NCBI RefSeq assembly: GCF_002775205.1
Contig: NC_036456.1
Span: forward strand, 6,277,463 to 6,341,462
Reading direction: 5' to 3'
Origin: Xiphophorus maculatus
Taxonomy: Eukaryota > Chordata > Actinopteri > Cyprinodontiformes > Poeciliidae
Length of the DNA: 64,000 nt
In this document: one piece after another, positions 1-64,000 of the stretch
How positions within the stretch are numbered: position 1 is the stretch's first letter
How the letters are laid out: each line of letters opens with the position of its first letter
Made by a program: the position numbers and the translations under genes
The notes under the pieces: model-generated
What the model saw: the letters and a program-made list of their open reading frames with translations, nothing else
The model's database searches: none
What the model was told of the DNA's origin: nothing

Positions 1-1276
1 GGGTTGCTGTTTAAAAAGTCAAACAAAATGCAAATCAGAGTTTACAGAGAGCCCTGGTCTACATCCAGCTTCCTTCTCTCGTCAGACGTCTTGTTTTTAG
101 CTGCGGCATTTGAATAGTGAAACACCGAGATCAAATATATTCCCAAATGGAAAGCTTTTAAAAAAAAAAACAACCTCGCAATATAATTGTATAGTTTGGA
201 AAATTTATTTTCATGGGCTAAAAATGGAACAAGACAGAAATTATGCAGCCAATAAATGTTAAGTTTATGGCCCCAGATTTTCTGTTCTATGACTTCTAAT
301 GTCAAATTGACAAAACTGTAACGCTGGACTTCATTGTTGTACTTGAAAAATCTGAGTCTTAATGGGATACAAAATGTATTGGACCAGGTGCTGAACAGAA
401 TATTTGACTGAAAATGTATTGAAATTCTTTCAGGTCCATCCAAATCAATATCCTCAAGACAACAGCAAACAAGTGACCTTGTTTATACTGCAGTAGGAGA
501 CACATTGCAAAATGGAAACATTCTTCCAGCCACCATCTTTATCTTTATCTCTACTGGGAATTAACACATAAATATATCAAACACTGTAACCCTCTGATGT
601 CTCCCCACCCTCAATGTTTAAAATGTGTTGTTTTGTTGCTAGGTAACCTAATTTATGCAACAATAATAACTTATGTTGAATTTAAATTGTGGGAAGGGGG
701 GTGAAGGGCGAAATGTTTGCTCTTCCCAATTTCAGCTTGGCATCAGAAGTCAGGAGAATTTTACAGAAACATGTGAACTAAAGACAAGAAGCCAAAATGA
801 AAAGTTCTCTTATCAACTTCTACGACTCTCTGCTGGTCCACATTTATTAACACGTTGTATTCAGTGTGGCAGTGATCCACAAAACCACGTCTTAAACCTA
901 ATGAAGAAATAAGCCGATACATTTTTGGTGATTATTTATTGCCTTTTTGCTTCGATACATAGAGTATTTAACATGATAGTTTAATATATGGAGCAATAAC
1001 AAGTGAGCATTCTGGATAGCATAAGAATATATACATGGATATTATTAGATCACATTAAAAACAAGTATTATGTTTTTTATCAGACTTTCTTACAGCTAGG
1101 GTTAGGATGGACATGTTGCTCTGAGTGAACATATTTTACGTGCCACACATGGCTTATGACGTAAAGCAGAACAAAATCCAAACAATGTGACCTACAATAT
1201 TCAATCATTTCCTTGTCTTCATATATCAGCATTCATATACAGCCTGTTTGAGAGTAAGTGTTATATAATACATCAC
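1..1276. other. 3' flank of lectin gene, no gene seen
   Basis: This AT-rich stretch lies downstream of the minus-strand lectin gene that stops at 1277. Open frames here are short and show no family resemblance. It probably includes that gene's 3' UTR: minus-strand AATAAA-type hexamers are present near 936-941. No tRNA, repeat array or second lectin exon was found. Confidence 0.5.
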
Positions 1277-3583
1277 TTATTCTCCTGGAGGATGTTGAGA
1301 ACAGATAAAGTTAAACTTCTCTGGATCGTTTTTCTTAAACCACTGATGTTTTCCTCCCGTCTCCATGGCTCCAGACATGTCACAGTCGTCCATCGGTCCA
1401 TCTTGGTTCCAGTTCTTATAGATGACCACCTCGTCACTGACCCAGAACCACAAATCCAGAGTGCAGGCGTAGTGCAGACCCGTCCAGACAAAAGGAGTTG
1501 AAGCAAACTGGGCTATTTGCTGGACCAATCTCTGCTCATCAGAGTCGGTGATGGTGACCAGGCCATGGTGGTTCTCTCTGCAGTAGTTCAAGGCGTCCTC
1601 CCAGGTTTTATTTTCTTTGATCAGGATCACTGTACTTTCTGTTGAAATAAGGAAAACAAACATCTTATCTGTAGCTTTACTCAGGCCGTTATTGTGGACT
1701 AATAGTTTATCCCTCAGTTTATCCATCCTTCTTAAAGGGTTAGTATTATGTGTTTTCTAGGTACATAGTGTCATTTTATAGCATAATCAAGTAACTATGC
1801 TAACTTGAGTTGTGATAATAATGTTTTATGGAAAAGATAACTTTTAGAAATCTTACATAACAATTTAATGCCTTATAATTGAGTCTCTGTCTCTTTAAAA
1901 AATTCCTGCTCGTTCTGAAACTCCGCCTTCAGGAAGTCATCAGAGAATGACTCCTCTATGAAACTATAGCATTCTTTTAATCCGCTTTTCACTGAGGAGT
2001 GGCTCGTATAATGAACTCAGAAATGTGCAGAGTTCATTGTTGCTAATTGCTATTGGCTAGTCTGAAGGAGCTGAATGAAGGAGTTGTGGGGGAGCACCAA
2101 ATTGTTGCTAAGGGAGATTAAGGAATTTCTAAAACATGCATGGAGAATCAAGGTAACATTTCAAGTATGTTTTTGATGAGCAAATAACATTATAAAATGA
2201 TGTTAAATAGATTTTACATAACACTGCCCCTTGAAGAAAGTCTCTGAAATATGTGTTTCATTTGAATACCAATAATGGATCAGACTTTAATTTCATTAAT
2301 ATGCACCATAACACCAAATTCAACTTTTAGATATAAGTGGAACCAAACCTTTGCAAGAAAAAAAAATTAACAATAAGAAAGAAGGATTTGGTTTAAAATA
2401 GGACAATTTTAAGAGTCACAATTTTGATGCAGAAAAAAACTAAATCTAATTCAGTATTTGTATATATGGTGCTTATAAACCCAGAGAAGGCTACAGCAAA
2501 AAAAAAAAAAGAAAAGTGAACTTGCTCCCAATTGTTTGACCAGGAATGTACATGCAAATAAAAAACAACATCTCACCATCATAACAGATGAAAGGTTTTT
2601 TCTTGTCACAGTTCTCATTCCTCCATCTGCCTCCATCATTAAACACAGTCATGGCACATTGACCACTGTTGATTTTCTGATTGTTAAACTGTAGATTCCA
2701 GTGTCTAAAGGAGGAACTGTTTCCGTCTGACCACCTCCAAGTGTCACTGAACAGACCAATAAAGATGTACCTTGAATTTGCAGTCATTAAATTTAACCCC
2801 TTGTTCACTTCTCCATCCTGTAGTTGCTTCATTCCACTGATCAGGTCTGTGTGATTCGCTCTGCAGTAACTCTGAGCTCCTGTCCAGTTCTTTGCTGCAT
2901 AAATCAAGTGGTATTTCTGTGATGAATTATTTTCTGTGAAATAAAGACAAAAGAGCACAAAGCATGTAATTCATAAACATCATTGAAAGGCTTTAGACAA
3001 AACCAAATGACTATTTTCTCACCATTATAGCAGATAAAATTGTGCTGGTCATTACAGGATAAATCTCCCCACTTGAGAAAATTAGAGTCATCTTTCCATA
3101 TAATCCCACAGTTTTGACCTTCAGATCCAAGATTATTTGGTTCATCTGCTGCCCAGTTTGTCTCACTTTTATTGAACTCCACTCCAGGCAGAGACCAGTA
3201 CCATGCTCTATTGACGTTTCTTTGGTCATACAGACCAATCCAAACTTCCTTTATATCTCCTAGTGAGACACTGATGAGTCTCTTCATGTCCTTCATGTTA
3301 GTCACTGTGGCCAGGTCAGTGTGTTTCTCTCTGCAGTACTGCTGAGCTTCAGTCCAGGTTTTATTCTCATTAATGTAGTGAAACTCATACAGCTGACAGT
3401 CCATCAGATAATTCTGAGCTAAAAACAAAACAGAAAGAAAACAGTTTTAAATCACATTACACCAGAATAAAACTTTTCTTGATTTCTCATCCAATGGTTT
3501 TATGAGGGCATAGACAAAATCTCCATAATATTTATTCAGAGCAACTTACCCATCACAGTAAGAAAGAACACATACCGCTGCAT
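1277..3583 (-). CDS. secreted three-CTLD C-type lectin (copy 2)
   Basis: Four coding exons read on the minus strand: 3550-3583 (signal peptide, MQRYVFFLTVMG), 3023-3418, 2577-2933 and 1277-1638. All introns are phase 1, with GT donors and AG acceptors. The total is 1149 nt, giving 382 aa. Each large exon is one C-type lectin domain: CTLD1 has WIGLYDQ, an EPN tripeptide and CNDQHNFICY; CTLD2 has WTGAQSYC and KPFICYDG; CTLD3 has WEDALNYC, WFWVSDE and FNFICSQHP. No membrane segment follows the third domain, so the product should be secreted. EPN in CTLD1 is the family's mannose-type calcium site, but the partner motif reads WGD rather than WND, so sugar binding is uncertain. CTLD2 and CTLD3 lack EPN/QPD. 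A probable 5' UTR exon ends with a donor near 3725. It is a tandem paralogue of the 6576-9055 gene; an immune or mucosal role is inference. Confidence 0.85.
1733..2232 (+). mobile_element. nonautonomous TIR element, family TTAAAGGGGCAGT, copy A
   Basis: About 500 bp starting TTAAAGGG and ending CTGCCCCTT, inside the last intron of the left lectin gene. Internal blocks (CTGAAACTCCGCCTTCAG, GCTAATTGCTATTGGCTAGT, ACATGCATG) recur in the copies at 27664-28668, 34830-35355 (inverted) and 39032-39668. No coding capacity was seen. The superfamily is not clear. Confidence 0.7.
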
Positions 3584-3666
3584 GTTTACTCTAGTTGTGT
3601 AGAGATAGACGCTAGAGGAAAAGTCAATGTCAAACAATGAATAGAATTTCTAGAAATCCCATCCCA

Positions 3667-3668
<2 letters not shown>

Positions 3669-3700
<32 letters not shown>
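3669..3700. repeat. (AAT)n microsatellite
   Basis: About ten tandem trinucleotides, roughly 90 bp upstream of the signal-peptide exon of the left lectin gene and near its presumed 5' UTR intron. Confidence 0.9.
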
Positions 3701-3900
3701 ACTGTCATGAAAGACAAACTTACATTTGATTATGTCCGTTCACAAGGATTCAAAATAATCCAACAGTTTGATGTTTAGTTGAAGACAGTCCTCAGGGAAA
3801 TGCTAGGTGCCTGACACCGATCTCTTGTTTTAGCACCTCGACTGTATTTGAATATTCAAACTTTCCAAAAAAAAAAAACCTATGCTGATTATATGCGTCA

Positions 3901-4691
3901 TGGAATCCTACGGAGCCCCTTAGGGGACATGGAGAGAAAAAAAAAAAGGAAAGAAATCCCGACTTATTATCTCGAGATCCCGACTTATTATCTCGAGATC
4001 CCGACTTATTATCTCGAGATCCCGACTTATTATCTCGAGATCCCGAGATCCCGACTTATTATCTCGAGATCCCGACTTATTATCTCGAGATCCCGACTTA
4101 TTATCCCGACTTATTATCTCGAGATCCCTCGACATTTCTGAAAAATCGCGAGTTACTTTTTTTTGGGGGGAAAGGCATGTTTTTATGCGGTAAACGTGGG
4201 GGAGTGTGTCTACATTGATTATGGAGGACGACTTATATCATTTTCTGCGGTCCAGAGATGTTCCAGAGGACTGTAGCTGGTTATTAATGAATTCTACCAA
4301 AACTGCCAAGTCGGAAAAGGACTTGCGCCGAATGAGTCCCCGCGCTCTGAAAACTCTCTTCAGATGTCTCTCACTAATACTAAATCCATGTCTGCTGTCA
4401 AGCACTGATTTAATGTGTTTATACTCAAGCCCAAGCTCGAAATAAAAATCTATATATCTACCCCATGGGTGGGTGTCCTCCATCACTGTGATTAGGTCGT
4501 TATGTACTGATGTCGGGATCTCGAGATAATAAGTCGGGATAATAAGTCGGGATCTCGAGATAATAAGTCGGGATCTCGAGATAATAAGTCGGGATCTCGA
4601 GATAATAAGTCGGGATCTCGAGATAATAAGTCGGGATTTCTTTCCTTTTTTTTCTCTCTCCATGTCCCCTTAGGGGCTCCGTAGAATCCAA
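3901..4691. mobile_element. inverted-repeat DNA element with 21-bp subterminal repeats
   Basis: The ends are inverted copies: TACGGAGCCCCTTAGGGG near 3909 and its reverse complement near 4667-4685. Inside each end lies a run of a 21-bp unit built on TTATCTCGAGATCCCGAC, about seven units on the left (3957-4127) and six on the right (4512-4636), in opposite orientation. The middle carries a short integrase-like reading frame on the minus strand. This is the architecture of a cut-and-paste transposon with complex subterminal repeats that has lost most of its transposase. No clear target-site duplication was found. It sits between the two lectin genes. Confidence 0.75.
4238..4483 (-). pseudogene. 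integrase/transposase N-terminal fragment
   Basis: A frame of about 82 codons starts MEDTHPWGRYIDFYFELGL and continues through SERHLKRVFRARGL and LVEFINNQLQSSG. The helix-rich pattern with an ISERHLKR-type recognition helix resembles the region ahead of the rve catalytic core in animal DDE integrase-like transposases (IS3EU or Ginger type; the assignment is from memory and uncertain). No catalytic core follows, so this is a remnant or a nonautonomous derivative. Its frame also runs back into the subterminal repeats, which encode only Arg/Ser/Leu/Ile repeats. Confidence 0.5.
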
Positions 4692-5707
4692 AGCAACTGG
4701 AAAGTCAGGTCAGGTTTCATTACAAATTTTTGAAGTGTGTTTTTGTTTTCTTCCTTTTCCAGTTTACATCAGAGACATGTGGCCTGCTGGGTTCTGCAGT
4801 TTTTTTTTTTGTTTTGTTTTAATTGCTTCATCGTCATTTGACCCAACTTAGTTGGTTTCAGCTTAATATTTCAGTTATCTTGATTTCCTAAATTCTCTAC
4901 AATCTTTAGCAGACAGAATTGGTTATACAAAAAAGCACAAACAACAATTTCATTAGTGAAACTGCTGAGCTTGTTTAAAGAGCTGGTTTCACAGAACCAA
5001 GGTCCCATGTTCTGAATAAGACTGTTTTAAAGTTAAATTAAAAAAAAAAAGGAAATGAACTGTGTTAGTGTTGTTCATGTTACATCATTGTCATATTTCA
5101 CTTTTGATTCCACACGTATAGGAAAACATGCAGCAGATGTTGCTTTTATGAAATACATCACATGACTTACTAACCTCTCTGGAGAAGCACAGAGTTTGCA
5201 GAATCGGGACCTTTTAAAAAAATGCATTTGTACTAAGGACTCAAAATTCATAAATCAAAGTGAGACGACACAAAGAAACCTGAAAGAACATATCGTTTTA
5301 ATGATCCAATTCAGTTTCTCACAGAAAAACATTAGCATTAGTTTGAAATCTTCATGCTGACAGGGATATATATTTTTAATTGGAAATATACCCTAAAGAA
5401 CTCAAACCACCATACTCTCTTTATGCACAATTTGGAAGTGTGTGTGTGCTTCTCTTCATCTCAGAGCCTTAGCCCATTGAGCGAAGCACATACGTAGACT
5501 TATGTTTGGCAAAGCAGGCCAGATATGGAGCTTTTTTAGCTGTATGTATAGCTGCTAAGTGCAAACTACTTTTGATATGAGTGTACTATGCTTAAACAGG
5601 CAATAACAGGATACACACCATGACTGAGTAAAGACAGGAACTGGTTTGTGGCAAATTTGTATCAATAGTTTACATGTGGTAAACACAGAGCAAAAAAAAT
5701 TAATTAA

Positions 5708-6054
5708 TTAAGACACATAACAGACAAAATTAAACCACATATGATCAAATGTTATGAACCACTGATATGGTCTTCCCGTCTCCATGGCCCCTGACATGTC
5801 ACAGTCATCCATCAAGTCATTTGAGGCCCAGCTCTGATAGCTGACCACCTGGTCTCTGACCCAGAACCAGAAATCCAGAGTGCAGGTGTAGCGCAGACCC
5901 ATCCAGACTAGAGGACTTGTGGCCTTCTTGACTTTCTCCTGGACCCATATTTGGTCATCCATGTTGGTGATGGTGACCAGGCCATGGTGGTGATCTCTGC
6001 AGTAGTACAAGGCGTCCTCCCAGGTTTTACTTTTGTTGATCAGAATCAGTTTAT
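5708..6054 (-). CDS. spare terminal CTLD exon, alternative or orphan
   Basis: The acceptor ends in CTGCCAG at 6055-6057. It is followed by a phase-1 CTLD exon: WEDALYYCRDHHHGL, WMGLRYTCTLDFWFWV, DDCDMSGAMETG, then FNFVCYVS and stop. The upstream and central parts are nearly identical to the last exon of the neighbouring lectin gene (6576-6931), acceptor included, but the last 20 or so residues diverge and the tail is shorter. It has no signal peptide exon of its own nearby and sits about 520 bp beyond the first terminal exon. It could act as an alternative last exon or be a recent nonfunctional duplicate. The frame is open throughout, so it is not visibly broken. Confidence 0.65.
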
Positions 6055-6575
6055 CTGGCAGTGAAACAGGTAATGCATCAAACCTCTGAAACCTGTATCT
6101 CTATATCTACCATTATCTCTGTCACTACTAAGAATTTAGATAATCTCATCTATGCAGCAATAACTTCTAGCTGCTGTCCACCAGTTGAAATCCAAATTGT
6201 GAGCATGGATGAAGGAAAAATATATTTTAAATCTAAGGAATAAATAAATCAGTAGATATTTTGGTTATACTTTATTGTCTTTTTTTTTTTTGATACACAC
6301 AGTAATGTAATAATTTAATAGAGTGATCAATTAAACAGGTGAGCAACCTGGATAGCTTGAGAATACAAACATGAATATTATTAGATTAAATTTAAAACAA
6401 GTTATATGTGCTTTGAAAAGAAACATAATTACATGATACATATGCATATGAGGTAAAACAGAACAAAATCCAAACAGCATAACCTACAATGTGAAATCAA
6501 TTCCTCTTCTACATACAGTATATCAGCTTTTATATACAAGAATATGAGAACAAGTGGTGTTTAATACATCACTTA

Positions 6576-9055
6576 TTAACCTAGAGGATGTTTAGAACAG
6601 ACAAAGTTAAACATGTTGGCATCATTTCTTTTAAACCACTTGTATTCTCCTCCCGTCTCCATGGCTCCAGACATGTCACAGTCGTCCATCAATTCATCTG
6701 AGGCCCAGTTCTGATAGCTGACCACCTGGTCACTGACCCAGAACCAGAAATCCAGAGTGCAGGTGTAGCGCAGACCCATCCAGACTAGAGGACTTGTGGC
6801 CTTCTTGACTTTCTCCCGGACCCATATTTGGTCATCCATGTTGGTGATGGTGACCAGGTCATGGTGGTGATCTCTGCAGTAGTACAAGGCGTCCTCCCAG
6901 GTTTTACTTTTGTTGATCAGAATCAGTTTATCTGGCAGTGAAACAGATAATGCATCAAACCTGAACCACCGATCCAGCTGTTGTGTTGAAGCCTGGAAAT
7001 GCGTTTATACTGGGCTTTGAAAAACAGCAACGCCCAGGACATACACACTCATGCTAATCCAAAGTAAACATTAGCATGTCAATGACTTTCATTGACTGAA
7101 TTGTTTACAACATGATATGCAATATTACAGTTCATATTTCAAGCAAGTAGATTATGTTGTTTTATAGTGACAGATGTTGAAGAAAAACTCACCATCATAA
7201 CAGAAGAAAGGTTTTGTAACAGAGCAGTCCACATTCTTCCATCTGCCTTCACCACTGAATTCAACCAGGGCACATTGACCGTTGTTGTTTTGCTCATCAT
7301 CAAACTGTAGATTCCAGTGTCTGAAAGAGAAACTGCTTCCATCTGACCACCTCCAGGTGTCTCTGAACAAACCCATAAACACATATCGTAGTTCGTTTTG
7401 CAGGCTGCCTGTCGAGCTCAATACTTTCCTCAGTTGTTCATCAGTCACCTGGTCCAGTCCACTGACCAGGTCTGTGTGCTCCTTTCTGCAGTAACTCTGA
7501 GCTGCCAGCCAGGTCTTACTTTGCTCTATCAGATGGAATTTATCTGAAGTTTTTCTTTCTGTGGAGAGACAGTCAATGGGAGCAGGATGGGTTAAAAGTC
7601 AGGGACAGTTTTAAAACCCCGAGAAAACAAAAAATGAAAATCTAAGCTTTATAAAAGTGGCCAGTTTGCCCTACATCAGCCAAAGCCTATAGCAGCACAG
7701 CTACAGAGGTAGCTCAGGATAAACTTACGCTTTAGTCGAAAGTTTTAAGCCGAGTTTTGAAAGTTGACAGGCTGCCTTACTCAGACTGCAACTGGGAGCT
7801 CCTCCTCAATGAGGAGGTCTAAAATTAGAGACATAAACCTCATTGATATCTATCGGAAATCTTGCTCCACCTGCAACTCTGCTTCCCCGTCCGGACTCTC
7901 GCATCCCAGCATTTTGGAGAACTAAGAAATTCAGCAAAATAAATGTAAAAATTTTTTTTTTTTAAAACTAGAGCAGCTGTTCCATCCAAAGTGGGATGAA
8001 ATGTGTCTCTCAGGATCAGATTAGGTTTCCCCCGAAATGTTCACCAATAAACAAAGTAGCTCAATTTGTTTTCTGGACACCACCTACGCAACCAGTGGTG
8101 GAATGACAGCAGGGTGCTAGTCACGACGCCATGGGTCAGATCAGTTAGGGGACCAGAGAAAATGACAGAATCTGGCGCTGTTTTAATACATTTACACACT
8201 GAAGTAAGTTACTGTTGATCACCGTAAGCAAGGTGTCGTTACCACCAGCATTAATAAGAGTTTTACTGGTATCCTTAGCTACCAGTTTTAAAAAAAAAGA
8301 TTTGATATCGCCTCCTCTGGCTGTAGGCAAACATTTCCAACTGTGGACTTTTAAGCCCACACTTACCACAGTGGGCTTAAAAGTGGGAATATTTTCATTG
8401 TTGTATTTCTTTTTTATATATTTATTTTAAGAGGGCAAAAAACAAGACCAATTAATGACACAAAACAATCTTACCATTATAGCAGAGAAAGTACTTCTCT
8501 CTGTTGCAAGAGATGTCGCCCCACTTTAGACTTTCTAAAATAAACCCACAGTTTTCAGTATCATGATCATCTGGCTCAGCATTGTCCCATTCTGTTTCAT
8601 TCACATCGAACTCCACTCCAGGTAGAGACCAGTGCCATTTCCTGATGCCATTTGTCTGACCATACAGACCAATCCAAGCTTCTGCCATTGTTCCTGGTGA
8701 TTTGCTGAGGAGTCTGGTCAGGCCTTCCATGTTAGCCACTGTGGCCAGGTCAGTGTGTTTCTCTCTGCAGTACTGCTGAGCTTCAGTCCAGGTTTTATTC
8801 TCATTAATGTAGTGATACTGATAGAGCTGACAGTCCATGAAGCAACACTGAGCTGTAAACAACAGAAAAGAAATTAAGTGAATGGTTTGTATTTAAAAGT
8901 CTTTTTTTTCTGTTTTGTAATCTGAAGACTTTGAATTAGCTGTAAGAATTTGATCAAAATTGTAAACCAATTGATCCGGCAACCAAAATTGTATTTATAA
9001 TGTTTATTCAGAACCACTCACCCAACAGAATGAGGAGGAAAAGGATCAGCGTCAT
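6576..9055 (-). CDS. secreted three-CTLD C-type lectin (copy 1)
   Basis: Four coding exons on the minus strand: 9022-9055 (signal peptide MTLILFLLILLG), 8475-8852, 7193-7558 and 6576-6931. All introns are phase 1 and the sum is 1134 nt (377 aa). CTLD1 has WTEAQQYCREKHTDLATV, WIGLYGQ, an EPD tripeptide where EPN would be expected, and WGDISC. CTLD2 has YCRKEHTDLVSG, GLFRDTWRWSDG and KPFFCYDG. CTLD3 has YYCRDHHHDLVT, WFWVSDQ and FNFVCSKHPLG. There is no transmembrane segment. A 5' UTR exon probably ends at a GTAAGT donor near 9508-9514. The layout and exon phases match the gene at 1277-3583, so the two are tandem duplicates. The EPD triplet and absence of WND make classical calcium-dependent mannose binding doubtful. 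Confidence 0.85.
8347..8384. repeat. short perfect inverted repeat
   Basis: Fourteen-base arms (ACTTTTAAGCCCAC and its complement) flank a 10-base spacer, in the intron between CTLD1 and CTLD2 exons of the right lectin gene. It may be a decayed MITE end; no function is evident. Confidence 0.6.
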
Positions 9056-9978
9056 ATCTGCTTGGTCAAGGGTGAACAGTTTGTGCTTTAAGTTTGTTTT
9101 CAAATAGCCATGTCTGTTGGGGGGAAAAAAGTAGATTATTCAAACACATTCTGTAAAGGTAAAAGCAATTGCAGGATTACAAGAACGTCTACCACTAATA
9201 AAGATTACATTCTAGACAATTCAATATTTTCTGGCCAGGTTTTGTAAAAGTTGCTGTTTTTGAGTATTCATCCATTCAACTATTCTAGCTTGAGCCTTAA
9301 CTCTTTATAAAAGTTCACCAGCCAGCCAGTTAGTCTCAGAGAGGACTTTATATTTACTTTTCTGTGACAGTATAGAGATAACATGCAAAAACAAAAACAA
9401 TAAAAAAATCATCGAAATGGTTATAAAAACAAATTAAACGGCAAGTTAAAAAGTCAAGACATTTAACAATAGAACAGGAATATGATCAAATGGTGAGCAG
9501 AGAAGAGACTTACATCTGGTTACATCTGTTCCGATGAATGGTTCGGTAGTAGACAGGTCCGGGAGAAATGTAGACGCCTGCTCAGAACAGACGGCTTTTG
9601 TTGGCAAAGAGACAATTTGAATATACGCGTCACTCAACCCTGTTGCTCAGTTACATAAATTATACAACTCTTGGACAAATAGCCACCTACTAGAGAAAGT
9701 CACTTCAGTCAGGGGTGTTTAGATTACTTTGTGTTATAGTCAGCATTGCCAATAATTTAGTCAAAGATTTTAAAACACCCAGCAGAAGTAGAATATTTGT
9801 ATAAACGTGAAAGATAATCCAGAAACTGTGAGGATTTGAGTTTTTCTGTGTGTTCATTTCAGGTTCTGTGTTCGGTGGAGTCTCTGTGGTGTCCAGTCTA
9901 CCGCTTGATCAGTTACACCTGTTCCTTGTTTATGCCTGAAAACAAGGAGTAAACCATTTTTTCTGAATTGTCTTTTTT

Positions 9979-10166
9979 TTTTACCCCTCCAGGGGGTCTT
10001 TTGTGGGCTCTAGTGTCCCTTATATGACAGTAGGCTGACAGGAAACGGGGAAGACATCCGGCAAATATCGTCGGGTCCGGGAGTCGAACCCGCGACGGCC
10101 GCGTCGAGGACTCAAAGCCTCCAAATATGGGTGGCGCTAACCACTACGCCACCATGGCACGCCCCG
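9979..10166 (-). mobile_element. tRNA-derived SINE
   Basis: Read on the minus strand, the head carries an A box (TGGCGTAGTGG) and a B box (GGTTCGACTCC) at tRNA-like spacing. A tRNA-unrelated body and a T-rich plus-strand boundary follow. Flanking direct repeats of about 14 bp (GAATTGTCTTTTTT) lie at 9965-9978 and 10167-10180, as expected for LINE-mobilised insertion. The tRNA part does not fold as a full functional tRNA gene, so I call it a SINE. Confidence 0.8.
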
Positions 10167-12043
10167 GAATTGTCTTTTTTAAAACAATTTACGTCATTAT
10201 ATACCCAATATAATGAAGTAAATATGGGGAGACATTGTCAACAATAATTTAAAAAAAAAGTCAGAAATACAAATGCAGCTAAACGCTAAAACAGAAACAC
10301 CTGTGGATAATGATACTTCAGAATTCAATTTACTTAATTTAAATAAAATCTATCTACAAAAAAAAAGTAGTAGGTATGTTTTGGTTTTAATTGTGTAATT
10401 CAAATATGCAATCACTTCCTTGATCACATATTTGACCAAGACGACTAGACTAGTCAAGCCGTCTAGTCGTCTCGTCTCGTCTAGCCTTGTCTAGTCTAGT
10501 TTGCTGTCAGTTATCAGTCGTGTGAACCGGTTGCTACCAGTAGATGAGCTTTAGCCTTCCACTCACTCTGTGCTGCCTGGACTTTGTATCTCTGACTTCT
10601 TCATTAAATTCATCATTCATTCTCAACAACCTGGGTCCGCTGCGTCTGCCTCACCACCCCTCTGACCGCACTTCATGACAGAAACGCTAATAACAAGCTC
10701 TTTCTGGATTCACTCTGGTTCTCTATGAGAATCCGAGGTTCTATTTGCGTCTTCGTTATCTGCAGACGTACTCATTTGCCTTTTGCAGCACAAGCGCTAA
10801 GGGACCATATTTTTCCTGTAAAACTTTCATTTAACTTCCTTCTTCCAAGACACTCAGACAAGTGACTGCAGATCAATCACTGACTCTAATATTTTTTGCC
10901 CCACTTAGTTCCTGAGTGTCGAGCAAAGTGGAACAATAATTTAATAAGTTTATGTTCTACAGCACATGACCAGGAGGCTGTATGTAACCAGATATTTACA
11001 TACACCAAATAGAAAGACACAAACGCATTTTGTTTTTGTCACTGTCTGAGGATTTTGGTCCTAAAACAAGAGAGGTTTTGTCTGATTTGACTTCAGGCAG
11101 TGCATGTAAATATATGGTTTCAACTGTAGCTGCACTATTTTTAACCTAGGCTAGTCAAATGAGGACTATCAATTATTTATACAATGATTGTCGTCGTGTA
11201 ACAACTTCACATTTTTAGTGCGCAAAATATCTGCTTATCTGTCATGTTGCTCTACAATCCAGGCAACCTTACTTTATTAAGTTCTGATGGAAACCAATTT
11301 GTCAGCTAAATTACACAAAACAGCAATGTGAAAGCAACTTTGGAAATATCTATCTTAAAAACAAGGTATATTTGAAAGTTTTTAGTTTGATAAAAAAAAA
11401 AACAACACAGAAATCGACACATTTACAAGTCTTATAGCAGCAATCAACAAACTTAATATTGAGAACCAAGCATACCAATTCATGCTGAGGGAATTTGGTA
11501 ACATAAAAATGTTTGTCAACATATGACTGCACATGTGAAATAAAACTGACCTAGTGATCAAATCCAGTTTTCCATAGTAAATCGGCCGTACTGAAAAGAT
11601 GTCTTGATGTGCTTCTGTTCAATGACAAGACAAATAATTAAAAGTATTAATTTATTATTGTCCTTTAGACATTTGATGCTGTAGTTCAGAACCAAGGAGA
11701 GACACACACCTGCGTTAACACTTCAATATTAATATTTATTTTCCTCCTTTGTGTCATAAGCCTGCACTAAAACTCATAAACTACTGTGACTGCTGCCATC
11801 TGGTGGCTTTATGTGGAATAGCACTACAAGAACAACGAAGTAATAATACAAGAGGGATGAAATGATTCAGAAAAACATTTTATTGAACACCAAAAGGATG
11901 TTCGTTTTCCCTCTTTATTCTCAATCATTCCTTTATTTTACAATTTTGTCACTTCAAACATCTTTTAGAATTTTTTAACCCATTGGACTTTTTTTTGCTA
12001 ATAAAATCACAACAAATACAGGTTGCCTGTGATTTTATCTTGA

Positions 12044-12215
12044 ACTGCAAAAGCATTAAATCTTACAAAGTATTTTTTGGTCTAGTTTCTAGTGCAACAC
12101 TTTCAGCATACTCGAAATAAGACAAAACAAACTTGCAAGTAACTTTTTAGCACAATAAATGAGCTCAATTTAAGTTCACAATTCCTTAATATTGAAGAAA
12201 AGCTGCTACCTATAA
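12044..12215. mobile_element. MITE fragment (CACTGCAAAAACACA family)
   Basis: CTGCAAAAGCATTAAATCTTAC, TTGGTCTAGTTTCTAGTGCA and GAAATAAGACAAAAC appear in the same order as in the fuller copy at 51134-51517. This copy lacks the second end. It is a noncoding repeat frequent in teleost introns. Confidence 0.55.
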
Positions 12216-12342
12216 GTTAAATTGTTAAACAATTCCACGAGGAAAATTTACCTACAAGCTTCGTTAATTTATGTTTGGTTATTTAGCGCACCGTGTTCCG
12301 GCCGGGACATTATTTGCGTTACGCCTAGCTCTGACTTCCGCC

Positions 12343-12422
12343 TTACCAGTTGGTGGCGGTAATGCTCACCCAACGTTTTTTGCCAACCGCCAATAAATTT
12401 CAAGAAGAAGAAGAAGAAGACT
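12343..12422. repeat. dispersed repeat with (GAA)n tail
   Basis: TTGGTGGCGGTAATGC, CCAACCGCCAATAAA and a short AAG/GAA run form an inverted GGTGGCGG/CCGCCAA pair. I recognise this as a common fish interspersed repeat, often close to CpG-rich promoters, as here. The family name is not certain. Confidence 0.45.
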
Positions 12423-12479
12423 TCCGCCTCTGAGTTGTTACCGAAAGCTAAGTGTTAGCGGCATAACGTCCAATTTTCA

Positions 12480-12830
12480 AGTTCGTCCCGTGGGAATTTT
12501 GTTGATTTATGATAATGCCCGGGTTTTCATCGTTTTTTGGGGCCAATAGACATCTTTAAAATGACTGGTGCGATGCCTGGAGCACGGCAGCCTTTCTCCT
12601 CCGGGAGCTGCTGGTTGACAGCGAATGGCGGGAAGAGCGAGCGCTGCGGGAGGATTAATACAGGTGAGCGGATAGACTGAACATGGCGGGCGGCTGAGTA
12701 GCTGATGCTTATAGTGTAAGTGTAGCACAATAAATTTCATATAATCCCGGTCTGAACAAACGTGGCAGAAATCATCGTGGCGGTACATGGCTGGTAGGTG
12801 AGTTTCTAAGTGTGATGAACGAAGATGCAG
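12480..12830 (+). promoter_or_regulatory. CpG-rich patch with possible first exon
   Basis: This stretch is richer in CpG than its AT-rich surroundings. An ATG at 12561 in a reasonable context (AAAATGA) opens 34 codons (MTGAMPGARQPF...) ending at a strong donor, ACAG/GTGAGC, at 12663/12664. Just past it is a YY1-like AACATGGCGG. A pyrimidine-rich stretch without clear coding follows to about 13070. No second exon was found before the minus-strand cotransporter gene. It may be the start of a noncoding RNA, a lost gene, or chance. I do not recognise the peptide. Confidence 0.3.
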
Positions 12831-13199
12831 TAAATACCCCATATTGCCCCCTCCCCCCTCACCGTTCTCATATTTGTCCCCTGGTTTACCGGTCGTGTCT
12901 CCCCCTCGCCTCACATTACGTTTGTTCTGTGTTCGCTCGTCTTTCCTCCCTCCCTCCCCGGATTTATATTCGTCTGTCCCCTGGTCTATTTCCTCCCCTT
13001 CACCCCCCATCTTACGTTATTTCGTTCGCCTCTAATCTACCCCCCCTCCGTCCCCGCCACCACCACTCCAAGCCCCCAACTCTAGGCGGCATTTCCCGTA
13101 TTCTCAAACCCAAAGCTTGTCGGGTATGGGGCAAGGTGAGAATTCATCTATTAAACTCACTGAAGATGAATACATAAAACTAAAAGCTGCTGGAGTATA

Positions 13200-15370
13200 G
13201 ATAATTTTTATAAGTGTATTTGTGAGCCTGCCTCTTTATTATTAAATCGAATATACTTTCAGATCTCTGTATAACTTTTCTTCAGGTTAACTTAGAAAGT
13301 TAACAGGTTAATTATTATTATTAAATATCTATATGAGCCATCAATATGAGCTGAAAACTTATCCACTGAGTATTTGGGGTTGTAGTCTATTTTCATCAAA
13401 ACATTTAACACTCTCCATGCTCCCAGCTCCTCTCTGCATTTTAGTCCATCAATAAACTCACAACTCATGGCACACAGAGTTCATTTCACTTCACAGAGTT
13501 CACTTAATTTCTAGTTTGTTTTGATTAAACACGTTTTTTGTTTTCTCATTCTATAAACGTAGCTCATCACTAGAGCAGTTTGGTTTCCCACCCCAGGCCG
13601 TTTCTGCCATAAATCCACCATAAACAGTCACATGTTTCCCTGTGTTATCAAAGGCTTTACTGTTTTCTGTTGAATGGACTCTGCCAAATGAATACTTGAA
13701 TATTTGCATATGACCGTTGACAACTAGATTAGCCGGATCGCAGGAGACCTAATGAAAAATTCATTTTATTGGAATCTATATTCATGTTTTGGATTGATGG
13801 ATATCTTGAAATAGCTGTGGGAAGATCACACAGTTACAAAAATGTGACATTGGTCACATGTTTAATGATTGTTTTTATGGAAAATACAATTCATTTGATC
13901 ATTTTTCATGTCGTAGGGTGTATAATGTGATCAATATTTTATGTTTTCCCCAGTCCAGAAAGAATTTCTCCCAAGCGAGACAAATAAAGATACTAAACTT
14001 TTAAATTCTGTAGTCAGTAATAAAAGATGTACACAACAAAAACTCTCTATTTAATATTTTAGAAAAATCTACACAGCTAAAATATACATGTACAAGTACT
14101 AGTGCATTGTTATACAATTAGAAAAAACACATGAATCCATTAACTCCTGAATTAACTGTATGACATTTTCTATTGTTTGAATAATATTTTTTTTTCCCTT
14201 AGCAGAGCTTTCACTTCATCAAAAAGTGTATATCATATATGAGTTAGACACAACCCATGACCGTACTTGCAGTATGAACATTTACATATTGCTACAGCAA
14301 CATAAAGTATGTGCTCAATCGATAAGAGTTCACATAAAAAATATTGACAATCAAAAAGAAAATGGTTGATTTTGTCAAACCATTTTACTCCAGAAGTCAT
14401 CAATTCACATTATGTGGCATTTAAAAAGAATGGAAGGCAAATTCCCTGAATATATAATATATTTACATTTTTATAATGATAATAACCTTCCTATCTCTCA
14501 AGGAACGCTTGCTACAGTATTGGCTCAAGACGAGATGGCAGGAATATTTTTCAAGTTTATCTCAAGAACACCAAGATAATCCTTAAAATCGGGACAAAAA
14601 TTGTCAGGAGAATCTTGTACGGAATAGGCATTAATTAATCTGATTCATGACCCAGCCATTTCTTTTTATATATGCTTTTTTTTTTGGCTAATGTTCTTTG
14701 ATACTTCTTTTCAAGCTTCTTCAGGATGTTTGTTTTTACATTTTAAGTCTAGATTGTGTGGCTAACAGGATCCTATAAAACACTCTTGTGTATTTTTGAG
14801 TCTGATTCTCATCTCGTCTTCTTTAAGAACCAAGAAACTCAACTATTGGTTGAACTGAAATCTAAATTAAGATCCACAAGAAGAAGAATAAATTCACTAC
14901 ATCAAGTTACTGCATATCTATACATTGTTGTTAACTCATTTGACTCCAGCAGGAGCTACAACATCTTTTTCAAACCAATAGCTGCATCTCTTTTTGTAAT
15001 ATTACAGACATACATATTTCAACATTTCATCTCGCCATTATTCATGGAGAATTATTTACAGACCAGTTCTTCATTCCTATTGCAATCCCTTGTCTAAACA
15101 TAAAGTTTCACTTTGAGATACTCTGATCCGATATTAAATATTTGCATCGGTTCCGATATTGAAATTTTTTTTATTTTAGATAGGGTACCAGTAACAATGT
15201 GTCTGGTTCATAGGGGCTAAGCAGTTCTATGCTTGGTGCTCTGAGCGCCGTCGTTCTTCAAGGTTTGTTGCAGTTTACGTTTCACTTTTTCACTAAGTCA
15301 ATTTATCAGGCGATGCTAAACCTGAGATATCGATATTGGAAGCGAAAGAAAGTGGATTGGTGCATCGCTA
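13200..15370. other. AT-rich intergenic/3' flank, no gene seen
   Basis: No reading frame here resembles a known family. The right part should contain the 3' UTR of the minus-strand cotransporter gene that stops at 15374. No RNA gene or complete repeat was recognised. Confidence 0.45.
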
Positions 15371-15373
15371 GTT

Positions 15374-18300
15374 TTACTGGCAGTACAACGTGAGGACGTT
15401 CTCTTGGTTTCCTCGTATCAACACGGCAGGACAGTGAAGGCCACACGTCAGAGTGTCCAGCCAGGCCATATACAAAGCGCTGGGGCAATCGCTTTGAGGA
15501 ACTGGAAGGCTCCTGCGAGTTAGATACACAAATAAATGAGTCGATAAATATACAATTACATCAGTTAGCTGTAAATGCTTTCTTCATCCAAACATTTTCA
15601 GGTGTTTATAATCTGCACTCACACTAGAACAAGAGCGGTGTGTTTCGAATTCTTCCGAATGATTTCATTCAGCCTCACCTTACTCTCAGACTGTAAAATG
15701 TAAACAAAACGTTAGATATTTTTTATTGTACTACGACATATTTTTGTCTCAAATATTTGCTAAAAACGCCCACCTTCGGCTTAAAGGCCTCAAATTGTTT
15801 GTCAGATATCTTCCAGGGAGTGCTTTGTCTCAGCTCCTCCACAGAGACGCCTTCCTGCTGCTCATCATGCAGCCTGAAGGGGGCGACACTGTCCACAAAC
15901 CTGCTCATGCTGAAAAGAGAAAGCAGAGGTCAATTTTCCTGTGAAGAACAAACACACTGCCTGAAAGTGAACACACACAGATGGAAACCTGTGAAAGTGA
16001 GTGAGTCTTATTGGAACACCGCTATGTTGGTATCTGAGACAAATGGATTTTCTCAACATTTTAAACCAACAGTTAAAGTACCAATTCTGTAGATTATTTA
16101 TTAAAAGTACATTTCACTTTTTTGTGCTTCATAAACATAAAAAAGATGCATCATTAAATTTTTCTTACCTCTTTGGATGAGGGCGTTTCTCAATGTCTGT
16201 CATGACTATAACATCACTAATGTCCAAACGAAACCTATTCAGCAGAGTCATCATCCTAAAATATACAAGATAACATCATATTCACTGCATTACACAGCAT
16301 TCCATTCTAATCCACTCTAATCAATGAAACTGTGTGATAGAATTAAAATAATGACCTATATAAATGCTAATCAGTATGTTTATGAGTATATTGAACTCAG
16401 CTGGGGCGCCAGCTTGTTTTAATCAGACGGCTGCTCAGCAGAAGGACATCCTATTCTTCATGTTTATAATAAGATAAGTTTATAGCGTAATGGTGCTGAT
16501 TAGCCTTATTCAGTCATACTGTTCGTAGTAAATGTTCTAGTTTATCTTATGAAACTGTGAATCACGTTGCAGCTGCATATGTTTTGATAAGAGCTGAAAC
16601 GTGCATTAGACTAGGGATGATTTTCAATAAAAATGAGAGGTGCGGCAGAATGTGTTTTCAGAATAGGCAGAGATTGTAACTGAAACACATCTCTGTCCGT
16701 TCTCGCGAGTAAAAAGAAACTAACTCTCTTTTGTCTTTCCTGTGTCTTGCATTTAATGTTCTAGGTGCTTAGACTTGACACTGTGTATAGAAGTACTCAA
16801 ACAACTTGATTTCAACAAAGGGATAAATAGCAAAACATGTCTTTTCTCTTCGGAGTCTAAATCTTTCTTGAAAAACCTACTCATCGCGACCCTTCTCCAT
16901 GTTTTGTTCGTCGCCCACGGTGAAAACTCGGATCTTGCATCGGCGCCAGCGTTTCCTCCTGGTGATCAGGTAGGGCACCAGTAGAGTCAGACCTTAAAAC
17001 AGACAAAGTGATTGTAAATGGTGGCAGTTTGTACCGCTGATCTGGATAGAAGTGACGGGAACACATTTATCTTAAAATCTGGTTTTAAGATAAAGGGATT
17101 AACACAGTAACATATTATTACTAAAAAATTTAAGTATTTGGTCATAAAAGCTACAATTTTTACAATGTAAACCCTTATGTTTAAGGCAGGTCTCACAGCT
17201 TCACTTGGAAGCAGAGGTGTTCATACAGTCGATATTTTTTATTCAAAATTACGTTCTGTTCCTTTAACATCTACAGATTTCTATATCACAATAATCTGAA
17301 AACTTATTAGGTAATAAGAATCATTTTAAAAAATCATTCTTCTTTTAATTTTTAATTACAGAAATGAAATGCATGTTAAATTTTTTAAACAACAGCACAG
17401 TCTTGGTCCAACTGTAGGAAGGTTGAAAAAGCACTCTCCCAGCATCACTATGCTTTTTAGTGGATATGTTTTTCTTTCTCTGAAATGCTGTGTTGTGATG
17501 TGACACACCTTCCAAAAAGTAAAATTTTTGTCCAATCAGTGCACAGAATATTTCCCCAAATATCTTCAATATGCATTTCTTGGCAAATGTAAGTCAGACT
17601 TTCTAGATCTTTTTGGTTAGATGTTTTTGCCTTTGGAAGACCCCCATTGCTACTATTCTTATTAGCCTGATCACGCCTGGAAATGTTTGCAGCCATTTCA
17701 TGTTTTTCTTTTATCTATATACTGTATATCTAAGACTAAATCCTTTTCAAATCAGACGTTTGCCCGTATTACTCACCTCCATCGTCTGCTATCCAGTAGA
17801 TATCAATGGTTTTCTTTCCCTGGTTGTTTTGAAACACTGTGTTCATCTGATCGCTGCTGCCTTCGTCAGACATGTCATCAGCTGCATCTGTATCACATGA
17901 CCATACAAATGCCACATTACCGGCCTCTTCCACTTCCCCTCCAGAAACAAGCAGCAGCAAGACAGAAATAAATATTGGTTGTTAAAATCAGTCCATTTTA
18001 TTTGGCTGGGCGATACCGACACGTTAAAATAGGACAGATATCAACCAATAACAATCTTTGTACTGATATGTCGTGAATCCCGAGAAACACCGCAATACAA
18101 AAACTACCAAAACGGAACCTAAATTCACTTAACTTAGTGTTAAAGTCAGATAAAAATTCTTGAAATCCATGTTTATGTGAACAAATGTAATGGTTGTGTT
18201 ATTGGTTTACTGCAAACGCCTGAAAAACTTTGACCTTTGCCAATAATGTGAACATGCAACACAAGTTGCAATTTTGTGAAGAGAAGTTAAGAATTATGAA

Positions 18301-21300
18301 GACATTTTGATTTTTAACACGCAAGAAATATTGAAAGAGAGAGTATGAGAGTCAATATTTATGGTACCTAGCTGTGGTATGTGTTTATACAAAAGGACAC
18401 TTAATCATTTGTGTTGCATCAGTCAGTAACTTGCAAGTGAAGTAACTTTTAGTTTAAGTGAAAGTGGAACAGAAAAACATGCTATGGCAGCAAGAGCTAT
18501 GATTTCTTTACTGTAAACAAAAGAGAGGTGGAAAATGTTCTCCGAATACAATGACTTGTAATCATGGCATTCTCAACATCTTCACAGTTGTTTCTTGCGT
18601 TACTTTGCATTTCGTTTCATTTTGCCACCATGTTTATTCCAGTATAAAGTTCAGAACAACAGAATTTTATATTTTGGCTAACGTGCCACCTCACCCGTTT
18701 CCTCCTCGTTGGTTTGCTGGTCCGGATTGTCCACATTTTCATCGGCCTCAAAGCCCTGGTTCACTGTGGGGTTCAAACGACATGGTCAGATCCATGTTAG
18801 TTTAATTAACACTTTATGTGTTAAAGTCCAAAAGTAAAATGTTGTTGAATAAGAAAAAAAACCTTCATATTCTAAATCATCAGAGATATCCAGTCCTTCC
18901 ACCATCCTCAAGATGCACAAACCGTAGTTAGAGTCAAATGTATCACTATAAAAAAAAAACATAATTAGAAAATCTGAAATTCTCTTTTAAATCACATACC
19001 GCAGCCCGTTTTTACCATTCATATCGCAGCTGCTGTTAGTTCAGAAATGACATATTTTGAGCCAGTTGAAAAAAACAATCTCAATCTTACTAAATGGTGT
19101 TGATGTAATCCTCGATGCTTTCCGGAGCGCTGTCCCTCCAGTTCGTCTTGAATCCCAGAACCAGAGTGTTGGGTTTCAGTTTACCCAGACCGGACGCCTT
19201 GAAAAGATTGAAGATGAACAGTTAATATGATGAGATTTTGATTAACCCTTTAACTGGCGGCATCCCATCCATGGGACAAATCTAGATTTTCTGAATTCTC
19301 TGCCTTCTTTTCCTCTTTAAACTGCTGGTGTCCATTATGACGTTTTTATTGGGCAGCCTAGAATCCCCCTCCGCCCAGCCTTTTGATTGACACCGCATTC
19401 AACCAATAATGTTATAAAATGGCTTTTCCTGAGCCAATAATATCCAGAGAGCGACTTGAGCTCATTTTGACATGCCTGTATTCTTTCTTTAATATTTCTG
19501 ACTGGTCAACTCGGAGACTAAATCTAAAGCCACGGATGTGTAGCCAATACGTTTCCTGTCATAGGGATATAAGGCATTTTGGGGTTTGTTTTGACATGAA
19601 TCCACCAGCTGCATGCATAACCATGCGCAATGTGTGCGTCAAAGTCGGGCTCTGAGCGCCCTCATGCGTAAAGGTGTTTACAGGACTTGTTCTCACCAAC
19701 GGAGAGACACGTTGTCAGAACGCGTCAAAACTGGATGTGTTTCTTCAGCAAAACTTCACAACTCACGCGAGTGGATGATTATGGCCGTAAGAGTGCTGAC
19801 ATATTTTGGATCTGAGAATACCGGAAACTTTTAGTCGTCCGCTGCTACAGTCGGAGCAAGGTGGGTAGAGCATACCGTTACAGTGCGGGGAAATTAGGGG
19901 GCAAAGTAGAAGGAGGGGGGGTCATCGTACCACTAGAGTGCAGGGGTGGTAGCGTATCGCAAGACGGGGGAGGAGGTCTGACTGTACACTAACCACCTCT
20001 CCGTCCGTACCTCCGCCGCTCTGACGATGGCGGCAACCTGCGAAAAGTTTCCTGTATTCTCAAATCCAAAACTTGACAGATATGCTATTTTATTTATATA
20101 ATTATAAGTAATTTCCACTATCAGCAATAATGTGTCTATCTGAGGATTCCTCTGGTCATTATCTTTCATTAGAGCCCTCATTGACCTTTACAACACCTGT
20201 ACATCCTCAAAAATAAACATGTCCAAAATGACATTTCTTTTTGTGCTATCTTGGTCAGTCTTGAAATCCACGAGCAGAATACTTTATTCTACACATTTAT
20301 TGTATTTTCCAGTCCATACATTCAACACTCAATGTGCATTTACAAGAAATAAAAATGAAAAATCTGGCTGAAGCAAAATTTTTCTATTTCTTTTGTGTTA
20401 CAAACGTAATAGCTACAAACTACTTACAGTTAAATATTTTTGACTGAAAAAATAGAAAATGTAGCTTGTCATTTTCATAAAGAGGCCAAGCTTCGACATG
20501 TACTCCAAATTGTCCAGCAGCTGATTTAATTTGGGTATGACTTTTCAACTGTTTTTTTGATTTTTGTACTGCCAGTGAAGGGGTTAAATATTGTTAAAGC
20601 ACTTCATTTGATAGAATGTTTATTACAATGTTTGTCGTTTTTAACCTTTTTAAATAGTTTATTTCTGGATATCTGCCACACTCACTGCAACACACACTCC
20701 AAAATAAACTGAGATTTGTAGGTTTTCCACTCTTCCAGAGTCCCATTAAGTTTGAATTAGTAGTTACTCCGATGTTTATCTTTGGTATTCTTGGATTACT
20801 TCAGCAAACATATTGGGAAATGAATAAAATAAATAATTTTTCTTACCTGTAGCAGCTGCTTAGCTCCAGCCCTTAAGTTGTCAGCAGTGAGAGAAGTGTA
20901 GAACGACCGCACCTTCCTCTTGTTCAGCCACTTAACCAGGCAGTCTGTGGCGTCCTCAGGCCGCGTCATCCTGTCCTGCTCCTAGAAAGGGCAAAAAAAT
21001 CAAATGAATTGATGGGAAGATTTAGTGGAGGAAAATTGGACTGAACGGCAACCAGAAATACAGCTCAACAATTGCAGTGTTGATAAAGTGTAGCTTAATG
21101 CTCATTTTTTAAGGGGATTCTTAGTATATATGACCAAAAGCTGCTACCAGTATAATATCGCCACAGATCATGAGGCAGATGTGCTTCGTGAAGGTGCAGA
21201 CAAAGTCCACCAGTGCGGGCCGCTGGTTTGGAGGACCAGTTAGGACAAGACACTGAGGCCTGGAACAAGACGGGAGAAAGCAAAAAAAATGGGAATTGGT

Positions 21301-24300
21301 AAATGCTTTGGACAGAATGCCGGGCAAAAGTTTCAAATCAATTTAATTTCTTTACGTTTCAAGTCCAAAGAGCTAAGAGGAGATTTAATAAAGTGTGGAC
21401 TTTATTGGGCAATTTGACAATCTTAAAATTGAATGTTTTGTCTTTTTTTTATAGCCACTCCTTTAGTTTTTATGTTAATATCATATAAAATGGGATTTCT
21501 ACTAAAAAGCAGACATGTTGCACCCATTTACTAAACTCTATACATTAAGGTTCCCGCCCCAAAAAAGAAAACATACACACAAAAAATTAATGTCTTGCTC
21601 TTGTTGCTGAGAATAAACTTAAGCTGTTTTCCACATCAGGAAAAAAAGCTAAATAACTTGAAAAATGTTCCATGTTGCCTGAATTTCAAACATTTAAAAC
21701 GGTTTTCTATTAAAACTAGATGATTTTGTTCCATTAACAGATTGCCTGTTTAGCTTTTTTGCTATACGAATTGACAAAATTTGGATTAAATGAGTTTTGC
21801 CATGTGCCAGGCAATGCAAAAAGACCTAATTTAAAACTGGTTCATTGGTAATACTGTGGCAGAATTACTGTAATTCTGCCACACTTTACGCTATCTCTAG
21901 TATAGCATCGAGTGAAATTAATCTGAGGGGCGTTCTTTTAATAGACGGTAAATTGCGAAAATAACTTGCTAGATATTGAAAAATCCAGTTGTTATGGATT
22001 AATGGGCAAATATATTTACTCACAGGACTTTAAAAGAACCGCGTACAATTAAAATAAGCAAAAATATCCAGGAATTGGATGAGTAAGAACATTTTTAAAA
22101 ATGAATGAACAAAGGATGGTCATTACTGGGTTAATGAAAATATATTGAAAATCGACGATAATCTACTCACCTGAAATTCTTCACATGATCCTCCACTCCG
22201 GTCAGAGAGACGGAGGAAGACAAAGCGATGTTGTATGTGCCTGCCTGGATCGACGAACCCCAGTTTATCTCTGTGGAAAGCGAAACGGTGGCTTAGCAAG
22301 AGCAAATGCAGCAAAACGTTTTCTGCTCGCTTCCAATTCAACGTCACTCAGCTGAACTGAGCTCAGGTTCAACGAGCTGCACCCACTCGGTTTGTTGTAG
22401 TTGACGTATCCGAAGAGGAAGATGATGATGCACCAGGTGACTAGAGCGGCCCACCAGGTGAACAGGAACATCAGAACCAAAGATATGACCGCTCCAAACA
22501 GAGCTGCCCATTTGCTGTAGTGTTGGAAGGACGGTCTCCAGCCTGAAAGAGTCGACAAATAAGACGTGTTTTTCCGTGTTATCTGCCTTAAATGTGGGGC
22601 TAAAAGTTTGTCTAAAATGACCAGATGTACTTTTTGATATTTCTCTCTGAGAAGGGTTGTTGGTCATGTTTGTCCAATCTGCTATGTGAACTGAGATGCT
22701 AAACCAGCTGACTCATACGGAGTATAAAGAGGCAGAACTTTAGGTAGTTACCTGCAGAGTTGGGTAGTAACTAGTTACTTTTACTTGAGTAACTTCTTTT
22801 GAAAAATGTACTTTTAGGAGTATTTTTACGAGGCTGACTTTTACTTGACTTATTTTATTACGAAGTATTTCTACTCTTGAGTAAATTTTCAGGATTTTCT
22901 ATTCCAGATTATTTGTACAAGAGAGGCCCAGGATTCAGCGTGAAACCTTTTTTATGTATGTACTTGTGGAAAGAAACATAAACCAAAAAAAAAGTAAATA
23001 AATATACAATGAACAAATCTCCCTTAGTCATAAGAAAAAGTTAATGTGCTCACTTAGGTAGGGTAGGGTTAGGGTCATAACCCCTATCATAATCTAAAAT
23101 TTGTTATTAAATAATTGCTGTTGCTAATGTCTGACTTTATGCATAACATACAAATAGTCTCATATTACAATTGTGTTTCTTTCAGCAAAGAGGATTGTGT
23201 AAGTTAGTGTCCAGATTAGAAAGTCTAGACGTGTTAGAGAAATTAGAAATATAGATTTTGGATATGGGAATCACTTTCTGGAAAGGAGAAAATTATTTTA
23301 AATTGGGACCAAAGAACAAACAAATCATCTTCCATGAGGTTTAGAGGCCTTCTACTTTGTTCTTGTAAAGCTAACCCTAACCCTTACCCTAACCCTAAAC
23401 CAAATACATTAATTAAACATTTTTTTAAAAAAGGAAAGTGACTTACCAGGGGAATTGGTGATGGACGCATGAAAACAACTGAAGTTAATCAGGCAATAGG
23501 AGCAAAGGAAAAAATTAGAGATGAGGGGAGCGATGGCGTTAAGGTCCGCTGTATTGCCACATGGGGGGCAAAAAGACAAAATGTAAACTTACACTGTTAA
23601 CCTGTGTAAGTTAATCATATGATTATGATTAACTTATGAATAATCATTTGCAAAAAATATCACGTCTCACACACCAATAAGGATGACGGCTGTAGCAATA
23701 AGGAAGCAGAGAACGTAAGCTCGATATGGTTCGTTGTTTTTCCCATAACCTTTCCCAAAGAAAATGATGTACGGGTATATTTGGTCCTTGCAGAGACACT
23801 GAAAAAGAAGACAGGAAAGTTGTTTTATTCAATGTTGACACACAATTTAGTGTTATAAAACAGAATACTTTTAGTTGAACGTTGTTTCACCTGAAAGATT
23901 TTGGGTGCAGAGACAAGAAAACCCAGGGCAGAAGATAAAGTGGCAGCAAAGATACCCACAAGGATGATGTAGTAAACACCAGAGAGTTGTCCAAGAACCT
24001 GGTTGGAATATTTGAGCAAAATCAACAGGAGATCATTTTGTACAGCCACCCTTAAAGATCGTAAACGATCCTTAAGTGAAACAGTCGAGACTATCCACAA
24101 CAATGAGTTTGATTGATACATTGAAGTTGTTGGCGAGTCCATATCGACAGGTCTTCGACTGGCTACAGTCTGTGAAGTTCCAACCCATTGTACACGCCAG
24201 TCCCACGCAGCCGTCCGTGTTGTTTCCCGTCAGGATGTGACTTTTATTCCCAGAGGCGTCCCGCACTACACTTGACCCTGGAAAAAAAAAAAAATACTCC

Positions 24301-27300
24301 AAGTCTGAGATTTCTGGTATTTCTTATCACATTTTTTGGAAAACTACAGTTTTTTTACTACATGGACGCTAAACCATAAAATTACCTCTTGCATTTTCAT
24401 TTTGTTCAACAATTTTAAAGACAGTCAGTATTGGCAAACACTAATTTCAGCAAGCTCAAAGATATACTGCGCCAATCAATAATTAGACAAGGCGAAGATA
24501 GGAATGTGATAAAAGTAACGCACCAGTAGTTACGGCTATCACCACGTAGCTGAATGTTGTCCAAAAAATAGCCCACAATGTACCCTTTGGGATAGCTGTT
24601 GCAGGGTCCTGCAAACAGAAAGATGATCATCTCCTTGCTTCTTGTTGCTCAACGTCTTTTTTTCAGCCTTGTTGAGATTCAAACCTTTAGATCTCCACAG
24701 ATGTTGACCCCGGACATAATGCCAGTAGCAGCAGGAAAGAAAATGGCGAACATCCGGAAAAAATTGCCGTCAGGGCCCCGCCAGTCTGGTGTGAGGTTCT
24801 GGACAAAAATATCGCCTGTAGAGAGCGTTGACAAAGAGTGAGCAGCTGCGTTTCCAATTATGTTGTCAAATGAAGTGTTTGGTGGGAAAGAGAAGAGTTT
24901 TTTACCTCGGTATCCGAAGATGCCGATAGCCTTTTTATCATTGTTTGGAGGGATTACGGTGCCAATAAGGTAGTTTGCAAAGGACACCATAAGCGCTAAG
25001 AAGAACAAAATCTGGGCCTGAAAGCAACACAAAACAAGTTATTTAAAAACAGTGATTAAGTCAAAAAACATTTCATGAATTAAGCAAAACAGTGTTGCTT
25101 TTTAGCACAAAATTTCTCACGGATAGGCTCACCTTGGACTCCCACTCCATTCCAGCCAGAACAATCATAAGAAGAATCGTGACTGTGATTACGCCCACAA
25201 TGCGAACGTCATTGATTGAATCCACCATGATGGCACCAAAGTCCTAAAATGAGTGACATAATTCTCAAAAGAGCTATGCAACAAATTGGGTTTTAATATG
25301 AAAGGCGTAATATGAGGAAAAGATTTACGGAAATTCTTACCTGTATGTGTATTTAAATCATTTTTACAAAATATATGCATGAAAAACTTCACAGACATTT
25401 TTTTACCATACACTAAAATCACCTTAAAACATACTCACTAAACTTATAAGTATGATTTTTTTTCTCTCTTTGAATAAAACAAGTATTGACATAAGATGAA
25501 ACAGATCCACCTACATGCAACAAATCACGAACCACCAATGAAAAACCAACAGTGTGGAGCGAACAGGCCAGCGCGTTTGCAAAGGCGAACACCAGTCCAA
25601 TTGGTGCTCCGATTTCAGGACCCAGTGTACGGGAGATCATGAAATATGCACCGCCTGCAAAATGTTTCACACACACACAAAAAAGAACTATTTTTATGAA
25701 AAGCTAGCAAACAAATACTGAAATAATAAAACACTGATTACAGCTATAAGATTTGCTTTGCCTCTCAAAATTGTTCATATCCTATCAACTTAGTTTTGTT
25801 TTGTTTTTACACTTTGTTCTTGTCAGTCTTTAATGTGTTTTATTTTGTGATTGAAACACACAAAATAGTGTAGAACTGTGAACTGAGAAGAAAGTTAAAG
25901 ATTAGATTTTTTTTTTCTGTTAACAAAAATCTGTCTTGTCCATGTTTTATCAGAATGTCTAGCCATGGATTCTACTTTTGAACATCACTTGATGATGTCA
26001 TATTAACACATGGACATCTTTGATTCAGGCCATTCTATCATAGCTCTGGCTGTCCAAGCACCAGTGGCGTGAACAGATGTTTTGGGGTCGGGGGCTCAAG
26101 TGGAAAAAAAGGGCACCTTGTAGGACAAATGGAACTGCTGGCAGATTTTTAAATGCACCTCCTGCACTAATTTCTAAATCCCACAACAAATGTGAGCAAA
26201 ACTTTGTTATTCCACTAATGTTGAATGTTTCTATTAAATAAGAAATACAGTTAAAATCACATGAATAGGTTTGGTCACGCGATAAGTCGTTAAACAACAT
26301 ACGCCTCAGCACAGTGCAAAAAATTTCGTTATGTAAAAAGTGTTGTTTTTTCGGGTTTTTTTTACTAGTGTTTACATTGGGAAATTTATTTTCGGAATTT
26401 GCACAAATTTCAGGTCAGTGGAAACGCAGCCATTGCCAATTTATATCAACTTACATGTGAAAATGAGTATTTTTGTCTTTGTCTTATCTTTCATTAACAG
26501 TAAAAGCAAGTTGTCAGAATAAAACAGAGAAAGGATCTTTGCAAGGCAATTCTTAAGCATTTTTGTCTTCCATTGCTTTATTGTAGAACAAATTTCATTA
26601 ATTAATAAAAGTGTCTTTGTTTTCGCTATTTACACAGATACATTTTGTGCATCATGTCATTGTTCCCATCATGTTTCTCTGCTGAGTACAAAAATTTCAA
26701 GTGTCCACTAATGTCAGGCAATAAAGTGATGTATAATTTGTTTGTACTGATGACCCAAGCTACATATTCCCCATCATTTTTAATTTACAATAATGCAAAT
26801 AAATTTTTACATTTTATTACTTTGCACATAGACTCACCTGATTTCACCCTCCCATTGGTGGCAATAGCAGAAATGGACAGCGCAGTAATAGAGGTCACCA
26901 CCACAGACATCCCAATAATTACACAAGTCAACACTGTCAGGAGAGGAAAATATATATTTATTAGTCATAATTATAACTCATTTCTGTATTTTATTTTCTT
27001 CTTTAACATGTTCAGAAAATAATAACTTGGCAAATCCGTTGCTGTTTTGTTACTTTTCTCTTTTCTTCCTTTCCTTTCCAAGACATATACGTCAAATCAA
27101 GTATCCAAATCATTACAAACATAATTCATTCACAGTTTTAAAAAACACCATTTTACCACATTGTGAACATCAAATAAACTTAGTTCCAAAAACCCAAAGG
27201 GTCTGACTCACCAACGCCTGCCTGAGACGTGATCCATGACAGACGCAAGAACATGATAACCCCCCAAATATTCAGCATGCAGCGCATCTGTTCCCAAAGA

Positions 27301-29782
27301 AACAGAAAACAGCCGTGGGACATTTGTACAGTGACCATGTGAGTGTACTGATAATTTAGCTGCCAATTCAGAAATGTGATTTATTTTTATTTTTATGAAT
27401 GTTGCATGTTTAACATTTCCTTTACCCGCATTAAATTCAGTATGAAAAACAAAATCTCACCATGACGCCGATTATCCAGCCAAATCTAACTGGAGCTTTG
27501 CCCTTAGGACCTTCAGACTCTTCGTTTTCCATATCTGGTCCCGGCAGGCTGCCTGAGTCGGAGGCGGACGCTCCGTCCATTTCGATCTCCACAACCTTTA
27601 ATGCAACGGAAAGAACTGGTGAAACTAAACCATCTGACGGCCTTAAACGGTCAAATAATTTGTTTAAAGGGGCAACGTTAGGTGTTTAACAGGAACATCA
27701 AATTATTTTATAGCACAAAATGTTACCGTCAGTTGTTATAAAAATGCTTCGTGTATCAAATGTGACTTAAAAGAAATTTAACACCTTAAAATCTGTCCTC
27801 TGTCTCTTTAAGAAAGTTCTTCTCTTTCCAACAATTCGGTAAGTCATCAGAACATGGCTCCTCTATTAAACCTTTAACAGCATTTTTACCAGCGTTGCAC
27901 TGAGTTGTAGCTCCTATAATGAGCTTTATTGATCAATTGCCTCTGGCTAGTCTGAAGGAGCTGAGTGGGGGAGTCACATAGAGCAGTGGTTCTCAAACTT
28001 TTTTCAGTGATGTACCCCCTTAAAAATATATTTTTAGTCAAGTACCCCCTGACACGGGCAAAACATTTTTGGAATTAAAAAGGGGTACAGTGCTGTAAAA
28101 TCACTGTCTGATTTATTAAAGCCAAACAACTTATATCAGTGAACCTGACAAATACATCCATATTACAAACATTGCATGGTTAAACAAAAAAGAAAAACAG
28201 AAGACGGTGACCACCAGGAAGGTATAAAACCAGTCAAACCGTTTTATTTGAAAGGATATTGAAACTAAATACTGAATATAAAATTCAGTGCATGAACACA
28301 CATTTATATTTTATCAAACTTTTCACAAAATAATTTTTCCCAAGACTTATTATGAGGAGCCTACTGATTTTTTAAAGATATTTTGAAAAGCTTCACGTAC
28401 CCCCTGCAGTACCTCCACGTACCCCCAGGGGTACACGTACCCCCATTTGAGAACCACTGACATAGAGGACTGCTTTGTGAGGTGGAAGCTTGGAAAATTC
28501 AGCTCCAAGGAGGAGCTGCGCCTCGAAGGCGGAGCTAGGTCCACCCAGACATTTTGGACATCTGAATGGTTGCCATGGGAGACTCAAGGCAATGCTATAA
28601 GTATGATTTTGATTACAACATGATGTAAAGCTAAAAAAAGTACATTTTACATAATACTGTTGCAGTCTGAATAATACATTTTTAATACATATTTATCACA
28701 TTTCATTTAAAGGGGCTAAATGTCATCAGTTACACTCCTTATGTTTTCCCATATGCTGCCACTGATGTTATAAAGAAATCGAGTGCACATAGCAGAGAAA
28801 CGCATTAATAACAATTAGCCAAAAGGCATGAACTAAAGGACAAACGTACCTCAGGTGTCTTGCGCAGGGTTTCAAGAGACGGCCTGCTCTTTATCATCTG
28901 GCGTGGCAAAGAGTTGGCGTAATGCTCCAGCTGGGGCACCAGGTCCATGGTGCTGTAGACGGAGGACCTGCGCAGATCTGCCCTGGAGCCGCGACGCTCT
29001 GCTGTACTGCATGACAAGACGCAGAAGCATGTTTATCAAACTGTAGCTTTTGTTTGATATCTTCCAGCTCCATTTTTGCTGCTTGTTGAAAGTGCAGGGT
29101 GAGTGAAGAGCAAATCTTCTAGGATGCATGACTGATGGGAGCGGTGCAGGGCAAGGCTAAATATGCACTATTGGTGCAAAGCTCTGGGCTTGTTACAGTC
29201 TGTTAAAAGTCCACAACTCTTTTTTTTTTTAACATTGTAAACTACCTGCTCCTGTAAACTATAAATGGTAGATTAAGACAGCTTTATATTGGGCATTCTC
29301 ATTCTCAACACTCTATCAAAGCCCGGTTCTGACCCAAACTCACCATCAAGCATATCATTTCAGCCCAACCCGGCCCTAATTTTGGGCTGGGTTAGAGGAT
29401 CAGGCTGATATCTACTTTAGAAGGTATTTTGCTTTTATTCTGGGATTGATAGTCTGTATTGCCCTCTGACTTTGAAGAGAATAATTATAATATCATTGTC
29501 ACAAATTACTCTGGTATTTAGCAAAACCATCGATATTCCCGCCAGACCTCAACCAATAACAGTCCGGTTGGATTTTATGTCGGATAGTGAGAAAACTCTT
29601 CATGACGGCACCAACCTGGACTCATCGGAGACGACGATGGTGGGAGGAATTCGGAGCCCATTGCCTCCATTGACGGTGCTGCCGTTAAAGTGGTGTGAGG
29701 AGTACCTGGGAGGTCCCTCCTCATTGGTGGAGAAGTGCACACCCTGGGTCTGTACGTTAGGTTTGGACGCAAACTGCCCCAT
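15374..29782 (-). CDS. slc12a10: Na-Cl cotransporter, SLC12A3/A10 type
   Basis: Electroneutral Na+-Cl- cotransporter of the apical membrane in ion-transporting epithelium (family role). Coding exons in order: 29616-29782, 28850-29006, 27461-27595, 27212-27287, 26838-26933, 25515-25654, 25133-25243, 24906-25017, 24685-24815, 24524-24608, 24120-24277, 23891-23998, 23675-23798, 23447-23548, 22387-22542, 22171-22270, 21148-21259, 20847-20981, 19091-19197, 18863-18945, 18695-18763, 17777-17887, 16881-16992, 16169-16255, 15774-15909, 15623-15690, 15374-15512. They sum to 3117 nt (1038 aa). Start [17 protein letters not shown] (Thr75) matches the regulatory SPAK/OSR1 phospho-Thr region. Membrane core about residues 154-620 ([33 protein letters not shown]); NNT and NFT glycosylation sites in the large loop; C-terminus [16 protein letters not shown] rather than NKCC by sequence. 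The a10 choice over a3 rests on neighbours (klhl33, ltb4r), so it is inference. Confidence 0.9.
19246..20583 (+). mobile_element. piggyBac-like remnant
   Basis: Ends CCCTTTAACTGGCG and, inverted, CCCCTTCACTGGCA are each flanked by TTAA (19242-19245 and 20584-20587), the piggyBac target. From 19419 a plus-strand frame reads [19 protein letters not shown], matching the family's conserved SRxRFexIlrxLhf block. The rest of the transposase is not recognisable in 1.34 kb, so it is a decayed or internally deleted copy. It lies in the intron between coding exons 20847-20981 and 19091-19197 of the cotransporter. Confidence 0.65.
22755..22905. repeat. dispersed repeat, GTAACTAGTTAC type
   Basis: GAGTTGGGTAGTAACTAGTTAC, ACTTGAGTAACTTC and ACTCTTGAGTAAATTTTC fit a repeat common in teleost introns. 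Only one end is clear. It lies in the cotransporter intron between 22542 and 23447. Confidence 0.45.
23055..23400. repeat. inverted telomere-like repeat tracts
   Basis: A G-rich tract (GGTAGGGTTAGGGTC, 23058-23080) and a C-rich tract of about five CCCTAA-type units (23371-23400) face each other across about 290 bp, in the same cotransporter intron. Short interstitial telomeric sequence, or the ends of a small element using telomere-like TIRs. Confidence 0.6.
27664..28668 (+). mobile_element. TTAAAGGGGCAGT element, copy B, with nested hAT
   Basis: Starts TTTAAAGGGGCAACG and resumes after the nested hAT with GGCGGAGCTAGGTCC and the ATGATGTAAAGCTAAAAAAAG block, ending near ATACTGTTGCAGT. About 520 bp without the insertion. 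It lies in the cotransporter intron between coding exons 28850-29006 and 27461-27595. Confidence 0.7.
27984..28459. mobile_element. nonautonomous hAT element with perfect 8-bp TSD
   Basis: Terminal inverted repeats CAGTGGTTCTCAAA and TTTGAGAACCACTG bound 476 bp. The flanking duplication ACATAGAG (27976-27983 and 28460-28467) is exact, the hallmark of hAT insertion. GTACCCCC-type subterminal motifs recur at both ends. No transposase frame was found. It inserted into the older element at 27664-28668. Confidence 0.9.
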
Positions 29783-30416
29783 CAGTGCGTCCTTGTGCTT
29801 CCTGTGGAGTTATAGTCATTTGACTAGAATTCACTAAATTAACAAATAAATTTTTTTATTTATTTTTATCAGCATGCTAGACTTTCTGACCAAAATCATG
29901 ATTAACGAGACAGTAAAAAAAAAACCTTAAAGGTTTGCTGCAAATTTTGCTGATTTTCTAAGAATGTACATAGAATTTTGTAATGCAACAAAATAAACAA
30001 TATGGAACAGATATTGATATTTTCTTTAGTTTTGAATCTTTTTGACATCATCTATGAAGAGTCCATATTGCACATAGTGTAGTTTTCATTTTCTGACTGT
30101 ACATTGACTAAGTGCACAAAATAAGTCAAATTTGTATATGCTTCATGATATATTATTTTGGTGTGAACTCCCCTAGCAACGTGATGTTTCACTCGCATCA
30201 TACTTGGTAATAACAATATGACAAATTCTGGCAAATACAATTTCACATGCAAAAATTCTTCCAGTTTAAGACATTATGAAATCTGAAGTCTCTCCCAAAT
30301 GAGAAGCAAAGAACAAATATTAATCCATGTTCCAAGTTTTGACTCTGAAAAAGAGTTATTCGGTCTAATGTCAAATAAAAAGTTGAAAGAAGGAAAGAAA
30401 GAGAAAAAATACTCAC

Positions 30417-30478
30417 AAGTAGTTCTGTAGCTGATGAAAGAGCTGCTTGATCTGTCCCCAGATCAAACATACATCCCA
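30417..30478 (-). other. slc12a10: probable noncoding leader exon of the cotransporter
   Basis: A GTGAGT donor lies at 30411-30416, and the first coding exon has an acceptor (CCACAG) at 29802-29807. The frame that joins to MGQF is open back through this exon but has no in-frame ATG, so the first Met stays at 29782. The exon start is estimated from the TATA box and is approximate. Confidence 0.55.
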
Positions 30479-30504
30479 GATCAACACACCGCAAAACTCT
30501 TGTA

Positions 30505-30511
30505 ATTTATA
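30505..30511 (-). promoter_or_regulatory. slc12a10: TATA box of the cotransporter gene
   Basis: TATAAAT on the minus strand lies about 30 bp ahead of the inferred leader exon, the usual distance for a TATA-directed start. This would suit a tissue-restricted gene. Confidence 0.5.
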
Positions 30512-32068
30512 CCTTGGTGAGGCAGGTTACATCCCTCCCATTTACTTCATGCACTTCCCTCCCCCTCAGACACACACAGACAAGCATACATAGTCACACT
30601 CATTCTGTCTTCAAAAAACACCCAGACACATGCACATGGAAAGGTATACGCGCGCACAGTCACACATCTGCAAAGCGATTCTATATTGGCTTTTGTTGAG
30701 CCACAAATGGTTTCCAATTTTCCACCTCTAGTTTCTGGAAAATGGTGTTTGGAAATGTGAGTCTTAGACACAAAACTATGGGAGCGTGAGCCGCTGGTTT
30801 ATAGCGGTAAAGTTATTGGAGTAAACAGGGAGAACAAGCGGGTGCTAAGTAGCCATGGTGGCTTTGAAAGATTAATACGACTTGCTTATGTTGCTACCCA
30901 ACGTGAAATCGATTGACATTTTTTCCCCCAAAATTTGTTTTATCTTCAATTTTACATTTACCTGAGCTGTTTTACAACGTACAAATGCCACAAAAAACAA
31001 AGCTACACAACAAAATCCCAATTTTAGATCTTTTTTTAAATTTCAGATGGAGATGTTCTTTACTTTTAATTTTGAAAACTAGTTTGAAATTCAAACTTAA
31101 TACTTTTTAAAATGAGTCCGTATAGGAAGTTAAACCATAACTCAACATTATTTTTTTTCAGAACTGTTGACAATACATAGGCTTGTAGTGTTTTCTGCAT
31201 CAATAAAAAACAGGAAGATCCTCCTCTGCGTTGTCACTGACCATAGTAAAAATAGGATCAGGGCCCCCTACCCTAAGCCTCTCTATTCCTTTTTTGTCCA
31301 AGCAAGAATTGATTTCAGGAACATCAGCCAAATGCCATCCCAATGATGCCAAAAACTCACTAATCGATTTCTATTCAAAACTAGCTAATAGTTTCAACAA
31401 TGTGCTACAGGTGTAGGTTTTACCGGAAACCAAGATTTGCGTTTTGCAGCTACGCTGAAGCAAAAACAAATACTTGCTTGATTGTAGCTAATGTTCTACA
31501 TTGTCCTTTAACAAACAGGTTTTGGTAAAAAAAAAAAAAAAAAGCCCAACTAACTAAAAAAAAAAAAACATTACATAACTTTCAGTGCCCATTAACAGGT
31601 GGAGATTTTTTTACTTTTTTTGCAGTGTGTTCTCCGTAGCCCTGCTATAATTAGACTCGCTGTCAGGCGTTGAATACCCGACTTGCACACAAAGCCTTTG
31701 TGCTCCAGCTGAAGCCCCTCATTGCACCCACGCTGCTGGAAGAAGAAGAAGAAGTCAGGTACGTCTTTGGTGATCCAAAATTGAAATATCAACCTTTTAT
31801 GTTCTGCTTGGTGCAAAAGGAAGAACAGAATATGTTTAAATTTTTTATAGGTTTTGAAACTCGGACTTTGCTGAAACGGTTTGAAATGCTGACATGGTGA
31901 TGAGAAGGTTTCCATAGGAGACTTTAAATCTTTAAGAAGGAATTGAGGTTCATTCTTTACCTTATTGCTTTATCTCATTAAGTTATGCAGACATTTGTCA
32001 TATGCCTTATCACATGTCCTAGTCTCAACTGCAAGGCCTGCGTGACTTCATTTTCCGTAACCACCCAC

Positions 32069-32105
32069 TCACAAGAGTTCACATACTGTATGTGAACTCT
32101 TGTGA
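32069..32105. repeat. perfect palindrome, 17-bp arms
   Basis: Arms TCACAAGAGTTCACATA and its exact complement are separated by CTG. It is followed 20 bp later by a second palindrome. The arms contain AGTTCA half-sites. They lie about 340 bp ahead of the kelch gene's ATG. Confidence 0.85.
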
Positions 32106-32124
32106 ACCTGGGGCATTTTTTACA

Positions 32125-32156
32125 TTTCTCACACTAAACTGATTTAGTGTGAGAAA
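32125..32156. repeat. perfect palindrome, 14-bp arms
   Basis: Arms TTTCTCACACTAAA and TTTAGTGTGAGAAA flank the 4-base loop CTGA. Unrelated in sequence to the palindrome just upstream. Confidence 0.85.
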
Positions 32157-32441
32157 CATTTTTTTTTGGCATTGTTGACCATTTGTTAACATCTGTGCCT
32201 ATATTTACAAAGTTTAAAAGACTCTTCAGGGGTCACAAGGCATATTGATGTGTGTCTGATGTCATGGCGTGCGGTGACTGTGTATGTGACATTTCCAAGA
32301 ATGCTATTGCTGCTCCCTCCCTGCTTTTTCCTTGTTTTATCTCTCTAACTTTCTCGTTTCTCACCATGTGTTGTTGTTTCCAAATAAACGCCTGCCTGTC
32401 TTCGCTGCTGTCCCAGAGTGTGGTAGGCTCTGCAGCTACCA

Positions 32442-35400
32442 ATGGAAAGAGGTGGGGTAAGAGACAGAACCATACGGGATGTCCAGAGAAAAGTTGTACC
32501 CAAACATTTCCCACAAAGCAAAATGCAAGGTGAAAAATCAAAGCATGTCCAAGACTCTGCAGCCCATCGCCTTCTTCCCCATCATTCCTCAACTCAACCC
32601 AAGCAAACAGATCTCTACATCCTCCCATCATACTCTGACATCCTCTTTAATAACTTTCAAAGCCTTAGAGAGGAAGAGCTTCTCCTGGATTTCAGTCTTT
32701 GCATTCAAGGCAAGACTTTCCGCTCCCATGGTCTAGTGCTCGCAACTGCCAGTGAATGCCCACATTTATTTTTTGGCGTAAAACCAATCTTTGGACTTGG
32801 AATGAAAGAAATTCCAGATTTCCTGACTCCACTTGGATTCGGGGCTGTCCTGGAGTTTGCATATTATGGACACGTGGCTCTGAGCCACCTTGAAGAAGGA
32901 GAGACGGTGGGGGTCCTGAATGCCTGTGAGTATCTACAAAAGGACCGGCTGAGGAAGGGGCTCACACAAAGGGTCACCACTTCTGCTTCGAAGGAGAAAG
33001 ACAAGAGCTTGGCGCTGATCAAGGACATGTGGGACAAAGGATTAGGATGTGATATAATAATACAAGCAGATACTGGAGAGAGATATTCAGGTCAGATGAT
33101 ACACCTTCCAGGTATACGTTGTGTACGTCTTCCTGACATTTTTCCCAATATCCCTTTCCCAGAACGCTTAATACACTTGTTGACATCAGCTGTGGTCCAT
33201 CCTGGTTGTCAGAAGAAAGCAGTGTCAGATATCAACACATGCCTCAGCTATTTCTGACATTTTCCACCCAAATGATGTGTCACGGTTTTACCAACTCCTT
33301 ACGCAGGAATGCCTTTCGGTGAAACCTGTCTACAGTTATTTCCCTGAGCTGACCAAACAGCCTGTCAACAATATAAATAAATAATGAATCATCTGCTGTT
33401 CTTTTAAAAAATAAACCTCAGGAGAAGTGAAACTGTTTATATATCCACATATGTGAGGGTATGCTGAACACCTTTTCTTCTTTTTCTTTTAATTTTTTCT
33501 GAACCTTATAAAGTTTTCTTTAAGACTGGTGTGAAAGTAACTTATACCTCTCAGAAAGCATAATTACCTTTAAAGTCATTTTGTACATTCATAAAAAATA
33601 AAAATACATTAAGAAAGTGAATTTTTCATTGCAAAAGAAACTAAAGCCATCGCAAATTAATCCTTTGTTATACTTATAATAAAAATAGTTACTATTATTA
33701 GTAGTATTTTGATATTTAATAATTATTATTAAATATAATACATCTCTTATTGTATTTAATAATAATGAAATAATTTAAATTTGTTTAATTATTAAATAAT
33801 ACATATAATTAAATAACTACATCACAATAATGAAATAATAATAATAGTTATTATCATTATTATTATTGTCATAATGATAGTTATTATATTAATTTGTAAG
33901 ATTAATAATAATAATAATTCTTATTTGTATTATTATTGTTATTATTAATTTAATTAAAGGAAAACAATGAAAATATTATCCGCAAGACCAAAGAGGGAAG
34001 ACGTGCTTTACTAAATGCTTAGATATCTCAAAGTATGAGATCAACAGACAGCAGTTTAACTGAAACAGACGAGAGGAATCTCAGTAAAGTTAAAAATACC
34101 TGCTGATTAATCTTTACAACTGTTATTGTCTAAAAAATATATATATATTTGTGGATCCGAATAGGCAGAAGAGTACAAATAAATCAACTTTCTATTTAAA
34201 TTTTTTTTTTTTTTTTTTTTTTTGTGCAGGCTGTACGATTTAAAATTGCCTCAATCTTGCTCATTTATTTCCTCCACCTCTCTCCTCAGCACACCGTGTT
34301 GTGCTGGCGGCCGGTGGGGACTACTTCCGGGCGCTGCTGTGTGGCGGCATGAGGGAGTCCCGGGAGGACACCGTGTGCTTGCGGGGTCTCTCCTCCTGGG
34401 TGATCGAAGCCGTGGTCGGTTTCTTCTACACGGGCCAGCTCGGGTTGAGTTGGGCCCGCGTGTGGGAGCTGACGGACGCGCTGCATCAGTTCCAGCTGAA
34501 GGGGGCGCTGTCGCTCTGCACTGACTTCCTGCAGGGCGGAATGGACGAGAGCACCTGTCTGGACGTTCTGGTCCTGGCGGAGACATTTGGGCTTGTCCAG
34601 CTGGGACAGGCTGCCGAGGAATACGTCCTGACCCACTTCAGGCTCGTCTCTGCTGAAGAGAAGTTCAAGGATATTCCCTTTGTTCTGCTGGACCGACTGC
34701 TGGACAAAGATTCACTGTGTGTAGACAGAGAGGTAACTCTTTTTATTATTATTATTATTATTAGTCTGTTCAGTCCTTATCAAATTTGACTATTTCTTTT
34801 GTCATTTGAACATTTAAATGAGACGTTAGTTGAGCAGTATTATATGTGTTTGACTTTTTTTTTTTTAGCTTTACATCAAGTTATAATGTTATTCCCTCAT
34901 TAAAGACACACATGTAGTGTTGCTTTGATTCTTTCATGCATGTATGCGGAATCCTCTCATCTCCCATTCAGCCGTCCAGAATGGCTCCCACCTTCAGACT
35001 AGCCAGCAGCAATTAGCAAAAACCTCGAGGAAAATCATTATCTGCTGAGCTCATCATACGAGCTACTTCTCAGTGCGACTCTGATAAAAAAAAAAAAGAC
35101 TATTGAAGGGTTAATAGAGGAGCCATGTTGTGAAGACTTTTTGACGGTGGAGTTTCCGAAAAAGCAGGAGTTCTTAAAGAGACAAGAGACCCAATTTCAA
35201 GGCGTTAACTTATGGAGTCAAATTTCTTTTAAGTAATATTTTTTTGTATAGCATTTTTATAACAACTGAAGGCGACATAGTTACTTGATTGTGCTATAAA
35301 ATGGAACCATGTGTCTGAAAAATAGATAATAAATAGATAATACTGTCCCTTTAAATGAAATGACCAAATTGTACAACTAATTATAAAATTTGTTTGTTTT

Positions 35401-37826
35401 AACTCATGTAACACGTCACATTTAAGGCACCATGGTTGAGGAAAGTTACTCATTTTTTCCCCCCCAATCATTACAATGTAATAAGAGAAAAAGTAAACCA
35501 CGCCTGAAAATATTCTACATCTTCTGTTCGCTGCCAGATTGTGGTGTTCAGGGCAGTAGTGAGCTGGGTAGAGGAGGAACCTAAAGAACGACATCCGTTC
35601 CTGTCCAGCCTGTTGTCCCACGTTCGCCTCCCGCTCTTCACTTCCTCTGAGGTTCAGGAAGCTCTGAGATGGAAGCTGCTATACAGAAGCTCCAAGACCA
35701 GGGCGACATTAGAAACCCTGCAACGACTTGCAAAAGGGGAAAAGGTCGGATCTGGACGTAAGCCTCGCTCACCAAACCAGGCGAGTGCATCAACCTCTGC
35801 CACGGCTCCCATAGAAACTTCTACTTGTAAATAATGGCATTATTAAGAATCAGACTGTTTTATCATAGCTATTTTTAGGATTATGAGGTGAAAGTAGTTC
35901 TTCTCTCCTGTCAGGTTCTGGTGTTGGTTGGCGGAGACGCTGTTGACGACGACTTCATGAAGAGGGTTCCAAGCCGGTCCCTGTGGTATGCTCAACAGTT
36001 TCACCGTGGGCCGGGTCTGATGAGAAATATCGAGTGGAAACTCTTGACGAAGATCCCTGAGCCGCCTCGGTTCAGACACGCTGTCTGTCTCTTCAACAAC
36101 AAACTGTACATCCTAGGGGGACGCAAATATTACGGGTCTCTGGATGTCCTCAAATCTGCTGCAAGGCAAGTTTGCGTTCAACCAAACGGTGCTGATGCAG
36201 ACCAGAGGATCAGATGGGGGTTCTGAATATTTTGCATGAGTTTATAACACTTTAAAAGTTGGAGTCTAACTAGATGATGTTCTTCTATACGTATAACATG
36301 GATGCTATTTTTTTTTAAAGCATACGTCAGAAGGATAATTATCTGTTTGTTTTTATTTCACAGGCTAGACCTGACGCAGTGGAAATGGGAGCAACTACCT
36401 GACATGTTGTGCCCAAGGGACTACTTTGCAGCGGTGTGCCTAGACGCAAAGGTTTTTGTTTTGGGTGGTAACTACGACGACAGCCAGTACACGGACGATG
36501 TGCAGTTTTACAGTCCTGAGGAAAACACCTGGAGGTGCATGAAATACTAAACAAATCTGCACAGGGATACATGTCAGAGGTTCCCTTATTAGCGCCTTGA
36601 TAAATTTGTGGGACTGATTTGGATGGTGTTTTAAAAAGCAGCATCAATTGACCCAGCCGTTTTGTGGACCTGCTGGCTCACTTAGTGTGCTCAGGGCTTG
36701 TAGTTTATTTCCGGAAGGCATTGTCAAGAGGTAGAACAAAACCTCAAAATTACACAAATTGGAGTTGCACAAATGAATTTGCTGAATGGAAACATGCCCA
36801 TTTTGAGACAAACAATCACATTTTTTGATAAAACGTTTTTGCAGTAGGATCAGGTGGTTTTTTGGCTGCATTCTGGGGAGAAGCTCTCACACCGGTGGCA
36901 CTCAAAGTGAGTTAGTGCCAAGCTTTTGGTGCATCAGTCGCAACATGGATCCAAGAACCACTGTCCATACTGTCCACATGACAGTAAATCAAGCACAATG
37001 ATCATGCCAAGCAGGAAAGATTTTATTACAGTGAGAACTGCTGAACAAGAAAGGAAAAAAGTTGGAGTTTATCAAGGTTCATACACAGAACGTAAAACTT
37101 TACCTCCTTCCTGTTATGTGGCTCATGAGCCACTAGGGGGAACTGCTAAACAATCAAAGAAGGAAAATGGTCCATAGATAAAACTGACTGCCTATGTCAT
37201 GCAATACATTTAGTCAATTAAAGAATAGTGACTATTTCACAGTCATAAGCATTCTCCGACACGCTGACACTTTTTGGATTTATATTGTCGTCTTCCCCTG
37301 CAGGTCGGCTCGCCCTCTGGCAGCGGCGGTCTGTGGTCACGCTGCAGCCGTGCTGGACGGTCAAATCTACGTCTCAGGCGGCTGCGACTCCTATCACCAT
37401 TGCAGCTCCTTGCTGTGGACCTATCACCCTTCCCGCGGCTGCTTTCCCAGAAGTCCCATGAGCGTGGGAGGCGGACGTGCTGGACACGTCATGCTAGCCG
37501 TGGGGGGCAGGCTGGTGGTGGCCGGAGGGGTGCAGCCCCTCCGGGTGGGGTTCGGGGACCAGCTGCTCTGTGAGGTTTATGACCCGGCCTGTGATTCCTG
37601 GTCCTCGTTCCCGGCCTTGCCCCGGCCCCATCTGTCTCCGGGTGGAACTGTAATGGACGGGCGCCTGTACGTGGTCGGGGGTTCTTCGGCCAACACGGCC
37701 AGAGACACCAAGTGGGTGCACTGCTATGACCCCAAGAAAGAATGCTGGGAAAACCTGGGTGCTATGCCTCACCCATACACTGATCTGGCAGTTTGTGCCC
37801 TGCCACTCCCTAATACGACTCGTTAA
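32442..37826 (+). CDS. klhl33: two-BTB kelch protein, KLHL33-like
   Basis: Six coding exons: 32442-33090, 34290-34732, 35538-35780, 35915-36165, 36364-36534, 37304-37826; 2280 nt, 759 aa. A divergent first BTB lies at about residues 62-165 (LLLDFSLCIQGKTFRSHG). A second, canonical BTB at about 190-300 has GCDIIIQADTGERYSAHRVV joined across the first intron, then YFRALLCGGMRES. BACK follows (about 300-415), then five to six kelch repeats from about 446 (LYILGGRKYYG, VFVLGGNYDD, IYVSGGCDSYHHC, LYVVGGSS). Kelch-BTB proteins are usually CUL3 ubiquitin-ligase adaptors; that role and its substrate are inferred. Two introns appear to use GC donors (after 35780 and 36165). The start is the first in-frame ATG after a possible acceptor (TCTGCAG, 32429-32435); a later Met at 32523 is an alternative. 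Family assignment is from the two-BTB layout and length. Confidence 0.85.
33660..33960. repeat. AT-rich low-complexity tract
   Basis: Dense TTA/TAA/AATA repeats in the first intron of the kelch gene. No coding or structured element was recognised. Confidence 0.8.
34830..35355 (-). mobile_element. TTAAAGGGGCAGT element, copy C
   Basis: Inverted relative to copies A, B and D. On the minus strand it starts TTTAAAGGGACAGTATTAT and ends GTCAAACACATATAATACTG. Shared internal blocks include GGAAACTCC, ACATGGCTCCTC, AGTAGCTCGTATGATGA and GCTAATTGCTGCTGGCTAGT. It lies in the second intron of the kelch gene. Confidence 0.7.
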
Positions 37827-37829
37827 CTA

Positions 37830-39030
37830 ATGACTAATTGAAACGCCGGAGTAGTTTTGGTTTGGCTCTGTAAAAAGAATGCCATGTCACAAATGCTTCA
37901 TGCTGAAAATATATTTTCAATTTTAAGGGGATTATTGTGGTGTTAAGGAAGAATAATTTATAAATTAACTTTGGAAAAAAGTTTGGCTCTCTCTCTTCCT
38001 TAAACTCCCAAGTCCTCTCAGCGGGCGACGTGCGGCCACAAGGAAACAACAATGCGTGTTGACGTCACAGAATTACAGAGTTTAATCCCATACAAAGCAA
38101 CACATGAATCAACAACAAAACCGCAGAGGAACAGAGATATACATTACCTTATACAGACAAAGACAGACAAGACAGACAAACAAAAAACAAAACAAAGACG
38201 CGTCTTTGGAGATAGCCGATGCAAAAAAGCAAAATAGTGGCAGCTCTCTGAATTTTTAGTCCTGTGCACGAAGTCTTATTCTGAAGGTGTGTCTTTCCTT
38301 TTTAATATATCCAATTAAGGCGTACCTCCGGCTGACCAACTGGAAGTTACCTTGGACACTCAGAGAAACTTAGAAACTCCCCCTAATTTACGCCAAAGAT
38401 CAAAGGCCATTTGCTCTCTGGTAAAACAAAAGAGCCAACAGCTGCGTCCTGGCCTCCTGGGTTCTACGGTCATTTGAGCAAAGAAAAACATGAGATAAGA
38501 TTTCACAGATACCTGTGAAATCCGAAGTCTCTCCCGTTATCTCTCCTTACATAAATTCTCAGGAGAAACTTAAATCCAGTCATTTTGGTTCAAGGAAAGG
38601 TTATCTTCACAAAACCCCAGTTTAGCATAAATCCTGAGCAATTTTCTAATACTAAACAAAACATTTTCATTCAAACAATCTCCATTTGATCTGCATTTGG
38701 TTTCTGTTGTTTGCATACTTTTAAATACTTACCCATCAATGGTTTAGTTTTAAATCCTTAACACAAACCTGTTCAAAATTAAGAAATTTGTTCAAAATAA
38801 GAGTGTTCAATATACCTTTTACACATGCCGTAAGATTAACTGTATTAAGCACTAAAAATAATAATTTTTCTTCAACAGTGGCAAAGAACCTTAAAGTACA
38901 AAGTTTTGGAAAACCTAAAAAAACATTTTTTAAAATTGCTTCCCAAACACTCAGAGGTCCCTGCAGACCGAGCTTTTGAACATGAACAATAAAGTTTTGG
39001 AAGAGTGCTGGATGCAATCTGACAGCTTAA
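37830..39030. other. kelch 3' flank, no gene seen
   Basis: Presumed 3' UTR, then AT-rich sequence. No reading frame or RNA gene was recognised. Confidence 0.45.
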
Positions 39031-39031
39031 C

Positions 39032-39668
39032 TAAAGGGGCAGTATTATTTTCCAGCCATATATTGCCATTTTACAGCACAACCAAGAAACTATACTGCTT
39101 ACAGTTGTTGTAAAAATGTTATATATATAGAATTTGACTTAAAAAGAAGGTGTTAAATTATTACTTCATAATTTAACACCTTGAGATTGAGCCTCTGTGT
39201 TTTTACAAAGTCATTACTCTTTCTGAAACTCCGCCTTCAGAAAGTCATCACAACATGGCTCCTTTATGAACCCCTTAGCAAATGTTTTTACCAGAGAAGT
39301 AGCTCGTATGATGATGTGAACAGATGTGCAGTTCTGCCAGATGTTTGCTAATTGCTGCTGGCTAGTCAGAAGGAACTGACTGGGGAGGAGCCGTGAGGGA
39401 GGGGTGCTCTGTGAGGCGGAAGGTCGGAACCTGCTGCTCCGAGGAAGAGCTTCTTCTAGAATAGAGGAGGAGCATCGTCCTTGAAGGCGGGGCTAGGTCC
39501 GCCCGGGCGTTTTGTACAGCTGACTGATTGCAGAGGAAGATTAAAGGATTTCTCAAACATGCATGAAAGAATCAAGGCAACACTACATGTGTGTTTTTAA
39601 TGAGAGAATAAAACGAGAACATGATGTAAAGCTCAAAAAAGCCGATTTGACATGACTCTGCCCCTTTA
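39032..39668 (+). mobile_element. TTAAAGGGGCAGT element, copy D (most complete)
   Basis: The ends TAAAGGGGCAGTATTATT and CTCTGCCCCTTTA are inverted. It is 637 bp and noncoding, with an internal palindrome (GGTGTTAAATTATTACTTCATAATTTAACACC region near 39151-39181). It matches copies A, B and C in order, with an extra GC-rich block (39410-39500). Confidence 0.75.
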
Positions 39669-41279
39669 AAAGTAAAAAATTAGACTAAATACTCCATGTA
39701 GCAGTCGGGTCTGGGCCAGATCTAACATCAGGACGGCACTGCTGACTGACTGTTGTCATGGCAACCGGTATTTCAACCGGCACTGGTCAAGTTCTGGCAC
39801 TGATGGCACCGACTATATGGAGGCATACCACAAAGCGCCCGATAATGGTTTAGTTTACGTGCATTGAATCTGTGTGTGCCATTTCTGGGCCGATTGTGGG
39901 CTGAGCAACTCGTGCTACCCACAACCTGCATGTGCTTATTATGAAACCTTAGAGAATTAATTTCTACGGGGGTTTTTTTTCGTACCTTCAGTGGTAGCTC
40001 ACCCAATGAGAAAGAGAAAACCAAACATTGTGGGTTTTTGACGGGGTGTCTTCAGTGTTTGTATTTTTCATCAAATGTTCATCTGTTGTCTGCCATAGTT
40101 ATCTTTTGTTCTGTTTCTGCCACGTTTGCTTTATTTTAGATCCATCTCCCCCGCAGTTTATTTACTCATGTCTACGTTTTCTTTTGTTAGTCATTCCTTT
40201 CACTGTTAGATTATCTGACTGGTCGATGTTTACTCCCAGTTTTATCATGACACGCTAACTGACAATGCAGCTTTGTGAATGAACTTTGCTCCTCCTTAAA
40301 ATGTGCAGGAAACACTACAAGCCTAACTGAGGGTTGTTTGAATACATGCTAGCCTCTGCTGTTAGAGGTTGTTGCGTAACATAAATAGAAGTAGTGATGG
40401 AACTTATGGCTCTTTGAAGAGAACTGAATCTTCAGGGATGCGCTCACTTCAAGGAACCGTCCCAATGATCCGTTTTTGAAAATGTATATGTATTTTCTGA
40501 GAACGAGCCATAATGGTTTTTGCGGGTGAAGTTCACAAAAAAAAGTTAAGTCATCCGTATTAAGTAACCGCAGTATGACAGAAACAATCAGGTCGCGCAC
40601 AGAGCCGCCATGACACGTGACGAAAACACACAGGTAGCAGCTGGAACGTGCTCTGTGTGCTCATGGATCGAGCCCTTTGTTTCTATTTTCTTTCGTCTAT
40701 TTCATTAATTCACTGATTGAATGAATAAATTGTTTATCTTAAATTGAACAAGAAGAGCTACTGCAGTGTGTGTAACTGGGACTCGAGTCCTATCGTTTAG
40801 TGTAAACAGCTGCTCAGAAGAATTGGATTGCACATGAACGTCACCGTCTTCATTTTTTTGCCGTTATATCTGACCGTTCAATTACAAATAAACATTTGCA
40901 CAACAGCATCAGTGTTGAGGAATTGTTAAAAATGTATTAAATGGCTTCATCAAGGTGCACACCTGGCTGAAATCTGTTTCCCGTGCTGAAGCCACCAGCG
41001 GCAAAGCAGATCTAGGCCACCAGAGAACTGTTTTCCTCGCGGTATGTCTGCCGAGTGCAAGTGTACTTTGTGGGCCAGAACTGGGCCAGACCACTTTTGC
41101 TGTGTGGGTTTTCCAACATGACTGATACCCCTGTGCTTTTTCAGCAAGTTGAGCAAAAATAGCTGATCTGTTCAACTACAGGCGAGTCTTTAACCCCCCA
41201 CACGCATCTCTGAGAGCTTTAACATCCATCACTGTTATTTTCATAGAGCACCTAAACACAACAAGAGAGCTTAAGGCTG

Positions 41280-41800
41280 CATTCACACCAGCCCTGTTGA
41301 GTCCACTTTAATTGAACTCTGGTTTGTTTGCCTAGAAAGTCTGGTTTGTTTGGGGAATTTTGAATGCGAAAAAATAAGTGAATAAATAAACTCTTTGTCT
41401 GTTTAAAAACCTCAGTCCTGGTTTGATGGAAGTGAACTCTAGTGGGGTTCGAATAAATCTGTGACTGTCAAGCTGACCAGAGACCGCTCCTAAAGCAGGA
41501 AGCAAACTGTAGCGCAGGGGATTGTGGGTAAATAAAACCAAAGCAAACGTGAGAGTCTAAGGCTGGCGGGGGACATGACTCATGGTCTTTTTATCAACTA
41601 CAAAAGAGAAATCCTACACCAACTAAAATCGGACACCACGCCATTTTTGTTGCATCTTGTGAAGAAGGAAGTTGTGCTCAGTGTCTTCAGAGGGTTTCCT
41701 GTCATTTCCTTGAGTAGTTATTTGTGTAGCGCCACCACAGGCAAAGGGGTGAACAGGTTTTTCAGAGGTTTTGGATTGTCTGACAAAGTGAAACGCACCA
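41280..41800. repeat. possible DNA-transposon remnant
   Basis: GGCTGCATTCACACCAGCCCTGT followed by CACTTTAATTGAACTCTGGT resembles the end of a fish DNA repeat. The opposite end is not clear, so both bounds and family are uncertain. Confidence 0.3.
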
Positions 41801-44800
41801 CCTGAAAATGTAACAAAGGTTGAAATTTTGGTTCCCAATCGAACCGAGTCTTTCGGCTAGCAGGTGTTGAGAGGCCCTGAGCTTTGGAGATGCTACGTCA
41901 TTCCGTATCAAGATGTGACTGTTCTTAAAACCCTTTTCTTGTTTTTAACACATCCGTTTTGAAGACGGAAATGTTCAATAGTTGACCAATATACTGTATA
42001 ATTGCAAAATGAACAGAAAAATGAACAGATTAAAAGTATCATTCACTTCATTTCTCAATGAAGTGGTCATAATATTATGCCTTGTTGGAATAATTTAATA
42101 CATCTAAGGTTTGATCTTTGTCACAAATTTGTGAGATGCCCTGATTGAGATGCCGCTGGTGCTGTCCCTTTAGAAAAATAAGTGGGTTGTGTTATGACAA
42201 CCACCATCATGAATGGAAAACATTTTTTTCAGGCCACTTGAGCAAAACACCTGTCAACAGTGACTTCAGTAAGGGGAAAAAAAGTTACATTAAATGTCTA
42301 CTAGACCCTTAAATAATCTTATGCAACATTCCAAATATCACTCACTGATTGTAGGCCAGAATTGTGCAAACTATGGAAACATATCTTTGGAATATTAATT
42401 CAATTCAGAAATTTCATGACTAAAATTATTGAACTGAATTAATAAAATGAAAAAATACAAATCTCATTCATTGAGCCACACATCTTATTTTCAGGACATT
42501 TTCATTACATTTTCCTCGAATAAAAATTTCTGAAACGGTATCAAAACTAACGCAAAGCTTCAAGAATTTCAAGTGTTTTCTGTTTTTAGAAATTGTTAAA
42601 AGCTTCAGCTGTGAACAGTGCTGGAATATTAGGATTATGCTGGATTTTGCATGCAATATGATGGCGAAATTGTTATTTTTTTATTTGGAAGAAGAGCTTA
42701 TAACATAAAAAAAGTGTCAAAATCTAAGGAAATTCTAAGAGCATCATCACTTTAATATAGTAAGCTTTCTTAAAGCTCAGCTACTTCCTGTGAATGTTGC
42801 TGAACGAGATCAGACAAACCACTATGATTTTCTTTTTTGTTTGTACTGTTTTGCATGTGTGCTGTGACCTATTTATTGAACTGTGCACGGTCTTAAGCAG
42901 CGTCCTGTTGTGAGTAAAAGACGTCTGCTGGCTTGAAAACAGTACGTTGACCTATTAAAAAAAAGAAAAAGCATTTTCATTCTTCACATACTGTAATAGC
43001 AATGCTCTTGTTCTTTTTTTTGTTGTTGTTCTTTGTCTTTTCTTTTCAAAACATGTGTCAGACAGGAATTGATCAGCATTTTGGTCAGGATGTTTCATTC
43101 GCTTATTTATTTTTTACATTTATGAGTCAAAAAGTAATTTCCTCCATTGTTAAATTGAAAAGTGACACGTGCAAATATGAAAAGTACGTCACTCAAAAAC
43201 CACTTTTCTAAATTCTCTTGACATCACCAGTAAAATCTGTCACCAGGATTTCCTATTTTCATGCGTTTCGTCTTTTCTGACCACACGTTTGAATCTGAGT
43301 CGTGATGTTTTGCAGATGCGCTCAGATTTGAATAAGTTTGGTAAATACATAACTATTCACCAAAGTGTCCTTTTTGCCATGACTGTTCTCAGAGCCATAC
43401 TATTTTGACTTAGAAATTCTCCTTCTTCAGGTATTGTTTGCAGCAGTCCAAATACTAAATTAAAAAAACAAACTTGTAAACATCTTTATACCAGTAAAAA
43501 AAAAAAAAAAATTAAAATTGACTAACAGGGGAAACATTAAGAAACATACAGAGTTTATGAAATTTGAAGTGAAGTGATTTCAGTTAAGGTTATTTGGTAA
43601 TAACGCAAAAGAGAACAAGGAACTAGATGCTCTTGCAACAGCGTTAACTGCTGCTGACTTTCCCTTATATCTATTGTGAAGTATTAGGGAGATGGATGCA
43701 TTTCTTTACATGGTTTACAAATGAAAATCTGAAATGTGTGGAAAGCCTTTGTATTTGGTATTGGATGTAAATTCAGAAACTAGGTCATGCTGTTTTCTTG
43801 AGGGGTTTTTTTTTTGGCTCAGAGTTTTTACCATAGCAACCATCCAAAAAAAAGAAAAGAGTTCAAACCTCCTAACTGCTCCACCATTAACTTTCAACAC
43901 TTTCTATTTGAAACTGGCACATTTATAGAGAGACAGAGACAGGGAGATGTTTCTGTCTGCTTAAACTTTCTCAGACCATTGCTGGATGTCCCTCTTACAT
44001 CTTACAGAAGCAATAGTTTTATTTTGTTTTTATGCATAAATTGCATAAAACTTGTCATTATTTATTATACAATAATAATAATAATGACATGAAAGGTTCG
44101 TTGTTTTGCTATGAACTTCTAATGGCCCCACCGAGGATTCATGAACTTACCACTGCCACAACACATCAGGCGATAATTACTAAAATATGAATTGGCTGCT
44201 ATGAGTTTGTCTGTGATTAATTATTTTATAATACAATGCACATTATGATGTATTAATATACTGGCTCTTTCTGAATGAATGAATTTGGTATTGGATGAGT
44301 CAGAGCAAAATAATGCAATAAAAAGTTAAATTGAATGAGCCAAATTTCTGACTTAGCTTAAAGCTACTCACTATTTAAAAGCTCAAGGTTGGGCAATAAC
44401 AAAATTATATGTAGCCAATACTCACTTCCCTACTAATAAACTAGTATTTAGAGACATATAAATGGCACATTTACATAGAAGAAGTGCATAATATGTATGA
44501 CTTTTATTATTACTTCTAAGAACATGTTTACATAGAGGAACAGACACATCCGGTTTCCAGAACTAATCCAACTAATAAGATCCCAGCGTTTTAGCAGAAA
44601 AGAAAGAGATTCACTCATCAGGCCATGGATGATATTGACATAATTGATAAATTCTTCTTCTTTTTTGTCGAGTCATATAGCTGCAGGAAATATGTGGTCT
44701 TGCAGACTTTGTAGACAAGAGAGCCGAAAACAGAATGTCATGATTTTCTACTGATAACAGCACATGACGCAATAATGGAGGAGTCCTTATTGTATCCCAA

Positions 44801-45049
44801 TCATCTCATCTGTTGTGTCTGTAGCTTGTGTGACATTTTACACCGCAGCTAAAACTAGATGGTGTCATCAAACCATGCCAGGCCATTAACTCTTCAAGCC
44901 AGTGTATCCATGGCAATCTCTCAAAACTCTGTCCACACTTAGTGCTCTTTACACACGCCCTGGTTTATGCTGATTTTGTTTATTTTCATATTAGCGGTGG
45001 CTAACAGCTGTTTCATATTATCTCCTGCTCACATCTCTTCAACCACAGC

Positions 45050-45325
45050 ACAACCTTTTGATGTGTTGCCGTACGAATACCGCAGATGGTAAAAATAGCA
45101 GGTGACAAAGCGCTTTACGCTATGTCCAGTCATTGCTGATGGTGGGAAACTGAAGCCACAGCTGCCCTGAGCTACCGCTAACAGAAGCAAGGCTGCCATA
45201 CAATCAGAGAAATGGTGGAAGTGTCTTGCCCAAGGATACGGCAATTGAGGCAGACAAAGCTGGGGCTTGGAACCTGCAACCTACCCGTTACAGGTTGAAC
45301 TACGACCTGAACCACCAGAGCCCAA
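45050..45325 (-). mobile_element. tRNA-headed SINE with L2-type tail
   Basis: On the minus strand an A-box-like TGGTTCAGGTCG and B-box-like GGTTCCAAGCC near 45250-45315 precede TTGGGCAAGACACTT, GGGCAGCTGTGGCT and GTAAAGCGCTTTG. That order is familiar from fish SINEs ending in a LINE2-type tail. Confidence 0.6.
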
Positions 45326-47043
45326 CAAAAAACATTAATGTGTTTTATTAGGATTTTATGTAACAGAGCCAACACAAAATACTCTGTCATGATATATGTT
45401 GTGATGGAGAATCAAAATGCAGAAAATGCAGGCAGCTTGAAGACGAAGAATGTTAAATGACCAAAAATGATGAAAAAAAACCTAGAGGGAACACAAGGAG
45501 CCAGAGCAGGACAAAAACAGGAATCCAGGAGCAAAACAGGAAATCAACAGGGAGATAACCAGGTTTAATGTGATAAACAGTATTAGACTGGAGGATCCAG
45601 CAAGGAGAAACTGAGAATGAGTAACTGAACAATGAACAGATGGCTGATTAGAAATGAGTTGTAGGTTTGAAGGGAGAGAGATTCAAGGGACTAAGAAATC
45701 AATCTAAAACTTAAGAATAACTAGACCTCAGAAGAAAAACAAAGTATAGCTAAACATTAAAAATAAGCACGGTAAACCAATCACTAAGGAAGAATTGAAT
45801 TAAAATAAAACATAAAAAAGATTTGTCTGATAAAAAGGAAACCGAGGAGTACAGAACAAACAAACGTCAAAACAACTCAGGATCCTAACAGACAAAGAAT
45901 ACATGATTTTAAAATCTTAAACGCATAATCAGAAATAAATTGGAAATAGAGATACTTCTAATAAAAAAGTAATAAATGAGTAATAAATGTAGGTTTCTTT
46001 GGAAAATCGTCAGCTGGTAAGGTGCACGTCTGAACTGGTAGCCCCCGGAAGCAAAATTATTCCTGCTTTCTTTGTCACGAACAAGCATGACTGATGAGGT
46101 GGGATATTATAAATCGTCTTTTTCTTCATTTTTTGCGTGTTATTCTAAGCTTTATCACTCAATCAACACTTGAAATGAGTCGGGTTTTTGAGGCCGCTTG
46201 GTGAATGTGACTCATGTTTCCTGTGAGGTTGCTCCATTTTCACATCCATGCCAACGAGTTCGCCACAGGTCTGACAGCAGCTCTGAGCCTCAGCGGAGTT
46301 CAACCACGAGGCGCGAGCAAAACGAACATTTCACTTGGGTTGAGAAACGGAGGGAAGAGCGATGCATCACAACGATTACAGGAAGGATGATTGAAGAAAC
46401 TATTCTTGTGCAATGTTCTGTTTGTGTTGCAGAACATCGTGTATTAATCGGACTCTTACAAATGTGGATGCGTCAACACACGGTACGTTGTGTACAAAAA
46501 ATCCAGAAAGTCACCCAAAAACAAATCTTGACACAGATGTATCAGTATTATTACTAATGTGTTTAAATCAATAAAGCATGTAGCTTTTCTTCCTTTTTTT
46601 CCCATTTAAAAAATATATTAGATCAACTCAAGTGTTGGAAGAATATACAACACAAAAGTTATGATGTTCAAATTACAATAATAAATACACACAATAAGGT
46701 GTCGGGACGATAGTTTAATATCAAAATGTTTTTCTTTTTAAATAATCAAAGCAATTTCACTCTTGTGTACACAATTCGATTTAAAAAAAATATACATACA
46801 AAGTTTGAATCTACTGCTCTGTTACCGCTATTTCACATGAAGTCCTATTTCTAATGCATAAAAAAGTTCAGTGCAGCATTAATGTTTATAACAAGATTTA
46901 AATACATTATAACTTACCGGTACGTTGTTTCAGGCACAGTAATATTTCCCAGTTTTAACAAAAAACAATGAATCTCAAAAACAGAAGGCTTAATTTTTTT
47001 TTTAAAGCTACTTTCCTCTTTGTAGTATCTATAAGCTCGAGTG

Positions 47044-50000
47044 CTATTCTAACTGTTCGACCGTGGCAAGAGTTTTGAGCGCTGGTTCGTTAGCTTCCTT
47101 GCCCGCCAGGCTGCTGCTTCTCTCCTTGCCCTTTCCTTTGAAAGGCTTCCCGATTTTGGTCGACAGCGAGTACAGGACGGAGCTCTCGTCCGGCGAAGAG
47201 CCGCTGCGGCCGCTGCGGGCGATGGTGGACGTGGTCCTGCTCTCCGAGTTGGTGGCCTCGAAGAGCCGGCCCATGAAGCTGAGCCCGGCCTGGCGGATGT
47301 GGGAGCTGCCTGCGAACACGTAGAGGATGGGGTTCACCGCGCTGCTGAAGTAGGCGAAGGCTGTGACGTTGGGCCGAGCGCTGGGAGAGCAGGGCTTCCC
47401 CGGGTTATCGTTCTTCAGCAAACAAGCCACCTGAGGAAGTGAGAAGAGAGACATTTCACAAATAATCCGTAACAGGAGGATGTGGATTTTTTTTTTTTAA
47501 AGTGTGTTTCTACGAAGACGTTTGGCTCTTCGTCCTCAGCTACAGTACTTCGGAAAGTGTTTCTTCCATATTTAGGAAATTGTTCATAAACAATTCCAGT
47601 TGATGGTTCTGCAATGCCAATTAGCAGATGGCATTAAAAATGACCTACATAGCAATTCCAAGAAGAATATCCTGGGCATAGTTAAAGGCTCACATACTTC
47701 AACCAAAGTGCCAAAATCATCTGTCACTGACATAGACGCAAAGCGGAAATTGCGTCATTGTGTTTGATGGGAGGCATCCTCCACTCGACAGAACTCTGCG
47801 CCAAGTGCTGTGTTATTGGGCAGAATATCATCATTGGTCATCGTTGTGATGACGACCCGAGGGGGGAGTGCTGAGCAGGGCTGAGTGGCCAGTTTCAATG
47901 TGTCAGAGAGGGCTAAGGCGCAACATCACATTTCTTTTGTTTTGGATGTATACAACATTTTCAGAACAACTGTAGGTAACAGTTACTTGATTGTTCAATA
48001 GAATGGCACGACGTCTCTGGAAAGTACATCACAATTAATTGAATTTGTTTGATGCTGCACTCTTCGAAAGGTTCACTGCTCACTTCACAAAAAGTCACAA
48101 ACGAGCTTTGAACGCACTTGTGCCCGACACGATTGCCCGTCGTACAGTTTGACGCGTCAACTGATCTAAATGCATTCAAAAACCAAAAATAAACAGCGAT
48201 AAACGTCATACGACGCTTTCAGATACTACTACCAACAATTGCATTAGGAGAATCACCTCAATGATGTTGACGACGTGATAGGGAAGCCAGAAAATGGCAA
48301 AGGTGACAATGATCAGCAGGATGAGACGACTGCCTTGTCCTCGGCGCTGGAACTTGGCACTTTGCAGTCTGCATATGACGGAGGAGTAGCAGGTGCTGAT
48401 GAGCGAGAAGGGAACCAAGCAGCCCATGACGGTCTCAAACAGGTACTGGAAGACCGGGTGACACATGCTCCCCCAGTGGTATGGCATGCAAATGCTTATG
48501 CTGCTGTTTCTTTTATGCATCTTTATAATACTGTAGAAAAGACACAAGAAGAGAGAATGAGGCAGAGATGAAATCACTGTCCACACGATACAGTGGGAGT
48601 GTAGAAGAAAAGCGTCTGGATAGCGTATATATGGGCTATGCATAAAGTATCAATTAAACACTGGATGCAACATTCAGTTGCTGATTATATTCTTGTGCCA
48701 TTGCTGATAAAATCTATAATCGGTGATTGTTTCACAAAGGGTAGACTTCAATTTTTTTGTGAAGTCAAAACTCTACAGTCAAAGGTCTATGACAAGTTTT
48801 CAAAAATATTTCATGAAGCATTAAAATCTTTCTAAACTTAATATATAAACTTAATCACTGGCAGATGATTGATAAAGCGACAAAGACATGCTGCTAAAAA
48901 TTAGCCTGCCTTACCTCTTTAAGACTTAAGATTTGTTGAACAAAGTGATGTGAACAAAGGTAATCAGAGGTCGTTGGTGATGCAACAAGTTGAGACCATT
49001 AAACTTTTTTTACCTTTTAGCCAATAAAACAAAGCTAATTGAAAAGTTCATCCAAGCTTGTCAAAGTACAATGAAATCTGCAGGTTTGTTTGATTCATAA
49101 AATAACTGTATGAAACTAAATAGTTTTCATTCATAGAAAACATTTAATTCAAACAAGATCGTAACTCCACAACAGAAGACCAATGATCATGCGTTGTTGA
49201 CTCAGGGCTGATTGGAAGACAAATGTGGGTCAAATTATGCAATATTTTTTGTTTTGTTTTTGATGGAACATTGCATAATTTTGAGTCATGTCAGACCAAT
49301 AATTACTGTTCTGACAACCAATGTCATTGTCACTGTTTCCTTTTCTGTTATTTGAAGTTGTAAAAATGCTTTTTTTAAAATTCAATCTGTATAAAATTTA
49401 TCGTACTATATTTTGACCATTGGTCTTTGCTGACGAACTCCAAGTCTTTGAGGTTGGCATCGTCCTAATGTTTAGCTCCCTCGACATTTTCTTCAGATTG
49501 ACGTTACGATTCTGGCTTTGACTCTCCAAAAATATTAACAATACCGTCAGTCAGAAGAAAACATGGCGGTAAAATGAAAATACTAAGCATAAATCTCCTA
49601 GGGTGTGATAATTTTCATTTCTACTGTACATAAAATCTTAGTTCTTTGCTGTAGCTCAATACAATTCACTATGTCCCATTAAGTTCTATGTATACACTGG
49701 ACTGGTTAAAGTTCACATATGGAGTGAGTGAACCTGCCCAATGAACGTGAATGAAGGTGGATAAAAGGCCTAAACTTGAAAGAAATTCTAGAGAGATGTC
49801 CCTTTACCCCTTCAAAGAAACCATGCATGATAAAAAAAAAAGAAATCAAATGGCTTGACTGCTTTTTGTCAAAATGCAACCAATGGCTTTTTATCCATCC
49901 TTGGAGACCATGTCTCCAAGGGTTTCCAAAATCCAAAACCCTCTGTTGGGTTGCCAATTGGTTTCTAAACCTTCTTTAGGGGTTCCTAAAGTAGGTTTCT

Positions 50001-51040
50001 AAAAGCCCCTTTTCTAAAACCTTGTTTCTAAAACAGGGTTTAGTCTAACGGTAGTTAGTCTCTAGGGTTGCCCAAGAGACTAGTTTAGTGGCCTTCTGAC
50101 GGCCACTAAACTCGTCTCTAGAGCACAGGTCTCAAACTAGAGTCCTCGAGGGCCGCTGTCCTGCAGTTTTTAGAAGTACCACAGGTACAAAACACTGGAA
50201 TGAAATAACTTAATGACCTCCTCCTTGTGTAGATCAGTTCTCCAGAGCCTTAATGACCTAATTATTCTATTCAGGTGGTGCAGCAGAGGCACATCTAAAA
50301 GTTGCAGGACAGCGGCACGTGAGGACTGGAGTTCGATACCCCTTCTCTAGAGACTAAACTAGTCTCTAGGTTTTAGAGACTAAACTACTTGGTAGTCAGT
50401 TTAGTCTCTAAACCCCTTTTTGAAATGGGTTTTAGAGACTAAAAAGTGGTTAAAACATTTTGAAACATTTCCAAGGGTTTTTCCATTGCGTCACAATCAG
50501 AAAGACCTCGTTGTACTGAAACCTTTGTCCGTGTTGGTCTTACCTGCGATAGAACGGCATTGGCAGTGACAGGAGGAAAGCCAACACCCAGACCCCAAAC
50601 AGGAGGAGGAGCAGGGAGCGCTTGGTCCTCATTCTCTGAGACATGAAGGGCCTCGTGACGGCCAGCCAGCGGTCCATGCTCATGAGACAGATCAGGTAGA
50701 TGGACACGTACATGTTCACGCTCGACAGGTAATGCACCAGCTTGCACGCCGCCGAGCCAAACTCCCAGCCCCGTCCTGCCACCAGGAACCGAATGAACAG
50801 CGGGGCGCTGAGCAGCACGAAGCCGTCGGCCACGGCCAGGTTCAGCACCAACAAGCACGTCACCGAGCGCTTCTTCACCCGGCAGAGCACCGACCAGACG
50901 ACGAACATGTTGCCAGGGAAACCCAGCAGGAACGCCAGGATCAGGATGGCGGTGCCAATGCGAGCCGAGACGTTGTTGGAAGAAGGCGAGAAGGGCACGG
51001 CGGTAGTGGTGTTCATACTGGACCCCAAAGAAAAATTCAT
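47044..51040 (-). CDS. leukotriene B4 receptor-like GPCR
   Basis: Three coding exons: 50544-51040, 48257-48530, 47044-47430; 1158 nt, 385 aa. N-terminal NFS and NTT glycosylation sites; TM1 FLLGFPGNMFVVW, TM2 LNLAVADGFVLL, TM3 with SMDRWLAVTRP (DRW in place of DRY), TM6 FAIFWLPYHVVN, TM7 AVNPILYVF. Conserved Cys occur at AACKL (top of TM3) and ISICMP (loop 2). The Ser-rich tail suits arrestin regulation. GFPGN in TM1 and FWLPYH fit BLT1/BLT2, receptors for leukotriene B4 and related lipids; ligand and subtype are inference. Introns are phase 2 after PFYR and phase 0 after NIIE. Mammalian LTB4R genes have intronless coding regions. A leader exon may end at the donor near 51862-51867. Confidence 0.85.
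50000..50455. repeat. palindrome-rich TTTAGTCTCTA repeat cluster
   Basis: Many copies of TAGTCTCTA or its complement, plus TTTCTAAAACC variants. A perfect 12-bp-arm palindrome (AGTTTAGTGGCC and its complement, spacer TTCTGAC) lies at 50082-50112. A hAT element (50124-50344) has split the cluster. It is in the first intron of the receptor gene, ending about 90 bp from an exon. Confidence 0.6.
50124..50344. mobile_element. short hAT MITE with perfect 8-bp TSD
   Basis: Inverted ends run CAGGTCTCAAACTAGAGTCC and, from the right, GGTATCGAACTCCAGTCC, then GCCGCTGTCCTGCA on both sides. The direct repeat CTCTAGAG at 50116-50123 and 50345-50352 is exact. It is 221 bp and noncoding. Confidence 0.85.
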
Positions 51041-51133
51041 CTTAAGAATGTGGATTTGGCTTCAGCTAGCATGAAACTGCCAAACCTGTCAGAAAGGGAG
51101 GATAGGGAGGAGACATGGTATGCTGTTTATCCT

Positions 51134-51517
51134 CACTGCAAAAACACAGAATCTTACAGAGTTTTTTTTTTGGTCTGCTTTCTAGTGCATATATCTTGAA
51201 ATAAAACTCACAGGAATTTTTTTAGCAAGATATAGGAGCTTGTAAAAATTTAATAATGGCGCAATATTGATTAGAAAAACGTGCCACTTCCACTGACAGA
51301 TAATTTCACTTATAACACGGGGAATGTGTTTTGTTTAAGTGAAAATAATCTGCCAGTGGAGTCAAACATATTGATCTTTTTTTAAAATCAATATTTAGCT
51401 TCTATGTCTTGCTTAAAAGTTACCTGTAAGTCAGTTTTGTCTTATTTAAGTGTATTATGATATGTGGTCTAGAAAATAAACTAAAACTATTTGGTAAGAG
51501 TTTTGTGTTTTGTGGTG
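51134..51517. mobile_element. MITE, CACTGCAAAAACACA family
   Basis: The ends CACTGCAAAAACACAGAATC and, inverted, CACCACAAAACACAAAACTC bound 384 bp. Inside, CTGACAGATAATTTCACTTA faces AAGTGAAAATAATCTGCCAG. Noncoding; related to the partial copy at 12044-12215. Confidence 0.75.
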
Positions 51518-51861
51518 CGGTAAACGTTGAAACAGTTGAGGAATGAGCTTTTCAATCTATTCAGGAACATTTCCTTTGCTTTTAAGGCATTGAAATGAAT
51601 GAATTTAAGAAAAATAAAAAAGAAATAATGACCAGCCCACCACCAAAACATCACAAGTTGTTCAAAAAGTAAAATAAAATAAAAATAACAGACATGGTAA
51701 AGCTTTCATTTAAAAAAAACCTCTATATTATATGATGAATGAATAACAATATCAAACCTGCACAGCCCAAGACTGAAAATGCATATTGATGAAACAAGGC
51801 AATATCAATCAAATCATTTTCTGCATTTTAATCGAAAGGTCAAAGCATCAATAGTATGAAA

Positions 51862-52020
51862 CTGACCTGAAAGTGATCTCTTCAATTCAATTCACCGCCA
51901 TAACTCCGCTGCATTTCCTCGTATTCTCCAACTGGCATGAACTTTGTTGCTCTCCTCTGACTACCGTTTCTGTGACGAGCAAAAAACCGAGCGCGTTGCG
52001 AAATGTTGGTCACGTGACGT
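51862..52020 (-). promoter_or_regulatory. possible leader exon/promoter of the receptor gene
   Basis: A minus-strand CAG/GTCAGT donor lies at 51862-51867, about 820 bp upstream of the receptor's start exon, which has a possible acceptor (TTCTTAAG) immediately before its ATG. Upstream is GCGCGTTGCG and an E-box/CRE-like GTCACGTGACG at 52009-52020. The exon assignment is tentative. Confidence 0.35.
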
Positions 52021-53163
52021 GAGGGGAAAACCATTGAGTACAGGAAGCCAAGAGAAAACCTGACTGGATCTCAAGGTTAGTCCTTGCTCTTCCTTCCTCC
52101 TCTTTTCATTTTGCTCTGACAGTCTGGAAGAAAAACCTGATATCCTGCAGCGTCAACGCCAGAATGTTGGCACGCGACAGAAGTAGGTCTGTGTCAAGCA
52201 GTGTGTGAGGAGGCAAAAGGTCCAATCATAATTAATAAATAAATAAATACTAGTCTGGTTGAAGCTACTTCACCCCCATAATTTCATTCGATAAAAGTAA
52301 AAGAATGCTTCAAAATGCCTAAAAACCATCAGCGTCCTTTGTTTTATGGTAGAAAGGCAATGAATAGGTTGAAATTTCATCATTTGGGGCAGAAAATAAG
52401 ATACATGAGGGAGGTGGATATTCCAGTAAACTGACTCTTGTTCGCACACGACTTCGGATCACGGAGCATTGTGTTTTTTTTTTTTTTTTTTTTGCTGTTG
52501 CAATAGCCTTTTTTTTTTCTTTTCCCCTTTTTTTTTTTTTACGGCACCTTCTTCTTTCCACATCTGTGTCAAGCCGGTGGACAGGATGTATTCAGTTTCA
52601 TAAGCATCGGCGATGTGTCAATTGTGTCATGATCTACTTTTCTGCCAGAAACTGGCTCAGTTGTTGTTTTTTTTTAAAAAGACTTTCAACCTGAATTTTT
52701 TAGACAACAGGTTAAATGCATATACGTGCTTAACTCAGCTTTCCTTCCTAGAAAATAATTCTTCCCACTACCGAATTAGAGTAGCTACTCAGATCGTCTC
52801 GGTTCAACTTCCATGGCATTAGTCCTCAAACAGAAGTGTTGAATAAAAATATTGTGTGTGATGTCAAACTGTCTGGGTCTTAACTGCTTCTTAATTTATT
52901 TATTTTTTGAAAGGCAATAGAGAACATCCTACCTGCTAGAACCAACTTCTTGTCAAACTGGACCGAGAGTGAAGAGGATTTCTGTCACCTTAAAATCCGA
53001 GAATGATTGTCGCAGTCCATACAAACACTGTTTTACACCCCTTTACATTGTCCTAACTTTTGGTTTAGCTTTCTGTCTCTCTCTCTCTCTTTTTTTTTTT
53101 TACAAAAATTAAATAGTTATTAAAGCTAAACCGCCAAACTACAGTCGCTCTGGCCCCATTGTA

Positions 53164-53201
53164 CCTTAATGCTAGCTACGTTAGCTACGTTAGCATTAAG
53201 G
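53164..53201. repeat. hairpin with 11-bp arms and TAGCTACGT repeat loop
   Basis: Arms CCTTAATGCTA and TAGCATTAAGG flank two copies of TTAGCTACG-like sequence. Confidence 0.7.
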
Positions 53202-54359
53202 AAAGTGCCGCCTCGAAAATGGGCGGGAATTGTCGTTATCGATGCAGGCAAACCTGCGTGTGTGACTTCATTTACTTTACAATAGGGTGACCAAACGTCC
53301 GTATTTCCCGGGACATGTCCGTATTTCACGTCCTGTCCCGGGCGTCCCGGGTTTTTTTTTAGAAAGTGAGGAAATGTCCTGTTTTTTTAAATTACCTTCA
53401 TTGGACCATTACATTTACATGCACTAGGGCACAAGATGGATAGCGTGGCTGTCAGTACGCCAACAACATGCCAAAGCGAAATGTATGGAGTTTCCCCGCT
53501 TTTAGACCCCCCCCCTCCCCTCTCCTACTTTACAACACAGCGTTGGATAACATCAAACTGGTATTACTGTTCACCGCTAATTAAATTCCAGTGGTCCAAT
53601 TGGTCAATAGAATATGTAGGCCACGTAAAATTCAGCAGAGAAGCACTCAGGCCAGGTTACAGAAAGTGAGGTGAAACTGGGCCAAGAGGTTCAGCGACGG
53701 CAAAACCAGTTTGAACCGAGGCTGGCCAGGGCCTTGACACAGTAAACTTCCTGCCACAGACCATTGGCTATGTATGTGTGTGTTCCTGTTGATTTCTTTA
53801 CTCTATGTCTTTTTAGCTACCCCAAAATCAGAAAAGAAACACCGAATGTTTAAATATTTGAAGCCAGCAGTAACTGGTTCACAATAGGAAAAAAAAAAGA
53901 ATAAAAATCAATCAAATAAAATGAGGAATATTTGTTTTGTTGACAGAGAGCTACTATGAACAGATATGTTATGTTCGTGTTTTGCTGTAAGTGGCTAAAA
54001 TCGTAGGGTCATCATTCACTCTACCAAAGCCTCCCATACAACCAGATAATCACTTAATTCAAAACTGACAGCGGTCTAAATGGTTTTAAAATATCACCAG
54101 AAAAACAAGTACCATTGTCAAACCATCATCATTACTCATTAACTCATCTATGCTAAGAAGTTCCGTGTTTGGACTGACCTACTGAGAAATGTGCGACATC
54201 CTCACATTAAAAAGCTGCAGGCTGCCATATATGGAGACGGGTCCCAGCGAAGAGCACCGCTTCAAGGTTTTTGTGTACACAAGTGAGGGTTTAAACACAA
54301 ATAATGCCAAAAATGTTAAACTGTTTGTGTTCTGCTTCCACTTCTCACAGAGCCTAATA

Positions 54360-54510
54360 TACTACTCCATCTATCTATCTATCTTGCTAGCTAGCTCTGT
54401 TGCTAGCTAGCTAGCTCTGTTGATAGCTAGCTATCTTGTTAGATCTCAAGATATCTTGATATCAGCTAGCTAGACAGTCAATTATCTTGATATCTAGCTA
54501 GATTGCTCAC
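54360..54510. repeat. CTAG/GATA-rich simple repeat
   Basis: CTATCTATCTATC grades into GCTAGCTAGCT and GATATC/CTAGATATC variants. The tract is strongly self-complementary. Confidence 0.75.
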
Positions 54511-54618
54511 AAGGAAATAAGGAAACAAAAAAGATTGCCAAAGGAGATTTCTGGCTTTGGCTCAACTACATTGCAAAAATACTTTGGAACATGAAGGATA
54601 TAGGTGTATTGCAACAGA

Positions 54619-54650
54619 CACACACACACACACACAGACAGACAGACAAA
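54619..54650. repeat. (CA)n followed by (GACA)n
   Basis: About nine CA dinucleotides, then GACAGACAGACA and a poly-A run. Confidence 0.9.
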
Positions 54651-56548
54651 AAAAAAAACATGTTCTCGAGATCAGTTTCAGGGAAATGTTTCTCGAGATG
54701 AAAATCCATGACTCAGTACAGTTTTTCAGTCACTTTGGTGCATTTCTGGCATCTCTGTGAGCATTTTCACTGTTCATTTCTTTAAGCAATTACTGTAGTC
54801 GGTGCCCTGAAAACACCACGACACTTGCTGATCATTCCTAAAAGGCAAATATTCAGGTCAATGAAAGTGTGAGCGTCGTCAAAATGAGAAGTCCTGACGC
54901 CAATGTTTGTTAGCAAGAAAGACTTTTTCACAGTTTCACGGTGATATGTATCTCTGTTGGTGTATTCAGTGCAGTAGAATCAGATCTTGTGTGATACTGC
55001 CTGTAAATAATCAAGACAGAGCCATACACCACTAGCACAGCTGTTTGAGATACGGTTACTGTAAGCTGCAGATTGTTTCCACTTAAAAGAATACCAGGGA
55101 CTAAGTATATATGCTTCACATTTTTATTGCATATCATTTTTTGGTATTTTAATTTGTTCACAACATTGTGCAAAAGCAAAGTACAATCACATGTACAACA
55201 AACACTTTGGCTAAACCTGTAGTGCATAGCTATAAATCAGTGAGAGCTGTGAGAATTTGAAAGACATTTTCTAGAAAAAAAAACGACAAAGAAATCAATT
55301 AAATTCACAGATATTCGTTAGTGGCACATTTTTGTTTGCAATGCCTAGAAAAATAAAAGGTCTGCTGGTTGTATAGGGAACGATTCTTCATTCAGAAGTG
55401 TAGTTTATGTTGACTGACATTCTATAAGCAAATGATGATGTTACAAAGCAGAAGGTTATTGAACAGAGTTTTGATGATGACGGGGGGAAAAACAGTACAA
55501 AATTCAACATATCTAGTTGTGAGTACTGTATTCTGTACGATCGTGCAGAAGACTTTGAAAAAAAAATTATGAGGATGCATAATAGTAAGAATGTTGCTTT
55601 GTCTAGCTGTATTGTATACCTCTGTGCCATACAGACGCAAATTCAAACTCACGTCTTGTTACAAGCTTTTGGAAATAAAAAACACATTTTCCTTCTATAA
55701 ACCTCTACTTTGGATGTGGTATATGAAGAAAAAACAAATTACTTACCATTCTTGAGCGTAGTAGGTGAGGAGACAATTTAGTCTTGTGTTTTATTTTTTG
55801 CCGTTCAAGACTGATTGTTTTTTTCCTCCCTCAAATTGCTAGAAAACAATTAGATGTAAAAAAAAAAAAAAAGAAAGAAGAAAGAAATAGAGGTTCAGCA
55901 GGTGGAAAACTGTGACATCTAGTGGCATGTCTAGTGAAACTAAACACTGTAGTCCTGGTGGGGGAAAAATCATGATGGGAACAGCAATGTAGTGCAAACA
56001 CGAGAAGGACGCTAAAGTGATGCCAGTACTCTCTTTCAATGTTTTGATATGATGAAGCACACAATATTTTGGTTTTGGACAAAGGTAGAATTATTTGTTG
56101 AGCTCTAAAGATTCACATCTATTTCAATGACGCCTTAAAAATACTATTATGCAAAGATAATAAAAGACGGTGTCCCAGGGAAAAGACATCAGCAAGCAAA
56201 TTAATAGCAGGCAATGTATTTAAAAGCATGTAGAAACGTAGCTACTATTCAGAATGTACAAAGTTAGAGGACTTGAGCTAGACTTCTGAGAAGTCTTAAG
56301 CATCCATCTCATTTTGTCTGATATTCCAAGGTTCATATGGGTGTTGGGCCCGTTTCCAATTGTTTATATACTGTATGTATGTAGCATCACCATTATAACA
56401 GGTTTTTCTTCTGCCAATGTATCCAAGAGTACCTCTTCGGCGATCCGCTGAATCTTACTTGGTGATGTAGACTCTCAAGTCTTTGTAAAATCTGTTTTTT
56501 AACATTTGGACGGAAGAAAGATTTAAAGACCGGAGAGGGGATTCACTT

Positions 56549-58162
56549 CTATTTTTCCGTTGTTAATTTGATGTTAGAGTTTGAGTTTGTGGACGAGTCT
56601 CTGTCCTTGTCTTGCAGCACGACTTCCGCGTCTTTGTCCTTGTCCCGGCTGTTCTGGCTGTTCAATCGGCTCTTCCTGGTGTAGTCCATGCCCGTGGCCT
56701 CAAACAAGCGAGCCATGAACGCCAGGCCCTCCCGTCTGATGTAAGACTTTCCTGCGAAGAAGTAGAGCACCGGGTTGGCACAGCTGCTGATGAAGGCGAC
56801 GGTGGAGGTAACGGCACGGAATTTCTTCCATATTTTCTCCAACCTTGTAAGACAAGACATAAACAGACGAGTGAGAGTTGGGAAAGAAGCATGAATTATT
56901 AAAAAACTGAGAGCCAGACGTCTATACGGCACTTGTTACTCTCCGCATTTTTGTCAAAAAATCAGAATATTTTTAATGGCTCAATACCCTGAACCATAGG
57001 ACTGGAGTTTCAGTTCGTGAGAGCCGTTCTTTAAGCCAATCAGTTTCTGTCTCTGTCCTCAGTCCATTCATTGGTACCAAAAAGTGTTAATATAATCTTG
57101 GAGGACGACAGCTCAGTGCTCGTTTGAGTTGTTTTTTCCTTTTTATTCTAAGATGAGTGCATTTGCGGACGGGGGATCACTTACAATATTCTTTTTGGTG
57201 AACATTCTGGAAACAAAGCCGATGCAACCTGAGGAGTATTAAAAACGACACGATTATTAATCTGCTGATTGAACGTATTCAAAAATGAACTCCCATATCA
57301 TGCTCAGAAGAAACGTGACGTACTTGTACCATGTTGATGATGTGGTAGGGTAACCAAAACAGGCAGAAGGTCACCACGATGGCCAGAATGAGCTTTTCGC
57401 TGCGGATCCGGCGGCGGAATTTAGTCTGCCGGATTCGTCTGAGGATGCAAATGTAACTGACCAAAATGATTCCGTAGGGTACCAGGAAGCCCAAAACATT
57501 CTCCAGCATGTACTGCAGAACTGCCTGGGGTACAGGGGGCAAAAGAAGGGAGGAATTAAATAAAGTTCATATGTGTCCACAGAGCTAAAAAGAAAGAAGG
57601 GATTGTCCAAACTTACATCTGGGTCTTTGTCGTGGAATGAATCACAAACCGTTCTATTCTCTTTATTACGCCTCGCATCTCGATAGATCAGCGCAGGAAT
57701 TGAGGCAACCATGACGAACAGCCACATGACCGCCAGCACTCGTGTGATTGTCCTCTTGCCGGTGATCACGCTGATGCGCTGGGGCCACACTATCGACACC
57801 AACCTGTAAATGCTCATCAGCATGATCAGGTAGATGGAGGCGTACATGTTGGCCAAGCAGAGGTAGAACAGAACCTTGCACATCACAGTCCCCATTTTCC
57901 AGTTCATAAAAGCCAGGTAGGCGATGAAGAACGGGGTCAGAGCCATCAGGGAGCCGTCCGCAAGGGCTAGGTTGAGGATGAGAAGGGTCGTGACGGATTG
58001 CTTTCGGGCCCGCGCCAGGATGCTCCAGATGACGAAGAGGTTTCCGGGGAATCCCAACAGAAACACGATGGAGAGGATGAGAGTGCCCGTCACTGTGGAA
58101 GCTGGAGTACTTACAATACTCTCATCGACGGCACAGCTGCTGTTACTGTGGGGCATCTGCAT
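56549..58162 (-). CDS. leukotriene B4 receptor-like GPCR with 44-nt microexon
   Basis: Four coding exons: 57617-58162, 57324-57524, 57185-57228 (44 nt) and 56549-56843; 1086 nt, 361 aa. The start is MQMPHSNSSC just after a strong acceptor (CTCTTTACCAG, 58166-58176); an upstream in-frame ATG at 58258 is less likely. TM1 LLGFPGNLFVIW, TM2 LNLALADGSLM, TM6 FCLFWLPYHIIN, TM7 CANPVLYFF. Conserved Cys occur at VMCKV and RTVCDSF. The microexon supplies VASALFPECSPKRIL in loop 3, and its phase joins TT to G to restore the TM7 frame. The DRY position reads YRL (SIYRLVS). The tail is Ser- and Asp-rich. Family role: chemoattractant receptor on leukocytes for leukotriene B4-type lipids; the ligand is inferred. 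Confidence 0.85.
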
Positions 58163-58259
58163 TGCCTGGTAAAGAGGAAGCGTTGGAGAGTAATTTGTAT
58201 TAAGGGTTGTTGCGTTTATACCTTTCCCATAAAAAAAGAACCACAAATTAGCAACCACA

Positions 58260-58852
58260 AGAGCGGGAAGGTTCTTTTGTTTCCTAGCGCCGTTCTAAAA
58301 CAAACACCTTTTCCCGATTGCCTGACAGAAGAACAGGACCTCAATGTTTTTCCTGGTGTGGTCGTGAGATTCACAGGTATGAACTGCTTGCGCTGGCGCG
58401 TATTTAGAGCAGCACAAGTGTGACGGGTTTTAACCGGGACACCTAATTCCTGAACAACGAGACCAGACATGAGCAGAGCGCACCGCTCAGCAACAGCTGC
58501 TTTCGGGACTGGAGTCATGATTTACAGCAAGGTTTTTATTTGCATGCCTGATGGGGCAAAACCTTCTGAATCATTTAAACTCTGAAGCAACACTTCAACT
58601 CAACAGTTCACAGGAAGAAGAGAGAGAAAAAAAAGCAACACCGCGGAATATGACAATATCTCATCCTGCAAAAATGGAAAAAGAGCACCTCGGCGTAATT
58701 ATGAGGTCTTCTAATAATGTTCTGTGGAACTGCTCAGGCTGATTTTCCTACTTTCATGCGGTTGAGGTGCAGAGGCCACTACACTGCATTCTGGTGAGAA
58801 TAAAGTAGCTAAAGGATTAGCTTATTTACAAACCGCAACAGTAAAATCAGTA
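58260..58852. other. upstream flank of receptor gene
   Basis: Probably includes a leader exon and promoter of the receptor gene; no clear TATA box. No CDS was recognised. Confidence 0.4.
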
Positions 58853-59398
58853 ACAGTGTCTTGCAAGCGTATTCATACACTTTGAACTTTCCATATTTTC
58901 TGACATTAAAACCACAAACATGAATATGTTTCACTGGAATTGTTTGTGAGAGGCCAACACAAAGTGGTATACAGTTGCAAAGCGGAAAGAAAGTTATACA
59001 TGATTCTGAAGATGTTATACAAATAAGAAACTGAAAACTGCGGTGTGAAAGTCAGTACTCTGTTGAACCACCTTTTGCTTCAATTCCAGCTTCAAGTCTT
59101 TTAGTTTTTATCTAGTTTGCACGACTAGTGACTGAAATTTTTGCTCATTCTTCTTCGCAAAACAGCTCCGGCTCAGTCAGATTAGATGAAGAGCGTATGT
59201 AAGCAGCAGTTTTCAGATCTTGCCACAGGTTCTCAATTAGGTTAAAGTCTGGACTTTGACTGGACCATTCTTACACATGAATGACGTTTTGTTTTAAACA
59301 GACTCAAAGCGATTTTCTTCCACGATTGCCCTGTAGTTGGCTCCATTCATCTTCCCATCAGCACCGACCATCTTGGTTTTTGCTCTTCCAGTGCATGA

Positions 59399-61723
59399 CT
59401 AATAGTTTTCCCGTGAACAGATTCCTTCACCTGAGCTGTGGATCTCTGCACCTGGTCCCGAGTCAGAGGCCAGTCCTGACTCAGAGGCCGGACAGGACTC
59501 AGAGGCCGGTCCCGAGTCAGAGGCCGGACAGGACTCAGAGGCCGGTCCCGAGCCAGAGGCCGGACCGGACTCAGGGGCCGGTCCCGAGCCAGGGGCCGGA
59601 CCGGACTCAGAGGCCGGTCCCGAGTCAGAGGCCGGACAGGACTCAGAGGCCGGTCCCAAGTCAGAGGCAGGTCCTGAGCCAGGAGCCGGTCCCGAGCCAG
59701 GGGCCAGTCCCGACTCCGAGGCCGGACAGGACTCAGAGGCCGGTCCCGACTCAGAGGCCGGTCCCGAGTCAGAGGCCGGTTCCGAGTCAGAGGCCGGTTC
59801 CGAGTCAGAGGCCGGTCCCGACTCAGAGGCCGGTTTCGAGTCAGAGGCCGGTCCCGACTCAGAGGCCGGTTCCGAGTCAGAGGCCGGTTCCGAGTCAGAG
59901 GCCGGCCCCGACTCAGAGGCCGGTTCCGAGTCAGAGGCCGGCCCCGACTCAGAGGCCGGTTCCGAGTCAGAGGCCGGTCCCGAGTCAGAGGCCGGCCCCG
60001 ACTCAGAGGCCGGTTCCGAGTCAGAGGCCGGTCCCGAGTCAGAGGCCGGACCGGACTCAGGGGCCGGTCCCGAGCCAGGGGCCGGACCGGACTCAGAGGC
60101 CGGTCCCGAGTCAGAGGCCGGACAGGACTCAGAGGCCGGTCCCAAGTCAGAGGCAGGTCCTGAGCCAGGAGCCGGTCCCGAGCCAGGGGCCAGTCCCGAC
60201 TCCGAGGCCGGACAGGACTCAGAGGCCGGTCCCGACTCAGAGGCCGGTCCCGAGTCAGAGGCCGGTTCCGAGTCAGAGGCCGGTTCCGAGTCAGAGGCCG
60301 GTTCCGAGTCAGAGGCCGGTCCCGACTCAGAGGCCGGTTTCGAGTCAGAGGCCGGTCCCGACTCAGAGGCCGGTTCCGAGTCAGAGGCCGGTTCCGAGTC
60401 AGAGGCCGGCCCCGACTCAGAGGCCGGTTCCGAGTCAGAGGCCGGCCCCGACTCAGAGGCCGGTTCCGAGTCAGAGGCCGGTCCCGAGTCAGAGGCCGGC
60501 CCCGACTCAGAGGCCGGTTCCGAGTCAGAGGCCGGTCCCGAGTCAGAGGCCGGCCCCGACTCAGAGGCCGGTTCCGAGTCAGAGGCCGGTCCCGAGTCAG
60601 AGGCAGGGCGAGGCTCAACATTTGGTCCATTGTTAAAAACGTCTTCACTCTCTTCTGAATCCTCTCCACAGCAGACAGCCTGTTCAATCCACTTCCACAC
60701 CTTTCTAATATAAGTTTTCTTAAAATGAATTTTCCTTGGACGTGCCAGGGTTCTTCGGAAACTTTCGTTTAGTTTGTAAATGACTAGCGGGTTTTCACTT
60801 TTTATCATCTTAAACAATAATTCTTGAACTACGTCATCATTTCCGCTCAGAAGTTGAAATATGTCTTGGCCGAGTTTTGTCTCCATCTCCTCAAAAATTA
60901 CAAAATCTATGTCCTTTACTGCTTCCCAAAGTTTTGGACCAAGCTTTTTGTGGACGGGGTCGGTGTCCTTCATTTTATAAGCACCATAGCTGGATCTGTA
61001 ACTAGATATGTAAATCAGTCTCCAAAATATTCTTTCCACCATATTCCTCCTTTGAGCTTCAGTTCCCCGTTTAAATCCCATCTCATTTGCGTCCTTCAAA
61101 AACTGTTCCGGATCCATTTCTGCCTGAGTGTAAGCCTCACTCAGGCAATCTTCGTCACTATACAAATCCTCATTCGGAAAAAATGTCCTTCTGATCTTTA
61201 TTTTCGTATTTGTAAACATTTTCCTTTTAGGAACAGGATTCTCCAAGTGGCGTTTGAATTTTCTCACGATAAATGCATGTCCTTCTGGGTAGTCGAGTAG
61301 GGCAATCAAATTAAGTCCTGAAGCAAAGTGGAACGCGTCCCTCGCAATGCTTTGAAAAATTCTTTCGCTGAGTTCCTCTGATACGTCTGAAAGAACGTCC
61401 ACTTTTATTTCCCCTGTTTTCCTCAGCAGTAAGGCCAAAAGTTTTTTGTGTTGTTCAGAAAAGATTTCTCTGACGAGATGCATGGTGGGGCCGTCTGCCA
61501 CTTTCCCTATTATTTTCCAAAGAAGTTCTCCAAGAAATTTCTTCTTCCTATAATCTGGGGTGGTTTGCCCAGGATGAACTCTGTTAGAACACGTCTTCCT
61601 GACTTTGCTCCAAAAGGAGACCTTGGGTCTCACATAAACGTCGCTTTCGTTGCTCATCTTTATTCCGTCAGCTAAAGTGTCCAAATGAATTTTGTGTTGA
61701 CTGACACAAAACTGTGATGTCAT
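59399..61723 (-). CDS. unrecognised intronless protein with PAS-repeat tail
   Basis: A single open frame of 774 codons; Met1 lies inside a palindrome, and Met23 (MSNESDVYVRP, ATG at 61657, context AAGATGA) is the likelier start. Residues 24-370 are helix-rich and charged with no family I recognise: VSFWSKVRKTC, LVREIFSEQHKKLLALLL, LNLIALLDYPEGHAFIVRKF, IFWRLIYISSYRSSYGAY, FEEMETKLGQDIFQLL. No signal peptide or membrane span was seen. From about 371 to 755 the chain is a hexapeptide array, PASDSG/PASESG with E, C, K and PAPGSG variants, acidic and probably disordered. The last 19 or so residues come from Tc1 sequence. It could be a captured or domesticated gene, a fragment of another element, or an old retrocopy. 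The globular half has normal-looking codons and no break. Confidence 0.6.
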   Translation of the reverse strand: MTSQFCVSQHKIHLDTLADGIKMSNESDVYVRPKVSFWSKVRKTCSNRVHPGQTTPDYRKKKFLGELLWKIIGKVADGPTMHLVREIFSEQHKKLLALLLRKTGEIKVDVLSDVSEELSERIFQSIARDAFHFASGLNLIALLDYPEGHAFIVRKFKRHLENPVPKRKMFTNTKIKIRRTFFPNEDLYSDEDCLSEAYTQAEMDPEQFLKDANEMGFKRGTEAQRRNMVERIFWRLIYISSYRSSYGAYKMKDTDPVHKKLGPKLWEAVKDIDFVIFEEMETKLGQDIFQLLSGNDDVVQELLFKMIKSENPLVIYKLNESFRRTLARPRKIHFKKTYIRKVWKWIEQAVCCGEDSEESEDVFNNGPNVEPRPASDSGPASDSEPASESGPASDSGPASDSEPASESGPASDSGPASDSEPASESGPASDSEPASESGPASDSEPASDSEPASESGPASDSKPASESGPASDSEPASDSEPASDSEPASDSGPASESGPASESCPASESGLAPGSGPAPGSGPASDLGPASESCPASDSGPASESGPAPGSGPAPESGPASDSGPASDSEPASESGPASDSGPASDSEPASESGPASDSEPASESGPASDSEPASDSEPASESGPASDSKPASESGPASDSEPASDSEPASDSGPASESGPASESCPASESGLAPGSGPAPGSGPASDLGPASESCPASDSGPASESGPAPGSGPAPESGPASGSGPASESCPASDSGPASESCPASESGLASDSGPGAEIHSSGEGICSRENY
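59457..60606. repeat. 18-bp minisatellite with 486-bp higher-order repeat
   Basis: About 64 copies of an 18-bp unit near GGCCGGTYCCGAGTCAGA. A marked subset (GGACTCAGGGGCCGG, then CCCAAGTCAGAGGCAGG and AGTCCCGACTCCGAGG) recurs exactly 486 bp later (for example 59571 and 60057), which is 27 units. Because 18 is divisible by three and the unit lacks stops, several frames on both strands stay open. Confidence 0.9.
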
Positions 61724-61810
61724 GGACTATGACATCACAGAGGCATCCTTAGAAGGGCCTCCTGGCACTGACATCATTTGAAATCAGGCTGATGACATCA
61801 TTGTCAGCAG
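61712..61810 (-). promoter_or_regulatory. TGACATCA cluster and palindrome ahead of the unknown ORF
   Basis: A perfect palindrome (CTGTGATGTCAT and its complement, spacer GGACT) lies at 61712-61740. Further TGACATCA sites follow near 61769 and 61792. TGACATCA is a one-base variant of the CRE. The first ATG of the ORF lies within the palindrome. Confidence 0.4.
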
Positions 61811-62187
61811 CATGGCAACTGTTGCTGGGGTACTAATAGCTCACAGTGAGCATGCGCTATGAAAATAAATCATCTGTGGGCACTAAATACATTATTTCCA
61901 CAAGTCTGAACTGGAAGTGACCTGCGCAGATTCGCCAGAACAGGTTGGGCCAGGGAACCATTGGTCCCTCCACTTTACCCCCCTACACATTTTTATTAGT
62001 GTGAATGAAAGCTGCAGGCATTCATTCACACTACTGAGTTCCACTTTCCTGGTTGCTCCGTAAATTTCGCCACGCTTCTTCTCCTGCATACTTTGTGCTA
62101 TTTTCACCATTCAACTTTTATACTACTCAGCTTGCTCTCCTAATGCCGGCTGTAACTCTTGACTCCTCCCTTCCTCATTTCCTTAGT

Positions 62188-62330
62188 GTAAAGCCCAGCG
62201 CACACGACACGATCTTAGAGCTGTCGGCAGATTGTCGGCCCATTTTCAAAACCTGACAGACCACACATTAGCCGACAGAAATCCTAGGTATAACGGTTCG
62301 ATCGGGTTCGTTCCTGCCGTGTGGTTTCCA
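62188..62330. repeat. possible MITE fragment
   Basis: AAAGCCCAGCGCACACGACACG, a GTCGGCAGATTGTCGG direct-repeat block, and TGCCGTGTGG toward the right suggest a small inverted-repeat element inserted inside the Tc1-bounded segment. The bounds are tentative. Confidence 0.3.
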
Positions 62331-62913
62331 ACAATGGGCACAAAATAATGGCTACAAGTCCAGTGAACTAATTTTAAAACCAGGCATTAATTAATGCTTT
62401 ACTACAATCTACCTGCAATGCATGTAACTAGTGTCAGCGTAAAGTCCTGACCGAATGAAAATCATTAGAACCTGTTTACGTCACGTTAACGAAGAACAGC
62501 TGAAAAGTTACCGGTTTATAAACTGCGGTAGCAATTTCGCTCATAAAAAATCGCATCATTTTCAGTGTAAAAAGGTCTTCAAACAATATTATCGTTTATC
62601 GCAATAATTTTTGAGACAATTAATCGTTCAGCAAACAAACGCCTAAATCCACAGAGCGGCTGGATTTGTAGCAGCCGTCAAGCGACTTCTGAAAGCACCT
62701 AAAGAAAAGGGGCTTGAACACTTTTTTTACACCACACTTTTCAGTTGTTTTTTTTTTTTTTTGTAAATAACATTTTGAATCTTGCATATTTTTCCCTCCA
62801 CTTCACACCTGTACACCACTTTGCGTCGGCCTTTCACATAAAATTCCAATGAAATATATTCATGTTTGTGGTTGTGTATTGTGTAGACGGCGTGAATACT
62901 TTTGGAAGCTGTA

Positions 62914-64000
62914 TGCCTCAGCAAGTTTCCATTTTCCCCATGTGACTGAAATCAGATGTTCAAGCATGTAAAGCAGATGGAAACTGCAGGAGCAGTGAAA
63001 GCTGCCATAAGAGCTGATAAAACGTTTGGCTTAAAAATGAATAGTTATTTAATGAGAGCGCTTTAGATCGGTTAGGCTCTGCTTCATATAAAACAGGAAT
63101 AACCTGTTAGTGCAGCCTAAGAGCCTAAGAGCCAAAAAGCTTCTTTCCAACTTAATTAGTTAGATTATCTTTATATTTATTGTTCTCAAGGAACCAGACT
63201 CACTGGCAGCATTAATATTAGTCATAATATTATGACTTTATTCTCGTAATACAACCACTTTATTCTTATTCTCATTCATTTAGGGACGTCATGCATATAT
63301 ATGCATGGAGTCTTTTTGACAAAGTGCAGGAAAAACATAATATGTAGAACAGAACAGAAGAATAATCCTTCATCGGTCCGTCAGCGGGAAAGTTCAGGTG
63401 TTCCGGCAGCAAAGTGATGGAATCATGCAGGTTTGTACAAAAAGTGAATAAAAACAAAAAATATAAGAATTAAAAAGCAAAAAAAAAAAACTACAAATTT
63501 GCAGCATACGGTAGAAAACTACCATACTCAGGAAAAAAAAAACCGTGCAGCTGATTAGGAAAATGGAACGTGTTATATTTGTAAAATTCAACTGGAGAAC
63601 AAGTACATTTAAAGGCGGGGAAAAAAACAAACAAACTTTGATTCAATCTCAGCACTCGATCTGGTGCCACATCTGGACTTGACAATATTTTGCCAACTCT
63701 GCCTGGCAGAAGTTCTTCAAATCAATCAGATCTCACAGCGCTCTGCAGGTGAGCGTGCAGATTTTATTATTTTTTAATCAAACATAGTTGTGGCCAATAC
63801 TATAGTAATTCCAGAACACTTTTTTTTGTCCTTTTTTTTTTAACAACTCATCCAGTGATCCTTTTAGTGACGTGGATGTCCAGCTGCTAGGTCTCACTTT
63901 TTTTTTTTTTTCTAAGCTAAATCTTCTAAAACTCAAACTTAAGGTTTTAGGCCAACACTGGTAAAATTAAAATCATTAACAACTCAAAACGATCTGAAGA
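62914..64000. other. AT-rich flank, no gene seen
   Basis: No supportable gene. A small palindrome CATGCATATATATGCATG lies near 63290, and poly-A/poly-T tracts are frequent. Confidence 0.45.

Follow-up and report, generated by a model that had tools for sequence, protein, structure and literature searches.

Cut-and-paste elements that capture genes are familiar from plants, where Pack-MULE and Pack-TIR elements do so, and are less well known in vertebrates. In bacteria, composite transposons have the arrangement IS-gene-IS. The platyfish itself has provided a related case: a DNA transposon, a Helitron, took up and dispersed texim, a multicopy gene encoding an SGNH hydrolase (PMC4021074). Two readings are left open there, namely that texim helps the transposon or that it is a host gene that got mobilised (PMC4021074).

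The stretch analysed here (the window) comprises 64,000 nucleotides of the platyfish, Xiphophorus maculatus (contig NC_036456.1, positions 6,277,463 to 6,341,462). Within it, a decayed Tc1 copy spans positions 58851-62913 and is interrupted by an insert of approximately 3.2 kb. The original prediction described inverted Tc1 ends around this insert and an intact frame within it, and both are borne out: the arms (58910-59030 and 62753-62873) are 121 nt in length and 78% complementary, and the insert carries a 752 amino acid (aa) open reading frame (ORF) on the minus strand. What interrupts the old Tc1 copy is the 5' portion of another, distinct element, the family of which has inverted ends, 8-bp target site duplications (TSDs) and the ORF (Table 1). 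Very probably, the old Tc1 was struck by a separate, ORF-carrying, composite hAT-like element, a deletion followed and the ORF family became a spreading passenger.

Table 1. Features of the interrupted Tc1 copy and its insert in the window.
Feature	Positions	Strand	Basis and remarks
Tc1 left piece	58851..59448	minus	TA at 58851-58852, TIR, internally deleted body, last letters ...GTGGATCTCTG
Orphan ORF, 752 aa	59399..61657	minus	~347-aa family domain, then PASDSE-like six-residue repeat tail
Nested hAT-like element, 5' part only	59449..62645	minus	L018 matches; family evidence
18-bp minisatellite coding repeat tail	59454..60604	minus	63.9 copies; nested element is broken at the 59.45-kb edge
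Cassette upstream region, promoter/5' UTR candidate	61658..62159	minus	Matches upstream DNA of L046-L049
Remains of 5' hAT-like unit (R)	62160..62645	minus	R 23-104 and R 754-1113 kept, intervening part deleted
Tc1 right piece, same copy as the left one	62650..62913	minus	TIR, TA at 62912-62913; L052 and L050/L051 terminal matches

The first 348 residues of the ORF match 72 places in its own genome (window copy included), with an E value of 2.8e-221 for the best match other than the window copy, showing that the frame is more than a chance occurrence. At 42 of the 72 places, the match covers at least 300 of the 348 residues without a stop; two matches of that length contain stops and 28 are shorter. 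The members that stand farthest from the rest are at C2:25710442, C1:12895963 and C18:2918560. The frame in the window runs from stop to stop over 59399-61726 of the minus strand (775 codons, with an ATG at 61657). The 18-bp array makes up its 3' half, and residues 737-752 (approximately 16) are encoded by Tc1 DNA. The ORF had been called unknown, and within the databases covered this description holds: searches of Pfam, PDB and IMG/VR turned up no relative of the protein, and two IMG/VR scans gave no viral relatives. Pfam matches to RimP_N and others (E 0.02-1) were below the curated cut-offs and were taken as chance, as was a match to a PDB chain (E 0.13). Single-sequence fold prediction was poor (mean pLDDT 41). 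No account of the ORF family was found in a literature search that had most subscription journals outside its reach.

Element structure was read in 20 stretches, including the window copy (L009). The gene forms a cassette consisting of approximately 500 bp of upstream DNA, the ORF, the repeat tail and, in many cases, part of an L1-type reverse transcriptase that has been truncated. Both hAT-like ends (TAGGCCTGTC...GACAGGCCTA) are present in 13 of these stretches, while in the other seven, which include the window copy, the DNA read does not contain both ends. In the 13 two-ended stretches, to which the TSD check was limited, the 8-bp flanks are identical in 10, agree at 7/8 positions in two and show no duplication in one (L013). 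Both the TSD length in these 13 stretches and the short TIRs (TAGGCCTGTCACGATA / TATCGCGACAGGCCTA, shortened in the window copy) are as expected of hAT elements. An 8-bp TSD also fits other superfamilies, and the class assignment is drawn from TSD length and end sequence, with no transposase seen, so that the nested element could belong to another TIR superfamily with an 8-bp TSD (for example, a Zisupton-like one). Nothing decisive speaks against this alternative, which we consider unlikely; short TIRs of this kind are hAT-like in appearance.

On either side of the cassette is one copy of a hAT-like unit (R) of approximately 1.26 kb, both copies in direct orientation. A search with R found two units in 17 of the 20 stretches, and L015 and L018 retain the second unit in full (1,263 bp). 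The layout is thus unit-gene-unit with use of the outermost ends, which are those adjoining the 8-bp TSDs; the exceptions are L010 and L019, in which the first unit is reduced to mere scraps, and L026, in which it is set apart from the cassette. Genome-wide, the 24-mer of the 5' end (at most one mismatch) has 350+403 occurrences, compared with 0 for a reversed control. The hAT dimerisation domain PF05699 has 149 genome matches (150 of 563 candidates scored); none of these is tied to the ends described here, and none lies within L014 or L018, where the individual frames scanned were the L018 reverse transcriptase frame and members of the ORF family. By eye, 15 hAT-domain places among those listed on C1-C4 are all more than 20 kb away from any of the ends listed.

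Pairwise dN/dS values are 0.07-0.40 among the pairs listed, bar one of 0.64. Variants shared between copies have an N:S of 58:101, compared with 43:23 for private variants (Fisher p = 1e-4) and 8:2 for the private changes of the window copy. Within the copies compared, this contrast shows strong purifying selection on shared variation and much less on the private changes of single insertions. The N:S of private changes is nonetheless lower than random change would give (p = 0.009), so that decay is incomplete across the set. Third-position divergence in the ORF is 0.082, approximately eightfold that of upstream DNA (0.010) and fivefold that of the adjoining L1 fragment (0.017); the low upstream divergence may be partly due to constraint. 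A hypermutating ORF was considered as the source of this excess. Against it, 34% of informative ORF site pairs are incompatible with one tree, and minor alleles often occur in older subfamilies (105/134 shared sites versus 21/53 singleton sites). Three observations favour hypermutation, or at least argue against simple ORF swapping: third-position and L1 distances correlate (0.70), incompatible pairs drop just slightly within 100 bases (0.317 versus 0.340 in shuffles, with 0.023 of shuffles as low), and singleton density is raised at third positions (0.110 versus 0.038 in L1, in a 17-copy set).

Selection on shared over private variation would also be expected if only mobile lineages persist, and so bears on whether the ORF is a mere passenger or an accessory gene borne by the hAT-like element, aiding its amplification (selfish). 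In favour of an accessory gene, on C2 three loci belonging to the 65-66% class also have this 5' end, 1.7-2.1 kb upstream and in matching orientation, which links it to two divergent ORF lineages. However, selection on source genes together with gene conversion yields the same pattern of variation; the 753 ends compare with some 45-50 ORF loci, such that most ends have no ORF copy; and the cassette is also present at loci where no hAT-like ends were found (L046, L047 and L049). The link between end and cassette at L048 may be a chance neighbourhood, as unmatched DNA lies between the two and no 3' end was found there. An accessory role is thus not the likely reading. Also rather unlikely, taken as a whole, is an account in which a single composite hAT-like family acquired an orphan fish gene family repeatedly, the gene product serving the element: the protein lineage would be constrained and single insertions decaying, with old coding variation reshuffled by RNA- or conversion-mediated exchange that was largely transcript-limited.

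In the window, the 5' end of the nested element is at 62645, where the shortened TIR reads TAGGC. The element is broken at 59449, the edge of the 18-bp array, and its 3' part and the middle of Tc1 are absent; a 16-mer of the element end (up to 3 mismatches) had no match in the window copy. With the 3' end of the nested element deleted, its own TSD inside the Tc1 of the window cannot be shown. Compared with L018, the terminal unit is identical at 82/82 bases and 96.6% identical over 349 bases, and the core is 91.9% identical over 1,560 bases. The cassette upstream region, which contains a palindrome with 12-bp arms (CTGTGATGTCAT-GGACT-ATGACATCACAG) at 61712-61740, is approximately 71-86% identical, where aligned, to four older-class copies (L046-L049). 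Relative to other family members, identity of the insert is 95-100% in the terminal part and 92% in the cassette, whereas Tc1 is approximately 75% identical to its own kin. Judged by these sequence identities, the nested element is younger than the decayed Tc1 copy. Of the two origins first proposed, insertion of a different element into Tc1 is the one supported, in that the insert is a member of a family scattered through the genome that has ends and 8-bp TSDs of its own.

The outer element is bordered by TA on each side and its ends are inverted, as expected of Tc1/mariner: its CAG...CTG termini adjoin the two TA dinucleotides, with one extra A at 58853. The copies that match it are presumably Tc1, and the comparison itself is one of DNA matches. 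The first 450 bases of the left piece (58853-59448) are 73-75% identical to L051 and L052, which are Tc1 copies of the same genome, and the piece is colinear with L051 up to L051 position 978. These genomic copies are also matched by the right piece, which aligns with L052 at 1087-1105 and 1185-1262 as well as with the terminal regions of L050/L051; its inner edge (62650-62668), which begins at most 5 bases from the end of the nested element, agrees with L052 1087-1105 at 18/19 bases. Since both pieces match the same genomic copies in order, they can be read as the ends of a single Tc1 copy, as the single-element reading had it. Independent insertions flanking the element by chance would account for the complementarity of only 78% and for the internal gaps that each piece has relative to other Tc1 copies, but are very unlikely: placed on a single Tc1, the two pieces are correctly ordered and oriented and leave one main gap, in the middle, and TA is found at the outer border of both. 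From the alignments, 58851-59448 and 62650-62913 are one Tc1 copy, which is merely the landing site of the nested element. The ORF was also placed on the strand of the Tc1 transposase; this stands if overlapping minus-frame residues (...QRSTAQVKESVHGKTISHAL...) are Tc1 transposase, as we take them to be, while Pfam returned no match for this putative 37-residue remnant.

Capture of a host gene by Tc1 itself, mobilised by the Tc1 ends between which the gene lies, is extremely improbable and was rejected on the ends, the duplications and a direct check of other copies: relatives of the cassette among the copies read have hAT-like ends and 8-bp TSDs, not Tc1 ends and TA, the insert includes the 5' end of another element (up to 62645), and Tc1 is approximately 75% like its kin compared with 92-100% for the insert. 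The same insert was not found between Tc1 ends in the other stretches read, as the Tc1 pieces of the window match only L014 (67 bases) and L024 (114 bases) among the 19 other stretches, in both cases outside the ends of the elements.

Under the preferred reading of nesting followed by deletion, the element would have landed in Tc1 in the orientation of the transposase. A later deletion probably took its 3' part together with the Tc1 DNA between the insertion point and 59448, and joined the 18-bp array to Tc1, giving the ORF tail its approximately 16 Tc1-derived residues. A hAT transposase supplied in trans would move the composite as one piece, and by moving in this way the orphan gene family would have become a passenger and spread. 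The protein was presumably selected in the source lineage, with most single insertions, including the window copy, probably decaying.

A suspected Tc1 capture thus becomes a clear case of nesting. It provides a vertebrate case with dozens of copies, TSDs, an intact frame with selected shared variation and a composite layout, and a testable system both for how such composites form in animals and for whether captured genes persist by helping the transposon or through retention of the source gene by the host. Like bacterial composites, the family carries a gene flanked on both sides by a smaller, putatively mobile unit and uses the outermost ends; unlike them, it is found in an animal genome, its units are direct and approximately 1.26 kb in length, no transposase gene is seen and the inner ends are often deleted. 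It resembles Pack-MULE and Pack-TIR elements as a non-autonomous TIR element with other coding sequence, but differs in that its frame is long, intact in many copies and accompanied by an upstream region of its own, with strong purifying selection on the shared variation. As in the texim/Helitron system, a multicopy gene has been captured and spread by a fish DNA transposon and the same two readings apply (PMC4021074). In contrast to texim, the ORF in the window has no known relative, and its carrier has hAT-like ends, 8-bp TSDs and a two-unit layout.

The open reading frame (ORF) between the two ends of a decayed transposon, which we take to be of the Tc1 type, belongs to a second, dispersed element nested in that transposon. 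The original prediction of Tc1 ends enclosing an intact unknown ORF describes a real structure, with inverted arms, TA borders and a 775-codon frame. The arms are 121 nucleotides in length and 78% complementary, and TA is present at both outer borders (with one extra A at the left). Both Tc1 pieces matched other copies in the same genome, three of which were read (L050, L051 and L052). The left piece is colinear with L051 from the terminus to position 978, with internal gaps; the right piece matches L052 at positions 1087-1105 and 1185-1262 and in the terminal repeat, and the Tc1 body is absent between the match points of the two pieces. Judged from these alignments, both pieces are assigned to one copy.

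Coordinates of features in the window
Feature	Position	Strand	Remarks
Tc1 copy	58851-62913		decayed outer element
Right Tc1 piece	62650 (start)		
Nested element	62645 (start) to 59449 (end)	minus	shortened end TAGGC at start; ends at edge of 18-bp array
Open frame	59399-61726	minus	775 codons, between Tc1 pieces
ATG of ORF	61657	minus	752 aa from this codon
18-bp minisatellite	59454-60604		63.9 copies; 3' half of ORF
Palindrome	61712-61740		12-bp arms CTGTGATGTCAT / ATGACATCACAG; 55-83 bases 5' of ORF
21-bp arrays	3956-4128, 4512-4637	opposite orientations	motif ATCCCGACTTATTATCTCGAG
143-aa frame	4238-4669	minus	contains second 21-bp array
Presumed mobile element	3956-4669		
Paired frames	1277-8892	minus	several frames, in repeated pairs

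The first 348 residues of the ORF protein matched 72 places in the 704.3-Mb genome, the query locus included; 42 of these are stop-free over at least 300 residues, 2 are equally long with stops, and the remaining 28 are shorter. By identity, the full-length copies group into classes of about 89-93%, 72-76%, 65-69% and 43-47%. When a member of the most distant class was used as the query, the 63 rows returned held no full-length relatives beyond those already listed. The copies are in part clustered: 11 of the 21 closest intact copies lie in a 3.4-Mb stretch (C4:26.4-29.8 Mb), and four copies of the 75% class form a local tandem array at C12:26.175-26.196 Mb, in one orientation and with a spacing of 6.4-6.9 kb.

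Twenty stretches of approximately 10 kb were read (L009 to L028), including the window copy (L009) and a stretch with two ORF copies in tandem, 4.5 kb apart (L026). In most copies, pairwise matches among the stretches stop at a common point approximately 1,600 bases 5' of the ATG, where the border reads TAGGCCTGTCACGATA; the opposite end reads TATCGCGACAGGCCTA. Both ends are inside the DNA read in 13 of the 20 stretches, and 10 of these 13 have identical 8-bp flanks (L014, L015, L016, L020, L021, L022, L023, L025, L027 and L028). The flanks agree at 7 of 8 bases in L010 and L018, and no 8-bp match was found in L013 despite the presence of both ends. In the other seven (L009, L011, L012, L017, L019, L024 and L026), an end is either absent or beyond the DNA read. 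The two-ended copies are 4.8-7.5 kb from end to end, except for L010 (2.9 kb).

Besides the ORF, L014 and L018 contain direct repeats of 1.0-1.1 kb (94-98% identity) and a reverse transcriptase frame (RVT_1 in L018, E 5e-35). When the stretches were searched with the terminal unit, R, two copies were found in 17 of the 20 and a single copy in each of L009, L011 and L024. Only scraps of the first copy are present in L010 and L019, and the upstream copy of L026 lies approximately 1 kb from the shared cassette (upstream region, ORF and repeat tail). The second unit is complete in L015 and L018 (1,263 bp, with its own 5' end) and begins at R position 83 in L027, directly after the repeat array. 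The carrier layout is unit-gene-unit, with target duplications adjoining the outer ends. The upstream unit of L026 has its own 3' end, and the L026 cassette shares approximately 140 extra upstream bases with an older-class copy; this arrangement is perhaps a stage preceding composite formation.

The alternative that a different element had inserted into Tc1 is thus correct, given a dispersed carrier family with its own ends and 8-bp duplications. Gene capture by Tc1, also proposed originally, fails: in the other copies read, the cassettes are without Tc1 ends, and Tc1 matches occur only outside the elements. When all 20 stretches were searched with the window's Tc1 pieces, the matches outside L009 were limited to 67 bases of L014 and 114 bases of L024 (69%, E 8e-5), both external to the elements' ends. 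The L024 fragment is immediately outside that copy's 5' end; there, another element may have inserted next to a Tc1 remnant.

In the window copy, Tc1 sequence starts at most 5 bases from the 5' end of the nested element. Retained are R positions 23-104, which agree with L018 at all 82 bases, and 754-1113 (96.6% over 349 bases against L018), followed by a cassette that is 91.9% identical to that of L018; the copy lacks the 3' end of the element, the second unit and any L1 fragment. The arrangement of these segments is observed directly; from it we infer insertion followed by deletion: in the simplest history, the element would have inserted into the Tc1 copy, and one deletion would have extended from within the array to Tc1 position 59448. 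Given this history, ORF residues 737-752 (16 residues) would be read from Tc1 DNA. The palindrome upstream of the ORF, partly present in L010, carries two CRE-like half sites.

More divergent copies L046, L047 and L049 (75%, 74% and 68%) have approximately 430-650 upstream bases in common with other copies, and no carrier ends were found in 7.5-8 kb with up to 3 mismatches allowed. By coordinates, three C2 loci of the 65-66% class are preceded at a distance of 1.7-2.1 kb by the same carrier 5' end, in matching orientation, which links the carrier end to two divergent ORF lineages, the second link being the weaker. One of these (L048) was read: DNA without a match lies between its unit and its cassette, and no carrier 3' end was found in the DNA read. 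The 24-mer of the carrier 5' end occurs 753 times in the genome at up to 1 mismatch (reversed control, 0). PF05699 was found at at least 149 places in the genome (150 of 563 candidates scored); by eye, none of the 15 listed on C1-C4 is within 20 kb of any listed carrier end. The superfamily name (hAT-like) thus derives solely from the ends and duplications.

Among the pairs listed, dN/dS was 0.07-0.40 (values with dS >1 being unreliable), except for the close pair L033/L034 (0.64). Among 20 ORFs of the mobile group, shared variants were 58 nonsynonymous (N) to 101 synonymous (S) and private variants 43 N to 23 S (Fisher p = 1e-4); even private changes are below the random N:S expectation of 3.8 to 1 (p = 0.009). 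Constraint thus acts chiefly on the lineage and to a lesser degree on individual insertions. Private changes in the window copy number 8 N and 2 S, a result that its decay would explain.

In the 136 pairs formed by 17 copies that carry the L1 fragment, the mean divergence of ORF positions was 0.082 (third), 0.021 (first) and 0.015 (second); that of the L1 fragment was 0.017, and that of the 500 upstream bases 0.010. Third-position divergence is approximately 5 times that of the adjoining L1 fragment and 8 times that of the upstream region, with the switch near the start codon. Among ORF site patterns, 34% of pairs are incompatible with one tree, with heavy homoplasy, and ORF and L1 distances correlate (0.70). 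We tentatively favour a reading in which old variation has been reshuffled among ORFs that sit on a younger carrier; constraint upstream or faster change in the ORF is a less likely alternative.

An alignment of 17 diverse members has 365 columns with many invariant positions. The protein had no Pfam match above cut-offs, no relative in a PDB sequence search (one chain at E 0.13) and none in IMG/VR contigs; a single-sequence structure model is all-helical and poor (mean pLDDT 41). In the distant relative at C18:2918524 (L042, about 43%), the repeat tail is of another kind, built of RRQSADVGGSDF units; the family may therefore have acquired repeat tails more than once. Elsewhere in the window, the paired frames resemble C-type lectin domains and are perhaps a tandem lectin cluster.

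The nested element is an instance of gene capture by a DNA transposon, a phenomenon already known. A literature search, with most subscription journals outside its coverage, found no description of this ORF family. The nearest published parallel found is texim, a captured multicopy gene on platyfish Helitrons, the benefit of which is unclear (PMC4021074). The ORF-bearing element differs from texim/Helitron in carrier type, layout and protein.
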